A stretch of DNA of 59,651 nt, taken from positions 1-59,651 of IMG/VR virus record IMGVR_UViG_3300042332_000610. One strand, 5' to 3'. A program made the translations under genes and the position numbers. Source of the DNA: a virus. This document shows, piece after piece, positions 1-59,651 of this stretch. The stretch's first letter is position 1. Every line of letters begins with the position of its first letter. A model generated the notes under the pieces. That model was not told where the DNA came from, ran no database searches, and worked only from the letters and a program-made list of their open reading frames with translations.

Positions 1-181
1 CTATACCACACCCACCAGCACATTTTCTTGACTTTGTAGCACGAGACTTAACCTTTGAAACCTTGTATCTTTGCATAATCTTTTCCTTTGTTGCAGTTGC
101 CCTGCACTCAGGTGAGCAATAGATTTGATTTTTATTATTGCTTTCAAAGTGATTATCGCATAGCTTACAAAATTTACTCAA
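1..181 (-). CDS. Small zinc-finger protein (3' end beyond window)
   Basis: Not recognised as a named family. Sixty residues are visible before the left edge. The protein starts with CKLC (residues 5-8), followed by CSPEC (22-26), a four-cysteine zinc-finger pattern, then a lysine/arginine-rich stretch and a second cysteine pair (CAGGC, 54-58) near the edge. The start is taken as TTG at 179-181 because AAGGAA lies a few bases upstream and the start overlaps the stop of the nuclease gene upstream, the same coupling used by its neighbours. A basic zinc-finger protein at the end of a recombination operon suggests nucleic acid binding, but this is inference. Confidence 0.6.
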   Translation of the reverse strand, partial: MSKFCKLCDNHFESNNKNQIYCSPECRATATKEKIMQRYKVSKVKSRATKSRKCAGGCGI

Positions 182-953
182 GATCTTTCCTTGGTGCTAT
201 TTTAATATCACCCTTTGGTTTTGTGCGACATACTGTTTCGAAATCACAACCTTTGCAAACTTTAGAGTTTGAACGGTAAGGATTTTCAGGAAGAAGACCG
301 TCATCGGATGCCTTCTTTACTTCTCTCATCCAATCAAAAAAGTAATTAATAAAATTCTTGTAGTGATCAGTTAGTTTAATGGGGAACAAAGAAAGTTCGT
401 GACTATTCTTTGATTCATAAACAAGGAATGCAAAACTCTTCTTAAGAATCTTCATATAGATTAGAAGTTGTTCAACATGGTATTTTCTTGCTTCTCCCTT
501 GACATTTAGATAATGAAAAGAATCTTCGTTAAGTGTTTTAATTTCAGTAAGAATATCCATATCATTCCACTTAATAATTGCATCTGTTCTACCAGAAATA
601 GGTGGGTCTATATAAGATAAACGCTCTTCATTGGTTACTAGAATACCAGCAGACTCCATAGCCTTTTCAATACGACCATGACGATCAGTACCGCTATCCA
701 TATTTGCAACTGAGTACCAGTCTGTTTTTACATCAGACTCATTTCCTTCAAACCATAAGTACCAAAATCTAGGACACTTACCTGCACCATACGTTAGTGT
801 TGACGGGGTAAAGCTATCTCTCTTTTTAAAAGATGCTTTTCTTTGCAGAGCATATCCTTCTTTAATCTTGTCAACAATTGCTTGACTATCAATTAAATTC
901 TCTTCACTCTTTTTTGGTTTTTCAACCAACTTGTTAATAAGGCTCTTAGCCAT
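174..953 (-). CDS. Cas4-like PD-(D/E)XK exonuclease with Fe-S cysteines
   Basis: Predicted RecB/Cas4-family single-strand DNA exonuclease for phage recombination or end processing (259 aa). Visible motifs are H92, D124 in GRTDA, E137-x-K139 in TEIK, and QxxxY (Q162, Y166), the active-site series of the family. One cysteine at 60 plus C233, C236 and C242 at the C-terminus match the four-cysteine Fe-S cluster seen in Cas4 and AddB. The start at 953 is preferred over an upstream ATG at 971 because AGGAT sits correctly before it and it overlaps the stop of the previous gene. No Cas1, Cas2 or CRISPR array is nearby, so this is a phage recombination enzyme rather than a CRISPR component. Confidence 0.85.
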   Translation of the reverse strand: MAKSLINKLVEKPKKSEENLIDSQAIVDKIKEGYALQRKASFKKRDSFTPSTLTYGAGKCPRFWYLWFEGNESDVKTDWYSVANMDSGTDRHGRIEKAMESAGILVTNEERLSYIDPPISGRTDAIIKWNDMDILTEIKTLNEDSFHYLNVKGEARKYHVEQLLIYMKILKKSFAFLVYESKNSHELSLFPIKLTDHYKNFINYFFDWMREVKKASDDGLLPENPYRSNSKVCKGCDFETVCRTKPKGDIKIAPRKDLE

Positions 954-1263
954 TGTTAATCCTAACTGCATATTTTAATGCGTCCACTAGTCTATCCGTT
1001 GCTTCTTTAGCTGAATAGTATATATTTTTCTTTGCTCGTTCATCTTTCTTAACATTAGTATACCAGGAAGCGAGCATTGCAAATTTAGCAGAGTATGCCT
1101 GTAGCTTTACAATTAGTTCAACACCAACCGATGCTGGAACGTCTGGCTTAGAAATTAATTTAGCAATTAACACTAAAGTCTGTGTTAACTCTTCATCTTG
1201 CATATGTTCCGATATTTCATTAAACCCATTTACCTGATTTAATAAATCAACTGTTGTTTCCAT
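946..1263 (-). CDS. Conserved-looking helical protein, function unknown
   Basis: I do not recognise this 105-residue protein. It looks almost entirely alpha-helical, with a lysine-rich C-terminal half and no cysteine or obvious catalytic motif. It overlaps the gene upstream by 17 bases and the Cas4-like gene downstream by 8, so it is translationally coupled inside the recA-resolvase-nuclease cluster. A role as a recombination accessory protein is only inferred from position. Confidence 0.75.
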   Translation of the reverse strand: METTVDLLNQVNGFNEISEHMQDEELTQTLVLIAKLISKPDVPASVGVELIVKLQAYSAKFAMLASWYTNVKKDERAKKNIYYSAKEATDRLVDALKYAVRINNG

Positions 1264-1546
1264 TATTCCTCAATTCTTCAAATACTTCCCATTCAATTAC
1301 GGCAAGTCTAACTTTCTTATTTCCCTCACCAATAACAAGCATAAGGGCTGGGTTTTTAGATCTGTCAACCTTTAAAGTGTCAGTAACAATTTTAGCCCAG
1401 TTGTCTTGACTGATAGAAAAACTTTTACTGTACTCTTTTACATCAACAACAAACTCATCATCACTGCCATCAGCCTTTACAGCACCTCTTCCAGAATTTT
1501 TATGAGCCTTAAGACCAGCTCTTTTAAGTTCTGCACGTTCGCTCAT
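1247..1546 (-). CDS. Holliday-junction-resolvase-like PD-(D/E)XK protein
   Basis: A 99-residue protein whose layout resembles small phage resolvase-like nucleases: a basic N-terminus with NSGRG, an acidic turn, then a strand ending in VVDVK (the D-x-K half of a PD-(D/E)XK site), a helix and two more hydrophobic strands. It would cleave branched recombination intermediates together with RecA. AAGGGGG lies before the ATG, which shares one base with the stop of the small zinc-ribbon gene upstream. The match is by pattern only; the family assignment is moderate and the active-site Asp/Glu spacing should be checked by profile search. Confidence 0.55.
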   Translation of the reverse strand: MSERAELKRAGLKAHKNSGRGAVKADGSDDEFVVDVKEYSKSFSISQDNWAKIVTDTLKVDRSKNPALMLVIGEGNKKVRLAVIEWEVFEELRNNGNNS

Positions 1547-1701
1547 TAATTCCCCCTTGTAAGAATAACTTCAGACATATGTCTATTTGAACAAAGCCAA
1601 GTTAGTTTCATATCTTCACTATAAAATCTTGCAATTAAAACTAATTGTTTGCATGAGTGACAAGAAAATTTTCCTCTATACTCAGAAAATGCTTTATACA
1701 T
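1546..1701 (-). CDS. 51-residue zinc-ribbon-like protein
   Basis: A short gene tucked between recA and the resolvase-like gene. Translation gives 51 residues with CHSC (residues 14-17), a lone cysteine at 37 and a histidine at 41, compatible with a single small zinc site. The ATG overlaps the recA stop by 8 bases and GAGG lies about 9 bases upstream; its stop overlaps the next ATG by one base. This perfect coupling on both sides is the main argument that it is real. Function unknown; nucleic-acid or protein binding is possible. Confidence 0.65.
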   Translation of the reverse strand: MYKAFSEYRGKFSCHSCKQLVLIARFYSEDMKLTWLCSNRHMSEVILTRGN

Positions 1702-2707
1702 TTAGCTTTGCCTCTAGGTCTGCTACTCTCTTTGGATCTTCCTTTAGCCAATCAATGACTTTTGCTCTACCCTGGAATCTTTCTTCCCCGATAGTGTACC
1801 AAGCACCACCCTTTTGAATTGCACCAACAAGTTCTGCGGTATCAACTAGGTCTGCAACCTTATCTATGCCTAAGACACCATCTCCATCAAAGTAGAAGTC
1901 GTAGGAACCTGCAACAAATGCTGGACCAGTCTTATTAAAATCAATATGCCAATTAACTACACGACCAATTTTAGATTCAATCAACTTATCTCCAGAAGCT
2001 ATCTTGCCCTTGATTGCCTGATTGTCAGAATCACTTGACCAAAGTTTTACAATTGTGCTGCTAAAGAATTTTGTAGCAAGACCTCCAGTTGGCATATGGC
2101 TTGCAAACATAGCACCAATATTATTTCGGAGTTGGGAAATAAAAACTAGAAGTACTGGTTTTTCTTGATTGTTTGCAAAGTTAAGCATCTTTACTGCATT
2201 TGTCATATCTTTTGCTTCAGCCCCAATTTGTTTTGTATTCTCAAGTTGTTTTAATTCTTCTGAATCTTTTTCAAAATATATTGCAGGAAGCATCGCTGAA
2301 ATTGAGTCAACAACAATCATATCTACACCAGCCTTCATTAACTGAACACCAACATCAACCATTTCATTCATACTTCTAGCATTTGAATAAATTAAATTTT
2401 TAACATCTACTCCAAGCTTTATTGCCCACTCAGGATCAAATGATGCTTCTGAATCAATCCAAGCACAAATCTTTCCATCTTTTTGTGCATCAGCAATCAT
2501 TTGTAAACAAAAAGAGGACTTACCTGCAGACTTATTTCCCCAAACCATTACCTGACGACCATATGCAAACCCACCCTTTAATGCGTGGTTAAGGCTAACG
2601 CTAGGTGTCTTTTGTTTTATAATTTCAACGGTGTCCCCACTTGTAATCTTTTTACGCAACTTTGGATCTAATTGGGACAAAAATTCGTCAAGGTCTATTT
2701 TGCTCAT
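1694..2707 (-). CDS. recA: RecA recombinase
   Basis: RecA-family ATP-dependent strand-exchange protein (337 aa, usual length for the core protein). Walker A is GNKSAGKSS (57-65), Walker B is VVDSIS (132-137), and the QLRNNIGAMF/PTGG segment matches the DNA-binding L2 loop region. The start overlaps the MazG stop by four bases (ATGA). It is expected to act with the Cas4-like nuclease and resolvase-like protein encoded just downstream in recombination-dependent replication or repair. No intein or frameshift is visible. Confidence 0.95.
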   Translation of the reverse strand: MSKIDLDEFLSQLDPKLRKKITSGDTVEIIKQKTPSVSLNHALKGGFAYGRQVMVWGNKSAGKSSFCLQMIADAQKDGKICAWIDSEASFDPEWAIKLGVDVKNLIYSNARSMNEMVDVGVQLMKAGVDMIVVDSISAMLPAIYFEKDSEELKQLENTKQIGAEAKDMTNAVKMLNFANNQEKPVLLVFISQLRNNIGAMFASHMPTGGLATKFFSSTIVKLWSSDSDNQAIKGKIASGDKLIESKIGRVVNWHIDFNKTGPAFVAGSYDFYFDGDGVLGIDKVADLVDTAELVGAIQKGGAWYTIGEERFQGRAKVIDWLKEDPKRVADLEAKLNV

Positions 2708-3030
2708 GCTAGAACACCATGCATCTTTGGACGTTCTGTATTTATCTTAGCCTTGTTTTTTAAAGACTCTTCAAGAGATATAGAAGTATATCCATCTCTA
2801 ACTAAACCAGCATATAAATCTAAGACCCTAATAATAATGTCAGCTAGTTCTTCCACTACTTGATCATCACCCTTCTCCTTGCGTATTGCCTCAAGTACCT
2901 CAGACACTTCTGAGTGTACCATTGCAAGTTGTTTTAGATAAAAGATAGTTCCATTATTATCATCCCAAAAACCTTTGTCTCTTGCATTTGCATGTAGTAC
3001 TGCTGCAAATTCATCAATTACGATAGCCAT
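2704..3030 (-). CDS. mazG: MazG-like nucleotide pyrophosphohydrolase
   Basis: A 108-residue all-alpha NTP-PPase. The helix pair HSEVSEVLEAIRKE followed by VVEELADIIIRVLD matches the ExxE...ExxD metal site of the MazG/dUTPase-like superfamily. It would hydrolyse (d)NTPs to monophosphates, either sanitising pools or altering host stringent signalling, a role proposed for phage MazG. It follows the polymerase stop directly, with AAGGAAG as ribosome binding site inside the polymerase 3' end. Confidence 0.85.
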   Translation of the reverse strand: MAIVIDEFAAVLHANARDKGFWDDNNGTIFYLKQLAMVHSEVSEVLEAIRKEKGDDQVVEELADIIIRVLDLYAGLVRDGYTSISLEESLKNKAKINTERPKMHGVLA

Positions 3031-6000
3031 TTATAATACTTCCTTCAATGTAATAGTTCCTTCTTTTGTTTCACCAAAATTAATTTTTGCTACTTTTCCA
3101 GGCTGGCATTTCATATATCCAGTAGAGAACATTGTAGGGAATACCATTGCAGCAGTCATTTCTCTTGAACTATCAGCAACAATCATATTAGCCATTCTCT
3201 TTCCAGCTTTAGTAACTCTAGGAGTAAAGGATAGCACAAAGTGTTCATCATTTGCAAATGGTATTTGCTTATAGTTTAAAAACTTTATAAGTGGATTTTC
3301 TTTGTGCTCTTTTAATTCATCAATTGGAATAGCCTCAGAAATTCTATTTGCACCTGCAAGAATTAAATAAGTTCTTCCTGGTTCAATCTTAGTCTCTTCT
3401 TCATCAAAGATTCCAATTACTCCAGTAGAGTCCATAATTTCTACTCTTGACCAGCCTTTACCACGCTTAATATTTTTTGCAATACCAAGTAAGACAAATA
3501 CACCTTGCTCATCAAAGTCTTCTACCAGATCTATGTATGCATAGTAATGCTGTGGAACACTTGTATTTAATTCTGGAAGATTTAAATATTCATAAAGATT
3601 ATCTCTAACCTTTACTTCATCTCTAGGATTATCTTCAAATGTTAATGCACCAATAAGGTCTAATGCTTCTACTGCTCTTGAATTAATTCCACTACCTTTT
3701 TTTATTGCAAAGCTTTTAAACTGCTCTTTAGATTCAAAAGGTCTTCCTGCAATAATTTTACCTGCAACTCCTTCAGAAAGCCATTTGATTGCAGCAAGTC
3801 CAAACCTGATACCCTTGCCCTCAATCTTAAAGTCTGAATCAGATTCGTTAACGTGTGGAAGTTTTAAAGACAACCCCATACGCTTACACTCAATTAAGTA
3901 TTCAGTACGAGTGTCACTATCTTTTTCGTTCTTTAACAATGAAAACATAAATTCAATAGGGTAGTGATACTTTAGCCAAGCAGTCCAATAGGACAAGGTT
4001 GAGTATGCAACAGCGTGAGACTTGTTAAAGGAATAACCTGCGTGTGCTTCAAAGTCATGCCATAAATCTTTTGCTCTAATTCCAATATGCTTTTCTGCAT
4101 TGTTAACAAATTTATCTTTAAAGATGTCAAACTCTTTAGCATCTTTTTTCTTACCAATAATCTTACGAACTTTATCAGCTTCAACCATTGTCATTCCACC
4201 AAGAACCACGCAAGCTTGCATAACTTGCTCTTGATACAAGACACAGCCATAGGTGTCTTTTAGGTAATCGTTCATAGAAGGATGAATATATTCAACCATT
4301 TCTCTGCCGTGTTTACGGGCAATGTATGACTTTCCAATTGTATTCATAGCACCTGGACGAACAAGAGCGTTTGATGCAACAAGTTCATCAAAGTTGCTTA
4401 CTCTCATTTTAACCAGAAGGTTTGTATACGGAGTTGCTTCACACTGAAAAACACCCTTTGTACGCCCCTCAGAGAGCATCTCAAAGACTTTCTTGTCATT
4501 TAGAGGTATCTGCTTTAGGTTTATGTCTGTACCGTGGCGTTCTTTAATTGTTTTAATAGTCTGATCAATTACAGTAAGAGTCTTTAGACCAAGCACGTCA
4601 AGCTTGATTAGACCAATTTCTGCAGCCTCTTCCATATCTACTGCAACTACTGGAATTCTTTCTTTACTTCCTGGTGCAATTCGTGTTTCAAGTGGTGCAT
4701 ACTTAAAGATTGAATCCTTTGCAGTAACCACACCTGCAGCATGAATACCAGTTCCACGAATTCTTCCACGAAGTTGCTCTCCATATTTAACAATTTCAGG
4801 ATACTTCATTCTAAACCATTGAGCATTAGCTGATCTTGTAAAATCATCCCAGCTATCTACACCCTTAAGAACTTTATTAACATCATTAAGAGGGATGTTA
4901 AATGCTCTGGCAACATCTCTTACAACTCCCTTGTCTTTAAATGCAAGGAATGTAGCAATGGATGCAACATTCTTATACTCACGTTCAAGGTATGCCTTTA
5001 CTTCATCTCTTCTATCATCTGCAATATCAGAATCAATATCTGGGAAATCATCTCTGTCTGGATTAATAAAACGGAAAAACAAAAGACCATATTCAATTGG
5101 ATCAATTTCTGTAATTCCTAATGCATAACAAACTAAAGAACCTGCTGCTGAACCACGACCTGGACCAACCATGATGCCCTGCTCTTTTGCCCAATTAAGC
5201 ATATTATGAACGACCAAAAAATAAGGTGAAAAGTTTTTACTCTTAATAACATCAAGTTCTAGATTTAATCTATCAAGGTATTCTTTATTTTCAGAAAGAC
5301 CTCTTAGGACTAGCCCTCTAGAAGTAAGTGCAAGCAATTCATTATCTGGATCCTCAACCTTTATTGGAAGAAGATCTAGATTACTTTTAATAGTATACTC
5401 TTCTACCTTGTTTGAAATCTCAACAGTATTTTCATAAATGTCTTCACGCTTAATTCCCTGCTGTTGCATTGCTGATTTAATTTCTTCATAAGAAAGTAAG
5501 TGAATGTCAAAACTTCTAAAAGACATCATTCTATCTTCACCATATAAATAGTCAAGTCTTTTCATAGGGTCTTCGATCTTTGAAGCCTTGTCGAAAGTAG
5601 ATTCTTTATTAAGTTTTGCGTGTGTATTTAAAAGTAACATCATTTCTTGGATTACCTTTTGACTCTTATCAGAGTGATGGCAGTCAGGAGTTACTACTGA
5701 CTTCACACCATAAGTGTCAGCCATTTCAAGCAATTCTTTGTTTAATTCTGAAGAGTTGTGTGGCATAACTTCTACATAAAAGTCGTCACCAAATGTTTCT
5801 TTAAACCATGTCATATGCTTTTTTGCAGCAGCATATTCTTTATATTCAATTGCTTTTGCAAGAAGTCCACTCATACAAGCTGATAAAACTATTACACCTT
5901 CTTTATACTTTGATAATATTTCAAAGTCAATTCTTGGCTTTCTATAGTATCCTTCAGTCCAAGCGAGTTCATTAAGTTTATTTAAATTTTCTAAGCCCTT

Positions 6001-6300
6001 GTCATTTTTTGCAAGAAGAACAATATGGTTGTATACCATATCCAAGGGGTCTGTTCTTTCAGACTTGTCTCTATTGTCAAATCTATCTGCAGTTATGTAT
6101 CCTTCAATACCCAAAATTGGTTTAACGCCATTTGCTTTTGCAGCCCTATACATTGGTCTATGACCAGACAGAACGCCATGGTCAGTTATTGCAATTGCTG
6201 ATAGTCCAATTTCAGAAGCACGTTTTGCATACTCTTCTGGAGTTGCGACACCATCCATTAGTGAATAGTGTGTGTGAACGTGTAACGGAACGTAAGTCAT
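3031..6300 (-). CDS. dnaE: DNA polymerase III alpha subunit (DnaE-type) with intact PHP domain
   Basis: Complete 1089-residue C-family replicative polymerase. The N-terminal PHP domain keeps all nine metal ligands expected for the proofreading exonuclease: H7, H9, D16, H41, E66, H92, C142, D206 and H208. The palm holds GPGRGSAAG and the catalytic pair in PDIDSD (about residue 420); the third aspartate is in KLDVLGLKT. Fingers, tandem HhH and an OB-fold region near residues 950-1050 follow. No separate DnaQ-type exonuclease is seen in the window, so PHP is the likely proofreader, as in actinobacterial DnaE1. AAAGG precedes the ATG. Confidence 0.96.
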   Translation of the reverse strand: MTYVPLHVHTHYSLMDGVATPEEYAKRASEIGLSAIAITDHGVLSGHRPMYRAAKANGVKPILGIEGYITADRFDNRDKSERTDPLDMVYNHIVLLAKNDKGLENLNKLNELAWTEGYYRKPRIDFEILSKYKEGVIVLSACMSGLLAKAIEYKEYAAAKKHMTWFKETFGDDFYVEVMPHNSSELNKELLEMADTYGVKSVVTPDCHHSDKSQKVIQEMMLLLNTHAKLNKESTFDKASKIEDPMKRLDYLYGEDRMMSFRSFDIHLLSYEEIKSAMQQQGIKREDIYENTVEISNKVEEYTIKSNLDLLPIKVEDPDNELLALTSRGLVLRGLSENKEYLDRLNLELDVIKSKNFSPYFLVVHNMLNWAKEQGIMVGPGRGSAAGSLVCYALGITEIDPIEYGLLFFRFINPDRDDFPDIDSDIADDRRDEVKAYLEREYKNVASIATFLAFKDKGVVRDVARAFNIPLNDVNKVLKGVDSWDDFTRSANAQWFRMKYPEIVKYGEQLRGRIRGTGIHAAGVVTAKDSIFKYAPLETRIAPGSKERIPVVAVDMEEAAEIGLIKLDVLGLKTLTVIDQTIKTIKERHGTDINLKQIPLNDKKVFEMLSEGRTKGVFQCEATPYTNLLVKMRVSNFDELVASNALVRPGAMNTIGKSYIARKHGREMVEYIHPSMNDYLKDTYGCVLYQEQVMQACVVLGGMTMVEADKVRKIIGKKKDAKEFDIFKDKFVNNAEKHIGIRAKDLWHDFEAHAGYSFNKSHAVAYSTLSYWTAWLKYHYPIEFMFSLLKNEKDSDTRTEYLIECKRMGLSLKLPHVNESDSDFKIEGKGIRFGLAAIKWLSEGVAGKIIAGRPFESKEQFKSFAIKKGSGINSRAVEALDLIGALTFEDNPRDEVKVRDNLYEYLNLPELNTSVPQHYYAYIDLVEDFDEQGVFVLLGIAKNIKRGKGWSRVEIMDSTGVIGIFDEEETKIEPGRTYLILAGANRISEAIPIDELKEHKENPLIKFLNYKQIPFANDEHFVLSFTPRVTKAGKRMANMIVADSSREMTAAMVFPTMFSTGYMKCQPGKVAKINFGETKEGTITLKEVL

Positions 6301-6322
6301 TTTAACCTTTCAGTTAGATAGG

Positions 6323-6347
6323 GTGGGGGAGTACTTCTCCCCCACCA
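6323..6347 (-). terminator. Perfect 10-bp stem-loop between ssb-like gene and dnaE
   Basis: GGTGGGGGAG and CTCCCCCACC pair perfectly around a five-base loop. There is no run of T on either strand after it, so it is not a classical intrinsic terminator. It could attenuate transcription from the ssDNA-binding gene into the polymerase gene or protect the upstream mRNA 3' end. Confidence 0.6.
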
Positions 6348-6350
6348 CGA

Positions 6351-7001
6351 TTACCAATCTACAGAAGTTGATACAGATGGATTGTCAAAGCCAAGAAAGA
6401 ATGATTCTTGCTCTGCATAAGGGACTTCTCTTACAACAGCTTCAAGGTCTGGAACTTCAAACTTAGACCAGTCAAACTTTTCCTCATCTTGCTTAATTGG
6501 AATTAGAATATAGGTTGTTTCAGTTCCTTTTCCATTTCGCTTTAGCTTCCATGTCATGTTAGAAAGACTTTGTGAATCTTGAACATATTCACGAATTGTA
6601 TCAAATGTTGCAGACTTTGCTACACCCATACTCCATACAGCAATGTACGGATCGTTTGCACCATCATCAACCAATACGTTGATGTAGAAACGTAGACGAG
6701 ATCTCCATCCAGCCTTCATATCCTTTCTGTGCATTTCACAACCAAAGCAACGACCTTCGCTTTCAGCAGAACATGCTGCCTTACGCTTATAGTCCTTTGG
6801 GTTTGTATGCTCAGAAACAACAATGGCTAGACCATTCTTTTCGTCATAACTTGGGGAGTCTCCATCAAGCTCGTTTACAAAACGAACGGATACACTCTGA
6901 TTGTCTTCTAGTTTTAGCCACGTTACTCGTGGACCATTATTTTCAAATTTTGGCTTATCTAGCATTGCTTCGATATTCTTTAGCCCTTTTACAATTGCCA
7001 T
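6351..7001 (-). CDS. Single-stranded DNA-binding-like protein with Cys cluster
   Basis: A 216-residue protein lying between primase and polymerase. The central region has C77, C85 and C88 near a histidine (CFGCEMH), a zinc-knuckle-like arrangement inside a beta-rich protein, as in T4 gp32-type phage ssDNA-binding proteins. The middle strands (RSRLRFYINVLV) and the acidic C-terminal part fit an OB-fold with an acidic tail. AGGAG precedes the ATG. High expression relative to the polymerase would fit the stem-loop downstream. Family assignment is from pattern and context, not from a close match. Confidence 0.55.
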   Translation of the reverse strand: MAIVKGLKNIEAMLDKPKFENNGPRVTWLKLEDNQSVSVRFVNELDGDSPSYDEKNGLAIVVSEHTNPKDYKRKAACSAESEGRCFGCEMHRKDMKAGWRSRLRFYINVLVDDGANDPYIAVWSMGVAKSATFDTIREYVQDSQSLSNMTWKLKRNGKGTETTYILIPIKQDEEKFDWSKFEVPDLEAVVREVPYAEQESFFLGFDNPSVSTSVDW

Positions 7002-7042
7002 AATATTTCTCCTAATATTTGTCCTATAGATGGACAGTTTTA

Positions 7043-7996
7043 CTATTGTAACACATTTGCTATAAGATCGTCAAATTGTGACACAAACTTTTTTAATTCA
7101 TCATCAGATAGTTCTGATACATCTTTTACTGATTCTGGAAGACTTGCAATTGTTGCACTTGAGCCAAGTATGTTGGATAACTTTTTAGCCATTTCTCTTC
7201 CTGCATCATCATTATCTCCTAAAACTATTACATTATTAAAGTACTGTTTTAGCAATTCTCTCTGTCTACCTGACACTGATGCTCCTAAAGTGGCTACAGC
7301 GTGTGCTCCTACCTGTTCTAAGCGTATTGCATCAAAGGATGACTCAACAACAAATACCTTGTCAAATCTCTTTGCTCTAAATAAGTTAAACATTGTTTTT
7401 GATTTTGGAAGTCCTGGAGTGTTTTTAAACTCCTTGCCTTCTACAGACCTACCAACAAACCCTAGACATATTCCATCAGGAGAGTGCACTGGTATTGTAA
7501 CCATATCCTGACTTTCAGAGTATCCAAGCAGATACTTTTCAACACTATCTTTATTAATTCCTCTACCAAGATAATACTGTGCAGCTCTTTGAGAGTTTAA
7601 GGCAGAAGCATTTAGTCTTTTAATTAACTCATTATCAAACTCTATAAATTCAGGCTTTCTATTAAGCTTTGATTCAAGTACTTCAATAAAATTAGCATTG
7701 TCTGATTTAGAATCAATCATTCTTGCAGATTCAAAATATGATCTTTTAGTTACATGCATTATTACTTCAACAAGAGAATGAGATTCTTGACATCCAAAGC
7801 AATAAAATAATCCGCTTTCTTTTGAAATTTCTGCAGCAGGAGATCTATAATTATTATGATAAGGACAAAAGATTATAAAGTCAGATTCTACTTCATATAC
7901 TACATCAATACCTGCAGTTAGCAGACTTCTTCTGACTTGATCCTCTGAGTAGAAGAAGCCATCACTGGCTTGTTTCTGTCTATCCCTGCTATACAC
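7043..7996 (-). CDS. dnaG: DnaG-type primase
   Basis: A 317-residue primase that makes RNA primers for the phage fork. The CHC2-type zinc site is C44, H47, C66 and C69. The TOPRIM core has E218 in VVES, D222, and the DxD pair in GDNDDAG (D261, D263). The protein ends soon after TOPRIM, so it lacks the long C-terminal helicase-binding domain of bacterial DnaG. The GTG start at 7996 gives a long 79-base overlap with the gene upstream; no better in-frame start lies between it and the zinc site. Confidence 0.92.
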   Translation of the reverse strand: MYSRDRQKQASDGFFYSEDQVRRSLLTAGIDVVYEVESDFIIFCPYHNNYRSPAAEISKESGLFYCFGCQESHSLVEVIMHVTKRSYFESARMIDSKSDNANFIEVLESKLNRKPEFIEFDNELIKRLNASALNSQRAAQYYLGRGINKDSVEKYLLGYSESQDMVTIPVHSPDGICLGFVGRSVEGKEFKNTPGLPKSKTMFNLFRAKRFDKVFVVESSFDAIRLEQVGAHAVATLGASVSGRQRELLKQYFNNVIVLGDNDDAGREMAKKLSNILGSSATIASLPESVKDVSELSDDELKKFVSQFDDLIANVLQ

Positions 7997-8229
7997 TCTG
8001 CTGTTCTCTTTCCTACATATACACCGTATATTGATATTTCAAAATTAAATGTCTTACCATTATAACTAATTGTAAAGTCTGTGTCAATATCATACCTTGG
8101 AACATATCCATCAGATCTCATTCCAGCGACAATCATACTGTAGTACTGCTCTTTAAGTCTTATGATATGGGAATCATCATAAATTTCACCATCAAGGCTA
8201 AATCTTTTTATTGACTTATGAGCGTACAT
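7918..8229 (-). CDS. Unknown replication-region protein with leaderless-type start
   Basis: A 103-residue protein I cannot assign. It is predicted to be mixed alpha/beta with an aromatic-rich central strand region. No ribosome binding site precedes its ATG; instead TGATATAAT ends 7 bases upstream, so transcription would begin at about the start codon. It overlaps the primase start by 79 bases, suggesting coupled translation into primase. A partner of primase or helicase is possible from position only. Confidence 0.65.
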   Translation of the reverse strand: MYAHKSIKRFSLDGEIYDDSHIIRLKEQYYSMIVAGMRSDGYVPRYDIDTDFTISYNGKTFNFEISIYGVYVGKRTAECIAGIDRNKPVMASSTQRIKSEEVC

Positions 8230-8236
8230 ACCATCA

Positions 8237-8245
8237 ATTATATCA
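8237..8245 (-). promoter_or_regulatory. Extended -10 (TGATATAAT), leaderless spacing
   Basis: TGATATAAT on the minus strand with 7 bases to the ATG at 8229. No clear -35 and no ribosome binding site. It would launch the primase/ssb/polymerase/recA transcript from within the replication operon. Confidence 0.5.
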
Positions 8246-8261
8246 ATGGAATTAACTAGTT

Positions 8262-9476
8262 TTATTCAAAATCCTTATAAATAAAGCGACCTGAGTCAAA
8301 ATCAATATCTACCATAAACTCTCCACAGAAACCATGACGATTTTTTCTAAATATACATTCAAGGATTGTGCTACCAGTAGCACGACCTAAAGCTAAAACC
8401 CAGTCAGCATCATATGCTAATTGCTTTGACCACGCTACTTGACCAAGTGAGGGAACGCTGTTCATATCTGTAGCATCGTCAGGGGTGGCAGAGGCAATCG
8501 CAACAATTGGAACTTGGGAAGAAATTGCAAGAACCTTTAGTTCTCTAGAAATATTCTTAATCTTTACAACTTCATTATCATTTCCTTGATTTGAATTCAT
8601 TAACTGAATGTAGTCAACAAATACAACATCTGGAGAATACTGATCTATCTTTCCTCTAATAACAGAAGGAGATACATCTGCAAGACCATCATTAGAAATG
8701 ATATAGAATGGTGGTCTATCTTTTAAATTTTGCTTAGCCCAATTTTCAAAGCCTTCAATATCAATCATACCTGCACTTAATTTTCTATGTGAGAAATATC
8801 CTTCAGCCATAATTGTATAAACACGATTTCTAACTTCTTTCTCCGTCATTTCAAGAGAAACTATTAACGGCTTTTTGCCAGCTTTCCACGCCTGTACAGC
8901 CATAAAAATAGCGAGCCAAGACTTACCAATGGCAGGATAAGCAAGAAGTATGCCAAACTGACCAGGAGCAATACCACCAGGTAAATAGTTATCAAACCCT
9001 GCAAGATTCGTTCTAACGCCATGTATACCTTTTTCACTTAACTCCTTAATGTGTGTAAAGTGTGCAGAAGCATCTTCTACATCTGTTGCATCAATATCTC
9101 TTACATCAGAACTAATTCTTTTAAGATCAGATGTCTTTGAAATTATTGAATTAAGAGCTTCAATTGGTTGATGATCATTTAGTTGTTTTGCACTAGTCAT
9201 TAGTGCATTTCTTAAATGGTCTTCAAGGAACTGAATTCTTAACTCTTCTAGATGATGCTTTGTTGTACCAATTTCACCTATTGGTTGAAAGTCTCTAAAC
9301 TTTTCTACCAGAAGTGACCGTGTTGGAACGGTTGAATTTTGCTCATAATAATTCTTTACAAAATCCCAAACGTCTTTATGAGTTCTAAACAAAGTATCTG
9401 GGTTTGCCTGAAATAGCACATGAATTTGCTTATCATTTAAAACTGCAGATAGTACCTTTGCTTCTAAATCAGACAT
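8262..9476 (-). CDS. dnaB: DnaB-like replicative helicase
   Basis: A 404-residue RecA-fold hexameric helicase that unwinds the phage fork. The N-terminal helical domain (1-150) is followed by Walker A in AYPAIGKSW (about 179-187), Walker B in VVFVDYIQLM, and a C-terminal RKNRHG segment that fits the arginine-finger region of the DnaB/gp4 family. The start shares bases with the stop of the gene upstream (TAATG). It works with the primase encoded next. Confidence 0.93.
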   Translation of the reverse strand: MSDLEAKVLSAVLNDKQIHVLFQANPDTLFRTHKDVWDFVKNYYEQNSTVPTRSLLVEKFRDFQPIGEIGTTKHHLEELRIQFLEDHLRNALMTSAKQLNDHQPIEALNSIISKTSDLKRISSDVRDIDATDVEDASAHFTHIKELSEKGIHGVRTNLAGFDNYLPGGIAPGQFGILLAYPAIGKSWLAIFMAVQAWKAGKKPLIVSLEMTEKEVRNRVYTIMAEGYFSHRKLSAGMIDIEGFENWAKQNLKDRPPFYIISNDGLADVSPSVIRGKIDQYSPDVVFVDYIQLMNSNQGNDNEVVKIKNISRELKVLAISSQVPIVAIASATPDDATDMNSVPSLGQVAWSKQLAYDADWVLALGRATGSTILECIFRKNRHGFCGEFMVDIDFDSGRFIYKDFE

Positions 9477-9784
9477 TATCTATTTAGCCATTCCTTTGCT
9501 TGTTCCCTAAGTAGCTTTCTAGCCACATCATCTTCTTCTTTAATTCTTTTTGCATCATAAATTTTATCAGCATTGTTCACCAACCATTTCCAAGTTGGAG
9601 ATGCAGACACGCTAACATAGTATTCAATTAGATCATAACTTTGCTCTATACCGTATGATTCAATCAACGAGTCTGCAGCCCATTGCTGAATGTGAATATT
9701 GATATTTTCTTCTTTTAAGTTTTTTTCTTTTGTTAACTTCTTGTATCTAGATATTAGTGCAAAGCGATCTTTTTTTTCCGCCAC
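9476..9784 (-). CDS. Small charged helical protein; possible helicase loader
   Basis: A 102-residue, highly charged, mainly helical protein with a tryptophan-containing central region and a basic C-terminus. It starts with GTG (GAGGACTA upstream) overlapping the previous stop, and its own stop overlaps the helicase start. Phage helicase loaders are often small helical proteins encoded right next to the helicase, which is the only basis for suggesting that role; I see no AAA+ motif. Confidence 0.6.
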   Translation of the reverse strand: MAEKKDRFALISRYKKLTKEKNLKEENINIHIQQWAADSLIESYGIEQSYDLIEYYVSVSASPTWKWLVNNADKIYDAKRIKEEDDVARKLLREQAKEWLNR

Positions 9785-9987
9785 TAGTCCTCTAGTTCTT
9801 TCTTAGCTTCTTCAACCTTTTGAATTACCTTATTTTCTACAAACTGATAAACTCTATCAAGAGCCTGGTCTGTATTTTCTCCACTACGCACAAAATCTGT
9901 AATTCCTAAATCAATTCTAAGACTTTGAAAATTTCCAAGATTTAGTGTATATCCTAGTGTTACTGAAACATTTGTTGTTTCTGACAT
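9784..9987 (-). CDS. Small conserved-looking phage protein, unknown
   Basis: A 67-residue protein with an N-terminal beta segment (VSVTLGYTLNLG) and a C-terminal charged helix. AGGAG precedes the ATG at good spacing. It forms the head of the overlapping helicase cluster. I recognise no family. Confidence 0.65.
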   Translation of the reverse strand: MSETTNVSVTLGYTLNLGNFQSLRIDLGITDFVRSGENTDQALDRVYQFVENKVIQKVEEAKKELED

Positions 9988-9996
9988 TTTGGTCTC

Positions 9997-10509
9997 CTAC
10001 CATGTCTCTTCTTGCCAAGTCGGAATGAAACGCCCATCCGATGTCTTCGTATAAAGCATTATAGCATCTCCCATTCTAGAACGCAAGTCTTGCTCTGTTA
10101 GTACGTTTCTAGGGGTGATCTTGCCGTCTTTCCTTGGTCTACCACCGTGTATGGTTGTCATAATTTCCCTAATTTCAAAAATATGATCTTCAGAATAATA
10201 AGCATTAATTTGAAAACCTCTTTCTCCACCAATACTATCACCAATTGGCTCAGGAATCAAACCCTTTGCAATTATTCTTTGAAACTGCACCCTTGATCTA
10301 TTTAAAATTCTTGCAGTATTTGCAATAGTATAGGCTCTTTTCTTATGTTTCTTAAAATCAGAATATAGCATACTTTGCTCTTTACCCTGAGTTACATTAT
10401 AAAAGTTAACAATGTTGCTACTTTTATTGATATGAAATACCTTTACAAGTTCTTTATTGATAAAGAATATTTTTTTGCAAGGATTTATTTTATCCTGTGG
10501 TTGAGACAT
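9997..10509 (-). CDS. MerR-like helix-turn-helix DNA-binding protein
   Basis: A 170-residue protein whose middle (about 58-85) reads as a MerR/excisionase-like winged helix: YTIANTARILNRSRVQFQR, then a short wing with LIPEP. The N-terminal 50 residues are lysine-rich, and GGRPRKDG (about 122-129) looks like an AT-hook-like basic patch. It sits exactly at the border between tail genes and replication genes, so it is a good candidate regulator of the switch between those programmes. Targets are unknown. Confidence 0.65.
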   Translation of the reverse strand: MSQPQDKINPCKKIFFINKELVKVFHINKSSNIVNFYNVTQGKEQSMLYSDFKKHKKRAYTIANTARILNRSRVQFQRIIAKGLIPEPIGDSIGGERGFQINAYYSEDHIFEIREIMTTIHGGRPRKDGKITPRNVLTEQDLRSRMGDAIMLYTKTSDGRFIPTWQEETW

Positions 10510-10518
10510 TCTACCTGC

Positions 10519-10953
10519 CTAAGAACTAATTCTTTCACCAATTGCAATTATTGAAACATCAGCAGAAAAAGCTCCAGAGGTTGCTGACGAGAATACGTTT
10601 ACCTGACAAGAGTTTTGAGTAACTCCACTTAAAACTGCGTACAAATTTGATACACCAGTTACAGATGTTACTGAAGATATAACTACTGGAGTAGTTTTAA
10701 ATATTCCAGAGTAGTCAAACGATGCTGGAGCATTTGGCTGAACAGATAAGTTTGCATCAACAATTTTTTGAGTCTCTGCATAAAATGCTAAATTTGATGT
10801 TAATAGTTGAGAAGGTGTAGAATTATCTCTATATTTAATTTTTGAAAGAGTAGTACCAATTAGCTCTGAAACTCTATTTATTTCTTGAGCTATTCTAAAC
10901 AAGTAAGATATGTCAAGTGGTTGACCTCTATCTGGTAATTCAATTTGTGCCAT
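10519..10953 (-). CDS. Tail-tip or baseplate structural protein
   Basis: A 144-residue protein with a helical N-terminal half and a Ser/Thr/Val-rich C-terminal beta-sandwich-like half (about 80-140), like small appendage proteins of siphophage tail tips. AGGAGATAAA precedes the ATG and an extended -10 lies just upstream. It is the last gene of the tail module. Confidence 0.6.
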   Translation of the reverse strand: MAQIELPDRGQPLDISYLFRIAQEINRVSELIGTTLSKIKYRDNSTPSQLLTSNLAFYAETQKIVDANLSVQPNAPASFDYSGIFKTTPVVISSVTSVTGVSNLYAVLSGVTQNSCQVNVFSSATSGAFSADVSIIAIGERISS

Positions 10954-10968
10954 TTTATCTCCTAGTTA

Positions 10969-10977
10969 ATTATATCA
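10969..10977 (-). promoter_or_regulatory. Extended -10 (TGATATAAT)
   Basis: TGATATAAT in the gap after the 10990-11574 gene. Predicted transcription start is near 10962, giving a leader of roughly 10 bases that begins around the AGGAG. It could drive the last tail gene and the HTH regulator. Confidence 0.45.
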
Positions 10978-10989
10978 GGTAAGTAATTC

Positions 10990-11574
10990 TTACTCAGATA
11001 AGGATACTACTCCAGTATCAAATATTTTAAACAAGTCATATACGCCTTGTGCTGAACCAGAAACTCCTAAGTATTCATTAAGTCTTGGCTGATAAGAAGT
11101 TGATGCTGATTCAAAAATTTCTAATCTTGGAATATCTTTTAATGCAACAGTTCCAAAAACTCTTACTGAAGCAGATCCAGGTGGTATGACAATGCTTGTT
11201 GTATCTTCAGATACTCTGTTATGATATTCAAAATTACCCATGGCAGATCCTGATCCCCATTGAACAAAAACGTCTGTATCGTGTTGTTTAAATTTTTGTG
11301 AATGATTGTGAGCAATAGATGCACTAGTAATTGAAGCAGAATTATAGTTATAAATTATTGGAGTATCCCATGTTAGACTAACCTCTTCTGAAGAAATTAC
11401 TGCAGTAATGTCTGACTCTAAAGGTCTATATTGACCAATGCTTTTAAGTGTATAAAGCTGTGACCAGGCTGACCACTGGTTTTTATCAACAGATATGATT
11501 CTAAATTGAAAAGCATGATCTCCATTTTTATCTGGAGTTGGTAATTTTTCTACAGGAATTCTTATCTGTGCCAT
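10990..11574 (-). CDS. Minor tail protein, FN3-like start
   Basis: A 194-residue structural protein. Residues 20-45 (FRIISVDKNQWSAWS and following) look like the end of a fibronectin-III-like strand pattern, followed by a serine-rich beta region. Its start overlaps the upstream stop and AGGAG is well placed. Probably part of the tail tip assembled after the hub protein. Confidence 0.6.
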   Translation of the reverse strand: MAQIRIPVEKLPTPDKNGDHAFQFRIISVDKNQWSAWSQLYTLKSIGQYRPLESDITAVISSEEVSLTWDTPIIYNYNSASITSASIAHNHSQKFKQHDTDVFVQWGSGSAMGNFEYHNRVSEDTTSIVIPPGSASVRVFGTVALKDIPRLEIFESASTSYQPRLNEYLGVSGSAQGVYDLFKIFDTGVVSLSE

Positions 11575-12749
11575 TAGATAACTCCTATGCCAAACCTATA
11601 TTCTACATAGCTTGTAGAATTTTCTCTCTTTAAAATTGGATTTTCATCTAATGTTTTTACATATTCGGCAGCAACAAGAGAATATAATGGATTATAGCTA
11701 GAAACATTTTCAAACCTTAAGCCATCATACAATACAAAATGATCTGCAACAACATCATTAGAATTATTATGAATACAAGTGTAAATTCTTACACCATTTA
11801 CAGAACTCCAAGAAAAGTTTTGATCTGTTGTAAATTCTGAAAGGCTTTTTGTAATAACCTGATATCTTTTTAAATTTATATCTGTATCTTGAAGTACAAT
11901 GTCTACAGAAGCTTTTGGTGAATCCTCTATTGAATTATTTAAAAACTCTAATTTAATTTTAACATAATCTGGGTCTGAAGCAGATCTAGCGGTGCTAATT
12001 ACTGAAAATGCTAATTTTATTTGATCCGTTGGTAAATTATTTCCCAAGTTTAAACTGATAGAATTATTTTCAATATAATATGAAGCACTGCTAGAGGTGT
12101 TTATTACAGACGAACTTGCAGAAACTCCAGAAAGCACAGAAGTACTTCCAGAAACAAGTAGGCTTTTGTCTAAATATCTTGGGGGCTCTGCCCTATTTAC
12201 TCTATCTGAATATTCAAATATTGGAGAGTTGCTATTTATGAAAACAAAGTCTGCTAATGTGTAAATATTTTCTGGTGAAATTTCTAAATATTTTTCAATA
12301 TTTCCAGGAGTTACATCATCAATTCTAAGAGGACCTATGTATGAAACGGTTCCAGAATTGTCTTGATTATTAGAATATGCCCAAGGTTCTGAATTGTTAA
12401 ATGTTGATATAATTCTGCTATCAAAATTACCAGCTACTGCATTTGTTGCTGCTGGATATATTCCAAGTTCAGTTATTTGATATCTTTGTTCAATAGGAAG
12501 CTCTGCTTTAAAAACAATTTTTTCAACTTGCTCATTTGTTATTGGATCTAATTCTTTTAACAAGCCTTTTGATAAAATTGGAACTCTTGCTACTTCAAAT
12601 TCTAAAGACTGAACACTTGCAGAAAATGTTGCAGAAGAAGATGTTGGATATGGCTGTCCACCAACGCCAATAGCAATATGACTTGCAAATTCTGGAGCTT
12701 GGTTTAAAAGATATTTTGCTACAATATTTTTACCATTTGTCGTAATCAT
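11574..12749 (-). CDS. Minor tail / baseplate protein
   Basis: A 391-residue protein. The N-terminal 110 residues (MITTNGKNIVAKYLL, then a GVGG strand pattern and QRYQITELGIYPA) resemble the N-terminal attachment domain found on phage tail appendage proteins that contact the baseplate. The rest is Ser/Asn-rich beta, possibly carbohydrate-binding. It overlaps the proline-rich gene upstream by four bases. Confidence 0.65.
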   Translation of the reverse strand: MITTNGKNIVAKYLLNQAPEFASHIAIGVGGQPYPTSSSATFSASVQSLEFEVARVPILSKGLLKELDPITNEQVEKIVFKAELPIEQRYQITELGIYPAATNAVAGNFDSRIISTFNNSEPWAYSNNQDNSGTVSYIGPLRIDDVTPGNIEKYLEISPENIYTLADFVFINSNSPIFEYSDRVNRAEPPRYLDKSLLVSGSTSVLSGVSASSSVINTSSSASYYIENNSISLNLGNNLPTDQIKLAFSVISTARSASDPDYVKIKLEFLNNSIEDSPKASVDIVLQDTDINLKRYQVITKSLSEFTTDQNFSWSSVNGVRIYTCIHNNSNDVVADHFVLYDGLRFENVSSYNPLYSLVAAEYVKTLDENPILKRENSTSYVEYRFGIGVI

Positions 12750-13642
12750 GATTCCACCTTTTCTATCTTATATATTGTACCATTTGTGTCTATTAAAACC
12801 TCTACCTGCTGATTTTTTTCTAAATTAATAAGTTCTATAACTAAATCACCATTTGTATCAATATAGTAATATCCTTTTTGACGAGTGATTATTTTATTAT
12901 TTTCATCAAGATATTGATAAGTTGAGTCTAATTTTTGCAATCTTATATAGTCTTCTTGAGGTATTTTATCTTCAATATTAATTGTATAAATGCTAGTAAG
13001 AGGCTTAAACTTATCCATTATACTTAATTGTTTTGATATATCATACTTTTTTCTAACTTCAGACAGGTTTGAAATAATTGAGTATCTTTGATTAATTCCC
13101 TCAATAGTGTCATGCCTTTCAGCTATTGATAATTCTATTGCAGAAATATTTTCAAAAAGAAGTTTTTGAATTTGTTCTGCATCAAATTGTGGAACTAAAG
13201 AAGATATGTCAAAAACATTCCTTGCTGCAATTCTAACAGGGGAGGGGGCAATGGTAGCCACTGGTTCAGGAGTTGGCTCCATAAATTGGGGTACTTCAAT
13301 TGGTGTATCAATTACCTTTGGTGGGGTCGTTGAAGAGTCGTTCTTTGTAGATCTAGGTGGGGGAGTTGGAGGTGGAGGAGTTGGAGGTGGTGGCGGAGGT
13401 GGGCTTGATGGAATTGCACCAGCACCGCTAAAATTGGGTCCAGCCTGAGCATACATTGCTGCTAGCTTAGAGGCTTGTGCAGCAGCTTGTGCTGCTTGTG
13501 CAGCAGCTTGTGCTGCTTGAGCACCGTCACTCTGAGGTTTCTTTGGTGGCGGAGGTGGGGGAGGAGGAGTTTTTCTGGGTGGTGGAGGTGGTGGATTTCT
13601 AGAATGACCCGCACCTGCTGGACCTGAATTTTCGCCTGGCAT
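12746..13642 (-). CDS. Proline- and alanine-rich tail-tip protein
   Basis: A 298-residue protein. The first 115 residues alternate long proline runs (up to eight prolines) with an Ala/Gln-rich stretch, then the chain changes to an ordinary folded C-terminal half (about 140-298) rich in charged residues and containing YYIDTNGDLVIELI. The disordered proline part probably acts as a flexible or polyproline-II linker in the tail tip. Near-identical PPTPPPPTPPP coding DNA occurs in the FN3 fibre gene at 43118-43978. GGAGG precedes the ATG. Confidence 0.7.
   Translation of the reverse strand: MPGENSGPAGAGHSRNPPPPPPRKTPPPPPPPPKKPQSDGAQAAQAAAQAAQAAAQASKLAAMYAQAGPNFSGAGAIPSSPPPPPPPTPPPPTPPPRSTKNDSSTTPPKVIDTPIEVPQFMEPTPEPVATIAPSPVRIAARNVFDISSLVPQFDAEQIQKLLFENISAIELSIAERHDTIEGINQRYSIISNLSEVRKKYDISKQLSIMDKFKPLTSIYTINIEDKIPQEDYIRLQKLDSTYQYLDENNKIITRQKGYYYIDTNGDLVIELINLEKNQQVEVLIDTNGTIYKIEKVES
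13474..13515. repeat. Two tandem 21-bp units in the proline/alanine-rich gene
   Basis: The 21-base unit beginning cttgtgcagcag occurs twice in direct tandem and encodes the Ala/Gln repeat. It preserves frame and could change copy number by slippage. Confidence 0.8.
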
Positions 13643-13643
13643 A

Positions 13644-16600
13644 CTAAACCTCCATTACCCTTAATTGACTTTTAACATTTGAAGAAGATCTTCCATATTG
13701 GGCAGATATTACAACAAATCTTTTATTCTCATCTACCATTTTAACACCTTCTGGTAAATCAAAATTAATTTTAACAATATCTCCAAGTTGAATGTGTGCT
13801 GTTGCAAAAGTATCTATCTCAAATACCTTTCTTGGTCTAATAGTTTTATCAAGAATCCATTTCATAATATCTTTTGCAGAATCTTCATTTTGAATATAAA
13901 CAGAGTCTAATGAAAATGACTTACTTCCATAAGTAGATCTACTATTTTTAATACTATCATATATCTTTTCAGATCTTTCTGGAGAAACAATTAAATTGTT
14001 GGCAACAACTGGGTCAGAAAAGTTTGATAGTTCTTTAAAGTAATCATCAACAGTAAGAACATTAGAAATATTCTGAGTAAACGTAATTCCTTGAATCATA
14101 ATTCTATTCGTAGAGCTTTCACTTAAATTTATTGCTTTGTCTGTTGTGTTAAAGATTAAGAATTCAGCTCCATAAGATCCTGGCAAAAAGCCTGAAATTT
14201 GATAAGATTTTTCTACGGTAAATGGAGGAACAAATTTTGCTATTAACGCTGGGTAAGCTTGGTCATATTTAATATTAAAATATGCACACTCTCTTAAGAT
14301 AGTTCCAAATTCTTCAAAGTAAAAATCTACAGTTGGCTTTGTCTCTGTACTAATAGAAGATAGAAATGTATTTTGAATTACTGATGGAAGAGAATATTTT
14401 TTTAAAGATTCAGCAGATATTGTATTCTTTACTTTTTCTCCCAAAGAAACATCTTCTTCTTTTATATTTTTTAAAGCAAAAATATTTTCAAACATACATT
14501 TGGTAGATCCTCTTGTAAATAAACAAGTCTTTAAACCACTGCTTGGCATTTGTAAAGGATTGTTATCAGACACTCTTCCAATTAATGCATTATTTAAATA
14601 TATATTAAAATCAATTCTATAAATTCCATTTGCATTTCTCTTAATGTCTGCATCTAAAGATAAGTCATAGACTGCTATATCTTGAGAAATTAATCTATCT
14701 TGACCAACAAACTTTCCTTCATCAACAAGGATTCTTGCAAGAGCTCCAAAAAGTTTTTTAGGGACTGCAATATTTATCTTCTTATCTACTTGCGTAGAAT
14801 ATGGAGTTCTTTCTACTTTATAAAAAATTATATTTTCAAGAACCTGATCCGTTGGAAGAATGCCTCCACTTGAATCTGAACCATAGTATTTAAGAACGTC
14901 TTCAGACATAGATGCTATTTCAAGATAGTATCCAGAGTTTGTGTTTGTATCAACCATGTATCCAATTCCACCAGCTCCACCAGACAAGGTTTTTAAATTA
15001 GAGCTTGTAGTGGCTTTATCAATTTCAAAAAGATCTGTTGAGTTTAAAGCAGATTGAGTTTTATCATCTATAATTTTTCCAATAATTCTCATTCTTGTTC
15101 CAACATGTCTGTAATCTGTGTCTAAATCTTTATAAACATAGCTTATTAAATCTCTACTACTTGTTGCAGACAGGTCTGTACTTTGTAGTGATGGAACTGG
15201 ATATGGTCCACTGAATATTAGTGCAGATGATTGAATTCCTGCAACGTCTTGCTGATTAAAACTAGAAAAGCCTTCCGATCTTGTTGACTTTTTCATAAAA
15301 TTAGCAATCTTACTAGTTATTGAAGACTGTCCTTGTGAAGCCGTATCGTTACCAAGGGGGTTTGCTGCAACTGAATTAGACACTGGATCATAAGTTAAAA
15401 ATTCTGTGGGAACAGTACTAAATATGTTTTTAGAATCCATTCTAAAAGATTTTCTATTGTTTGAATCTTCCCAATAAGGATTTAGTCCAGCACTGTGAGC
15501 TGTAATAGCTGTTCCAAACTGACCTCTACCATGAGACCTTACTTCTCCATTTTTATATTTAACATTTTCTTCTAAACCATCAAAGTTGGCTCCAGATGCA
15601 TTTTCATAATATGGTTCTGTATAGATTCTAAGAAGACCAGTTAGAACCATTTTTCCATTAAAAATTAGCTTGGAAAAGTATTTTTGATACTCGTTGTTAT
15701 TCGTTATCCATACAAGACCATTTGTTGCAGAAGCAGATGGAGAATCTACCTGATACTGCTGTGCATCATATCTTATAATTTCTCCATTAGCAAATAGATA
15801 TCCCTGAAATCTTGGCAACCAAAAAGCACTTTCTCCAACATCAATTGTGTTATTTATTATTTCATTATTTACTACAGTTGGTACTGCACTTCCAAGACTA
15901 GTTCCCAATGGCACTGCTCCAAGTGCATATCCAAGATTTGCTGTTGGTTGGTTTATTGTTCTTGCCTCTTGTTGATCTCCAAGTTCCCAAAGTATTGCAC
16001 TTTTATAGCCATAGGTTTTTTCACTAAGACTTAAACTTGCTTGTTCTAACTTTGATACTTCTCTTTGTATGTATCTGGTTGTGTAATTAATTTTGCCATC
16101 ATTTAATATCTTTGTTTCAAAACCAGCAATTCCCTCAATGTTTGGAACAATGTTACCAGTTCTTTGTCCGTAAAGAGTTGTTAGTCTTTCAGAAATTGCA
16201 TCGTTATCATCTCTTACAGAAACATCTGGCATTAAGTATTCTTTTGGCATAATAACAAAATTATTATATTCATCAAAAAACATTGAAGTCTGAGTAGCCT
16301 GTGCAAGTCTTTGTAAAACTTCTGAAACAGAAGCGTCTGGCTCAACAAAGAAGAATGGAATTACTGGATCGTTTGCAGTATTAATATTTTTAAATACATA
16401 ATTACTAAATCCAATATTGTCCAAAAGTAGTGCTACTGCTTTTGTAAGGGTAGAGTTTTGCAAGAATATAGATGTGGCATTATTAGATTCTAATATAAAG
16501 AAAGCATCTCTTAAATTTAATGAAACATCTTGCATACCACTTGTAGCAACTGCAGCATTTTCTGAATAGAATGTTTTTAATGGAATAAACTTATCATATC

Positions 16601-18128
16601 CATTAACATCTAAAATAGATTCATAAAAATCAAACTTAATTTGTGGCTTAAGAATATTAGCAATAATGCTTCCATCTCTATTTGCAATACCAAAAACATT
16701 TAGCTCTGTAAAGGCTCCATCATGGTTTGATAAATTAATACCTCCAGTTGAAGCTACAAGTCCACCAACTGGAAGACCAAAGTCTGTTGCCATAATATTT
16801 TTATTAATATCATAGTCCAAAACATAATCTGTTATATCAACTTTTAATCTTGGTGATATCTCAATTAGTTCAAATGGCTTATTTGGAGCATACATTGTTT
16901 CTACAATAACTCTAATTCCTTTAATAAAGGCAAACTCTCTATAAATATCATTACTTCCAACATTAAAATAGCTTGGACCTAATATTTTTTTAACTAGTCC
17001 AACCCTTTTTGTATCATCTTCTTCTAATAATGAAAATCCATATTCTGCGTTATAAGTTTTCCAGTCTTGATCTTCTTCACTCCAAACATATAGTGTCCCT
17101 GACTCAGAACTTGAGCTTCCAACTATGTAAGCATCTCCATTTATAATATTTCTATTAGTATAAAGTGGATCTGGAAGTTGACCAACTGTGTCTAAATATC
17201 CATAAAGGTGAAAGTTTGTTTTAAAGTTTTCAGGCACTTTGATACCATAATAAATTTCTACATGACCATCCCAAGGAACGATTCTTGAGCCATCTCTTCT
17301 TGTAGAGTTTTCGTTAAAGTCTATTGCGTCTATCCAGTTGTTATCAGCATTAAGATATTGAATTTTCCATTTTTTTGGAACTGATGATTTTGTTATATCT
17401 TGAAGCGGGTCTGTAACAAGATTGTTATTGGTTCTAATTCTGCCTGGAACTAAAAATTCTCCATTTATTCCAACTGCTGATGGATCTGCTAGATTAGTTT
17501 GCATTTTTACAACTATTCTATTTGTTGCAACTTCATTTTTATAAGTAACAAAAGGCACACAATCATTTATTTTATATGAAGGATTTCCAGTACTAAAGAA
17601 TGTTGCAGTTTGACTTGATATACCAAATTCTTGTCCATTTTCTTTTCTATATGAATTCCAATACTTAAACTTATCAAATCTTGAACAAAAATAATATCTT
17701 GGTCTTTTTCCAGATCTAATACTATCTACAAACTTTGTATTGTTTATATTTGACTCTCCAAAGTAAAGGATTTTATTAATTCCAGATCTTGGTCTAAATG
17801 GCTTAATACAATCTTTTAAAGAGTAGTAAAGCTCTCTACTTGTTTCTCCTGAATTAAAAGTTAAAGGCTCATTTGGATCTTCTGTTTTATATTCAGAAAT
17901 ATAGTTAGAGTCCAAAGCATTTGTATAAACATCAGCATTATCTTGGGAGTCATATTCTGGATAAAGTGTTCTATAAATAACACTTGCACTATCTGGTCTA
18001 AACCTATAGTTTCCATAATTGTCAAGGTTTAATAAATCATTTTGATTCCATTCAGCAACTACTAAAGAATCTACGCTAATGCTATTGTTTGTTTGGATAT
18101 GATCTATTAAGTCTGTATCTAAAAACAT
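13644..18128 (-). CDS. Large tail hub / tail-associated protein
   Basis: A 1494-residue structural protein following the distal tail gene, in the position of the Tal/baseplate hub of siphophages. The sequence is beta-rich throughout with many Ser/Asn residues. The segment near 1385-1494 (ending in a strand-rich SQLRVMEV) and the region around 590-720 resemble hub-like folds only in general character. No peptidase or lysozyme motif was noticed. GAGGAAG precedes the ATG, which overlaps the previous stop. Confidence 0.7.
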   Translation of the reverse strand: MFLDTDLIDHIQTNNSISVDSLVVAEWNQNDLLNLDNYGNYRFRPDSASVIYRTLYPEYDSQDNADVYTNALDSNYISEYKTEDPNEPLTFNSGETSRELYYSLKDCIKPFRPRSGINKILYFGESNINNTKFVDSIRSGKRPRYYFCSRFDKFKYWNSYRKENGQEFGISSQTATFFSTGNPSYKINDCVPFVTYKNEVATNRIVVKMQTNLADPSAVGINGEFLVPGRIRTNNNLVTDPLQDITKSSVPKKWKIQYLNADNNWIDAIDFNENSTRRDGSRIVPWDGHVEIYYGIKVPENFKTNFHLYGYLDTVGQLPDPLYTNRNIINGDAYIVGSSSSESGTLYVWSEEDQDWKTYNAEYGFSLLEEDDTKRVGLVKKILGPSYFNVGSNDIYREFAFIKGIRVIVETMYAPNKPFELIEISPRLKVDITDYVLDYDINKNIMATDFGLPVGGLVASTGGINLSNHDGAFTELNVFGIANRDGSIIANILKPQIKFDFYESILDVNGYDKFIPLKTFYSENAAVATSGMQDVSLNLRDAFFILESNNATSIFLQNSTLTKAVALLLDNIGFSNYVFKNINTANDPVIPFFFVEPDASVSEVLQRLAQATQTSMFFDEYNNFVIMPKEYLMPDVSVRDDNDAISERLTTLYGQRTGNIVPNIEGIAGFETKILNDGKINYTTRYIQREVSKLEQASLSLSEKTYGYKSAILWELGDQQEARTINQPTANLGYALGAVPLGTSLGSAVPTVVNNEIINNTIDVGESAFWLPRFQGYLFANGEIIRYDAQQYQVDSPSASATNGLVWITNNNEYQKYFSKLIFNGKMVLTGLLRIYTEPYYENASGANFDGLEENVKYKNGEVRSHGRGQFGTAITAHSAGLNPYWEDSNNRKSFRMDSKNIFSTVPTEFLTYDPVSNSVAANPLGNDTASQGQSSITSKIANFMKKSTRSEGFSSFNQQDVAGIQSSALIFSGPYPVPSLQSTDLSATSSRDLISYVYKDLDTDYRHVGTRMRIIGKIIDDKTQSALNSTDLFEIDKATTSSNLKTLSGGAGGIGYMVDTNTNSGYYLEIASMSEDVLKYYGSDSSGGILPTDQVLENIIFYKVERTPYSTQVDKKINIAVPKKLFGALARILVDEGKFVGQDRLISQDIAVYDLSLDADIKRNANGIYRIDFNIYLNNALIGRVSDNNPLQMPSSGLKTCLFTRGSTKCMFENIFALKNIKEEDVSLGEKVKNTISAESLKKYSLPSVIQNTFLSSISTETKPTVDFYFEEFGTILRECAYFNIKYDQAYPALIAKFVPPFTVEKSYQISGFLPGSYGAEFLIFNTTDKAINLSESSTNRIMIQGITFTQNISNVLTVDDYFKELSNFSDPVVANNLIVSPERSEKIYDSIKNSRSTYGSKSFSLDSVYIQNEDSAKDIMKWILDKTIRPRKVFEIDTFATAHIQLGDIVKINFDLPEGVKMVDENKRFVVISAQYGRSSSNVKSQLRVMEV

Positions 18129-18757
18129 TATACTTCCTCAAGAGAAATAGAAATATCCCAAAGGTCTCTATCTTTGACAATGGGACTTTCTCCACTATGG
18201 TCTGTAACATTTCCTCTTTTAATAACATTGTAGCTAAAGTCTGAAATAAAGACTTCTAGTACATCTGAATATTTATCAAGTTTTTCATATATGTCTGAAA
18301 TAAAATTTTGAGGTTTGTCATAAGAAAGGAACATATAAAAAGATCCAGGATTTGAACTATACCAGTCTAGGAGTTCTGCACCACCTGCACCACCATCTAC
18401 TGTATATTCTATTAACGAAAGGTCTGTTGCAACTCCGCTTGTGTTAAATTCTGGGTCTCCATTAAAAGATCTAGATGGCAATAAGTTATAAGAAAAAGAT
18501 ACATTCATCTTATCTGCAATATGATAAGAACGCATATGACCATTTACCATTCTTTTTCTATTTTCAAGCCTATTGGTTTTAAAACTAATTTCACTTCTAT
18601 TATGGTCAGAAAGGATTATAAAGTCCTCTCTTTCTATTCCAGAAATTTGTGGAACACCGCCTGTAATTCCATTAGAATTGTTAGAGAAAATAACTGCTTG
18701 TGGTCTTATCCACTTTTTTCTGGCATTTAAATATCCACCAGGATTATTGATAATCAT
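18128..18757 (-). CDS. Distal-tail-like protein
   Basis: A 209-residue protein directly after the tape measure gene, where siphophages encode the distal tail (Dit) ring protein. It is beta-rich and has a long insertion-like glycine stretch (DGGAGGAE, about 121-128). The start overlaps the tape measure stop (TAATG), with AAGGAG about 14 bases upstream, a loose spacing that suggests coupling to termination upstream. Assignment rests mainly on order. Confidence 0.6.
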   Translation of the reverse strand: MIINNPGGYLNARKKWIRPQAVIFSNNSNGITGGVPQISGIEREDFIILSDHNRSEISFKTNRLENRKRMVNGHMRSYHIADKMNVSFSYNLLPSRSFNGDPEFNTSGVATDLSLIEYTVDGGAGGAELLDWYSSNPGSFYMFLSYDKPQNFISDIYEKLDKYSDVLEVFISDFSYNVIKRGNVTDHSGESPIVKDRDLWDISISLEEV

Positions 18758-21700
18758 TAGTATCTATTACTCCTTAAATTTCCTCTATTTTGATTTGAAA
18801 GCTTTGCCATAACTACATTTGCAATATCATCTGGAGAAGCATTTGTTCCAGATACATTTACATTTACGTTATATGTACTATTATACATTGGTGAAGAGTT
18901 TGAAACAACGTTTGTGGTATTAACTGGAATATTAGTTACGCTTTGCCCTGGGATAGAGTATGTTGGAGAAGAAATTCCTTTTCCTACTGCAGGAAATACT
19001 TGACTATTTAGCTGGTTTAAGAATCCTCTATTTTGATCTGCTACTGATTTTCTAACAACAAATTCTCCAGGGGTTAACAGGGCAGAAACTTTGTCTGTCA
19101 TACCAGTTCCTGGAACAGTAAATCCATTATTCATTCTTAGTGCAGGAGGGGCTTCTCTAGAACCTTTATAAGCAACTCCACCATATGCCATCTTTATGCC
19201 CTTAAGTTTATTAAGAACTCCTTTCTTAGTTTGCTGAGCAGGACTAGCTACTTTAGGAGGAGTAGGAGGAGTGAGACTAGTAACTGTTGGTTTTGGTTTT
19301 GTTGTGGCTGCACCCTTGGCTGTTTTAGTTGCGGCAGAGTTTAAAGGATCTACGTTTGCTCCAGGATTTGCTGCATTATACATATTTAAAGAAGATTCGT
19401 ATTCTACAAGTGCTGCTTGATCTGCTTTAGAAAGGTTTGTTTTTTTCTTTAAAGCGTCAATAGTCTTTTGTTGCTCAATAAGGTACATTCTTGTTTCTAC
19501 TTTTTCACGCTCTTTTGCAACGTCTAGCTTTCTTTGTTCAAAGCCTAATAATTTATCTTGCACACCTTGAAGCTCAATTCCCTTACTATAAATTCTATCT
19601 TGAATTGTTTCTATTTCAGATTCAATACCCTTTCTTGTCATCAATTTTCCATTTATAGAAACTGTTAATGCATCTAAATCTGTTTGTCTTTGTTTTTCAA
19701 GTGCTGCTCTAGTATCTTCAATTTGATATTGTGCAGATTGCTGTTGCATATCTCCAGCTATACCTGCTGCTGCTGCAATGTCTCCAGAGGCAAGGGCAGA
19801 AGCTAAACTAATTCTAGACTTTTCCTGCTCATTAACTCTTGAATTTGATTCTAAAACTTTATCTAATGCTTCTACTCTTAAGTTATAAGCATCATTAACA
19901 GCCTCTTCTTTTTTAGAAAGTTGCTCTAGTCCTTTTTGTCTTAAATTAACTTGTCTTTCTTCTAATTCAATTTCTCTATTTAATTGCTTAAGTCTTTCAT
20001 TAAACCCTTCTGCTTCTTTATCAATAAGCATTTCTTGAAGTCTAAATCTTTCCATAAGCATCTTTAATAGGTTTTCTTCTTTATTGTTGCCACCAGACTT
20101 ATCTCCACTAGTAGTTCCTGGCTTAGGTCCTAAATTGCCAATGCCAACTTTTAATTTATTCAACAATGCACTTTCTAAAGTTTGCTTTTGTTCTTCACTA
20201 GTTCCTTCTTTGGCATTCAACTTTTTATTAGTTTCTGTATCCCACGCAACTGACATAATAATTGGAATTGAAACTGAGGCTGGTAATGCATTTATTGCAG
20301 ACATTATTTCGCTATTAAATATGTTCATACCAGTTGCTTTAACTAGAACTTCTTGAGTAAGTGGACCCTTTGCTGCAGCACTTTGAAGCTGTTCATAGGT
20401 TGAGTACAACTCTTCTATTGCTTTTGGATTTGGATTTTTAAAATCAATCACGGTAGTAATGTCTGGAAGAGATTCTATGACTCCTAATTTAAATACAAGT
20501 TCATCAATTTCTTCAGTAGTCAAACCTTGTGTTTGAAAATTTATAACCATTTGTGCATCTGTTGGGCTCCATTCTCCAGTCAGTAGCTTCCCCCAAGATG
20601 TACTTCCAACTTCTTCAAAATCTTTTATTATTTTATTAATTGCTTCTTCACTGTAGGCTCCAGATTCCTCAAGCATTGTTTTAACTTGTGTTTTTTGATT
20701 TTCTATTGCTTTGAGTGCTGGGCTTTCTATCCAAGCAAAACCAAGTATAGAGTCCTGCTTTTTTTGTGCTTCTATATCAGCAGTTGCAGTTAGTGCCTGA
20801 TTATTTTCAAATCCAAGAATTTGTGCATTTGCATCTAAAGTATTTCCTGTTACATTCTTAGAATCATCAAGAGCTTTTTTATAGTTTTCTAAAGTTATCG
20901 TTCCTTCTTTAAAGGCTGCGTTAAGAAATTCAACTGTATTAAGCTGTGCAGAAAGTGCAGAATTATTTACAGTAAGAACTTCTTCTAGTTTATATTGATT
21001 TTCAAATCCAGCACTTCCGCCCTTGAACACACTAAAGATTTTTTGCATTTGATTTAAATCATCGTATGCACTCTTTGCATCATCTCTTATTTGAGAAATG
21101 TCAACACTTGGAGTTATTTCTGCTTGAATTTTTAAGATGTTTTCTGCCGTAAGTTTTTCTCCATTTGGACCCATAAGTTGCGATATCTTGCCAGAAACTT
21201 CAACTGCAAGTCTTTCGTTTTCTAAGGCTGTTCCAATATCTATCGCTATTGCTCTAGCCTCTTCTGCAGTTATTGCACCTGCAATAATAGCTTGAGAAAG
21301 TTGATTTCTTAAAGCAGTAGCTGCATCTTTTCCAGAAGATTCTACAAAAGAAATGTCTTTTAGCAATGCTTTTCCTGCATCAGATTGCATAAACTGGCTA
21401 GAAACTTGCTGAGATTCTTCAGAAACTTCTTGACCTGTAGCTTTTTCTGCAGCTGCCACCATTGCCTGTTGTGCACGAGTTTGTCTTCCAAATGTTTCTG
21501 CAATAGCGTTAGTAGAATCTGCTGTTCCATACATTGCCGCTGCAAGTTTTCCTCCAGCCTTTGATGCATCGTTAATTTGTTTGTTTAATTTATACGCACC
21601 AAATCCAACTAAGGCAATTGCAGCTCCTGCTCCAGACAAAGGTCCAATAAATTTTAAAATGTTTGGACTTAGTTTAGATAATTGAGGAAATAGCTTTTTA

Positions 21701-24700
21701 AATCCTTCTCCAACTTGTCCAGTAGAATCTACTGCTTTTAAACTTACCTTTTGAAACTTCATTAAAACTGCTGTTACAGATTTTTGAGCTGCACTAAAAG
21801 CTGCTGTACTTGCAGCAATCTGTCCAAACATACCCATTTCTGGAGCCATTGCCATAGGAAGCATTGAAGCCCCTAATCCAGCTGCCATTGGAGCTATTCC
21901 TGAAAGCATTCCGCCAACACCTGTTGAACGACCTGAAATTTTGGCTCCTTGACCTTTATTTGAAAAATATTTCGCACCTTTTTGTTCTTGAACAACTCTT
22001 TCTGGTTCTTTTTTTGCAAAATATTGAACTCCAGCCATTCCACCCTTGTTTAATTTTTGAGAACCATTAATAGCAGTTAACAAATCATAATTGTTTTTAG
22101 TAGATTCTTTATTTACAACAAATTCTCCAGGAGTAAGCATTGCTGGAACGGTATCTGTATTACCCATACCTGGAACTATATTTCCTTGATTAAATCCTTG
22201 TACTCCAGATTGGGTAATTAAAGATGGTAACCTAGTTCTTAAATCACTTGCTACTCCAGTTATTTCAGAAGTTCTATTTCCAACAAGTAATTCATGCTCT
22301 TTTGCACGAAGCCTTTTTACTCTATTGTTTCTATCAGACATTACAGGGTGTTTATATGACGCTTTTTGCACATCAAGAGCAAGGACTCCAGATCCAACCA
22401 TTTCATCAATAAATAATTGTTGAATTTTTTTATCTGGAAAAGTTTTATTTAAACGTTTTTTAGCATTGTTGTACTCTCTTGTTTTATTTGCAAGAACTTG
22501 TTCAAAGGTCCAATCGCTACCAATAGTGGGATTAGGTCCAGGTCTAAAGGAACGGGCAGGACTCCATCCAGCCATTGCAAGTTCTCTTGCATATTCTGCA
22601 GTTCCAGGAGTAAGTTTTTTAATCTTAGGGGTCTTCATTATTTTTCTTAATCTGCTAATATCTTTCTTTTGAGTGTCCAACCCCATAAAGCCATATGAAA
22701 AATCTTTTAAAGTTGGATTGCTAAGATCTCCAATAAATGGTGAAAAATCTAAATCTCTTTTAGTTGTATAAGATCCTGCCCCACCCTTGAAATTTAATTT
22801 CATTCCAAATAGATCTTCATATCTTCCTTCTTTAATTGCAGAAACAATTTTCTTTTGCTGTGCATATGGTAACTCTTTATTGCTCGTTGATCCTAAAACA
22901 GTTCCTCTAGTTGCCCTAGTTTTTTGAGTAAGAGGATTCATCATTCCTAAAATAGTATCCATTTCTGGAGTTTCTCTTACATTTCTAGAATCAAAGGCAA
23001 AATTATGAAGAGCACTTTGTTGGGCAAGTCTTTCTTCTTTTCCAGGTCTTACTCTTCTTCTAAGAGATTTTCCAATAAGTGCTCCAGCATTATACCCTGG
23101 AACTTTTCCACCAGCATTATACGGCGTTGAGGCTCCAAATTTTTCCCTATAAGTCACTCCGTCTCTTTCTGTTTCTAGTACCCAGTATGGTTTTCTATTT
23201 GGATTAGATGGAACTATTTGTTTAACTTGAAATGGAAGATTTCTTTCTTTAAAAAAAACATTTGCGTCAGTTGCAAATTTTTGAGCATCGCCTGGAAGAG
23301 AACTTAATTCAGGACCACCACTTTCTTTAATAAAATTTGAAATATCTTTTTTTGCTGGTATGCGAAGACCTACAATTCTTGTAGAATCTTCAACATTTGG
23401 ATATGCATCTCTAGCCACCGTTTCTAAAATATCATCTGTTAAATCCACATTGCCGATTGGCTTACCTGATGCGTCAAGTCTACTTTTATATCTTAAAAGT
23501 CCCATAGCCATTTTTCTTCCAAATTCTTTTTCAGTTACTTCTGGGTAGGCTTGTCTAAATGCAGTAGTTTGATCAAAACTAATTAGTCCTCTAGAATCTC
23601 TCATTGCTATAGCTGCATCGTCAAGTGTCATCTTACCTTGTCCTCTGTTAGCTGCTTGATTTATTGTCTTAAGAATTTTAGACCAGTTGTTACTAAGACC
23701 TTCTATTGGAATTCCGTGTGATAAAAGGTCTCTTGCAAAAAGCCATCTATTTGAAGTTTTTGTACCAAATAATTCTTGAAATCTAGCAATTGTTTGTATG
23801 TTTTCATTTCCACCTAAGTGTGATTTTTGTAAATCAGGACTTGATGACACAGGTGCTCTAGATACTACTTGAGAATCTCTTCCAAGAAGTTCTCCAAAGC
23901 CATGTGGTTCATCCATTAAAGAGTCAAGGTCTCTTGGTGTGAGGTTTCTATTTCCCCCGATCCTACTGGCAGATTTTGCAGCCTGTCTAGCATGCCAAGC
24001 TTTTACAGCGTTTCCTATATTAAGATATTGAATTCCTTTTGCTTTTCCACCAACATTTAATCCTTGAGGATTTTTACTATCATTGATATTGTGAAGTAAT
24101 CCAAGATTGTTTTTAGTAGCTTCTTTATTTACTACAAATTCCCCTGGTGTAAGCATTGCTGGAACCGTGTCAGTGTTTCCAGATCCTGGAACAGTTGTTC
24201 CATTTGACATAAAGATTGGTCCACCAGAATTTCTTTTTTGAACACCTCTTATTACAACCTGGCTAGTTTTTGCAGATACTCCAGCAGCTCCAGCAGCACC
24301 AAAAACTTCAGGGAAATCTCTAGTTGCACCAGCTTGAGTGGCAATCATTGCAGCATATGCCTTTGTTAGATTTCCAATTGAAGCAGCGGCAGTATTTCCA
24401 ACCATTGCTTGCTTAACAAGAGTTTCATTTAATATTTGAGTTGGACCTATGAGTTGTTGAGCAGCCATTGCTGCATCCATTTCTGCAAGACTTAAATATT
24501 TTGCACTTTGTGTAACTGCTTTAATTGCACCTAATGGACCACCTTTTATTAATCCCATTCCAAATAAAGATATGCCCTGTCCCATTTTTGCAAGGGTTCC
24601 AACAAGGTTTAAGAATAAACCAGTTAACATTGTTACTGCTGGAACAACAATGCCAACTATAACTGCACCAATAGCAGCAAATTTCTTTTGACCATCTGAT

Positions 24701-26277
24701 AATCCATTAAAAGCTTCTGCAATTTTTGTAGCAAGATTAACAAGTGGAATTGCTAATTTAACAAAAATTTCTCCAATAGGGGCAATTGCTAATTTAAATC
24801 TTTCTATTGCCCCCGTTAATTGCACACCAAAAGATTCTTCAATAGTTTTTAATTCTTTGTCTGCTGTTGCAGCAAGTTGTTCTGTACTATATCCTAATGT
24901 TGCAATAACTTGTTGAGCTTGAGATCCTTCTCTAGAAATATTTTCAAACAATGCTCCAAGTTTTGCATATTGAAATTTTCCAAATACTTGTTCAAGAGCT
25001 TGTTGTCTTGAAAACTGATCTAGAGAAGCAAGAGCCTGTGCAAAAGATTGAACAGTACCCATAAGGTCTCCCTTGTTTGCCTCAATAATAGATTGAAGAT
25101 TTATTCCCATTCCAGAAAGCATCGCTGTAGCTTGCTTTGTTGGATTGATCAAAGATGCAAGACCAGACTTTAATGCGTTAGCACCTTCTGCTGCATCAAC
25201 TCCACCTTCTTGCATTGCTGCAAGGAATACTGTAAGATCTTTTACGTCTCCACCAAGACCTTGAATAACTGGTGCAACACGAGGAATTGCTGCAGAGATA
25301 TCTTGCAAGGAAACAACCGTTTGGTTTTCAACCATATTTAAAAAGTTAATAGTGTCTGCAAGGTCTTGTCCTGATAATCTAAATGCAGACTGTAAAGATA
25401 TTGTAGTTTCTAGTGCTGCATTTTGATCCATTTGACCAAGTGTTGCAAGTCTTGTTGCTTGAGTAACTGAGTCAGTAAGTTCTGTACCCTGTCTACCAGC
25501 AGCAGCAGCTTGAGAGGCAAGACCAATAGTATCTTTTACTGCAATTCCATACTTTGTATATTCAGCAGCAAGACCTTTTACTGCCTCAAGGTTTTGATTT
25601 AATTCTGCTGGAGTAGTAAATAAGTCTCCATATACCTTTTTAAATCCAACAACTTGTTTTTCAAGATCCATAAAGGTCTTACCAGCAACTGCTCCGAATA
25701 TTGTAAGAGGTACTGTAAAACCAACCATAAGCTGACGACCAGCCCATTGAACATTTTTACCAAAGTTGATTAACTGTGTAGTTCCTTGCTTAAACATTGA
25801 AGACATAATTTGTGCTTTTTGTCCAGCAATAGCAGCCTCAGTAGAAAATGCAGCAAGAGGTCTAACTGCTAAAGCATCTTGAAATCCATTTGCAGCAGCA
25901 GATGTTGCTATAAATTGTGTTTGAAGCCTTCTTGCACGTTCTGAAGCAAGTGCCATAGTTTCTGCTGCAATAGCACTATTTTTATTATATTTTGCACTAA
26001 AAAATTGACCCAGGGAGGTTTTTCCCTTGGTCAAAGTTTTATCTAGAGTTGCAGCAGCAGTTTGAAGTCTTATGGTTTCTGCTGTAAAACTTCCAGTTTG
26101 ATTTATTGCTTGTTGAAGTGCTTTTGAAAACTTTGCAGTAAATGCTGCTTGGTCTACATTGCCTTTGTTTAGAGCTAATTGAAAAGCATTTATTTGTGCT
26201 AGAAGAGCCTTAAGCTCAGAGGAAGCAGACCCTGTATTGATCTCAACTTCAATAATACCTTTTGCAATTTCAGCCAT
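18757..26277 (-). CDS. Tail tape measure protein (2506 aa)
   Basis: Sets tail length and is ejected with DNA. Residues 1-640 carry the phage tape-measure core, including helical, alanine-rich segments and hydrophobic stretches near 185-200 and 530-560. Three copies of a VPGxGxTDxVxAxLTPGEFVV motif lie near residues 692-730, 1365-1400 and 2385-2420. Between them are a 650-residue and a 1000-residue segment; the second begins with hydrophobic, alanine-rich helices and ends in a long charged coiled coil (about 2080-2320). At about 0.15 nm per residue the tail would be near 375 nm, unless the inserted segments do not count. GGTGG precedes the ATG. Confidence 0.92.
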   Translation of the reverse strand: MAEIAKGIIEVEINTGSASSELKALLAQINAFQLALNKGNVDQAAFTAKFSKALQQAINQTGSFTAETIRLQTAAATLDKTLTKGKTSLGQFFSAKYNKNSAIAAETMALASERARRLQTQFIATSAAANGFQDALAVRPLAAFSTEAAIAGQKAQIMSSMFKQGTTQLINFGKNVQWAGRQLMVGFTVPLTIFGAVAGKTFMDLEKQVVGFKKVYGDLFTTPAELNQNLEAVKGLAAEYTKYGIAVKDTIGLASQAAAAGRQGTELTDSVTQATRLATLGQMDQNAALETTISLQSAFRLSGQDLADTINFLNMVENQTVVSLQDISAAIPRVAPVIQGLGGDVKDLTVFLAAMQEGGVDAAEGANALKSGLASLINPTKQATAMLSGMGINLQSIIEANKGDLMGTVQSFAQALASLDQFSRQQALEQVFGKFQYAKLGALFENISREGSQAQQVIATLGYSTEQLAATADKELKTIEESFGVQLTGAIERFKLAIAPIGEIFVKLAIPLVNLATKIAEAFNGLSDGQKKFAAIGAVIVGIVVPAVTMLTGLFLNLVGTLAKMGQGISLFGMGLIKGGPLGAIKAVTQSAKYLSLAEMDAAMAAQQLIGPTQILNETLVKQAMVGNTAAASIGNLTKAYAAMIATQAGATRDFPEVFGAAGAAGVSAKTSQVVIRGVQKRNSGGPIFMSNGTTVPGSGNTDTVPAMLTPGEFVVNKEATKNNLGLLHNINDSKNPQGLNVGGKAKGIQYLNIGNAVKAWHARQAAKSASRIGGNRNLTPRDLDSLMDEPHGFGELLGRDSQVVSRAPVSSSPDLQKSHLGGNENIQTIARFQELFGTKTSNRWLFARDLLSHGIPIEGLSNNWSKILKTINQAANRGQGKMTLDDAAIAMRDSRGLISFDQTTAFRQAYPEVTEKEFGRKMAMGLLRYKSRLDASGKPIGNVDLTDDILETVARDAYPNVEDSTRIVGLRIPAKKDISNFIKESGGPELSSLPGDAQKFATDANVFFKERNLPFQVKQIVPSNPNRKPYWVLETERDGVTYREKFGASTPYNAGGKVPGYNAGALIGKSLRRRVRPGKEERLAQQSALHNFAFDSRNVRETPEMDTILGMMNPLTQKTRATRGTVLGSTSNKELPYAQQKKIVSAIKEGRYEDLFGMKLNFKGGAGSYTTKRDLDFSPFIGDLSNPTLKDFSYGFMGLDTQKKDISRLRKIMKTPKIKKLTPGTAEYARELAMAGWSPARSFRPGPNPTIGSDWTFEQVLANKTREYNNAKKRLNKTFPDKKIQQLFIDEMVGSGVLALDVQKASYKHPVMSDRNNRVKRLRAKEHELLVGNRTSEITGVASDLRTRLPSLITQSGVQGFNQGNIVPGMGNTDTVPAMLTPGEFVVNKESTKNNYDLLTAINGSQKLNKGGMAGVQYFAKKEPERVVQEQKGAKYFSNKGQGAKISGRSTGVGGMLSGIAPMAAGLGASMLPMAMAPEMGMFGQIAASTAAFSAAQKSVTAVLMKFQKVSLKAVDSTGQVGEGFKKLFPQLSKLSPNILKFIGPLSGAGAAIALVGFGAYKLNKQINDASKAGGKLAAAMYGTADSTNAIAETFGRQTRAQQAMVAAAEKATGQEVSEESQQVSSQFMQSDAGKALLKDISFVESSGKDAATALRNQLSQAIIAGAITAEEARAIAIDIGTALENERLAVEVSGKISQLMGPNGEKLTAENILKIQAEITPSVDISQIRDDAKSAYDDLNQMQKIFSVFKGGSAGFENQYKLEEVLTVNNSALSAQLNTVEFLNAAFKEGTITLENYKKALDDSKNVTGNTLDANAQILGFENNQALTATADIEAQKKQDSILGFAWIESPALKAIENQKTQVKTMLEESGAYSEEAINKIIKDFEEVGSTSWGKLLTGEWSPTDAQMVINFQTQGLTTEEIDELVFKLGVIESLPDITTVIDFKNPNPKAIEELYSTYEQLQSAAAKGPLTQEVLVKATGMNIFNSEIMSAINALPASVSIPIIMSVAWDTETNKKLNAKEGTSEEQKQTLESALLNKLKVGIGNLGPKPGTTSGDKSGGNNKEENLLKMLMERFRLQEMLIDKEAEGFNERLKQLNREIELEERQVNLRQKGLEQLSKKEEAVNDAYNLRVEALDKVLESNSRVNEQEKSRISLASALASGDIAAAAGIAGDMQQQSAQYQIEDTRAALEKQRQTDLDALTVSINGKLMTRKGIESEIETIQDRIYSKGIELQGVQDKLLGFEQRKLDVAKEREKVETRMYLIEQQKTIDALKKKTNLSKADQAALVEYESSLNMYNAANPGANVDPLNSAATKTAKGAATTKPKPTVTSLTPPTPPKVASPAQQTKKGVLNKLKGIKMAYGGVAYKGSREAPPALRMNNGFTVPGTGMTDKVSALLTPGEFVVRKSVADQNRGFLNQLNSQVFPAVGKGISSPTYSIPGQSVTNIPVNTTNVVSNSSPMYNSTYNVNVNVSGTNASPDDIANVVMAKLSNQNRGNLRSNRY
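19005..19126 (-). repeat. PGEFVV-type repeat 3 in tape measure
   Basis: Encodes TVPGTGMTDKVSALLTPGEF and the following helix. It is the most diverged of the three copies (KVSALL instead of TVPAML). Confidence 0.8.
22068..22187 (-). repeat. PGEFVV-type repeat 2 in tape measure
   Basis: Encodes IVPGMGNTDTVPAMLTPGEF and the following VVNKESTKNN helix, nearly identical in protein to repeat 1. Confidence 0.85.
24084..24200 (-). repeat. PGEFVV-type repeat 1 in tape measure
   Basis: Encodes TVPGSGNTDTVPAMLTPGEF and the following VVNKEATKNN helix, at the end of the canonical tape-measure core. Confidence 0.85.
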
Positions 26278-26941
26278 TATGTAACCACCTCATATTCCAA
26301 GCCTTCTCCAATACCGAAACCAGCTTTTCTGGCTGCAGCACCTTGTAATGCAAGAATATCATTAGGATTTGATGTAGCACCGTTGCTATAAACTCTAGCC
26401 TTCATCTCTTCCCATTTATTTTCAGACGAACCAGAATCAAGATTCACTCCCTGAAGTGCTGCCATAAATTTCTTACTTTCGTAATCTTCTTTATTTTTAG
26501 CTTCTAGTATTGCTACTAGTTCAGGCATTGATATGCTTTCTTCCATTTCAGAATAATTCTTCCAGAATCCCAGAAGAAATACTCTTGATTCTATCTCAGC
26601 AAGATCTAGTTCGTCCCAACTAGAGCCGCTGTTAGTGCGTTTGGGTCATTTAACTGAATCCCTGCAGCCACTTCAATTACCTTGTACACAGTTGGAAGAT
26701 CCATTATATCTTCTAACAGCTCCTTAGTTGCTAATTCTGCATTGTATTGCTTCATTGCAATAACAGCACAGTTTAACAATAGATCCATTGATTTGATATT
26801 ATCTTCTGCAATTTTTGGATCACTAATCTTTTGAAACTCTTTCATAAAATCTCTCAATAAAGAAATCTTAAGTGGTTTCATAGAAATAGTAGAACCATCT
26901 AATAGTTCTACTTCTACAACTTCGTAAATACTTGTTGCCAT
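26277..26941 (-). CDS. Tail assembly chaperone, long form made by -1 frameshift
   Basis: Fusion product of 221 residues: 101 residues of the short chaperone, then a -1 shift at 26639-26645 into a frame that is open from codon CGC (26639) to the stop at 26277, adding 120 residues. The junction region reads SGSSWDELDLAE and FLLGFWKNY, conserved-looking and helical, which would be lost if the ATG at 26546 were the true start. Siphophages commonly make the G/GT chaperone pair this way to coat the tape measure protein before tail tube assembly. The gene lies between major tail protein and tape measure, the canonical place. Confidence 0.85.
26606..26941 (-). CDS. Tail assembly chaperone, short form
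   Basis: The unshifted 111-residue product (gpG-like). It is an alpha-helical protein with a beta start (VVEVELLDGSTISM). AGGAGG stands 5-6 bases before the ATG and TGATATAAT lies further upstream, so it begins its own transcript after the hairpin that follows the major tail protein. It terminates at TAG only ten codons after the slippery site. Confidence 0.88.
   Translation of the reverse strand: MATSIYEVVEVELLDGSTISMKPLKISLLRDFMKEFQKISDPKIAEDNIKSMDLLLNCAVIAMKQYNAELATKELLEDIMDLPTVYKVIEVAAGIQLNDPNALTAALVGTN
26639..26645 (-). other. Slippery heptamer CCCAAAC for -1 frameshift
   Basis: In the short-form frame the sequence is C CCA AAC (codons 100-101), which fits X XXY YYZ exactly. Both tRNAs can re-pair after slipping (CCC, AAA). 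The -1 frame stays open through to 26277. I did not identify a downstream pseudoknot with certainty. Confidence 0.85.
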
Positions 26942-26966
26942 TTATTCCTCCTATAGAATATATTCA

Positions 26967-26975
26967 ATTATATCA
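26967..26975 (-). promoter_or_regulatory. Extended -10 (TGATATAAT) for chaperone/tape measure genes
   Basis: TGATATAAT about 26 bases before the chaperone ATG, downstream of the terminator-like hairpin at 27000-27023. The short leader would contain AGGAGG. No good -35 is seen. Confidence 0.45.
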
Positions 26976-26999
26976 TAGAAGGCTTATTAAATAAACAAT

Positions 27000-27023
27000 G
27001 CCCACCCTTTTTAGGGGGTGGGC
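27000..27023 (-). terminator. Terminator-like hairpin after major tail protein
   Basis: GCCCACCC and GGGTGGGC form an 8-bp GC-rich stem with an 8-base loop, followed on the minus strand by the T-rich ATTGTTTATTT. Placement after the major tail protein would raise that transcript relative to the downstream chaperone and tape measure genes. Confidence 0.65.
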
Positions 27024-27043
27024 AAAGTCTCTATATTTAGTTT

Positions 27044-27715
27044 TTACGGACCAACGACACGATCAACGATCTTGCCATAGGAACCATTGGATGCTGGAAG
27101 TAAACGGAATGTAACTTCATACATAGAAGGTTCGTCACGCTTTGCAGAAACAGTTACGTTCTCAATTGAGAGAACACGATGTCCCACATAAACACGCTCT
27201 ACCTTATCTTCACCAGTTGCTGTAGGATCTCCAGAACCTGGACCAACAGCAATAATTGCACGTTCTACAGGAACATCACCTAGCTCTCCAGCTGTTAGCT
27301 CAAGAGTTTTAGTAGCACTTCCTGATAGGTTGGTGTCTGCAGTTGCAATTGCAACAACAAGGTTTTCAAGTGTGGCTTCAGCGAATGCTGTAACCATGCT
27401 AACCTGCATACCTTGCTTGTAAAGCTTTGCAACGTCAAGAAGCTGATCTACCTGTACTTCACCGAAGTCTGGTTGGAACTGTACTTCTAAACCGTTCATT
27501 GTGTATCCTACATTTCTCCAGTTTGCTGATGCTGATTCAACAGTATCTGCATAAAGATCACCAGACACAAACGCAGGGACACCTGAAACAGATGCACCAT
27601 TGAATGAGTATACTGCAGGAGTTGTACCTGAAACATGCTCTAGTGGACCCTGCTTCGAAACGAAGAGTTGGGCTGCACCAACGATAATTTGATTGGAATT
27701 TCCACGAGTTGCCAT
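27044..27715 (-). CDS. Major tail (tube) protein
   Basis: A 223-residue beta-rich protein between the tail terminator candidate and the tail chaperones, bounded downstream by a terminator hairpin, as expected for a high-copy tube protein. GNSNQIIVGAAQLFVS at the N-terminus, a strand-rich LEVQFQPDFGEVQVDQ segment (about 75-90) and a C-terminal MYEVTFRLLP strand fit the actinophage tube family. AGAGGTGA lies before the ATG. Codon usage looks cleaner and slightly more GC-rich than its neighbours, consistent with high expression. Confidence 0.85.
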   Translation of the reverse strand: MATRGNSNQIIVGAAQLFVSKQGPLEHVSGTTPAVYSFNGASVSGVPAFVSGDLYADTVESASANWRNVGYTMNGLEVQFQPDFGEVQVDQLLDVAKLYKQGMQVSMVTAFAEATLENLVVAIATADTNLSGSATKTLELTAGELGDVPVERAIIAVGPGSGDPTATGEDKVERVYVGHRVLSIENVTVSAKRDEPSMYEVTFRLLPASNGSYGKIVDRVVGP

Positions 27716-27774
27716 ATTTTTTTCACCTCTTTTTAGTCTTAAAATTTATGGGGAGATTGGCGTTTCCTAAGTTA

Positions 27775-27780
27775 AGTATA
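27775..27780 (-). promoter_or_regulatory. Possible -10 (TATACT) for major tail protein
   Basis: TATACT preceded by TG, about 60 bases before the start codon, in the only gap upstream of the gene. No convincing -35. Confidence 0.3.
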
Positions 27781-27793
27781 CATCTAGTTTTTA

Positions 27794-28372
27794 TCATTCA
27801 TTAAACTGTTTAGCATGATAGTCATATTTGATAATAAGGTCTCTTGTAGGGTTATATTCCATAAAATCAGAGACATCTTGCTGAGTATCTGTAAATCCAG
27901 ACTGGTATACATTTACACAATGGAAGTAATATTTGTTTAATTCTGGGTAATTAGCATCATTATAATCTGGCAAAGTTTTGGTAAATTCATTAATATCCTT
28001 TGCCGCATCGTCTTCTCTATCTAAAATGCTTTGAATAAGACTTGTAAGATTTATTGTTGTTGCATACCTATCCTGCTGGTTCCTATTAATGTCGTACAGC
28101 GAGCCACCAACGACTGTATATCTCATTTGGTCAGTCTTGATAGGGTAAAAATATTTATAGCCTGAGCGTACTCTGCTAAACTTATCAAACATAATATATG
28201 GCAAATCATTGTCAAGGACTGCAGTTGGAAGATTGTTTGCTGGTGCAGGGAAAAAGGGAACTATGTCTGGTCCTCCAGATGTTGGACCGTATAGGTTGTA
28301 AAATGCTGGGGCATAAGTTTTAAACTGTTCCCAAACATAAAGGTTGATAATATTTTCTGGTCTATAAACCAC
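27794..28372 (-). CDS. Tail terminator / completion protein candidate
   Basis: A 192-residue protein directly upstream of the major tail protein, in tail-terminator position. It has an alpha/beta pattern with a helix near the start and YFHCVNVYQSGF near the end. The GTG start at 28372 is preferred over ATG at 28390 because a perfect AGGAGG lies 5 bases before the GTG and inside the longer reading. It overlaps the previous gene by 11 bases. Confidence 0.6.
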   Translation of the reverse strand: MVYRPENIINLYVWEQFKTYAPAFYNLYGPTSGGPDIVPFFPAPANNLPTAVLDNDLPYIMFDKFSRVRSGYKYFYPIKTDQMRYTVVGGSLYDINRNQQDRYATTINLTSLIQSILDREDDAAKDINEFTKTLPDYNDANYPELNKYYFHCVNVYQSGFTDTQQDVSDFMEYNPTRDLIIKYDYHAKQFNE

Positions 28373-29054
28373 TGTTTCCTCCTGGTGCATTCATAATCCA
28401 TGATAGTGCAGCTTTTCTACCTTTAGATGCAGAAGCTCCACCTTTAACGGCTGAAGCAAAGTATTTTTCATAAGCTTTTGGATTTGAAAAATATTTATAA
28501 AATTTTATTGAATCTAAATAAACTTGAGAGAAATAATATCCATAAAATTCATTAAAGGCATTTACGAAAGAACCTCTAACGCCTTCTCCTCCAGGATTAG
28601 AAATAATAATTGGTCCACTTCTAAAAAATTCTTCTCCGTCAATTTCAAAAAACAATGCCTTGGCTTCAACTTCATTAATTACAATAGTTCCGCCTTCTTC
28701 CATTACTAAAGCCTTGTCATAAAATGGCTCAGTTGATGTTGGTGAAGGAACTCTTGATTGTAAGAATTCTGCACCAATAACTGCAGAAGTATTATTTACT
28801 GAAAGACTTAAGTCATAAAGTCTTCCAAATGGATCTCCAACCTGCCCCCATTCATAAACGTGGTGAAGCATTCCTGGATGAGATCTTGCAAGACTATCTA
28901 AGTAATCATAAAATGCTTCAATAGAGCCTACTCCAAGTTTTTGATTTAAAATACCTTTGCTTTTATTTAATTCTGAAGCAAAAGCTGAAGAATATTCTAC
29001 AGAATTTTTCAACATTTTAATCACATCATTAGCCTTAACTCTTGCTGTTATCAT
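28362..29054 (-). CDS. Head-tail connector (HK97 gp10-like position)
   Basis: A 230-residue protein. ATG at 29054 overlaps the previous stop (ATGA) and is preferred over an upstream GTG at 29069 that has no ribosome binding site. The N-terminal helix with MITARVKANDVIKML and the mid-protein beta segment fit tail-completion/gp10-type proteins, but the chain is longer than typical, with an extra 60-residue C-terminal aromatic and lysine-rich helix. Role inferred mainly from order. Confidence 0.55.
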   Translation of the reverse strand: MITARVKANDVIKMLKNSVEYSSAFASELNKSKGILNQKLGVGSIEAFYDYLDSLARSHPGMLHHVYEWGQVGDPFGRLYDLSLSVNNTSAVIGAEFLQSRVPSPTSTEPFYDKALVMEEGGTIVINEVEAKALFFEIDGEEFFRSGPIIISNPGGEGVRGSFVNAFNEFYGYYFSQVYLDSIKFYKYFSNPKAYEKYFASAVKGGASASKGRKAALSWIMNAPGGNSGL

Positions 29055-29524
29055 TCTGGTATATCCCACTTTTGATTTGCTGAACGGGTTAAGAATACTC
29101 TATACATTCCAATATTATGGAACATATCAAAACTTGGAATAATTGTTTTAACTTCATACTTTGTTTTTACTGTCTCAGCTTTTGTCTTAAGATTTTCAGT
29201 ATTAATCCAAACTGGATCCCCATTTGGATCTCTCATATTAGTAACAGCAGTTGCAGTTATTGGATAGTATTTTCCAGAAGAGTTTTTTCTAATGTCCTCG
29301 TTTGTTCTAAAGAATAATGAAGAGTTGTAATCAAATGACTTATCTTTTACTTTAAGTTCTCCATCTAGTACCCCTGAAATTGCACTAATTGCTGAACAGT
29401 TAACAGTTCTATCAAATTGCCAAGTTCTAGTTATATTTCCATACTCTGATTGAGTTTCTACTGCATGATAGATATCTGCAGTCATTGGATAAAAAATATC
29501 GTCAAAGGCTGAATTAAAAAGCAT
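29051..29524 (-). CDS. Head-closure (stopper) protein candidate
   Basis: A 157-residue beta-rich protein between the adaptor and the gp10-position protein, where siphophages encode the head-closure protein. TADIYHAVETQSEYGNITRTW near the N-terminus matches the usual strand-loop-strand start of that family. It has no visible enzyme motif. Confidence 0.6.
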   Translation of the reverse strand: MLFNSAFDDIFYPMTADIYHAVETQSEYGNITRTWQFDRTVNCSAISAISGVLDGELKVKDKSFDYNSSLFFRTNEDIRKNSSGKYYPITATAVTNMRDPNGDPVWINTENLKTKAETVKTKYEVKTIIPSFDMFHNIGMYRVFLTRSANQKWDIPE

Positions 29525-30397
29525 TTATAACACCCCGATACGAATATTATTCTTATACTTTGTTAAAATCCTATCAACAACAAGGTTTCCAGTGGAAGCA
29601 TTAAAGTTCTTTGCAAACTTAATCTTGAAGTCATCATTGTCAAAGGACTCAATATACTTATTAAGATATTTCATATTATCGCTTGAGATGTCTGAGCATA
29701 AAAGTCTTGTAGCTTCTTGAATATCTTGAGGGACTACCTTGTATCCAAAGTCTGCATCAATCACATAATCATATCCGTCAGAAAAGGCTCTAGATAAGTA
29801 TCTATCTCTCCACACTTGTGGATATTCTGTTTTATTGCTTTCTTCGTGTAATGGAACTATCGAAGTCTTATCCTTGCTAATTGTAAAGGTTAATTCATTA
29901 GTATCTGATGTTGAATCATATAAAAGGGTTCCATTTTCATATACCTTGTAAAGCTTGTTAATCTTTTCATTGACTACTAGATAGTCAGATCCATTTCCAA
30001 CAATCTCTTTTTCTTTTCTAACATATGCAAATCCTTGAGAAACTTCTGAATCAATAATATATCTTGCAATTCTTTCCATTTCTTTTACTTGGGCAGTGGT
30101 TTTATTTAAATCTGTGGCAAGGGTAGATATATTTGTATATGGTCTAATAACATCAATATTTGTAGTAATAACAACTTCGTCTAGATAATCATAAACAGTT
30201 GCATCTAAAACTGCGTCATAAGATGCGTACTTTTCGTCAAGTAGGAAGGAAACTTCTCCAGATCCGTTTGCAGTAGCACTTGCTGAAACTACTACATCTG
30301 ATAAAATATCTGAATACTCAATGGTATAAAGTCCACTTGGGACAAGATCAGAAAAAGAGACTGTTGGGATACTCCCATTAATTCTTAAAACTTCCAT
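29525..30397 (-). CDS. Head-tail adaptor with N-terminal Ig-like extension
   Basis: A 290-residue protein. The C-terminal third (VPQDIQEATRLLCSDIS ... VDRILTKYKNN) has the helical pattern of gp6-like head-tail adaptors that dock onto the portal. The N-terminal 90 residues are a separate Ser/Ala/Val-rich beta domain, which may be a surface decoration. It overlaps the small gene upstream by one base. Confidence 0.65.
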   Translation of the reverse strand: MEVLRINGSIPTVSFSDLVPSGLYTIEYSDILSDVVVSASATANGSGEVSFLLDEKYASYDAVLDATVYDYLDEVVITTNIDVIRPYTNISTLATDLNKTTAQVKEMERIARYIIDSEVSQGFAYVRKEKEIVGNGSDYLVVNEKINKLYKVYENGTLLYDSTSDTNELTFTISKDKTSIVPLHEESNKTEYPQVWRDRYLSRAFSDGYDYVIDADFGYKVVPQDIQEATRLLCSDISSDNMKYLNKYIESFDNDDFKIKFAKNFNASTGNLVVDRILTKYKNNIRIGVL

Positions 30398-30588
30398 TAT
30401 TTAACACCGAAAACTTCGGCTACCTCCTCTGGGGATGTGACTCTAATCTTGGGGAATTTGCTAACCCAGATATCAGCATCTTTTTTACTTACAATATTAT
30501 AGCCTTTAGTAAGTCTGCCAAGACTTTTTTCATAAACGCTTGCATTTTCTACAAACAAACAAATTAAATCTTTTTCAACTTTTTTCAT
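30397..30588 (-). CDS. 63-residue protein between capsid and adaptor
   Basis: Small mixed alpha/beta protein ending in TSPEEVAEVFGVK, a type often found between capsid and connector genes of actinophages. No ribosome binding site is visible; a TGATATAAT lies 14 bases before the ATG, giving a leader of only about 8 bases. Function unknown. Confidence 0.65.
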   Translation of the reverse strand: MKKVEKDLICLFVENASVYEKSLGRLTKGYNIVSKKDADIWVSKFPKIRVTSPEEVAEVFGVK

Positions 30589-30602
30589 AATACATCTATA
30601 TT

Positions 30603-30611
30603 ATTATATCA
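30603..30611 (-). promoter_or_regulatory. Extended -10 (TGATATAAT), short leader
   Basis: TGATATAAT between the capsid terminator hairpin and the 63-residue gene. It would restart transcription of the connector genes after termination behind the capsid gene. Confidence 0.45.
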
Positions 30612-30626
30612 TTCATAAATAGATGA

Positions 30627-30652
30627 AGGGGAGACAAATTAATGCCTCCCCT
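30627..30652 (-). terminator. Terminator-like hairpin after major capsid gene
   Basis: AGGGGAG and CTCCCCT pair (7 bp) with a 12-base loop, followed on the minus strand by T-containing sequence (TCATCTATTT). It isolates the capsid mRNA. Confidence 0.6.
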
Positions 30653-30668
30653 CCAAAATTGACTATAA

Positions 30669-31664
30669 TTAGTCTTGCATGAATGCTACTGCATCAGTTT
30701 CTTCAACTGCTACACCAAAGCGTAGGAATACGGTATATTCTACTGTATCCTTCTTTGGCTTGAACTCACGGTGTACTGTTACGTCTCTCTGGAAGCCCCA
30801 GATGCGGTTTTCTGGGAATGTAAGTGATACATAACCAGCTGGCATCAAAGGAACTTCAACCAATGGAAGACCTAGAACACGGTATGCGATTGGGCTACCA
30901 AGGGTCTGCGGAGCAGAGCCATCAATAACACGCTCAACGATACGCTCTGAATTCAAGTTACCAGAAGAACCAAGACCGTTTACAATTGCTGCAACGGTTT
31001 CAGTGTCTGCATAGAACTTCATGTTTGAACGGGAACCACGGTACTTACGAGGCATTGCAAGAACAAGTCCCTGCAAACTTTCGATAGTTGTACCGTAAGT
31101 TGCTGAATTACCATCGGCTTCGATTGATACGAATCCTTCAAGGATGTTCAGGAAGTTGTTTGTACCAGTTCCTGTACCATTGATGGCTAGATCTTCAAGA
31201 TCGTTAGCAAACGCACGAGTCATGGTACGGACCAAGTGATCCTCCAGACCTGCACCTTCGATATTATCTTCAAGAGCTTCAGTCGAAACTTCCCAATCAA
31301 GACGAATCTTCTTGGTTGTAAGAGTAACCTTTGTGAACTGAACATCAGCGTTAGTGTAGGTTGCATCAGCCTGGGCTGCTGCACGAATTACACGTTCTCC
31401 AACATTCATTTTCTCAAGCTCAGTTGTGTTAGCTCTCATTGTGACTCTACGACCATCTTGGGCTAGAACCTGCTGTTCAAAGATATACTCAATAAACTGA
31501 CGTGACTGTTCAGGCTGCAAAATACCGCCATCAGACACTAGATCACCAACTGGGTTAGTATTGTCAAGAATTCCAGCTGCTGGAGTGCTTACTCCACCAA
31601 TACCACCAGATGCGATAGTACCAGCTGCAGCCGCTTTTTCTAAAATTTCATTATTTTCTGTCAT
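30669..31664 (-). CDS. Major capsid protein (HK97 fold)
   Basis: A 331-residue protein following the protease/scaffold gene. The N-arm is Ala/Gly-rich, then QSRQFIEYIFEQQVLAQ, an E-loop-like region with KVTLTTKKIRLDWEVSTEAL, and a P-domain-like helix with EDHLVRTMTRAFANDLEDLA; the end ETDAVAFMQD is typical. GGAGGTGA precedes the ATG and a terminator hairpin follows. Codon usage is cleaner than in its neighbours, as for an abundant protein. Confidence 0.92.
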   Translation of the reverse strand: MTENNEILEKAAAAGTIASGGIGGVSTPAAGILDNTNPVGDLVSDGGILQPEQSRQFIEYIFEQQVLAQDGRRVTMRANTTELEKMNVGERVIRAAAQADATYTNADVQFTKVTLTTKKIRLDWEVSTEALEDNIEGAGLEDHLVRTMTRAFANDLEDLAINGTGTGTNNFLNILEGFVSIEADGNSATYGTTIESLQGLVLAMPRKYRGSRSNMKFYADTETVAAIVNGLGSSGNLNSERIVERVIDGSAPQTLGSPIAYRVLGLPLVEVPLMPAGYVSLTFPENRIWGFQRDVTVHREFKPKKDTVEYTVFLRFGVAVEETDAVAFMQD

Positions 31665-31688
31665 TTTTTATTTCACCTCCAGTTTCTC

Positions 31689-33083
31689 TTAATGATATAG
31701 GTCAGCGGAATTTAGGAAACGTCCACCCCACATAGACCCTTTTCTTATTGTATTGCCCTGAACGATCCCGCCAAGATCGCCAGACTTACGGACAGCGGTA
31801 TCGTCTTCTAGACCATCCACACGCTTTCCAAACTCTTCAAGACTGCCTCTTACTCCAGCAACTTCTTCTGCTACTGTGGCGTGACCCTTTTTAAGGTCTG
31901 CAATCTCTTCATTTAGTGACTTAATTGTTGAAACAAGTTCACTCACTGCCTCTGTTACTGAAACCTTAATTTCGTCAACAGCTTTTACAAGCTCAGAATC
32001 AGCTGAATCTGTTTCAACAACAGACTTTTCAACTTCAACGTCATCGGAAGCTTCTTCTGCAATTTCTTCTGCAGGTGCTTCTTCTGGATCAGCAGACTTA
32101 ACTACTGTTTCCTCAACAGCGTCAACTGCGTCAACTGACTTTTCTACGGTTTCTTCGGCAGGAGCTTCAGCAACAACTTCTTCAGTTGCAACTTCTTCAA
32201 CGGTCTCTTCTACTACTGTATTATCTTCTGACACGTTGTTCTCCTCCTCTATATTGTTTTTAACAATTGACGCATTATTGTCAATCGCTGATTCAAGCGT
32301 TTCGCCTGAAGTTTCTGGGGTTTCGGAAACATCTTCAGATTTAGCAAGGTCTGTAGAACCAATAAACTTATTTAAAATTGATTTAACTGTCATAGCTTTT
32401 TCTGTATCCTTTGTCTCAACAAAACCAATATTTTTCATACTGACTTCACATGATGGGCAACTTGAATCGTCAACTTCTGAAAGTCTGACGATACCGTCAT
32501 TCTCACACCAGTAGACATTTTCAAAGTCTGCTTTTGCAATTATACCATCTATTTGTTCATCATTGTTAACTTTTTGAATTGACACGACATTTGCAAATTG
32601 ATTTGCTGGATTATCTACCAAAGATAGTTCATGAAGTTCATAATCTTTAACAATTCTAATTGTCTTATCAATGTTTTCATCCCAGCTATTTTCTGAATCT
32701 TTAATTACTCCACCAATGGAAAAGCCTGAGAGAGTGCCATCAAGAACTTTTTCCCAAGTATCCTGAGCACCCTTAGAAATATATGCATCTACATAGACAC
32801 CATTATAAAGTTTGTCTGTATTCTTATCAAAGAATTTTTCTTGTCTAAAATTAACAACCTTGCCAACTGCAATAGCTTGATGCATTTCTCTCAAGTTGCC
32901 ACGGAATGTTTCAAAAGCCTTTATACTTACATCAGTAGGAACAATGTCTGCTTGCTTGTCAATGTTATCAAGCGTGGCAAATCCAGAAACGATTCTACGC
33001 TCTACATCCACTTTAGCAATTGGCATTGATAACTTGATATCATCGTTATCTGATGTCCAATAAGCCTTGCTTAAATTAGTCAT
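31689..33083 (-). CDS. Prohead protease fused to zinc ribbon and acidic scaffold-like tail
   Basis: A 464-residue fusion. Residues 15-170 are an HK97-type (U35) prohead protease with H68 in REMHQ, S122 in SGFSIGG and the following ELHELSLVDNPAN block. C193, C209 and C212 then form a zinc-ribbon-like segment (190-220). Residues 245-375 are very rich in Glu, Val and Ala, and 380-440 form a coiled coil, fitting an internal scaffold. After cleaving the scaffold and capsid arms, the protease would remove itself. TAGGAA precedes the ATG. Confidence 0.85.
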   Translation of the reverse strand: MTNLSKAYWTSDNDDIKLSMPIAKVDVERRIVSGFATLDNIDKQADIVPTDVSIKAFETFRGNLREMHQAIAVGKVVNFRQEKFFDKNTDKLYNGVYVDAYISKGAQDTWEKVLDGTLSGFSIGGVIKDSENSWDENIDKTIRIVKDYELHELSLVDNPANQFANVVSIQKVNNDEQIDGIIAKADFENVYWCENDGIVRLSEVDDSSCPSCEVSMKNIGFVETKDTEKAMTVKSILNKFIGSTDLAKSEDVSETPETSGETLESAIDNNASIVKNNIEEENNVSEDNTVVEETVEEVATEEVVAEAPAEETVEKSVDAVDAVEETVVKSADPEEAPAEEIAEEASDDVEVEKSVVETDSADSELVKAVDEIKVSVTEAVSELVSTIKSLNEEIADLKKGHATVAEEVAGVRGSLEEFGKRVDGLEDDTAVRKSGDLGGIVQGNTIRKGSMWGGRFLNSADLYH

Positions 33084-33092
33084 GTTATTCCT

Positions 33093-33098
33093 ATTATA
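33093..33098 (-). promoter_or_regulatory. -10-like TATAAT 9 bases before the protease start
   Basis: TATAAT with 9 bases to the ATG; those 9 bases begin AGGAA, so the ribosome binding site and a near-leaderless start would overlap. The surrounding gap is almost all A/T, so chance is possible. Confidence 0.35.
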
Positions 33099-33132
33099 TA
33101 TGTATTTTTTATATCTTTATAATATTGTTATA

Positions 33133-34692
33133 TTATACTACAGATCTTCCTTCGCCACCAGGATTTCTTCCTGTTGTGGTTGCAGTTGAATCAGATGCTT
33201 GATCAGTTCTTTGCTGATCTCTTTGTCTTGTTCCAGCCATTTGAGCATTTTGCTCTGCACGTTGTTGAGGGGTCATAACTACTGGAGTATCTCCTTGTGG
33301 AACTACTGGGAGTCCAAGTCTAGGTCTGATATCGTTTGGAACAACAACTTGTGCTCTTAGATATCTTTCATCAATTTGACTTTGAGTATTTTCATCAGTC
33401 AAAGTTAGTTCATTAAACTTTAGTAAAAGAATATCTGTCTTCTCTTTAATAAGTTTGTTGATTGTTTTTTCTAAATTCTTTTGGGCTGGTCTTGCTACCT
33501 GTTCTTTAAATGTTCTGTCTGAAACAAGTGCAGAGGCAATTGAGCTACCAGGATCTGATCCAACTTTTGAAATTGGAACTTGATGTGCCATAAGGATATC
33601 ATGAACATTTGAAGTTCTATACTTATCAAATGATCCTTCTTGAATTCCATTTTCAACTGGCTCCATTTTAAATTCAACCTTGTTGTCTGGACCATCTCCA
33701 GGAAGTGGGATGTAAAGGGTTCTATGATTTTGTCCACGAAGACCAGACTGTAGGAATCTAAATAATTTGTCTTCTGCTTCTGAACTTAGCTTTGCACCTT
33801 TTAGTGTAACAATATATCTTGGCACTGCTTTGTTTTCAAAATAATCAATATTGTATCTTGCAGCAAGCTGGTCTCCAACTACTGAAGTTGCAGCAGACAC
33901 AACATCTGGAACTCCATAGTAAGTATTTTTTGGACTATATTTTTTAATATGAATAAGTTCATTTGGTCGTGAGTCTGTGGTTACAGGATTTACTGTTTTT
34001 GTGTCTTGAAAGTTTTTAAAGAAAACAACTCTTTGATTTACAATCTGAACATAACCATCACGCATACGTCTTACACGAACTGTTGTTGCAGGAATGTGAC
34101 CGATATAGCCAATTTCTCCAGTATTCTTTCTTCCAATTTCAATGTATCCATTTCCAGTTGCTTCATAGTCTGTCATTGCTTTTTCAAGGACGTGGGTAAA
34201 AGTATCTTCATCATTTAATTCTTCAAGCCAATTGCTTAATTCAGACTTAGCTCTTTCAACTTTTCTCTGGGCTCTAACTCTTTGATTAACATCTTCAATC
34301 TCTTCTATTCTTGCTTTAACAATATCAGACATTATAAAACCGTATCCAAGACCAACTGTGTTTGCAACCTTTGCATTAATTGCAGCGTGGTTTGCAAAAG
34401 AATTATCAAAAAAGAATGCTAATTCATCAAGATTATAAGGTGGCAACACGACATCAAAAAGACCATAGGCTGTGGTTACGTCTTGCTCTGGAAATAATTG
34501 CTTAGACTTTACACCATCTTGACCAGTGTAAGCCTTGTTCATTCTTGTAATTCTGCGTTTAAAGTTTGCATCTATACCATCAAAACCTTTTACAAGGTCT
34601 GCTTCAGTCATAAAGTCATCTGTCTTATTTGCAGATGGTTTGTTCTTGTCTAGATTATCAATTCTAGCAATAACTTCATCAGTCATTTCCAT
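33133..34692 (-). CDS. Portal protein
   Basis: A 519-residue phage portal protein forming the dodecameric DNA channel. The mid-region (YIEIGRKNTGEIGYIGHIPA, then RVRRMRDGY and LIHIKKYSP) and KAVPRYIVTLKGAKLS are typical of the PBSX/HK97-like portal core. The C-terminal 50 residues are Gln/Arg/Thr-rich and likely flexible. It overlaps the gene upstream by 14 bases; ATG at 34686 is an alternative start. Confidence 0.88.
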   Translation of the reverse strand: MEMTDEVIARIDNLDKNKPSANKTDDFMTEADLVKGFDGIDANFKRRITRMNKAYTGQDGVKSKQLFPEQDVTTAYGLFDVVLPPYNLDELAFFFDNSFANHAAINAKVANTVGLGYGFIMSDIVKARIEEIEDVNQRVRAQRKVERAKSELSNWLEELNDEDTFTHVLEKAMTDYEATGNGYIEIGRKNTGEIGYIGHIPATTVRVRRMRDGYVQIVNQRVVFFKNFQDTKTVNPVTTDSRPNELIHIKKYSPKNTYYGVPDVVSAATSVVGDQLAARYNIDYFENKAVPRYIVTLKGAKLSSEAEDKLFRFLQSGLRGQNHRTLYIPLPGDGPDNKVEFKMEPVENGIQEGSFDKYRTSNVHDILMAHQVPISKVGSDPGSSIASALVSDRTFKEQVARPAQKNLEKTINKLIKEKTDILLLKFNELTLTDENTQSQIDERYLRAQVVVPNDIRPRLGLPVVPQGDTPVVMTPQQRAEQNAQMAGTRQRDQQRTDQASDSTATTTGRNPGGEGRSVV

Positions 34693-35050
34693 GTTTTTTT
34701 AGCCCCTTTGCAGCGTCCATGAAAGCTCCAGTATCAAACTCACTTGGTATGTAGCCTTGTTTCATTCTATCAATTTGAACAGAATGTTCCTCTTCAGTAA
34801 TTCTTGTAACTCCTGGCATAAATACTGCCTTTCCTGGACCAGCACCATAGTGTGCTGCAGCCTGTGTAATTCTATTAATAGCGGTTAAGTCATATTTTCT
34901 GGCTGGAATATTCATAAAACTTCCATTACCATCTCCAAACACTCTTCCTGTTTCTGTTTTCCAAACATATAAACCATATTCAGCATCGTTTTCAACGTAG
35001 CTTACTTTTGGCTTGTTTGGCAGTTTTTGTAATCCTTCTAGATAATCCAT
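34679..35050 (-). CDS. Unknown protein preceding the portal
   Basis: A 123-residue protein I do not recognise. It has an aromatic beta N-terminal half and a central helix (INRITQAAAHYG). Its start is of the leaderless type: TGGTACAAT ends 6 bases before the ATG and there is no ribosome binding site. In many phages this place is held by the terminase, which is absent here. It probably begins the head operon. Confidence 0.6.
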   Translation of the reverse strand: MDYLEGLQKLPNKPKVSYVENDAEYGLYVWKTETGRVFGDGNGSFMNIPARKYDLTAINRITQAAAHYGAGPGKAVFMPGVTRITEEEHSVQIDRMKQGYIPSEFDTGAFMDAAKGLKKHGND

Positions 35051-35056
35051 GACATC

Positions 35057-35065
35057 ATTGTACCA
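35057..35065 (-). promoter_or_regulatory. Extended -10 (TGGTACAAT), leaderless spacing
   Basis: TGGTACAAT followed by exactly 6 bases and ATG. TTGGTT lies 17 bases upstream as a weak -35. This would be the promoter of the head gene operon. Confidence 0.5.
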
Positions 35066-35076
35066 TAATATCTAAC

Positions 35077-38000
35077 TTAAACCAAATATTGATCCCAAGA
35101 TATGTCATTTATTATTACAACAGAGTCCTGAGTAACATTTATAATACTGCTATCATTTACAACTCCAGAGGACAGACCAGCATAAGTATTAAAAATTTCT
35201 TTTGCATCTAAAGAAAGAATGGTTACTTCCAAAGGTTCTTCAGCTAAAACTGTTGTCCATGTTGCAGATGCAGCCTTTGTGCCCCAAGTGTAATCATCAA
35301 CAAGATTCCATTCGTCAAAAATAACCAAGTCTTGTTTAATAGGATTTAACTCCATAAAGCTTGCAACATTATCTACCTTTACTCCAGAATATATTTCAAT
35401 TTCACCAACAACTCCATCTAAAAGTATTGAATTTTCTTGTAAAGATATAGCAATATAGTTCCAAGATAGGGGTTCAATAACTATATTATTTACAAAATTT
35501 CCATTTAAAAAGAATTTGGCATTAGTAAATTCTGCACCAGTATTAGAATTAAAAATATTTAAAAAGGCTCTTCTTCCATTGCCTTCAGGGGTTAAAATAA
35601 TGTCGTACGAATCACCAGAGCCAAATATTCTACCAATTTTTTTTCTTTCAGTAAATAAGCTAGACTCGTTACACATTAAGAACATTTGCAGTCCAACTAC
35701 TTCTTGATTATCTTTTAGTGAATCGTTTATTGGAATAGCAATTCCTTTTACCAAAGTTTCATCTACAACTGGTAAAACTTCTATTCCAGAGTCCCCACTT
35801 AAATATAGATATGGAGATGATTCAGTATTAATAACCACTGGAATTTTTCTTTTATAAACATATTGATCTTCATTTTTAACTATTGGATAAAATTTTCCTG
35901 CAGCAGGAGTATTTATTGAATAGAATTGTCCTTCATCAAAAGAAAGTGAGACAAGTCCCATATTTTTAATTTTTACATTTTCTGTATTTACTCCCTTAGA
36001 AGAAATTTCAATATGAATAGTTATGTAGTAGTTAGTAAAACCAGATATATCTTTTGGTGGATAAATAATAGTTCCATCATTAATCTTATACTTGGTATCT
36101 CCTCTAGTAGCTCTACCTCCAGCAGTTGTAGAAGTTGGGGAACCTGACTCTTGTGTTAAAGTAACGGTAAAACTTGAAGAATTTGCAGTTGCAACAGTTA
36201 CTTTAGAAAGATTAAAGTTATTAGGAGAACACCCAGTAATAGTGACTATATCGCCAGCAGAAAAAGTATTGGCTGCTATAAAAGTATAAGTTCCAGCCGA
36301 ATAACTTGCACTTGTAATAGTAGTTGTAACTGGTCCAATTACATTTCCTAAATCTAAAATTCTATTCATTCCAATATTTTCTACATTTGTAAACTGAGTG
36401 TATACTACATTTCCCAGTTCAATTATGTTTTGTAATGTTATATAAACTTTTGTTGATAAAGAATCTTGATAATTTGAAGATGTTTCATTATACTTTGAAA
36501 ATATTGAGCTTGGTGTGTCAATGTTAAACTGCAATAAATCTAAGTCATATTTTAATTTACCATTAGCTTGGGTTATATATTTTCCAAAATAAGATAGAGG
36601 TATTGAATTTTCCCAATACCCTGAAGCTCCTACATCTAAAACTATTGAAGTGTTTGTTGTTTTTGGCAGCAAGGTATACGATCCAATATAGTCATAAAGT
36701 TCTGAACTAAAGTTTTTAATTGCTATTCCAGAGTTGTTAAATATTTGAGACCCGTCTTTATCTGTAAAAAAGTCATTATTAAGTGTTAAAGAAAATATTT
36801 TTCCAAGGAATGTTTGTTCCTGATTTCCCGCAAAATTTAGAGAAAGAGATTCTGGTTTTGAAAAGAAAGATCCTACAGTTGAGTAATAAGATTGCTCAAT
36901 TTTATCAAAATCAATGCCAACTGCAAAGTAAGAGCTTGCACCAACAAGTGCTGAATTTAAAATAGTTTCATTATAAATATATTGAATACTTCCAGAGTTT
37001 ATTGCTACTTCAAAAGTATTTCCGTCAAAATTATTTGAAATGTACATCAAAGATTGTCTATCTGAAACGTTATTTGAAGATTTTAATATTGAATGAATAG
37101 ACCTTGTTTGATTTCCAGTTTGATTTAATTTTGAAAAATAAATTGTTCCATAAGAATTATTTGATAAGTATGTGCCATTTGGATCCATTGAAATGTATGG
37201 ATAGTCTTCATCTTGAATTGCATAATTTTCTTCATAGAATCCTGAAGTAATTAAAGATTTTTGAAAAACTGTTGATGATGAATTGTTATTAAATATGATT
37301 TCTGGTAATTCATATTTTGGTAAAGTAATGCCTTTATTATCTGCTACAAGGTTATTATAAAATCCATCATTCCACTTGCTTCTATCTGGATATTTTATTG
37401 TAGAACTGTATCCAGAAAATGGGAAATCTACATATGACAGCGTTCCATTTTTTGATGCAATAATGTTTTCCTGTTCTTGAACACCTTGTCCAAATACATA
37501 TCTTTTCTTTGCAACCTGCTCTGCAACAACGTATGGGAATATTGAAAAAGAATCTATTTCAAAAAGATATATAAATTCATTTGTATAAAACCCTAAATAG
37601 TTTTCATCTTCTTCTGTAAAGGTTGGAATATCCAAAGATTCAATTATAATTGATATTACCTTTTCTCCATTAATCATTAAGAAGATCTCATTTTGGCTCT
37701 GGCAAAAATGAACAAGCATTGGTCTGTACCATTTTCCAATAAAATAAGACTTAGTATATTTTCCAACATTTACAGTTATAAAATCTCTATCAACATATAT
37801 TCCATCTTCTGACGCAAGTGGTCCAAATATTCTTCTTCTTGTAACTGTTTCAGGATTGATTCTTAACCAAAATTCTGTTGTAAGTGTTTTATTGTATCCA
37901 GTTTTATTCAAAAATCCTTTTCCAGGAAATACCAGAGATGGGAATTTATAATACTGTTCAGAGTCTAAGTATATAGAAGAATTTCCTCCATCAAGAAATT

Positions 38001-38904
38001 CTGCATAGGATGATGAAGCAGATCCTCCATCAAACAATAGTTCTTCTAGGGAAGACCCATCAACTAGTAGCTCATTTACACTTATGGCATCTTTATTTAA
38101 TTTAATGTTTCCAGAAGAGCCATAAACCATTGGGATAGATGATAACTTTGCAAAAAGAGAATTATTTACAGATAAAACATATCCATTGTCTGAAGCATCA
38201 TTAAAACCATAAGGATCTATAATGGTACTTTTTATTTCTCCAGGAAAGTCTATTAAAGAGCTAATTTCGTTTGGCAAGACAACCAAAGAAGCACTAGAAA
38301 TTCCAGTACTTATTGAATTATAAGGCTCAGACCATTGTGCAAAAGATACTCCATTAAAATAAACAGAAGAATTACTTTCTCCAGCAATAGTATCTGGATC
38401 ATATACCACCCTTATAAAAATGGAAAAGCTTTCTCCACCCAAGGGTTCTGTGTGTGAAATTTTTTCCCATATATTTGTTTTTAAGAATGAATATCTTGTA
38501 TAATACTCTTGCCCATCTATAATAAGTCCTATGTCTGTATATAAAATAGAAGTTTGATCAGGAATATAAATATAGCTTGACGTACATACGCTTCCCTTGT
38601 TTGGATCAAGCTGTACATAAGATATAGAAGATGATAAAGAAACTGTAAACTCTTTTATTGCAGCTGAAGCTGTAGATAGATATAGTCTGTTTACATCCAA
38701 ATCATCAAAAGGATACCCAGATAGTGTAAATGTTGCAGATGCGTTTCTACTAGCATTGTCAAAATCCCAATTAGATTCTGTTATCTCTTTTTCTTGTTGT
38801 GAAATTAAAGAAACAAAATAATTTGGCTCATCCATAGCCCACAAAGCCACTGGATGCTCTGCATAGACTCTTGAAGCATAAAGATTTGAACTTGTGTAGG
38901 ACAT
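35077..38904 (-). CDS. Large LamG-like structural/adhesin protein (1275 aa)
   Basis: A large beta-rich protein. The start (HPVALWAMDEPN, residues 17-28) and repeated strands of the form FSIFIRVVYDP, EFWLRINPETV and WNYIAISLQENSILLDG resemble concanavalin/LamG-type jelly-roll domains, probably four or more in series. Near residues 865-935 a Thr/Ser-rich Ig-like module (GDIVTITGCSPNNF) is inserted. It is not a terminase. It may be a long head or tail fibre that binds carbohydrate. GAGGT precedes the ATG, with a TGATAAAAT box behind it. Confidence 0.65.
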   Translation of the reverse strand: MSYTSSNLYASRVYAEHPVALWAMDEPNYFVSLISQQEKEITESNWDFDNASRNASATFTLSGYPFDDLDVNRLYLSTASAAIKEFTVSLSSSISYVQLDPNKGSVCTSSYIYIPDQTSILYTDIGLIIDGQEYYTRYSFLKTNIWEKISHTEPLGGESFSIFIRVVYDPDTIAGESNSSVYFNGVSFAQWSEPYNSISTGISSASLVVLPNEISSLIDFPGEIKSTIIDPYGFNDASDNGYVLSVNNSLFAKLSSIPMVYGSSGNIKLNKDAISVNELLVDGSSLEELLFDGGSASSSYAEFLDGGNSSIYLDSEQYYKFPSLVFPGKGFLNKTGYNKTLTTEFWLRINPETVTRRRIFGPLASEDGIYVDRDFITVNVGKYTKSYFIGKWYRPMLVHFCQSQNEIFLMINGEKVISIIIESLDIPTFTEEDENYLGFYTNEFIYLFEIDSFSIFPYVVAEQVAKKRYVFGQGVQEQENIIASKNGTLSYVDFPFSGYSSTIKYPDRSKWNDGFYNNLVADNKGITLPKYELPEIIFNNNSSSTVFQKSLITSGFYEENYAIQDEDYPYISMDPNGTYLSNNSYGTIYFSKLNQTGNQTRSIHSILKSSNNVSDRQSLMYISNNFDGNTFEVAINSGSIQYIYNETILNSALVGASSYFAVGIDFDKIEQSYYSTVGSFFSKPESLSLNFAGNQEQTFLGKIFSLTLNNDFFTDKDGSQIFNNSGIAIKNFSSELYDYIGSYTLLPKTTNTSIVLDVGASGYWENSIPLSYFGKYITQANGKLKYDLDLLQFNIDTPSSIFSKYNETSSNYQDSLSTKVYITLQNIIELGNVVYTQFTNVENIGMNRILDLGNVIGPVTTTITSASYSAGTYTFIAANTFSAGDIVTITGCSPNNFNLSKVTVATANSSSFTVTLTQESGSPTSTTAGGRATRGDTKYKINDGTIIYPPKDISGFTNYYITIHIEISSKGVNTENVKIKNMGLVSLSFDEGQFYSINTPAAGKFYPIVKNEDQYVYKRKIPVVINTESSPYLYLSGDSGIEVLPVVDETLVKGIAIPINDSLKDNQEVVGLQMFLMCNESSLFTERKKIGRIFGSGDSYDIILTPEGNGRRAFLNIFNSNTGAEFTNAKFFLNGNFVNNIVIEPLSWNYIAISLQENSILLDGVVGEIEIYSGVKVDNVASFMELNPIKQDLVIFDEWNLVDDYTWGTKAASATWTTVLAEEPLEVTILSLDAKEIFNTYAGLSSGVVNDSSIINVTQDSVVIINDISWDQYLV

Positions 38905-38920
38905 AGATTACCTCTACCCT

Positions 38921-38929
38921 ATTTTATCA
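38921..38929 (-). promoter_or_regulatory. Extended -10 (TGATAAAAT)
   Basis: TGATAAAAT in the 31-base gap between the reductase and the LamG-like gene, with a leader of about 10 bases carrying GAGGT. Confidence 0.4.
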
Positions 38930-38935
38930 TAGAGC

Positions 38936-40876
38936 TTAGCTTGTAATGTCTACAATTTCACAGGCTCCAGCAACACAAGAAAGTTCTTGACTTCCAGTTG
39001 TTCCGTCTGTTGTTTCATATAACGAAAGCATTTCCCATCGAATTGAGTCAGGCATTTTGCTTAACCATGACTCATATTCTTCTTTAGAAATTTCCTGATA
39101 TGGAGCTTGCTTGTAAGAGTGCTCTACTGATGGCAAGAACGATACTCCACCAATTGAATCAAAGTTATCAAACACCCAAGCACCAACACGCATCCACTCA
39201 TCTTCTTCAACATTTACAGTAACACTTGGATTATGTTCTGTCCAATGAGTTCTATATGTTTTCCACATTTCAAGGTGATCAATTGCAGTAAGATCTTTTG
39301 TAAGAACTGCATTCTTTGGAGCCTTGATTGGGAAGTAAAATACAGTTGTCGCTTCAGGCTTCATAACATCTGGTTCAAAAGGAATTCCAGAGTCTTTTAA
39401 AAATTGAGTTAAAGGATCTTTATTATCTGCTCTAACACTTCTAACATAGTATTCTGAATACCACGGATGGATTCCAGAAGATACCCCTGTAAGCTGTGAG
39501 ACTGTTCCTGAAGGCTTTACGCAAGTAATTGATACTGAGGGATTGATATTTAAAGACTTAGCCTCTTTATCATTTACTGAAACAGATAGATCTCTCATTT
39601 CATCAAGTAGTGCTTCCAGAGCCTTACCATTCGTAGCAGTAATCTTATTTCCATAGATTCCTGTTAGAGATACTCCAAGAAGTCTCTCCTCTTCACAATT
39701 ATCTTTCCAAGTTTTTCTAATGTACTTAAAGTTTGTCAAAGTTGACTGCCACGTTCCAAGAATTGTGGCTAGTCTTACTTTTTCAAGCAATGTTTCTTTT
39801 GTATCAGTTGCATCAATTACAACTTCAGTTAGGTTACAAAATTCATTTGGGCGAAGAAGAATTTCTCCACAAGGATTTGTTCCACCAACTAGGCTAGAGT
39901 CTCTACGACCAAATTTATCAATATGCTTACGAACAGAGTCCATGTTGTAAATACCACGCTCACCAGACTTTGACTCGTATAGGTTTCTCCATTCACGAAG
40001 GAACTGTGCAGTATTTGGCTTTGAATTGTAAACAGCAGAATTATTTGCCAAAGCTCTCTGTCCATTTCCTTCCCACCACTGTCCACTCTTTGCCTTTGCC
40101 ATTTCAAAGTCATCAAGATTAGAAAGTGAAATTAAAGCACTTCTGCGAACTCCACCAACAACAACAACTTCTCCAACTTTACACATTAGGTCGTGTGCTT
40201 CAATTGACTTTAGCTTTCTTCCTGCAGCAAGTCTAAATGTTTCAATGGTAAATTTAAATAAGTCAACAAGGGGATCTGGTCCAGAAGCTCTTCCTCCAAA
40301 TACCTTTAGTCTTGCTCCTGATGGACGAACCTTAGAAACATCCCAGTTTGGAATCTGACCTTGATAAAGAAGTGCAATCAGTTCTTTAAAGGCTTTTGCC
40401 CAGCCAAGCTTAGAGTCGTCAACAACAATAGTTGTATCTGTTTGAAAAAATGACTCAGCAATTACTGGTAGCTGATTAATATATTTTTGTTCAACACTAA
40501 ATCCAACACCAGTTCCATTCATTAAGATGTACATTGCCTCATCAAAGGCTCTGGGGCTATCTACAGAGATGAAGGAGCAATTGTAGGCTGCGATATGGTC
40601 TCTTTCTAAAGCAGGTCCAGCGGTCATCAGTGCCCTCATAGAAGGCATTATGTGATGATTTAAAATTGCTTCTCTAACTTCATTAAAAACTTTTGCATTT
40701 GGGCTATAGCCGTGATTAAGAACTAGATGATCTCTCATAAAGTTACAGTATCTGTCAACAGTCTCCTGCCACGTTTCTCTGCGGTTTTCGCTTTCAATCC
40801 AGCGAGCATACCTTGAGATATGAATAAAGTTGCGGTATGGATCTGTTATAGATCCGTTGGAGTCAATAAATGACAT
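38936..40876 (-). CDS. nrdJ: Adenosylcobalamin-dependent ribonucleoside-triphosphate reductase (class II)
   Basis: A 646-residue monomeric class II reductase that makes dNTPs in the cytoplasm without oxygen dependence. C336 (NPCGE) is the thiyl radical site; C100 (YNCSF) and C347 (NEFCNL) are the redox pair; C634 and C639 in SCVAGAC form the C-terminal shuttle. TGVGFS and KPSGTVSQLTG are nucleotide-pocket motifs. The start is placed at 40876 because AAGGA lies upstream and the alternative N-terminal 22 residues look non-coding. It needs B12 from the host. It is separated from the replication operon and lies among late genes. Confidence 0.92.
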   Translation of the reverse strand: MSFIDSNGSITDPYRNFIHISRYARWIESENRRETWQETVDRYCNFMRDHLVLNHGYSPNAKVFNEVREAILNHHIMPSMRALMTAGPALERDHIAAYNCSFISVDSPRAFDEAMYILMNGTGVGFSVEQKYINQLPVIAESFFQTDTTIVVDDSKLGWAKAFKELIALLYQGQIPNWDVSKVRPSGARLKVFGGRASGPDPLVDLFKFTIETFRLAAGRKLKSIEAHDLMCKVGEVVVVGGVRRSALISLSNLDDFEMAKAKSGQWWEGNGQRALANNSAVYNSKPNTAQFLREWRNLYESKSGERGIYNMDSVRKHIDKFGRRDSSLVGGTNPCGEILLRPNEFCNLTEVVIDATDTKETLLEKVRLATILGTWQSTLTNFKYIRKTWKDNCEEERLLGVSLTGIYGNKITATNGKALEALLDEMRDLSVSVNDKEAKSLNINPSVSITCVKPSGTVSQLTGVSSGIHPWYSEYYVRSVRADNKDPLTQFLKDSGIPFEPDVMKPEATTVFYFPIKAPKNAVLTKDLTAIDHLEMWKTYRTHWTEHNPSVTVNVEEDEWMRVGAWVFDNFDSIGGVSFLPSVEHSYKQAPYQEISKEEYESWLSKMPDSIRWEMLSLYETTDGTTGSQELSCVAGACEIVDITS

Positions 40877-40893
40877 TTTGTAACACGTCCTTC

Positions 40894-40902
40894 TGATAAA
40901 AT
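40894..40902 (+). promoter_or_regulatory. Extended -10 (TGATAAAAT) for the plus-strand gene
   Basis: TGATAAAAT in the divergent gap between nrdJ and the plus-strand gene at 40943. Predicted start near 40909, leader of about 34 bases with AAGGAG at 40931-40936. Confidence 0.45.
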
Positions 40903-40942
40903 GTAATAGATACATTCTACACGAGTATTCAAGGAGAAGCAA

Positions 40943-41164
40943 ATGGATCTAACAATTCAAGAGGTTAATCACTATAACAATCTTGTAAAAAATAATAAAG
41001 CATTAAAAATAGAATGTCAATTTGATAAAGAAGATACAATTATTTCTAGAGTTGACAGTAGTGATAAAGTTTTCTTTTATTGTCTTGGATGCAGATCATC
41101 TTTTTATCCAGGAATTAATTTAGTACAAAGAATTAAAGGATATATTTCTTTATCTACTTCTTAA
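40943..41164 (+). CDS. Small zinc-ribbon-like protein on the plus strand
   Basis: A 73-residue protein, one of only two plus-strand genes. C25 and the pair CLGC (47-50) suggest a small zinc ribbon missing one ligand. It has its own extended -10 and a strong AAGGAG site. Its 3' end overlaps the convergent minus-strand gene by 11 bases. Independent orientation suggests separate, perhaps early, expression. Function unknown. Confidence 0.7.
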   Translation: MDLTIQEVNHYNNLVKNNKALKIECQFDKEDTIISRVDSSDKVFFYCLGCRSSFYPGINLVQRIKGYISLSTS

Positions 41165-41684
41165 ATAATATTTTAGAGTTGTTTGTTGACTCTTGAATAT
41201 ATTTTCTATTGACAAAACTTTTATCCCCTGGTTTTTTAATCTTGTCTTTTACTGAGAATGTATTAAAGACAGTTCCAGGAGAAAAGTAAGAAACAATTCC
41301 TTGACCAATTACCAATGCATAAACCTCTTCATCTATTTCTTTTGAATCATTTGTTAGATTAATAATAAGTGTAGGACACTTAAAATTCATATCATATTCT
41401 TCTCTTGGCATAGATCTTTTTACAAGTGGCATAGTTTTAATTTCAGCCTTTGAACATTGATAGTAAATTCTATCTCCAAGCTCTTGCATATTTTGATCAT
41501 TATTATACAAGTAAGCATTGAATAACTCTTCTGCTGGATATTCTGGAATAAAAAGACTAATGCATATGTCAGCATTTTGTTCGTGAACTGCTAGGTTATG
41601 AGGAGTACTTTGTCTAATATATTTTTTTAAAAAAGTTTTAACTGGTTCTGAATATTCATCACTTTTTATATATATTTTAGCCAT
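41154..41684 (-). CDS. Degenerate amidase-3-like protein (speculative)
   Basis: A 176-residue protein. Its order of elements resembles N-acetylmuramoyl-L-alanine amidase type 3: NADICISLF where the family has a D-L-F-I-S-I-H strand, then ELGDRIYYQ, KCPTLIINLTND where the family has LvExGF, and VIGQGIVSYF as the last helix. The catalytic histidine and glutamate are replaced (F and N), and the N-terminal DPGHGG part is absent, so it is unlikely to cut peptidoglycan. The ATG at 41684 follows TATAAT by exactly 6 bases. It could instead be an unrelated glycosyltransferase partner. Confidence 0.4.
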   Translation of the reverse strand: MAKIYIKSDEYSEPVKTFLKKYIRQSTPHNLAVHEQNADICISLFIPEYPAEELFNAYLYNNDQNMQELGDRIYYQCSKAEIKTMPLVKRSMPREEYDMNFKCPTLIINLTNDSKEIDEEVYALVIGQGIVSYFSPGTVFNTFSVKDKIKKPGDKSFVNRKYIQESTNNSKILFKK

Positions 41685-41690
41685 ACATAT

Positions 41691-41696
41691 ATTATA
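41691..41696 (-). promoter_or_regulatory. -10 (TATAAT), leaderless spacing, overlapping a stop codon
   Basis: TATAAT at 41696-41691 overlaps the stop of the glycosyltransferase gene and lies exactly 6 bases before the ATG at 41684; no ribosome binding site. Confidence 0.5.
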
Positions 41697-42783
41697 ACGC
41701 AAGAATTTCTTTGCAAACTTCTTCCCAGTCATACCCTCTTTGTTTCATTGAAAACTTTTCGGATATAATTTGAAAGTTTTTATCTCTTTCTTCAAGTCTA
41801 ACTTTTGGATCTAATAATTCTTCCATATGTCCTAGCCACTCATCTGGAGTATTTGCAACTCTTCCAACTCCAGAATCAGCAAGTAGTTGATACTCTGGCA
41901 ATGCTTGTGCAATAAAAGGAATTCCAGCAGCCCCATACTCAAGACCTTTTAAATATGACTTTGCGTGATTAAATTCAACATCTCTTAATGGAACAATTCC
42001 AACATCCATTTTTCTATATAATTCTGGAACATTCATCATTGTCTTCATTGGCTCAAACGTACAATATCTTTTATCAATTCCAATTTGCTGTGCTGCAGTC
42101 GGAGCATTAATAATATTTCCTGCGTGATGAAACTTTAAATGTTTTTGTTTTAGGAATTCTCCAAAGAAAGGATTAAGAGTTTCTAGATCTCCAGATCTCC
42201 AAGGAGTTGCCCCTACCCATCCAAATTTTGGAAGAAGACCAGCGTAGTCTTTTCTTTTTATTCCCCATCTTTCAATATCAATACCATTTCTTATTAAGAA
42301 TATTGGCTTGTCTGGATATTTTTTCTGATAGAAATCTTTTAAGAATGGGGTAGATGTTACTAATGCATCTGCTTGTTCAATAATTGCAATATAGTGATCT
42401 CTATTATTATCTGGATTTGAATCTGGATGAGTTGTTTTATATGCAAGATTAGTTTCTTCAAGACCTTCCATATGATCATCAATATCAACAACAATTTTTT
42501 GACCAAGCTCTCTTGCTCTTCTAACATGGTCAACAAATCTTTTAAGCATAATTAATTTTAGAACAACTATGTCCCATCCGTGTATTGCTTTTTCATCTGG
42601 GATTAAAATACCAAAAGCATGTTCTTCGCTAAATCCTGGCAATCCAATTCCACTTTCCCAGCCATGCTCCTTCAATTGCTTCATTGGAAGGTATGCTCTA
42701 TACCAACCACATCCGTTTGGTTGTAGTGGCTTTACGCCAAATGACCAGTCATAGGTTAAAAAAGCAATTGTCGGAGTTGGCAT
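41692..42783 (-). CDS. GT-B fold glycosyltransferase
   Basis: A 363-residue GT4-like transferase. The N-terminal Rossmann half starts with TIAFLTYDW and a GWYRAYLPMKQL segment; the linker has STPFLKDFYQKKYP and a nucleotide-binding half with FGWVGATPWRSGDLE and a GAAGIPFIAQALPEYQLL loop with the donor-site glutamate. Phages use such enzymes to glycosylate DNA, virion proteins, or host surface sugars. Being in the late cluster next to fibre genes, modification of virion proteins or of host wall glycans is likelier than DNA modification, though this is inference. Confidence 0.85.
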   Translation of the reverse strand: MPTPTIAFLTYDWSFGVKPLQPNGCGWYRAYLPMKQLKEHGWESGIGLPGFSEEHAFGILIPDEKAIHGWDIVVLKLIMLKRFVDHVRRARELGQKIVVDIDDHMEGLEETNLAYKTTHPDSNPDNNRDHYIAIIEQADALVTSTPFLKDFYQKKYPDKPIFLIRNGIDIERWGIKRKDYAGLLPKFGWVGATPWRSGDLETLNPFFGEFLKQKHLKFHHAGNIINAPTAAQQIGIDKRYCTFEPMKTMMNVPELYRKMDVGIVPLRDVEFNHAKSYLKGLEYGAAGIPFIAQALPEYQLLADSGVGRVANTPDEWLGHMEELLDPKVRLEERDKNFQIISEKFSMKQRGYDWEEVCKEILAL

Positions 42784-42789
42784 AGGTTG

Positions 42790-43053
42790 TTACTTCTTTG
42801 TAACTTTTTTAACTGATTTTATAACTTCTGCAGCAACTTCTTCTGAGGTTGAGTTGCCAGAAATTTTTCCAAAAGCAATATCATTCTTATTAAAGAATCT
42901 AATAGCAACTGGTGCAAATGCAGCAACTAGAGCATATAGGTATGTATATGGATCTGTATTACCTGCCATGTATAGTGCAAGTGCTGCACCTAAAAATGAG
43001 CGACCATAAGATTGCAACATTTCTTTTTGTGATTTTGTTAACTTGAGTACCAT
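42790..43053 (-). CDS. Holin-like membrane protein
   Basis: An 87-residue protein with a lysine-rich N-terminus, two hydrophobic segments (about 17-30 and 38-52, with a TDPYTY turn), then FFNKNDIAFG and a basic C-terminus. This pattern fits actinophage holins, where residues like NPKDxAFG follow the second segment. It follows a strong consensus promoter and AGGAG, consistent with timed expression. A neighbouring lysin is not evident. Confidence 0.65.
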   Translation of the reverse strand: MVLKLTKSQKEMLQSYGRSFLGAALALYMAGNTDPYTYLYALVAAFAPVAIRFFNKNDIAFGKISGNSTSEEVAAEVIKSVKKVTKK

Positions 43054-43084
43054 TTTATTTCTCCTGTCTATAGTACTTGTTTAA

Positions 43085-43113
43085 AGTATATCTTAAAGTT
43101 ATAAAATTGTCAA
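43085..43113 (-). promoter_or_regulatory. Consensus sigma70/sigmaA-type promoter
   Basis: TTGACA (43113-43108) and TATACT (43090-43085) separated by 17 bases, the clearest promoter in the window. Predicted start near 43078; leader of about 25 bases carries AGGAG before the holin-like gene. It probably drives holin, glycosyltransferase and possibly more. Confidence 0.75.
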
Positions 43114-43117
43114 ATAT

Positions 43118-43978
43118 TTAAATTCCATAGCTCCATTGAGATCCATTCCAAACTCTTGCTTGAGAGTCTACCCAAGATGTACCATTCCAAACTTTAGGAA
43201 AAGCCACTACCCAGGCAGATCCATTCCATACTTTAAAAATTCCACCAATAGTTTTGGCAGTTAAAGATGCAGCAGTTCCTTCTCCAGCTGAATTAACAGC
43301 AGTAACTGTATAGGAGTAATCTGCATATGGAGATAGCCCAGTATGCGTGTAAGATGTTGCTGCAGTATTTTGAAGCAGTGTTGTACCATTTCTAAGTGCA
43401 TAACTAGTTACAGTAGCCCCACCATTACTAGCTGGTGCTGCCCAAGATAGACCAATTTGTCCAACTGTTGAAGTATTTGCAGCAAATGACTGAGGTGCAG
43501 ATGGAACAGTTACTGTTGGAGGAGTTGGAGGTGGAGGAGTTGGAGGTGGAGGAGTTGGAGGTGGAGGAGTTGGAGGTGGAGGTGGAGGAGGTGGGGGTGG
43601 AGGAGATGGTCTAGTTGGAGTTGGGATTGAAACGCTAACAGATGGAGTTATTCCAAGATAGTGTAAAGAAAGTGATGCTGTAAAAGTAAATGATGCTGGA
43701 TTTGCTCCATAGGTATGTGTATAACTTTTAGTTGCACGTTTAGTTGCAGTTGAGCCCTGAGTATTATTATAGTTTGTAGTTCCAGATATTGATCCGCCAT
43801 AGGTTAACCTTTGATTATTGTTATGTGTATATTGGTTATCGGTCCATACATCAATTGTTGCAGTTGTACTGGTTGAACTAGAATCCACACCTGACCAGGA
43901 TATGTCTAAGCCAACACGCATTCCATTTGCACTAGATCCACTTCCACCATATCTCCAAGAACCCCAGACTATTGCCAT
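43118..43978 (-). CDS. Proline-linked FN3 tail fibre with WNGSxW repeats
   Basis: A 286-residue fibre. Residues 1-125 form a beta-rich Ser/Thr domain (MAIVWGSWRYGG start); about 128-158 is a polyproline linker; 160-245 is a fibronectin type III domain (PSAPQSF ... YTVTAVNSAGEG); the end has three short WNGSxW repeats (WNGSAWV, WNGTSWV, WNGSQW). This architecture matches actinophage receptor-binding minor tail proteins. AGGACC precedes the ATG. Confidence 0.75.
   Translation of the reverse strand: MAIVWGSWRYGGSGSSANGMRVGLDISWSGVDSSSTSTTATIDVWTDNQYTHNNNQRLTYGGSISGTTNYNNTQGSTATKRATKSYTHTYGANPASFTFTASLSLHYLGITPSVSVSIPTPTRPSPPPPPPPPPPPTPPPPTPPPPTPPPPTPPTVTVPSAPQSFAANTSTVGQIGLSWAAPASNGGATVTSYALRNGTTLLQNTAATSYTHTGLSPYADYSYTVTAVNSAGEGTAASLTAKTIGGIFKVWNGSAWVVAFPKVWNGTSWVDSQARVWNGSQWSYGI
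43515..43605. repeat. 15-bp tandem repeats encoding PPPPT
   Basis: The unit gttggaggtggagga repeats about four times followed by a degraded run. It encodes the linker of the FN3 fibre and matches proline-coding DNA at about 13360-13400 in another tail gene. Confidence 0.85.
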
Positions 43979-43986
43979 AATAGGTC

Positions 43987-44532
43987 CTAAAAATCAATCC
44001 AGATATCGCCAATATTTACTGCTGTAGGTTGTGCTGCTTGAACAAAAATATTTCTATTTAAAATAGTTCCTTCATATCTAAGAGTTGGTTTTAAATTAAT
44101 TTGTGTTTGAATTGCAGAAGTCACACCATCAACATAGTTAAGCTCAGCAGTAGATGCAGTAATACCATCAAGAACATTTAATTCTGTTGATGTAGCAGTA
44201 AGAGTGACATCTTCATTAATTTTTGGTGTAGTCAATGTTTTATTAGTAAGAATTTGTTCATTAGTTGTTCCAACAACAGCACCAGTAGCACCATGAGCAG
44301 CAGTTGCAAGAACATGAGTAGAAGTATCAATTGCATTAATTCTATTATCAAAATCTACAAGGTTTGCATAAATGCTATCAGTTCCATCAATTGTATTTCC
44401 ATTTGTAGAATTTCCATAATAAAATAGTTCTAATGCATCTTGAATATTTGCACTCTCTCCTAGAGCTGGAACATATGTATCAAAAGCTGGAGTAAATAAA
44501 AGACCTTTTGTTTCACTAATTGGTTGTGGCAT
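43987..44532 (-). CDS. Tail fibre protein (STAELNxLDG type)
   Basis: A 181-residue fibre. TSTELNVLDG and STAELNYVDG are the repeat signature of many phage fibres; TLTTPKINEDV and a C-terminal NIGDIWIDF follow. ATG at 44532 is preferred to GTG at 44541. Third member of the cassette 45135-44534-43987. Confidence 0.75.
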   Translation of the reverse strand: MPQPISETKGLLFTPAFDTYVPALGESANIQDALELFYYGNSTNGNTIDGTDSIYANLVDFDNRINAIDTSTHVLATAAHGATGAVVGTTNEQILTNKTLTTPKINEDVTLTATSTELNVLDGITASTAELNYVDGVTSAIQTQINLKPTLRYEGTILNRNIFVQAAQPTAVNIGDIWIDF

Positions 44533-44533
44533 T

Positions 44534-45133
44534 TTAAGCACCCGCTCCAGCAGTTATATAGAAATTTATGGGAACTGCAGATGCTGATATTAAAGATACA
44601 GATCCTGAAGATAGTTGTGCACTTTTTAATTCTGCAACAAAGGTTTTTACACCTGAAATTGTTTGAATGCTTTTATTTGAAATAGATATAAAAGCTGGAT
44701 TATTTAATTCTGCAGTTGCTTGAACAAGAATTGTATCTGAATCTAAATCTTCTGGAGCATTTGGATAAAATCCAACACTTCCTGTTAATGGAATAAATAC
44801 CGATCCACTTCCAGCTGTAAAATCAACTGGCTTTTTAACACTATGCGATAATGGTTGAAATTTTAATATTCCTTGCCAAGCAGTACCACCAGGAATTGTA
44901 TTTAATTTATAGACCGTTCCATAATTTCCACCGAGTTCATTATTTATATACAAGTCGCTAACTTTTGCATCTACAAGAGTTGCTACATTTGCTGCTGCTG
45001 TAGGAAGACCAAATCCATAATAGAATTGAGATCCTCTTTCTCCTTGTGGACCAACATCAACACTTACAGATACTGAGGCAGGTGGTCCAACTACAACTAA
45101 TTCATCACTAGAAATAATAGTATCTATTGCCAT
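44534..45133 (-). CDS. Collagen-like-motif fibre protein
   Basis: A 199-residue protein with an N-terminal short strand region, a GPQGERG collagen-like triplet stretch (about 28-34) and a beta-rich body, very like the gene at 50498-50971 in layout. A structural linker between a baseplate-attachment protein and a fibre. Weak ribosome binding site, coupled to the previous stop. Confidence 0.7.
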   Translation of the reverse strand: MAIDTIISSDELVVVGPPASVSVSVDVGPQGERGSQFYYGFGLPTAAANVATLVDAKVSDLYINNELGGNYGTVYKLNTIPGGTAWQGILKFQPLSHSVKKPVDFTAGSGSVFIPLTGSVGFYPNAPEDLDSDTILVQATAELNNPAFISISNKSIQTISGVKTFVAELKSAQLSSGSVSLISASAVPINFYITAGAGA

Positions 45134-45134
45134 G

Positions 45135-45500
45135 CTACGTTACCGCCACATCTTGTGTAACACTTATTGTTCCAGTCAAAAGTGTAAATATTTTTCCACT
45201 GGTATTATTTTGAATTTGCAAATCATATAAGTATGATGGATTTATTAACTTCCTACCGCCAGCTGGTTTGATAGTGCAGGAAACATGGTCTCCACCTAGA
45301 ACAGTTGCTGAAGCGTCTGTTGAAGCAGTAATAGAGTTTATAACAGATGCAGATGCACCTCTAGACTCACCAACTACAAATAATGCACTGTAGCTAGAAA
45401 GGTTATCAAACACTTCACCAGTTGAATTTTTGGGGTAAACAAAAAACTCAAAAGTATCACCTGCATAGTAGTTAAAATTATATGTTCCTGGAAATGCCAT
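45135..45500 (-). CDS. BppU-like baseplate upper-protein N-domain
   Basis: A 121-residue Ig-like protein: YYAGDTFEFFVYPKNSTGEV, a SYLYDLQIQ strand and a LLTGTISVTQDV end. This is the pattern of small baseplate upper proteins that anchor fibres, shared with 50971-51315. ATG at 45500 chosen because AAGGTGA lies 6 bases upstream. Confidence 0.7.
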   Translation of the reverse strand: MAFPGTYNFNYYAGDTFEFFVYPKNSTGEVFDNLSSYSALFVVGESRGASASVINSITASTDASATVLGGDHVSCTIKPAGGRKLINPSYLYDLQIQNNTSGKIFTLLTGTISVTQDVAVT

Positions 45501-45518
45501 TATCAATCACCTTAAATT

Positions 45519-45527
45519 ATTATACCA
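45519..45527 (-). promoter_or_regulatory. Extended -10 (TGGTATAAT)
   Basis: TGGTATAAT just before the BppU-like gene. Start near 45512, overlapping AAGGTGA, so the leader is about 12 bases. Confidence 0.45.
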
Positions 45528-45535
45528 GATTTCTT

Positions 45536-45919
45536 TTATATTGAAGAATGTCTTAATTCCCAAACTAGTAAGTTTTCATTCCATACATAATAGTCTCCAT
45601 TAGAAATATCTTCAACTTCTGGCATTGGACTTGGAGGATACCATTGACAAGTATCTTCATTTAATAACCAAGATTCAAATAGTTTTGAAGGAATAAAGGC
45701 ATCTCTTATTTCATCATAATTATATCCTGGACTTGCATAGTTAAAACGAAAGCTTCCATTGTAACTAGTTTGTTTCCAAACTCCATCTAATCCAAGGGAT
45801 GCAATAAATTCTTGACCTACTATTTCGCTATCTGGAAATTCTAAATTACCAAGTGTATTGTTATCTACAACAATTACTTGTTGAACTATATTATCTTCTA
45901 TTCTTGCAAAATGAGCCAT
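45536..45919 (-). CDS. MAHF-type small fibre-associated protein
   Basis: A 127-residue protein with MAHFARIEDNIVQQVIVV, YDEIRDAFIP and a W-rich C-terminus, a family common in aquatic phage fibre clusters. It is a clear paralogue of 54565-54936 (YNYDEIRDAFIP against YSYDLDLDAFIP). Probably a fibre or chaperone-like partner; role not established. Start overlaps the upstream stop. Confidence 0.7.
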   Translation of the reverse strand: MAHFARIEDNIVQQVIVVDNNTLGNLEFPDSEIVGQEFIASLGLDGVWKQTSYNGSFRFNYASPGYNYDEIRDAFIPSKLFESWLLNEDTCQWYPPSPMPEVEDISNGDYYVWNENLLVWELRHSSI

Positions 45920-46830
45920 TATGCTAACACCCTTATTCTTGCTATTCCTGAACCGCCAGCACTGCCAGGACGACTATTAGTACCGCCACCACCGCCACCG
46001 CCAGTATTTGCAGTACCAGCAGTTGAAACTACTCCAAACCAATCACTAGATCCACTTCCGCCACCACTTGTGCCTCTGCCATAATCTAAAGAACCTGCAC
46101 CATTTCCACCGCCACCGCCAGCAAGAGAAACTGAACTACCAGTTATAAAAGTAGCAAGTCCAGCACCACCAGCACCAGCACCACCAGCAGCAGCCGCACC
46201 AGCACCACCGCCACCACCGCCTCTATTATATCCGTTTGGATAGTCACCAGTATTACCTTGACCAGATACAGCTTTAATTAAAATCTGTGTTTCGTGGCTA
46301 GATCCACCAGAAGACCCTCCATGATAACCACCCATAGCAGAAAAACCGCCTCCTCCACCGCCAACTGCAACTAAGTATCCAACAGTACCAGGTGCAGAAA
46401 TATATGTATCTCCTCCATAATTAGTATAGCTATTTCCGCCACCACTACCACCACCAATGGTTACAGTGTGCGTACCTGCTGGCAAATAAAAATTAGTTCG
46501 GTAGACGTGCCCACCAGCACCACCACCACCACCTTGAGTAGTGGCTCCACCTCCACCACCAGCAATTAACAATACATCAAGTAGACCACCTTTTGAAAGT
46601 GTAAAAGATCCACTTCCATGCCAGGTATAAACCCTATAGTAAATTCCATTATTTAAAGATGTATCTAAAAATGGTTCTGCTGGTGTAATATTTCCTACAG
46701 TAGCTAAGATATGACTGTTATTTAAAAGTCCACTAAAATTGCGAGATGGATTATTTAAATTTCCATCACCTTGACCAAACCAGCTACTTACTTGGCTTGA
46801 TGAAACTGATCGGTGTAAAGGATTAGCCAT
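45919..46830 (-). CDS. Glycine-rich tail fibre/adhesin 1
   Basis: A 303-residue protein. After an N-terminal WFGQGDGNLN region, strands (VDVLLIAGGGGG-like) and glycine-rich loops alternate, with GGGGG clusters from about 90 to the end, giving polyglycine-II-type packing typical of phage receptor-binding adhesins. One of three paralogous fibres in the window (also 54983-55705 and 58420-59259). Confidence 0.78.
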   Translation of the reverse strand: MANPLHRSVSSSQVSSWFGQGDGNLNNPSRNFSGLLNNSHILATVGNITPAEPFLDTSLNNGIYYRVYTWHGSGSFTLSKGGLLDVLLIAGGGGGATTQGGGGGAGGHVYRTNFYLPAGTHTVTIGGGSGGGNSYTNYGGDTYISAPGTVGYLVAVGGGGGGFSAMGGYHGGSSGGSSHETQILIKAVSGQGNTGDYPNGYNRGGGGGGAGAAAAGGAGAGGAGLATFITGSSVSLAGGGGGNGAGSLDYGRGTSGGGSGSSDWFGVVSTAGTANTGGGGGGGTNSRPGSAGGSGIARIRVLA

Positions 46831-47192
46831 TACGCAATCCTATTTACATAACCTGAAATCGTAATTACGTTAGTGGTAGCAGCATAGGCAGCAACTGTAT
46901 TGGCAGCACTACCAGTGCCAGTTAAAATTAAACCAGGAACAACTAAAGTTAAACCAGATGTTGCAGGAATAGATAATTTAATATCATTATCAACCGCTGT
47001 TGTTCCACCAAATTGAATTGTTAGTGCTACTGTAACTGATGAAGAATTATATGCATATAACCAAATTTCATCTTCTATTGTTGCTGATGTTCCAGTAGCG
47101 TGAATAGTTGTTCCAGCTGAGGCAGTAGCAGCAACTTTAATTGCTTTACCTTGTGTTGAACCTGAAAGAAGTACTTTAGAATAAGTCGCCAT
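46830..47192 (-). CDS. Small beta protein 1 (paralogue of 57414-57776)
   Basis: A 120-residue beta-rich protein: TTIHATGTSATIEDEIWLYAYN, NDIKLSIPATSG and NVITISGYVNRIA line up with the gene at 57414-57776. It lies just before a glycine-rich fibre, so it could be the attachment or trimerising partner. The ATG follows TATAAT by exactly 6 bases and has no ribosome binding site. Confidence 0.72.
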   Translation of the reverse strand: MATYSKVLLSGSTQGKAIKVAATASAGTTIHATGTSATIEDEIWLYAYNSSSVTVALTIQFGGTTAVDNDIKLSIPATSGLTLVVPGLILTGTGSAANTVAAYAATTNVITISGYVNRIA

Positions 47193-47198
47193 AATTAT

Positions 47199-47204
47199 AT
47201 TATA
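47199..47204 (-). promoter_or_regulatory. -10 (TATAAT), leaderless spacing
   Basis: TATAAT with exactly 6 bases before the ATG at 47192. It lies in the 14-base gap just after the stop of the fibre gene upstream. Confidence 0.5.
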
Positions 47205-47206
47205 CC

Positions 47207-48997
47207 TTATCCAAAAATCTGCCCTGGCAAAATAAACTGATCAGATTCTCCGTTTATACTATCTAAAGCTGCAGTTGTTGCATACGTTGTAGATGCTGAA
47301 GACTGTGTAAGATACAGGGAAAGATCTAAAGTTCCCCACGAGGCTACTGAACCATCTGTAGTTAGATAATTTCCAGCATTTCCAGCTTGAGATGGTAATG
47401 CATCTATGTTATCTAAGTCTACTTGTGTTGCATATATTGTTGAAGCATTTATTTGGGTTAAATATATAGAAGAAGCAGAAGATTGAGTTAAATAAGGAGT
47501 TAAATCTTGGGCTGCACTTGAAGTTAAAATAATTTCACCATTTGTATCATCATAAGTAGCTGTAATATTTGAATGATTACTATGTGTGAATAATGTAGAT
47601 GCATAGTCTTGTACTTGATCTTCAGTTAACCCGTCAATAATTCCATTTACTTCAATCCAATATGTTCCATCGTAAATAAGAAATGATCCAGTAGATTGCT
47701 TGTACCAAGTATCTCCCAAAACTGGTGCTGCTGGAGCAGTTTCAGAAACAGTAGTTGTAGCACCACCACCACCTTCACCACCCGAAATTAATTGATTTAC
47801 CCAAGCACCTGATGCTGAGTTCCAAACTAAAGATTGTAAATTACTTAATGAATTTATTTCAACATTTGAAAGACTATCTAAAGAATGATTATGAGAAGAT
47901 TCTGAAAGACCTGCTTCTGCTGCCGTTTGATTAATCCATAAATTAGTTGATAAATCATATGCTAATAGTTCATTATTTTGAACAGATGCAGAAATTAAAA
48001 TGTCGTGAATATCTTCTAAATGACCCCCACTTGATGGTCTTACAAATAAAATACCAGTTGTCTGATGACGAATTATAATAATTGCAACTACAATAGCATG
48101 TGTTGGTTTTATGTTTGTTAATTTTCCTGGAACAGTTGGATGAACGTATAAGATATCTCCAGCAGCCCAGGTTTCATCTCCAACGCTTATTGCAGTTGAA
48201 GAAGTTCCTCTTGTATCTAAATTTGATACATATCCAAAGTGTTGAACAAATCCATTAACTCCATTATTAATACTTTCTGTTGCAAGACCCATAAATCTTA
48301 CTTCTCTTACAGATCCATCTGCTACATATGGAGTTACTTGTATTCTTCCACTTGATTCAACTCCAGATGCATACAGGGCAGTTCCTTTTGATATTGTAGA
48401 ACCAGTTGAATTTCTTACTCTGTATACTGACTCTTCTCCAAGGTGTATATGTTTTGTGGATGATAGTCCAAGATTTAATGTACCTTCAACACTGTCCCAT
48501 CCAAGTAATCCAGTTACTGGAGTAATATTTGCAGTTGTATCAAATTGAATAAAATCTGGGGATGAAATAGAATCAATAGATACTAAAGATCCACTAGTAC
48601 TTAAATTAATAACATTATTTATATCGTCATAAACTGCTGTAATATTTGTAGTACTAGCACTTGTAAATAAAGGGGCAACATAATCTTGAACTTGTTCTTG
48701 TGAAAGACCTTCAATTACTCCATTTACTTCTACCCAATAAGTTCCATCATAAATATAAAATTCACCAGTATCATTTTTATACCAAGAATCCCCGATTTCT
48801 GAAGATTCTGGTTCTGTTGTACTAACAGTGGTAGTACCACCACCGCCACCACCTGCACCAAGGACTGACCAAGCTCCTGCTTGGTAAATCTTTGCAACGG
48901 ATGCTGAAGTATTAAAGTATAGTTCTCCCTCGGATCCAACTGTAGGATCTGAAGGTAGATTAACTATCTTTAAAGTACTTAAAAATTTCTTTGCCAT
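47207..48997 (-). CDS. Tail fibre with internal duplication (596 aa)
   Basis: A fibre with MAKKFLSTLKI start. Residues about 55-135 (GDSWYKNDTGEFYIYDGTYW and following) are repeated near 412-495 (GDTWYKQSTGSFLIYDGTYW). The end carries the LPSQ...YLTT..GSVASWGTLDLSLYLTQ module shared with other fibres. A glycine-rich spacer precedes each duplicate. AAGGAA precedes the ATG, and a terminator from the preceding gene lies just upstream. Confidence 0.75.
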   Translation of the reverse strand: MAKKFLSTLKIVNLPSDPTVGSEGELYFNTSASVAKIYQAGAWSVLGAGGGGGGTTTVSTTEPESSEIGDSWYKNDTGEFYIYDGTYWVEVNGVIEGLSQEQVQDYVAPLFTSASTTNITAVYDDINNVINLSTSGSLVSIDSISSPDFIQFDTTANITPVTGLLGWDSVEGTLNLGLSSTKHIHLGEESVYRVRNSTGSTISKGTALYASGVESSGRIQVTPYVADGSVREVRFMGLATESINNGVNGFVQHFGYVSNLDTRGTSSTAISVGDETWAAGDILYVHPTVPGKLTNIKPTHAIVVAIIIIRHQTTGILFVRPSSGGHLEDIHDILISASVQNNELLAYDLSTNLWINQTAAEAGLSESSHNHSLDSLSNVEINSLSNLQSLVWNSASGAWVNQLISGGEGGGGATTTVSETAPAAPVLGDTWYKQSTGSFLIYDGTYWIEVNGIIDGLTEDQVQDYASTLFTHSNHSNITATYDDTNGEIILTSSAAQDLTPYLTQSSASSIYLTQINASTIYATQVDLDNIDALPSQAGNAGNYLTTDGSVASWGTLDLSLYLTQSSASTTYATTAALDSINGESDQFILPGQIFG

Positions 48998-49006
48998 TTT
49001 TTCCTT

Positions 49007-49040
49007 CTAAAAATGAGGGGCTGGGGTTTATTCCAGCCCC
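49007..49040 (-). terminator. Intrinsic terminator after the 473-residue fibre gene
   Basis: GGGGCTGG and CCAGCCCC form an 8-bp stem with an 8-base loop, followed on the minus strand by TCATTTTTAG. It is the clearest rho-independent-type terminator in the window. Confidence 0.75.
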
Positions 49041-49057
49041 CCACATTATATTATACT

Positions 49058-50479
49058 TTAGCCAATTACTACAACACGATAAGTGTCAGCAGAAATTGTT
49101 GAAGCACTATTGATTTTAATTGTTACAGCAGATGTTGATGTATGTTGTACATCTACTTCTACCTGCGAATAATCAGCAGCAACTTCATATACTTGAACTG
49201 TCACATCCTTGGTTGCAAGGTTATGTGTAACTGTCCAAGTGCATACTCCACCAGTTGATGTTAATGAGGTATTTCCAGTTGCATACTTTCTTGGGAACCC
49301 ATCAGCTACAAGTGCTGTTTCTAAATTAGCCTTGTCTACTGCTAGACCTCCTACCTTTGTAAGGTAAGATGCAGAAGCGGCAAGAGTTGCATCAATTGAT
49401 CCTGAGATAATTGAAATTGAATCGCTACCAGTTAGGTAATCATCAATTTCAGCATCTACTGCAGTATCAAAATCAGTAACATCACTTGCAACGTGTGTAT
49501 GACCTTGTAAAGAAATAGTTGTTACACTACCCGATAGACCAGCCTTCCAAACGTCAGCACTTTCATCCCAAATAAGTTCTGCATTGGTTGAATCTCCACG
49601 CTCAATCTCAATACCAGCATTTACTGCAGGTGTTCCAGTAACATTACTATTAAGGGTAACTAAGTTATCCTCAACTAGCAAAGTTTCTGTATTTAGCGTT
49701 GTTACACTACCACTTACAGTTAGATTTCCACCTACTATAAGATTTCCATCAATAGTTACATCATCTGGAAGACCAATCGTAACTGCTCCAGCAGATGCTG
49801 AAACTGTTATCTGATTAGGTGTTTCTAAAAGAGATGTAACACCAGTATTTTGAATTGTAAGAGTTGAACCTTCACCACCTGAACCAGTTACACTGATACC
49901 TGCACCAGATGCACTTGCACCTGCTACATAGTCACCAGTTGTATCTGTACCAAGAGCGACTGAATCTGCTACAATATCTGCTGTAATAGTCACGTCAGAA
50001 GTTCCGTCAAAGCTTACGCTTCCACTTAGGCTTCCTCCTAGACTGATTGTTCTAGTAGTTTCAAGAGATGTTGCAGTATCTGCATTACCAGTTAAATCAC
50101 CAGTTACATTAACGTGAATGTTATCTGGAAGGCTTAATGTAACAGATCCTGAAGAAGCACTTGCAATAACTTCATTAGCTGTTCCAGCAAGACTTACAAC
50201 ACCTGTGTTAGAAACAGTTAAGCTATTAGCACCATCGTTATATGTTAAATCAACACCATAACCTGCATCAAGTAAGTCATTTACTGCATCACCAATGAAT
50301 TCGGTAGACCCAACGGCTTCCCATGCTGATCCAGTATATACTTTTAGTGTGTTGTCAACAGTGTTAAAATAAACCTGACCAGCAACTCCAGTACCTGGAT
50401 CTGTAGCCAAATTATGAATAACACCATTACGCAATTCATTACTATTTAAATCAATATTTGTTAAAAATTTTCTAGACAT
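49058..50479 (-). CDS. Tail fibre (473 aa)
   Basis: A Ser/Thr/Gly/Val-rich beta fibre. It contains DLTGNADTATSLETTRTISL, SLSGSVSFDGTSDVTITADI, and DVTIDGNLIVGGNLTVSGS, all stock phage fibre modules, and ends in a WTVTHNLATKDVTVQVYE C-terminal domain like the protein at 50498-50971. AAGGAGGTGA is ideal, and a terminator follows, making this probably a well-expressed main fibre. Confidence 0.82.
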   Translation of the reverse strand: MSRKFLTNIDLNSNELRNGVIHNLATDPGTGVAGQVYFNTVDNTLKVYTGSAWEAVGSTEFIGDAVNDLLDAGYGVDLTYNDGANSLTVSNTGVVSLAGTANEVIASASSGSVTLSLPDNIHVNVTGDLTGNADTATSLETTRTISLGGSLSGSVSFDGTSDVTITADIVADSVALGTDTTGDYVAGASASGAGISVTGSGGEGSTLTIQNTGVTSLLETPNQITVSASAGAVTIGLPDDVTIDGNLIVGGNLTVSGSVTTLNTETLLVEDNLVTLNSNVTGTPAVNAGIEIERGDSTNAELIWDESADVWKAGLSGSVTTISLQGHTHVASDVTDFDTAVDAEIDDYLTGSDSISIISGSIDATLAASASYLTKVGGLAVDKANLETALVADGFPRKYATGNTSLTSTGGVCTWTVTHNLATKDVTVQVYEVAADYSQVEVDVQHTSTSAVTIKINSASTISADTYRVVVIG

Positions 50480-50497
50480 ATATATTCACCTCCTTCA

Positions 50498-50971
50498 TTA
50501 CGATAAATACGCCCTTCCCGAAAATGCTCCGACAAAGGTTAGAACTACAGTATTTGAATTTGGATAGTTATATGACCCCTCAACAACTGTTCCTGCTGTA
50601 TCAACTACTGTAATATTGGGAGTAAATCCCAATCCGTGTGTTATGCTCCAGCTTGCAGAAGCAACTTCTTGAATATGAACATACCCAAGCTCTTGACTTC
50701 CTACTAAATCTGTTGGAGTTCCCCATCCAGATTCTGTTTTTGGACCATACAAATTCATATTTATTGTATTTAAGAAAAAATCTCCATTTATTCCAAGGGA
50801 TGAAGATGGTGCACCAACACCATTAAGAAGTCCAGTTCCTCTAGGTCCTTGTGGACCAGAAGTTCCTAGATCTACATTAACTATTTGTTCTGTTAAATTA
50901 ACATCTACATTTGTTTCATTTATAGAAACATTATTATTTATTTGACTAAGTTCTACTTTTACTTCAGGCAT
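50498..50971 (-). CDS. Collagen-like-motif fibre/baseplate protein
   Basis: A 157-residue protein with an Asn-rich start, GPQGPRGTG (about 39-47) and a C-terminal WSITHGLGFTPNITVVD domain (about 107-157). Parallel in position and layout to 44534-45133. It connects the BppU-like protein to the main fibre. Confidence 0.72.
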   Translation of the reverse strand: MPEVKVELSQINNNVSINETNVDVNLTEQIVNVDLGTSGPQGPRGTGLLNGVGAPSSSLGINGDFFLNTINMNLYGPKTESGWGTPTDLVGSQELGYVHIQEVASASWSITHGLGFTPNITVVDTAGTVVEGSYNYPNSNTVVLTFVGAFSGRAYLS

Positions 50972-51315
50972 TATCTAGTTACCTCTGGAGTTACATTAAA
51001 TGTACCTTCTACCAGTCTATCAACAATGTTAGATGGACTAATTATTTCAAGGTCATATACATGTGTTCCAGTAGGAAATCCAGAAGTTACACTTGCTGAA
51101 ATTAATATATCAATAGTTCCAGCTGATCCACCCAGAGTAATTCCGCTACCAGAAACTAGAGAAACTACTGGATCTGTTGAATAATAAGCTTCTCTTACCT
51201 GAAGTCTTGAGGAGTAGCCAGTTAAATTTACTGGAACTTCATCCAGGGTGTATGTTAGAGTCCTTCTAAAGGTACTACCTTGAGGACAAACAAAGTTTAC
51301 AAGCCCTGGGGTCAT
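50971..51315 (-). CDS. BppU-like baseplate upper-protein N-domain
   Basis: A 114-residue protein with FVCPQGSTFRRTLTY, VPVNLTGYSSRLQVR and a HVYDLEIIS strand, ending in NVTPEVTR: a typical small baseplate upper protein. ATG at 51315 is preferred because AGGAG lies 8 bases upstream. It starts a cassette with the next two genes. Confidence 0.75.
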   Translation of the reverse strand: MTPGLVNFVCPQGSTFRRTLTYTLDEVPVNLTGYSSRLQVREAYYSTDPVVSLVSGSGITLGGSAGTIDILISASVTSGFPTGTHVYDLEIISPSNIVDRLVEGTFNVTPEVTR

Positions 51316-51350
51316 GTTGGGCACTCCTATTTAAATTTTCTTACTTTCTT

Positions 51351-51359
51351 ATTATACCA
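51351..51359 (-). promoter_or_regulatory. Extended -10 (TGGTATAAT)
   Basis: TGGTATAAT with a leader of about 29 bases carrying AGGAG before the ATG at 51315. Drives the main fibre cassette up to the terminator at 49007-49040. Confidence 0.5.
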
Positions 51360-51366
51360 AACTATT

Positions 51367-51681
51367 TTATTTCTTATCTGCGATATAAGCTACCAGAACA
51401 TCGTGAATTACTTTTACTTCCCCAGTTAATTGCTTAATATCTGCTTTAATTTCTGATTGATTATCAGCTAAGCATTTTACCTTGTCTGGAATACTTGATC
51501 CACCATTTGGAAATATTTGATGCTCTACACGGTCTAGACGATCTGCTATAGTTCTACCCTTTTCATCTTTACCAAGAATTCTTTCAAATTTTCTTACGGT
51601 TGCATAACCAACGCCTAGAATGGCGGTAAGAGATAAGAACATTTGCCAGTTTTCGACAAACATAGATATTGAATTATTCAC
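51367..51681 (-). CDS. Single-pass membrane protein with coiled coil, holin-like
   Basis: A 104-residue protein with one transmembrane helix (about 13-30) and a charged, coiled-coil C-terminus that ends IHDVLVAYIADKK. This resembles short actinophage membrane proteins of the DUF2746 kind; a second holin or membrane-organising role is possible. The GTG start at 51681 or ATG at 51663 cannot be separated by a ribosome binding site. Confidence 0.6.
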   Translation of the reverse strand: MNNSISMFVENWQMFLSLTAILGVGYATVRKFERILGKDEKGRTIADRLDRVEHQIFPNGGSSIPDKVKCLADNQSEIKADIKQLTGEVKVIHDVLVAYIADKK

Positions 51682-51688
51682 GATTTTA

Positions 51689-51697
51689 TGGTATACT
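51689..51697 (+). promoter_or_regulatory. Extended -10 (TGGTATACT) for the plus-strand gene
   Basis: TGGTATACT with a predicted start near 51704; the leader of about 50 bases has AAGGAG about 9 bases before the ATG at 51754. Confidence 0.5.
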
Positions 51698-51753
51698 CCA
51701 AAGTAAGACTTAATGACAATTATAACATATAAATAACATAAGGAGATTAATAA

Positions 51754-51975
51754 ATGCCCGAAACTAAAGAAGAAGTTAAGAAAGTATTAAAGATTGCAGA
51801 TCGTTGTGATAAATGTGGTGCTCAAGCATTTGTACTTGCTACTGGAGTTTCGGGGGAATTAATGTTTTGTGGTCATCATTATCACAAATATGAATATGCA
51901 ATTACTCAATGGGCTTACAAAATTGTTAATGAATTAGATACTATTAATGAAAAGTCTGCAAGTAGTAATATTTAA
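51754..51975 (+). CDS. DUF7455-type zinc-binding protein
   Basis: A 73-residue protein. Residues 16-46 (ADRCDKCGAQAFVL ... LMFCGHHYHKYE) match the DUF7455 pattern, a small zinc-binding family found in Actinobacteria and their phages; ligands are the CxxC pair plus CxHH. It is on the plus strand with its own promoter and abuts the minus-strand gene at 51976. The strongest single host clue. It may modulate a host zinc-binding partner; this is inference. Confidence 0.8.
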   Translation: MPETKEEVKKVLKIADRCDKCGAQAFVLATGVSGELMFCGHHYHKYEYAITQWAYKIVNELDTINEKSASSNI

Positions 51976-52296
51976 TTAAGGCTTTGGATATTTTGCTTTT
52001 ACCGCTAAACAAGCAGCAATGTATGCATCAATTTGTTCTTGATCATTTTTAACAATACCATCTAAATAATCTTTAAAATCAGGGTATTCAACAGATCTTG
52101 ATCTTTGATAAGATAGTGCATCGTGTTCTGCTTGAAGTCTTGCTACCTCTGCCAACAAAGTTTCTTCAGAAGGCTTTTCAGTGTCTGTACTTCTCCATTC
52201 AAGACTTTCATAATCATCTCCACTAAGTACCCATTCTGCACCTGGTGCTAAAGATGTCAAAGCATCTGGTAATCCAAAAATTCTATTAAAAATCAT
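51976..52296 (-). CDS. XkdW-like phage protein
   Basis: A 106-residue helical protein. The C-terminal half (LQAEHDALSYQRSRSVEYPD ... LDGIVKNDQEQIDAYI ... KAKYPKP) is a well known phage tail-region pattern (XkdW-like). Usually linked to fibre assembly or to unknown tail roles. AGGAG precedes the ATG, with TATAAT near it. It begins the left part of the fibre bank. Confidence 0.65.
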   Translation of the reverse strand: MIFNRIFGLPDALTSLAPGAEWVLSGDDYESLEWRSTDTEKPSEETLLAEVARLQAEHDALSYQRSRSVEYPDFKDYLDGIVKNDQEQIDAYIAACLAVKAKYPKP

Positions 52297-52312
52297 AACT
52301 TCTCCTATTTAT

Positions 52313-52318
52313 ATTATA
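52313..52318 (-). promoter_or_regulatory. -10 (TATAAT), short leader
   Basis: TATAAT, preceded by TG, 16 bases before the ATG at 52296; the leader of about 10 bases starts at the AGGAG. Confidence 0.4.
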
Positions 52319-52320
52319 CA

Positions 52321-52869
52321 TCATTGTGCAATCTCAGTAACTGTTAAAATACTTCTTCCCTGAGTTGAATAGTTTTGAGAAGCATTATTATCTTGTGATC
52401 TATTAATAAAAAAGTTTCCAGATCTTGTTTTAACTCTAAGAGAATATAGTCTAGAAGATGCAGAAGAATTTGTCTCTGTCCAATGACCTGAAAAGGTATT
52501 TAATAGATTATTGTCGCCTGAGGTTCCATATGTTTGCTTCCAGGCATCTCCAATATTAAATGTACTGACCATTCCAGTAGATTCTCCAGTATACATACTG
52601 TTTGAATCTTTAAATGGTGCACACCATGCAACCAAGTCTGCATTGTTTTGTACGCCCTGCAATTGCCATTGAACTAATATTAAAGAATTTGATAGTTTTG
52701 GTACAAAAGTAATTGACATTGGTGTAGTTCCATCTGTTACAGTTGTCCAAGATGTTGGTGAAGACATTATTGCACTCGAAGTTAATCTTACTGTTTTTAC
52801 TTGTACTACTGGATTAAATGGACTACCAGCCGTACTTTCCCATGTATCAAATCTTAGTGTTGAAGCCAT
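52321..52869 (-). CDS. Jelly-roll-like fibre tip, paralogue 1
   Basis: A 182-residue Ser/Thr-rich beta protein. VVQVKTVRLT, then MSITFVPKLSNSLILVQW and a C-terminal ILTVTEIAQ resemble the next two genes. The ATG at 52869 follows TATAAT by exactly 6 bases. An in-frame upstream extension to 52950 lies inside the previous gene and is not used. Confidence 0.7.
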   Translation of the reverse strand: MASTLRFDTWESTAGSPFNPVVQVKTVRLTSSAIMSSPTSWTTVTDGTTPMSITFVPKLSNSLILVQWQLQGVQNNADLVAWCAPFKDSNSMYTGESTGMVSTFNIGDAWKQTYGTSGDNNLLNTFSGHWTETNSSASSRLYSLRVKTRSGNFFINRSQDNNASQNYSTQGRSILTVTEIAQ

Positions 52870-52875
52870 TATATT

Positions 52876-52881
52876 ATTATA
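52876..52881 (-). promoter_or_regulatory. -10 (TATAAT), leaderless spacing
   Basis: TATAAT exactly 6 bases before the ATG at 52869, with TTGGGA 17 bases upstream as a weak -35. It lies in the gap after the previous stop. Confidence 0.5.
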
Positions 52882-52885
52882 CCTC

Positions 52886-53467
52886 TCATTGTGCAATCTC
52901 CCAAATAACTCCTGTTGAAACTGAAACTTCATAATCATCTTGTCCAGCACTACCTTGTGCCCTATTTAAATAAAATGTATATGCTGTTCCTCCAGCACTT
53001 CTTACTGCTGGTGCAAATGTTGCTTCAGCCGTGCTTCCTGAATTACAAAAATATTGCATAAATCTATTTTGTGGAGTACTATTCTGATCTGTATCATAGG
53101 TTGATTGCATAAAGCCAGACCATCTTGAATTTCCAGCAATAGAGTTATACCCAGTTTCTCCAGATGTTGTTATTAGCGAACCGCCTTTGTGAATTAAAAA
53201 TACATTGTCGTGATGAAATTCTCCATTTATCATCCATTGCATCATTAAAAGACTATTTGAAAATTTTGGAGTAATTGTTAAGTTTAAATCTGTCACAGTT
53301 GTTCCGTTACCTGAAGTAGCAGATGAGTATGTTGTCCTTGCTTCAGTTCTTACTTTTTGTACTTGAACAACACTTCCTGGAGCATATAATTTATGTCCAG
53401 CAGGTATTGTAATAGTATTACTATTTACTGTTAAGCCTTTTAATTGACCAACACTTAATTCGCTCAT
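52886..53467 (-). CDS. Jelly-roll-like fibre tip, paralogue 2
   Basis: A 193-residue protein: MSELSVGQLKGLTV, VVQVQKVRTEA, ITPKFSNSLLMMQW and a WEIAQ end show the paralogy with its neighbours. Start overlaps the upstream stop (ATGA). Likely receptor-contacting tip domain. Confidence 0.7.
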   Translation of the reverse strand: MSELSVGQLKGLTVNSNTITIPAGHKLYAPGSVVQVQKVRTEARTTYSSATSGNGTTVTDLNLTITPKFSNSLLMMQWMINGEFHHDNVFLIHKGGSLITTSGETGYNSIAGNSRWSGFMQSTYDTDQNSTPQNRFMQYFCNSGSTAEATFAPAVRSAGGTAYTFYLNRAQGSAGQDDYEVSVSTGVIWEIAQ

Positions 53468-53964
53468 AATGTTTTTATCTCCATAATTCTAAGGGTTGAT
53501 GTATTGCTTACTGCACCATTAGCTGGATCCCAAACTTTTCTGTTAAACTGATGACTATATGATGCGTGGGGGGATGCCTGAATAGATATTGTTTTTGCTG
53601 TAGTTCCCCAACTATTATGAACATATGTTAAATCTACTGGAGAATATGCTTGATGATAATGCTGACCAATATACCTAGTGTATACAAAGTCATCCCCAAC
53701 TTTAAAATATGCTGTCCACAGATGCCAGTCATTTGTTCCTGTATTTGTACAACTTATATTTGTAGATATTACAATTTTTGATGAAGCATTTATTGGAGTA
53801 AATGATGTTGACATTAATGTTGTTAATCCAGTATAGTTTATAATATCTGTACTTGTTACCTGAACAATTTGTAATGCACCTACTCCAAGCAGGTCAGTCT
53901 GTGCTGTTGACATAGTTTTTGAGCCAGAAAGGTCTTGAATTGTACCAACTTTTAATGTACTCAT
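53464..53964 (-). CDS. Jelly-roll-like fibre tip, paralogue 3
   Basis: A 166-residue protein with MSTLKVGTIQDLSGS, QIVQVTSTD, FTPINASSKIVIST and a STLRIMEIKTL end; the MSTLKV-type start is widespread in aquatic phage fibres. ATG at 53964 shares one base with the upstream stop and is preferred over TTG at 53979. Confidence 0.7.
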   Translation of the reverse strand: MSTLKVGTIQDLSGSKTMSTAQTDLLGVGALQIVQVTSTDIINYTGLTTLMSTSFTPINASSKIVISTNISCTNTGTNDWHLWTAYFKVGDDFVYTRYIGQHYHQAYSPVDLTYVHNSWGTTAKTISIQASPHASYSHQFNRKVWDPANGAVSNTSTLRIMEIKTL

Positions 53965-54503
53965 TATACAACGCTCCAAGCAGATCCGTCAGGAATTGTA
54001 ACAGTTACTCCATCAGCAATTGTAATTGGTCCTGCGGTAACTCCATTATACCCTGAAGGAAGTGTATAATTTGTATTTATTGTTTTTAAATTTAATCTCA
54101 TAAATACATCATCTGAACTTCCTAACTGTACCCAACCAGATCCACTATATGTTTTTAATAATGGTGATGTTCCAGATGAATCAATCCACATATCTCCAGT
54201 AGCAACACCAGTTGGGGATGCAGATGTATATGGAATTAATTTTTCATACTGAGCAGAAGCAGATGTCTGTGTAAGATAGGTTGTAGAAGCAGAGGACCTA
54301 GTTAAGTAAGTTGTTGAAGCAGATGCTTGTGTTAAATAGTTTGTAGAGGCAGACAGTTGACTTAAATATGTAGTCTGTAGTACGGCTTCTTCAAGATATC
54401 CAAAACCTGCATCTTCTCCTGATCTTTTCCAAACATTTCCATCCCAATAATATCCTTGATATAAATCATTAATTTCTGGATCAAGAGGAAATAAAGTAGC
54501 CAT
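53964..54503 (-). CDS. Modular tail fibre with four tandem YLTQ-type repeats
   Basis: A 179-residue fibre. MATLFPLDPEIND start; then four near-tandem SAST-type nonapeptides (residues 43-85) of the form YLTQxSAST, then YEKLIPYTSASP and a DMWIDSSG/WVQLGSSD module shared with 57803-58375. TGGTATAAT ends 9 bases before the ATG, with no ribosome binding site. Confidence 0.75.
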   Translation of the reverse strand: MATLFPLDPEINDLYQGYYWDGNVWKRSGEDAGFGYLEEAVLQTTYLSQLSASTNYLTQASASTTYLTRSSASTTYLTQTSASAQYEKLIPYTSASPTGVATGDMWIDSSGTSPLLKTYSGSGWVQLGSSDDVFMRLNLKTINTNYTLPSGYNGVTAGPITIADGVTVTIPDGSAWSVV

Positions 54504-54512
54504 AATATTATA

Positions 54513-54521
54513 ATTATACCA
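54513..54521 (-). promoter_or_regulatory. Extended -10 (TGGTATAAT), near-leaderless
   Basis: TGGTATAAT with 9 bases to the ATG at 54503; a second TATAAT lies 3 bases from the ATG but is too close to act. Confidence 0.45.
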
Positions 54522-54564
54522 TTTTAATTTTGTTTAATATTATATTTAATAGATAGGATTGATA

Positions 54565-54936
54565 TTAGGAAGCTGTTTCTTCAGGAGTCATTAATTCCCA
54601 ATCTATTAAATCTTCATTCCAAACATAATATGATCCCTCTGGAACTTCACTTGGATAAGGGACTGGAGATTGCCATTGGCAAACAGTTTCATCTAATATC
54701 CAGGAATTAAATGGTTTTGGTGGAATAAAAGCATCAAGATCTAAATCATATGAATACCCTATACCAGCATAGTTCTTTCTAGTATTTCCATTATATGAGG
54801 TACGAATACAAGTTTGATTTCTAAAATTACCATACCAGATTTCTGGGGATAATTCTTCAATTAATTCTGTTTCATCAATGCCAACAATAACTTCAGTTAC
54901 AATGTTGTTTTCATCTAAAAATGCATAATGTGCCAT
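54565..54936 (-). CDS. MAHF-type small fibre-associated protein, copy 2
   Basis: A 123-residue protein, paralogue of 45536-45919 (shared SYNGNTRKNYA against SYNGSFRFNYA, FNSWILDETVCQW, and YYVWNEDLIDWEL). Leaderless-type start: TGATATAAT 6 bases before the ATG, with TAGACA 17 bases further upstream. Confidence 0.72.
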   Translation of the reverse strand: MAHYAFLDENNIVTEVIVGIDETELIEELSPEIWYGNFRNQTCIRTSYNGNTRKNYAGIGYSYDLDLDAFIPPKPFNSWILDETVCQWQSPVPYPSEVPEGSYYVWNEDLIDWELMTPEETAS

Positions 54937-54942
54937 AAATAT

Positions 54943-54971
54943 ATTATATCAGATTTGTTTTAGAATGTCTA
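54943..54971 (-). promoter_or_regulatory. Complete promoter with leaderless spacing
   Basis: -35 TAGACA (54971-54966), 17-base spacer, -10 TATAAT (54948-54943) extended by TGA, then 6 bases and ATG. The best example of the leaderless series. Confidence 0.65.
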
Positions 54972-54982
54972 AAAGTTTGCTA

Positions 54983-55705
54983 TTATGCTACAAAAGTTCC
55001 GTTTGTTGTAAATGTATGATAAGTAAATCCGCCACCAGAAGATACAGTTCCACCTGTTCCTCGTTGTGTACCTGAGTAACGTACTATAACAATGCCACCT
55101 GTACCAGACTGTTGGGAACCACCACCATGACCATATCCTGATGCTGTAGAACCGCCACCATTGTTTGAACCACCTGTACCACCAATGGCATAAGTAACTC
55201 CTAGTGATTTCCAGTTAGTTCCTGGTCCACCTGCACCACCACTAAACTGGTTTGTGCTTGTGCCTACACCAGCAGAACCACCGCCACCACCTGAAGCACC
55301 ACTAACCGCTGCTTGGAAACCACCAGTTCCACCTGCATAACCTTGTCCAGCAGTACCTTGACCAACTGCACTACCATGGTTTCCAGAACCACCAGAGCCA
55401 CCAGTAGTACCACCAGTTCCACCACCAATAGCGGTTAAAGTAAAACCAGTTGTGTTACTACCGTTAGAACTGCCAACTCCAGCAGCACCAACAACAAAGG
55501 CATAACTGTTTCGTGCATTTACTGTTTGCACACCCTGCAGTAAACCACCAGCACCACTAGCAGCACCATTGCCAACAGAACTACCACCACCAGCAACTAA
55601 TAAATAATCAATTTCGTAAGCCACTCCTGGAGATGAATCAAAAGCCCTGCTGACCTTTGGCATTCCCTGACTAATGCTTGACTTATTAAAAAACTTAACA
55701 GCCAT
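54983..55705 (-). CDS. Glycine-rich tail fibre/adhesin 2
   Basis: A 240-residue protein. AVKFFNKSSISQGMP start, then glycine clusters with strand tips (YAFVVGAAG, FTLTAIGGG, GIVIVRYSG) like the other two glycine-rich fibres. GGAGAT precedes the ATG, which overlaps the stop of the small beta protein upstream. Confidence 0.78.
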   Translation of the reverse strand: MAVKFFNKSSISQGMPKVSRAFDSSPGVAYEIDYLLVAGGGSSVGNGAASGAGGLLQGVQTVNARNSYAFVVGAAGVGSSNGSNTTGFTLTAIGGGTGGTTGGSGGSGNHGSAVGQGTAGQGYAGGTGGFQAAVSGASGGGGGSAGVGTSTNQFSGGAGGPGTNWKSLGVTYAIGGTGGSNNGGGSTASGYGHGGGSQQSGTGGIVIVRYSGTQRGTGGTVSSGGGFTYHTFTTNGTFVA

Positions 55706-56034
55706 TAAGAAATCTCCGCACCAAATATTCCAAACGATGTACTTGCACTTGAAGCATAAATAGTTACCACATCAGTAGCAGAAAGAGTAATGCCAAGGGT
55801 AAGAGCGGTTGTGTCATTAGCGAGAAGGGTAACATCGTAAGCAATATAGTGCTGATTTGCTAATGTTGCACCTAATGGACGAATAGCAATACGATAAGAT
55901 GCAGAAGTAGCAGCACGATTGGCTACAGTCATGGTTGAAACTACTGCTTGTTTGCCAGAGCCTACCGTGTAGATGTCTGTAGCTGTTGTAGCAGCAGGTG
56001 CACTTTGTGCAAGTACTTTATATGTTAATGCCAT
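55705..56034 (-). CDS. Small beta protein 3 before glycine-rich fibre
   Basis: A 109-residue beta protein (MALTYKVLAQ start; YDVTLLANDTTALTLGI; VVTIYASSAS). It has the same position and general layout as 46830-47192 and 57414-57776 although sequence similarity is lower. GGGAGG is well placed. Confidence 0.68.
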   Translation of the reverse strand: MALTYKVLAQSAPAATTATDIYTVGSGKQAVVSTMTVANRAATSASYRIAIRPLGATLANQHYIAYDVTLLANDTTALTLGITLSATDVVTIYASSASTSFGIFGAEIS

Positions 56035-56035
56035 T

Positions 56036-56515
56036 TTATCCTCCCATCAATAAAAACGGATGTACTGTATTTTGTTCTATTATACCAGGTATAGAAGCAG
56101 ATGTTGCATATAAAGATAGGTCTAGAATTCCCCAAGATGCTACTGATCCACTTGTAGTTAGATATTTTCCATCATTTCCTGTTTGGGATGGTAGTGCATC
56201 TATATTATCTAAATCTGTTTGTGTTGCATAAATTGTCGAGGCAGAAGATGCTGTAAGATATTCAGAATAATCTGTTGGGGCTCCAGATATTTCTACCCAA
56301 TATACAGAATCATACATAAATAATTCATTTGTATCTGTATCAAACCATAGTTGTCCTTCTCCAGGAGAAGCTGGGGGATTAGAAGATATTGAAATGCTAG
56401 GAGTGAATTCATCTACATATTCAGTAGTTGCATATCCAGTTAAATCTGGAGTACCAGAAACTAGGGGAAGCCAATTTATTCCATCACTTATATATGCTTT
56501 TTTAGCATTTGGCAT
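56036..56515 (-). CDS. Modular fibre protein (LPSQ module)
   Basis: A 159-residue fibre piece. GQLWFDTDTNELFMYDSVYW, YLTASSASTIYATQ and an LPSQTGNDGKYLTTSGSV module shared with 47207-48997 and 57803-58375. GGAGG at 11 bases, with an extended -10 upstream. Confidence 0.72.
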   Translation of the reverse strand: MPNAKKAYISDGINWLPLVSGTPDLTGYATTEYVDEFTPSISISSNPPASPGEGQLWFDTDTNELFMYDSVYWVEISGAPTDYSEYLTASSASTIYATQTDLDNIDALPSQTGNDGKYLTTSGSVASWGILDLSLYATSASIPGIIEQNTVHPFLLMGG

Positions 56516-56544
56516 AATTTAATCAGCCTCCTTTTTTATATTTA

Positions 56545-56553
56545 ATTATATCA
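56545..56553 (-). promoter_or_regulatory. Extended -10 (TGATATAAT)
   Basis: TGATATAAT with a leader of about 22 bases carrying AGGAGG before the ATG at 56515. Confidence 0.45.
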
Positions 56554-56601
56554 TCTTAGTTATATTGTATTAGTAAAAGTTATTTAATTAGTAATATTTA
56601 A

Positions 56602-57414
56602 CTATCTAACAAATATCCAAGCTGTGTGATCTGTAGTAGTTCCATCATTGCTATAAATTCTTGCAGAATCATCTCTTGCTAAATTACCTCTCCAGGTATA
56701 TGCTATGGTATTATCAACTCTTGCAGCAATACCACCAGTTGACTCTTGAGATATTGGCGTTGAAGCAATTCTTGCACCATCATTAATTAAGCTATAGTTA
56801 AACATAAGAGTGTTTGAACTAAAGGAAGAGCTACCATTTGTCATTGAATCTCCAGAAGCTCCTATAATTGAAGAAACATCACTAACGTATGAAGTATTGT
56901 TTGCTCTTGCAAATCTATTTAAAAATGTATCTTGACTACTTAACCTATATCCTTTATATCTAATAGATCCATTAAAATTTTCTCTAATCATCATATCTTG
57001 AAATGAGTATGATGTAAATGCAGGAAGCCTAAAATTAGCTTTATTAGATAAAGAGTTTGCTACAGATATATTTAAATTATTACCTGATGCTGCAGTAAAC
57101 CAGTTTGTTCCAGTACCATAATCTCCCTCAAGCCAGGTAGTTATATCTCCAGTAAAATTTGTAACACAAAATGCTAACAACCATCCACCACCAAGAGTAT
57201 TCATATCGCACCAGACTTGATGCTTTGTTGAGTCTCCAGATGGTAGTTGTATGTAGTATGCTCCATCATCTACTACACCTTCAGTATTTTTTAAAAACAA
57301 TGCACTTGGTGCTGGATTATCAATTGTCCCAAATGGTATGGACTCTCTAATTATTTTTGTAGACCCATGCCAATTAGAAACTTTACTTCCTACAAAAGTT
57401 CTATTTCTAAACAT
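56602..57414 (-). CDS. Fibrinogen-like (FReD-type) receptor-binding protein
   Basis: A 270-residue protein. After a short tail-attachment start (MFRNRTFVGSKVSNWHG), residues 50-90 read GAYYIQLPSG, VWCDMNTLGGGWLLAF: the opening of the fibrinogen-related/intelectin fold (Cys in CDM, GGGW). A second nearby cysteine is C83. The remainder is Ser/Asn-rich with NWFTAASGNN and WRGNLARDD. In animals this fold binds glycans; here it probably contacts host surface sugars. AGGAT precedes the ATG, overlapping the upstream stop. Confidence 0.7.
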   Translation of the reverse strand: MFRNRTFVGSKVSNWHGSTKIIRESIPFGTIDNPAPSALFLKNTEGVVDDGAYYIQLPSGDSTKHQVWCDMNTLGGGWLLAFCVTNFTGDITTWLEGDYGTGTNWFTAASGNNLNISVANSLSNKANFRLPAFTSYSFQDMMIRENFNGSIRYKGYRLSSQDTFLNRFARANNTSYVSDVSSIIGASGDSMTNGSSSFSSNTLMFNYSLINDGARIASTPISQESTGGIAARVDNTIAYTWRGNLARDDSARIYSNDGTTTDHTAWIFVR

Positions 57415-57776
57415 TAGGTAATCCTATTTACATAACCTGACAAAGTTATAACGTTTGCAGATGATGCATATGCATATACTGTTGTTGATGCTGAACCAGT
57501 TCCTTTTAGCAATAGTCCAGGAAGTACTAACACTAGTCCAGATTGTGAAGGAATTGATACTTTTATATCGTTATCTGGTGAAGATGTTCCAGCGTGTTGA
57601 ACTGTTAATATTGAAGATGTTGAGGCTGAGTTATAAGCATACAACCAAATCTCATCTATTGTTGAAGCAGATGTGGTAGTTGAGTGAATTGTTGTTCCAG
57701 TAGATGATGTTGCTACAACTTTTATTGGAGCACCATTTGTACTTACTGATAAAAATTCTTTTGTATATGTAGCCAT
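57414..57776 (-). CDS. Small beta protein 2 (paralogue of 46830-47192)
   Basis: A 120-residue beta protein: MATYTKEFLSVSTNG, TTIHSTTTSASTIDEIWLYA, and NVITLSGYVNRIT match 46830-47192 closely. It directly precedes the fibrinogen-like gene, as its paralogue precedes a glycine-rich fibre, suggesting a shared attachment partner with swappable receptor binders. Leaderless-type start (TATAAT 7 bases upstream). Confidence 0.72.
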   Translation of the reverse strand: MATYTKEFLSVSTNGAPIKVVATSSTGTTIHSTTTSASTIDEIWLYAYNSASTSSILTVQHAGTSSPDNDIKVSIPSQSGLVLVLPGLLLKGTGSASTTVYAYASSANVITLSGYVNRIT

Positions 57777-57783
57777 ATTATAT

Positions 57784-57789
57784 ATTATA
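57784..57789 (-). promoter_or_regulatory. -10 (TATAAT), leaderless spacing
   Basis: TATAAT with 7 bases to the ATG at 57776. No good -35. Confidence 0.45.
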
Positions 57790-57802
57790 CCTCATTTTTA
57801 TT

Positions 57803-58375
57803 TTATCCCATAAACATAGATGAAGCAATTATTGCTTGTGGATCATCTACTGCAGAACCTAATTGAACCCAGGAAGATCCGTTATATGTTTTTAAAGCTG
57901 GTGGACTTGTTGAAGAATCTACCCATAAGTCTCCAGTTGCTGGAGTTGATGGAGTAGAAGAGGAATATGGAATTAATTTTTCATATTGAGTAGATGCTGA
58001 TGATTGCGTAAGATAAAGACTTAAATCTAAAGTTCCCCAACTACTTACAGATCCAGAAGTAGTTAAATATTTTCCACCATTTCCATTTTGAGAAGGAAGA
58101 GTAGCAGATTCTGGGATATTTGAAAAATAGTTATTATCTCCATCCATTACTTTATTTGTTAGTATTTGATATCCAGAGGCTGTTGCATAAGTTATTTCTT
58201 CAATTACCTCGTTTGAATCTACCCAAATAAATCCTGGCTCGTGATAGTCTGGCTCTGTTGCTGAATAAGTAAAAGGCTTCCAATTCTCACCAATAATATT
58301 CCAAGACTCTCCATCAAAAGCATAATCTTGAAATTGTTGTCCAACAGAAGCGGATAGTGGAAAAATTGTAGCCAT
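57803..58375 (-). CDS. Modular fibre protein (LPSQ and WVQLGS modules)
   Basis: A 190-residue fibre. MATIFPLSASVGQQF start resembles 53964-54503; LPSQNGNGGKYLTTSGSV, YLTQSSAST and WVDSSTSPPALKTYNGSSW modules follow. Extended -10 TGATATAAT 9 bases before the ATG. Confidence 0.72.
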   Translation of the reverse strand: MATIFPLSASVGQQFQDYAFDGESWNIIGENWKPFTYSATEPDYHEPGFIWVDSNEVIEEITYATASGYQILTNKVMDGDNNYFSNIPESATLPSQNGNGGKYLTTSGSVSSWGTLDLSLYLTQSSASTQYEKLIPYSSSTPSTPATGDLWVDSSTSPPALKTYNGSSWVQLGSAVDDPQAIIASSMFMG

Positions 58376-58384
58376 AGTATCTTA

Positions 58385-58393
58385 ATTATATCA
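58385..58393 (-). promoter_or_regulatory. Extended -10 (TGATATAAT), near-leaderless
   Basis: TGATATAAT with 9 bases to the ATG at 58375. AT-rich surroundings; no clear -35. Confidence 0.45.
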
Positions 58394-58419
58394 TTATATG
58401 TATTATGTTAATAAGGTTA

Positions 58420-59259
58420 TTATGAGAATGTTACTGTTCCTGTGCCAGCAGTAATACTGGTAACTTTAAATCCACCAGAAGGTGATGCAGTTGTTGCTGT
58501 TAATCCAGAAGTAGTTACTGTGTAAGCATCTGGATATTTTAAGATTATAATTCCTGAACCTCCATTACCATTAGCCCCACCACCACCAGAACCTGAGTTA
58601 GCTGTTGCATTTGGAGATGCTGGAAAACCAGAACGATATCCGTTATCTAGCCTTCCTCCTCCTCCTGCATATCCTAAGCTTGTGCCAGAAATAGAACTTA
58701 AAATTCCGTTACCACCATTACCAGCAACTCCACTCACTCCATTAGATCCAGCTGTTCCTGCTCCACCACCACCACCTGCTGCATCATCATTTCCTGCAGA
58801 TCTTGCCCCACCTTGATTACCTTGACCAGCAGTTCCTGGTGCGTTATTTGGAGCAGTTCCACCACCACCAGTACCTCCTTGTCCTCCACCAGAACCACCT
58901 GAAGATCCTGAAGATCCAGCACCACCACCAGCACCTCCGCCAGCAATAGTTGTTAGTCCAATACCTGTTGTATTATTTCCATTTCCACCTATTGCCCAAG
59001 GACCATCAAATCTATTTGATGTAGAACCCGATGGTCCTCCTGCACCAATAGTAATTGCATAAGAGCTTGTAGCTAAAGAAGTAGATCCTTGAAGCAAGCC
59101 TCCAGCACCACCACCTGCGAACTGTGGACTGCTTCCTCCGTGTCCTCCACCGCCACCTCCAGCAGCTATAAGATACTGAACACTAAGTGGTGGACGACTA
59201 CTATTTTTTCTTGTACCAAGAACTCCAAGAGTTCCGCTAACACTATTTAAAAATGGCAT
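58420..59259 (-). CDS. Glycine-rich tail fibre/adhesin 3
   Basis: A 279-residue protein. VQYLIAAGGGGGGH, then alternating glycine-rich loops and strand tips (YAITIGAGG, GIIILKYPD), with a C-terminal VTSITAGTGTVTFS strand. Same family as the two others. AGGAGA precedes the ATG. The gene lies after the partial fibre at the right edge. Confidence 0.78.
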   Translation of the reverse strand: MPFLNSVSGTLGVLGTRKNSSRPPLSVQYLIAAGGGGGGHGGSSPQFAGGGAGGLLQGSTSLATSSYAITIGAGGPSGSTSNRFDGPWAIGGNGNNTTGIGLTTIAGGGAGGGAGSSGSSGGSGGGQGGTGGGGTAPNNAPGTAGQGNQGGARSAGNDDAAGGGGGAGTAGSNGVSGVAGNGGNGILSSISGTSLGYAGGGGRLDNGYRSGFPASPNATANSGSGGGGANGNGGSGIIILKYPDAYTVTTSGLTATTASPSGGFKVTSITAGTGTVTFS

Positions 59260-59267
59260 ACAATCTC

Positions 59268-59651
59268 CTAGATATTTAAATTAGCACTTGCAATTAAGAC
59301 ATTTGATGCTGCCAATATTAATGTAAAGTTAAATATATCAATTTTTCCAGCAGAACTTGTTGGTGTTGGTGCTGATCCGCCAACCCATCTAATTGTTTGA
59401 GATGATCCATTTAGATTTATGGTTGTTGGTATATATCCAGTTGAACCTTGTGTAATTAAAAATGACATAGTAATAGATTTAGAAGTAGTTGTTGGAACAT
59501 TTGTTAAACTTATTGTAAAGTTGGCAGTTGGTGCAACTGTAGCATAATGTATTGCTCCATCATTATAATTTGCTGTCATTACATTGGTAGAAAATGAATT
59601 ACTTACAACCGTTTCTCTAACTTCTGCAACATCTAAAATTCCAGGAATAGA
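59268..59651 (-). CDS. Tail fibre protein, 5' end beyond window
   Basis: 127 residues are visible and the reading frame stays open to the right edge, so the first ATG (59579) is probably internal. The visible start (SIPGILDVAEVRETVV) and a Ser/Thr-rich beta C-terminus (TTINLNGSSQTIRWVGG) fit a fibre C-terminal domain. Confidence 0.7.
   Translation of the reverse strand, partial: SIPGILDVAEVRETVVSNSFSTNVMTANYNDGAIHYATVAPTANFTISLTNVPTTTSKSITMSFLITQGSTGYIPTTINLNGSSQTIRWVGGSAPTPTSSAGKIDIFNFTLILAASNVLIASANLNI

What the first reader, a model, noticed from the sequence alone, without database searches (positions are those of the whole stretch)
56602..57414. Fibrinogen-related (intelectin/ficolin-like) domain in a phage fibre
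VWCDMNTLGGGW matches the start of the fibrinogen-related fold, known as a glycan-binding lectin in animals. In a phage this would be a carbohydrate-specific receptor binder in an unusual setting, paired with the small beta protein at 57414-57776.
Basis: partly seen in the sequence, partly recalled or inferred. Interest (0 to 1): 0.6.

Follow-up and report, generated by a model that had tools for sequence, protein, structure and literature searches.

The report
Swappable fibrinogen-like tip on phage fibre
A virus of lake or sea bacteria carries, at the end of one of its attachment fibres, a protein that begins like animal fibrinogen-type lectins and sits in a slot where close relatives carry a different tip, so it is probably an exchangeable part that decides which cell surface the virus sticks to.

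Summary
In detail: 56602-57414 (minus strand) is an intact 270-aa ORF with VWCDMNTLGGGW at residues 67-78. It passes NCBIfam's cutoff for the 'fibrinogen-like YCDxxxxGGGW' domain and misses Pfam Fibrinogen_C by half a bit. Only part of the fold is shown: residues 21-90 plus the last strand (261-270) are modelled confidently, and the 50 best Foldseek matches are fibrinogen-related domains. The middle (about 94-256) is unmodelled and matches nothing. A Phi-Phi-Arg/Lys end, shared by 21 of 27 sequence-unrelated phage clusters (2% of other ORFs), suggests one domain running to the stop codon.

The setting is less rare than proposed: at least 119 viral contig stretches and several isolated phages carry the motif, unnamed. 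The stronger result is the anatomy. Residues 1-20 are an anchor shared with tips that are otherwise glycine-rich or LamG-like and follow the same small protein; none of 62 such loci showed a FReD. In a near relative (portal 97% identical) the same slot holds another small protein and a glycine-rich tip, with homology resuming at the FReD stop codon. Best reading: an exchangeable receptor-binding tip of an actinobacterial siphovirus. Sugar binding is untested; the animal disulfide is absent.

The parts
56602..57414 (-). FReD-type tip protein, 270 aa (P0001)
57355..57414 (-). N-terminal anchor, residues 1-20 (MFRNRTFVGSKVSNWHGSTK), shared with other tips
   Evidence: anchor profile 19.2 bits, E 5e-5; best of the shuffles 7.4
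57160..57327 (-). FReD N-terminal core, residues 30-85, including the CDM/GGGW motif at 57181-57216
   Evidence: NF040941; pLDDT 85-93 in blocks 31-80; Foldseek to ficolins and intelectin
56605..56631 (-). closing C-terminal strand, residues 262-270 (DHTAWIFVR)
   Evidence: block pLDDT 73 and strand 264-269; same Phi-Phi-R/K end in 21 of 27 other phage clusters
57414..57776 (-). small protein, 120 aa, phrog_30535; overlaps the tip gene by one base; beta-type judged from sequence pattern only
57803..58375 (-). 190-aa adapter/shaft protein opening this three-gene cassette
56036..56515 (-). 159-aa adapter of the next cassette; homology with relative G001 resumes at 56600, at the FReD stop codon
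55705..56034 (-). second type of small protein (109 aa), next cassette
54983..55705 (-). glycine-rich tip of the next cassette; overlaps its small protein by one base
46830..47192 (-). paralogue of the small protein (120 aa, 66% identical)
45919..46830 (-). paralogous tip with the same anchor (MANPLHRSVSSSQVSSWFGQ) but a Gly_rich_2 body
   Evidence: (50.8 bits)
47207..48997 (-). 596-aa fibre shaft opening the paralogous cassette
58420..59259 (-). glycine-rich tip of the upstream cassette (Gly_rich_2)

Best explanation
The ORF encodes the receptor-binding tip of one of several tail fibres of a siphovirus that probably infects aquatic actinobacteria. Residues 1-20 are an attachment peptide that docks the tip to the fibre, most likely onto the small beta-type protein made from the overlapping upstream gene (docking inferred). 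Residues about 25-270 form a fibrinogen-related-type domain: a conserved N-terminal core and a closing C-terminal strand frame a fast-changing middle that contacts the host surface, plausibly a wall or capsule polysaccharide (ligand inferred). The small protein and the tip are exchanged as one unit between phages, which replaces a glycine-rich tip with a FReD tip or the reverse and would change adsorption specificity (exchange shown by synteny, consequence inferred).
For: Domain: NF040941 over cutoff. The model is confident for 21-90 and the last ten residues, and the 50 best Foldseek PDB matches are all fibrinogen-related domains, H-ficolin first; VIA-align spans up to 26-270 on ficolins and intelectin at Z about 6. 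A profile of 59 phage relatives (P0001 included) matches PDB FReDs at E down to 5.5e-17, with procollagen C-propeptides, to which VIA-align also points, as the only other group. Bodies of 27 mutually unrelated phage clusters end Phi-Phi-R/K in 21 cases against 2.3% background, and P0001 ends WIFVR. Anchor: a profile of 23 tips from other phages finds the P0001 N-terminus at 19.2 bits, best of the shuffles 7.4, and the window's own glycine-rich paralogue at 50.8. Slot: relative G001 (portal 97%, RNR 94%) is homologous at 58413-58004 (91%) and 56600-55695 (74%), but between these holds a different small protein and a glycine-rich tip. Context: tape measure, minor tail and portal genes and many fibre-like genes; DNA polymerase and portal 51-52% identical to Streptomyces phages.
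Against: Residues 94-256 are mostly unmodelled (pLDDT mostly 27-50) and match no other phage FReD body better than shuffles. Body-only profiles of four phage clusters match no solved FReD, so the full fold is not shown even for the family. Foldseek E-values are no better than 4e-3, and VIA-align Z values are below 8. No ligand site can be named, and the animal disulfide is missing. Nothing shows that the protein is in the virion.
Confidence: 0.68

Rival explanations
1. Only the N-terminal 60-70 residues are FReD-derived; the rest is an unrelated domain attached behind a reused starter core, so the protein is not a FReD as a whole.
For: No sequence link of the body to any FReD; the middle is unmodelled.
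Against: The last strand is modelled together with the N-terminal core as in FReDs, and the closing signature recurs in 21 of 27 otherwise unrelated clusters. Phage FReD bodies are mutually unrecognisable across clusters, so lack of similarity is the norm in this family and not evidence of a foreign domain.
Confidence: 0.22
2. The protein is a structural or decoration part of the virion (fibre cap, trimerisation or stability knob) that does not recognise the host.
For: No ligand evidence; several tips coexist in one phage.
Against: Tips and their small proteins are the exchanged parts while adapters and neighbouring genes stay 65-97% identical, the pattern expected of receptor binders. A variable island with tail fibre and collagen-like genes, suggested to relate to host recognition, is described in isolated freshwater actinophages (PMC10202952).
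Confidence: 0.1
3. An assembly chimera joined an unrelated FReD gene into this contig.
For: The contig is a metagenome-derived record, and no other contig shows this junction.
Against: Anchor and FReD lie in one uninterrupted frame with a one-base overlap to the small protein, the same junction as in other cassettes of the window. G+C of the gene (about 32-34%) matches its neighbours outside glycine-rich genes.
Confidence: 0.03

Closest known systems
NCBIfam NF040941 GGGWT_bact (bacterial fibrinogen-like YCDxxxxGGGW domain)
   Same: N-terminal core with CDM and GGGW, above the curated cutoff; 58 of 59 aligned members match it, P0001 included
   Different: the model covers only 46 positions and says nothing about the body or the anchor
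Animal fibrinogen-related domains (ficolins, intelectins, tenascin, fibrinogen beta/gamma; PF00147)
   Same: core motif, predicted N-terminal subdomain and a returning C-terminal strand
   Different: Pfam score half a bit under cutoff; disulfide partner absent; no cysteine after residue 83; body not alignable; calcium and ligand sites not identifiable
GGGW-motif 'hypothetical proteins' of cyanophages (S-ShM2, S-RIM14, S-CAM4, P-TIM40) and Actinomycetia phage DSL-LC01
   Same: same core; in S-ShM2 and DSL-LC01 the gene lies near fibre- or collagen-annotated genes
   Different: 28-36% identity over a third to a half of P0001 at best; no other viral FReD ORF tested carries this anchor
Modular phage tail fibres and adhesins with a conserved N-terminal anchor and exchangeable C-terminal tip (e.g. 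T4-type glycine-rich adhesins; from general knowledge)
   Same: conserved short anchor, variable tip, exchange among relatives
   Different: tip is a FReD-type domain, exchanged together with a separate small protein gene

Membership tests
GGGWT_bact (NF040941) | score over curated cutoff for the YCDxxxxGGGW domain | tested here: met
   36.3 bits against 30
Pfam Fibrinogen_C (PF00147) | score over gathering threshold | tested here: not met
   21.5 bits against 22; not filed under this Pfam family
FReD fold | N-terminal core with C-terminal strand returning to it | tested here: met
   strands 51-55, 65-70, 78-85 and 264-269; block pLDDT 80-93 and 73; the 50 best Foldseek matches are all FReDs
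FReD fold | complete central subdomains | tested here: inconclusive
   residues 94-256 below confidence; control phage FReD with 32 aligned sequences also failed
Ficolin / intelectin lectins | disulfide between the CDM cysteine and a cysteine about 30 residues upstream (feature from general knowledge of fibrinogen gamma) | tested here: not met
   P0001 has cysteines only at 69 and 83; 68 of 77 phage relatives have no cysteine 20-45 residues upstream either; position 38 is Ala
Ficolin / intelectin lectins | calcium and carbohydrate-binding residues | tested here: inconclusive
   body not alignable; no cysteine after residue 83
Ficolin / intelectin lectins | measured sugar binding | not testable with these tools
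   needs expressed protein
Anchor-plus-variable-tip phage receptor-binding proteins | conserved N-terminal anchor with different tips | tested here: met
   23 distinct anchored tips elsewhere: 22 glycine-rich, 1 LamG-like; P0001 anchor E 5e-5
Anchor-plus-variable-tip phage receptor-binding proteins | exchange at a syntenic slot among close relatives | tested here: met
   G001 against window 56600-58004
Anchor-plus-variable-tip phage receptor-binding proteins | location at the tail tip and receptor binding | not testable with these tools
   no virion data; uncultured phage

The most novel reading that the evidence does not exclude
In phages the fibrinogen-related fold acts as a frame: a conserved N-terminal core and a conserved closing strand hold bodies so diverged that 27 clusters cannot be linked to each other by sequence. 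Actinophages load this frame onto a short anchor and swap it against glycine-rich and LamG-like tips, making it a general, evolvable recognition scaffold.
Probability: 0.35. Interest if true: 0.6.

Novelty: new variant of a known kind. Interest (0 to 1): 0.42.

Why it matters
Fibrinogen-related domains are textbook animal recognition modules, yet phage versions are common and annotated only as hypothetical proteins. This window shows one placed on a defined anchor in a slot where a near relative carries another tip, which makes receptor exchange in uncultured aquatic phages testable and gives a sequence rule (core, body, Phi-Phi-R/K end) for finding more such tips.

Tried and rejected
Close relatives of the whole protein: none in viral contigs or species genomes; the P0001 body matches no phage FReD cluster above shuffles. 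Control model of the largest phage FReD cluster (32 sequences) failed (mean pLDDT 43), so a missing middle in P0001 is not evidence against the fold. Body-only profiles against solved structures: no FReD hit; hence the long alignments are read as driven by the N-terminal core. Special FReD/small-protein pairing rejected. Small protein by sequence against solved structures: only a weak PapE pilin hit, E 0.0055, not used. Literature: seven searches listed no paper on phage FReDs; subscription papers are not covered. NF040941 did not ring in eight related contigs, but its control genomes did not ring either, so that search alone does not show absence; the direct protein search agrees.

Full report
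OBSERVATION. The named ORF exists exactly as described: 56602-57414, minus strand, ATG, 270 aa. The motif VWCDMNTLGGGW is residues 67-78. It is a true family match, not chance: NCBIfam NF040941 (fibrinogen-like YCDxxxxGGGW domain) gives 36.3 bits against a curated cutoff of 30. Pfam Fibrinogen_C gives 21.5 against 22. The nearest solved sequences are lamprey serum lectin and Xenopus intelectin, E about 1e-3, over 38-97 residues.

HOW FAR THE FOLD IS SHOWN. AlphaFold2 with 58 viral relatives is confident for residues 21-90 (most blocks at 80-93) and for the last ten residues (73), and has no confidence for 94-144, 153-248 and 250-256. The 50 best Foldseek matches in the PDB are all fibrinogen-related domains, H-ficolin first (E 4e-3, probability 1.0). 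VIA-align aligns ficolins and intelectin end to end with the model (Z about 6, below its level of clear significance), with procollagen C-propeptides alongside. So the N-terminal subdomain and the returning last strand are supported; the central part is not. Sequence says the same: the P0001 body is a singleton and stands out from shuffles against none of the body clusters that could be scored. This is the norm, because twelve sampled members also show chance-level median similarity to the rest, and body-only profiles of four clusters find no solved FReD. What does recur is the end of the protein: 21 of 27 clusters end in Phi-Phi-R/K against 2.3% of 1475 other ORFs (the background includes some non-genic frames). 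P0001 ends WIFVR. I read this as one domain whose frame is conserved and whose middle is not.

HOW COMMON IT IS. CDMxxxGGGW occurs in at least 119 stretches of viral contigs (scan stopped at its limit), and a looser search gave 96 relatives. Isolated cyanophages and Actinomycetia phage DSL-LC01 carry it under 'hypothetical protein'. The setting is therefore not unusual; it is unnamed.

THE CASSETTE. The window is a 59.7-kb virus record, possibly a fragment, with DNA polymerase and portal 51-52% identical to Streptomyces phages, tape measure and minor tail genes, and a long cluster of short fibre-like genes. Many of these fall into repeats of adapter or shaft, small protein, tip, with the tip start overlapping the small protein stop by one base at 57414, 55705 and 46830. 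The small protein 57414-57776 is phrog_30535 and has relatives in 62 viral loci. In many of them the next ORF starts with a form of M..P..R..SSSQVS.W and continues into a glycine-rich or, once among 23 distinct anchored tips, a LamG-like body. A profile of 23 such N-termini, window excluded, finds the P0001 N-terminus (MFRNRTFVGSKVSNWHGS) at 19.2 bits, E 5e-5; the best of the shuffles scored 7.4. It finds the window's own paralogous tip at 45919-46830 at 50.8 bits. No other viral FReD ORF tested exceeds 2.6 bits. None of the 62 loci gave a FReD match in the P0001 search.

EXCHANGE. Record G001, portal 97% and ribonucleotide reductase 94% identical to the window, lacks a FReD match. DNA homology covers window 58413-58004 (91%) and resumes at 56600-55695 (74%), at the FReD stop codon. 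Between them the window has the phrog_30535 protein plus the FReD tip; G001 has a small protein of the other type plus a glycine-rich tip. In G003 (RNR 99.9%) the cluster is rearranged again. The exchanged unit is therefore small protein plus tip, with junctions inside or at the end of the adapter gene and at the tip's stop codon.

MECHANISM. Shown: domain core, anchor, cassette, exchange. Inferred: the anchor docks on the small protein or the fibre; the tip binds a host surface structure; exchange shifts host specificity. A variable island holding tail fibre and collagen-like genes, suggested to relate to host recognition, is reported in isolated freshwater actinophages (PMC10202952), which fits. 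A sugar ligand is plausible but rests only on what animal FReDs do; the animal disulfide is absent here (A38). That the phage is a siphovirus of actinobacteria is inferred from its nearest named relatives, which are only about 51% identical.

VERDICT. Confirmed observation, partly supported interpretation. A FReD-type phage tip is a member of a domain family that is known but goes unnamed in phages; its combination with this anchor and its precise exchange against glycine-rich tips is, in the sequences searched here, a new variant of the known modular-fibre principle. Literature coverage was limited to open-access papers.

Noticed in passing
54565-54936 and 45536-45919: Paralogous proteins of the MAHYAFLDENN type that follow tip genes here and in relatives G001 and G003; possibly tip assembly factors.
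   Followed up: no
41692-42783: Likely glycosyltransferase (Glyco_trans_1_4, just under cutoff) between the fibre cluster and ribonucleotide reductase, 90-95% conserved in relatives.
   Followed up: no
35077-38904: 1275-aa protein without any Pfam or PHROG match at the thresholds used, 83-85% identical in relatives over its first 855 residues, with a length difference near residues 855-929.
   Followed up: no
L259 1911-2798: A phage FReD directly preceded in the same frame by what looks like the end of a glycine-rich domain (GGNGGKGIVIVRY): both tip types in one protein.
   Followed up: no
47278-47395, 56074-56191, 57979-58096: DNA repeats (68-74%) inside the adapter and shaft genes that could serve as crossover sites for cassette exchange; one lies at the G001 breakpoint near 58004.
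   Followed up: partly
viral FReD ORFs: The CDM cysteine is kept in 55 of 57 cases although its animal disulfide partner is mostly missing and the search pattern did not require it.
   Followed up: partly
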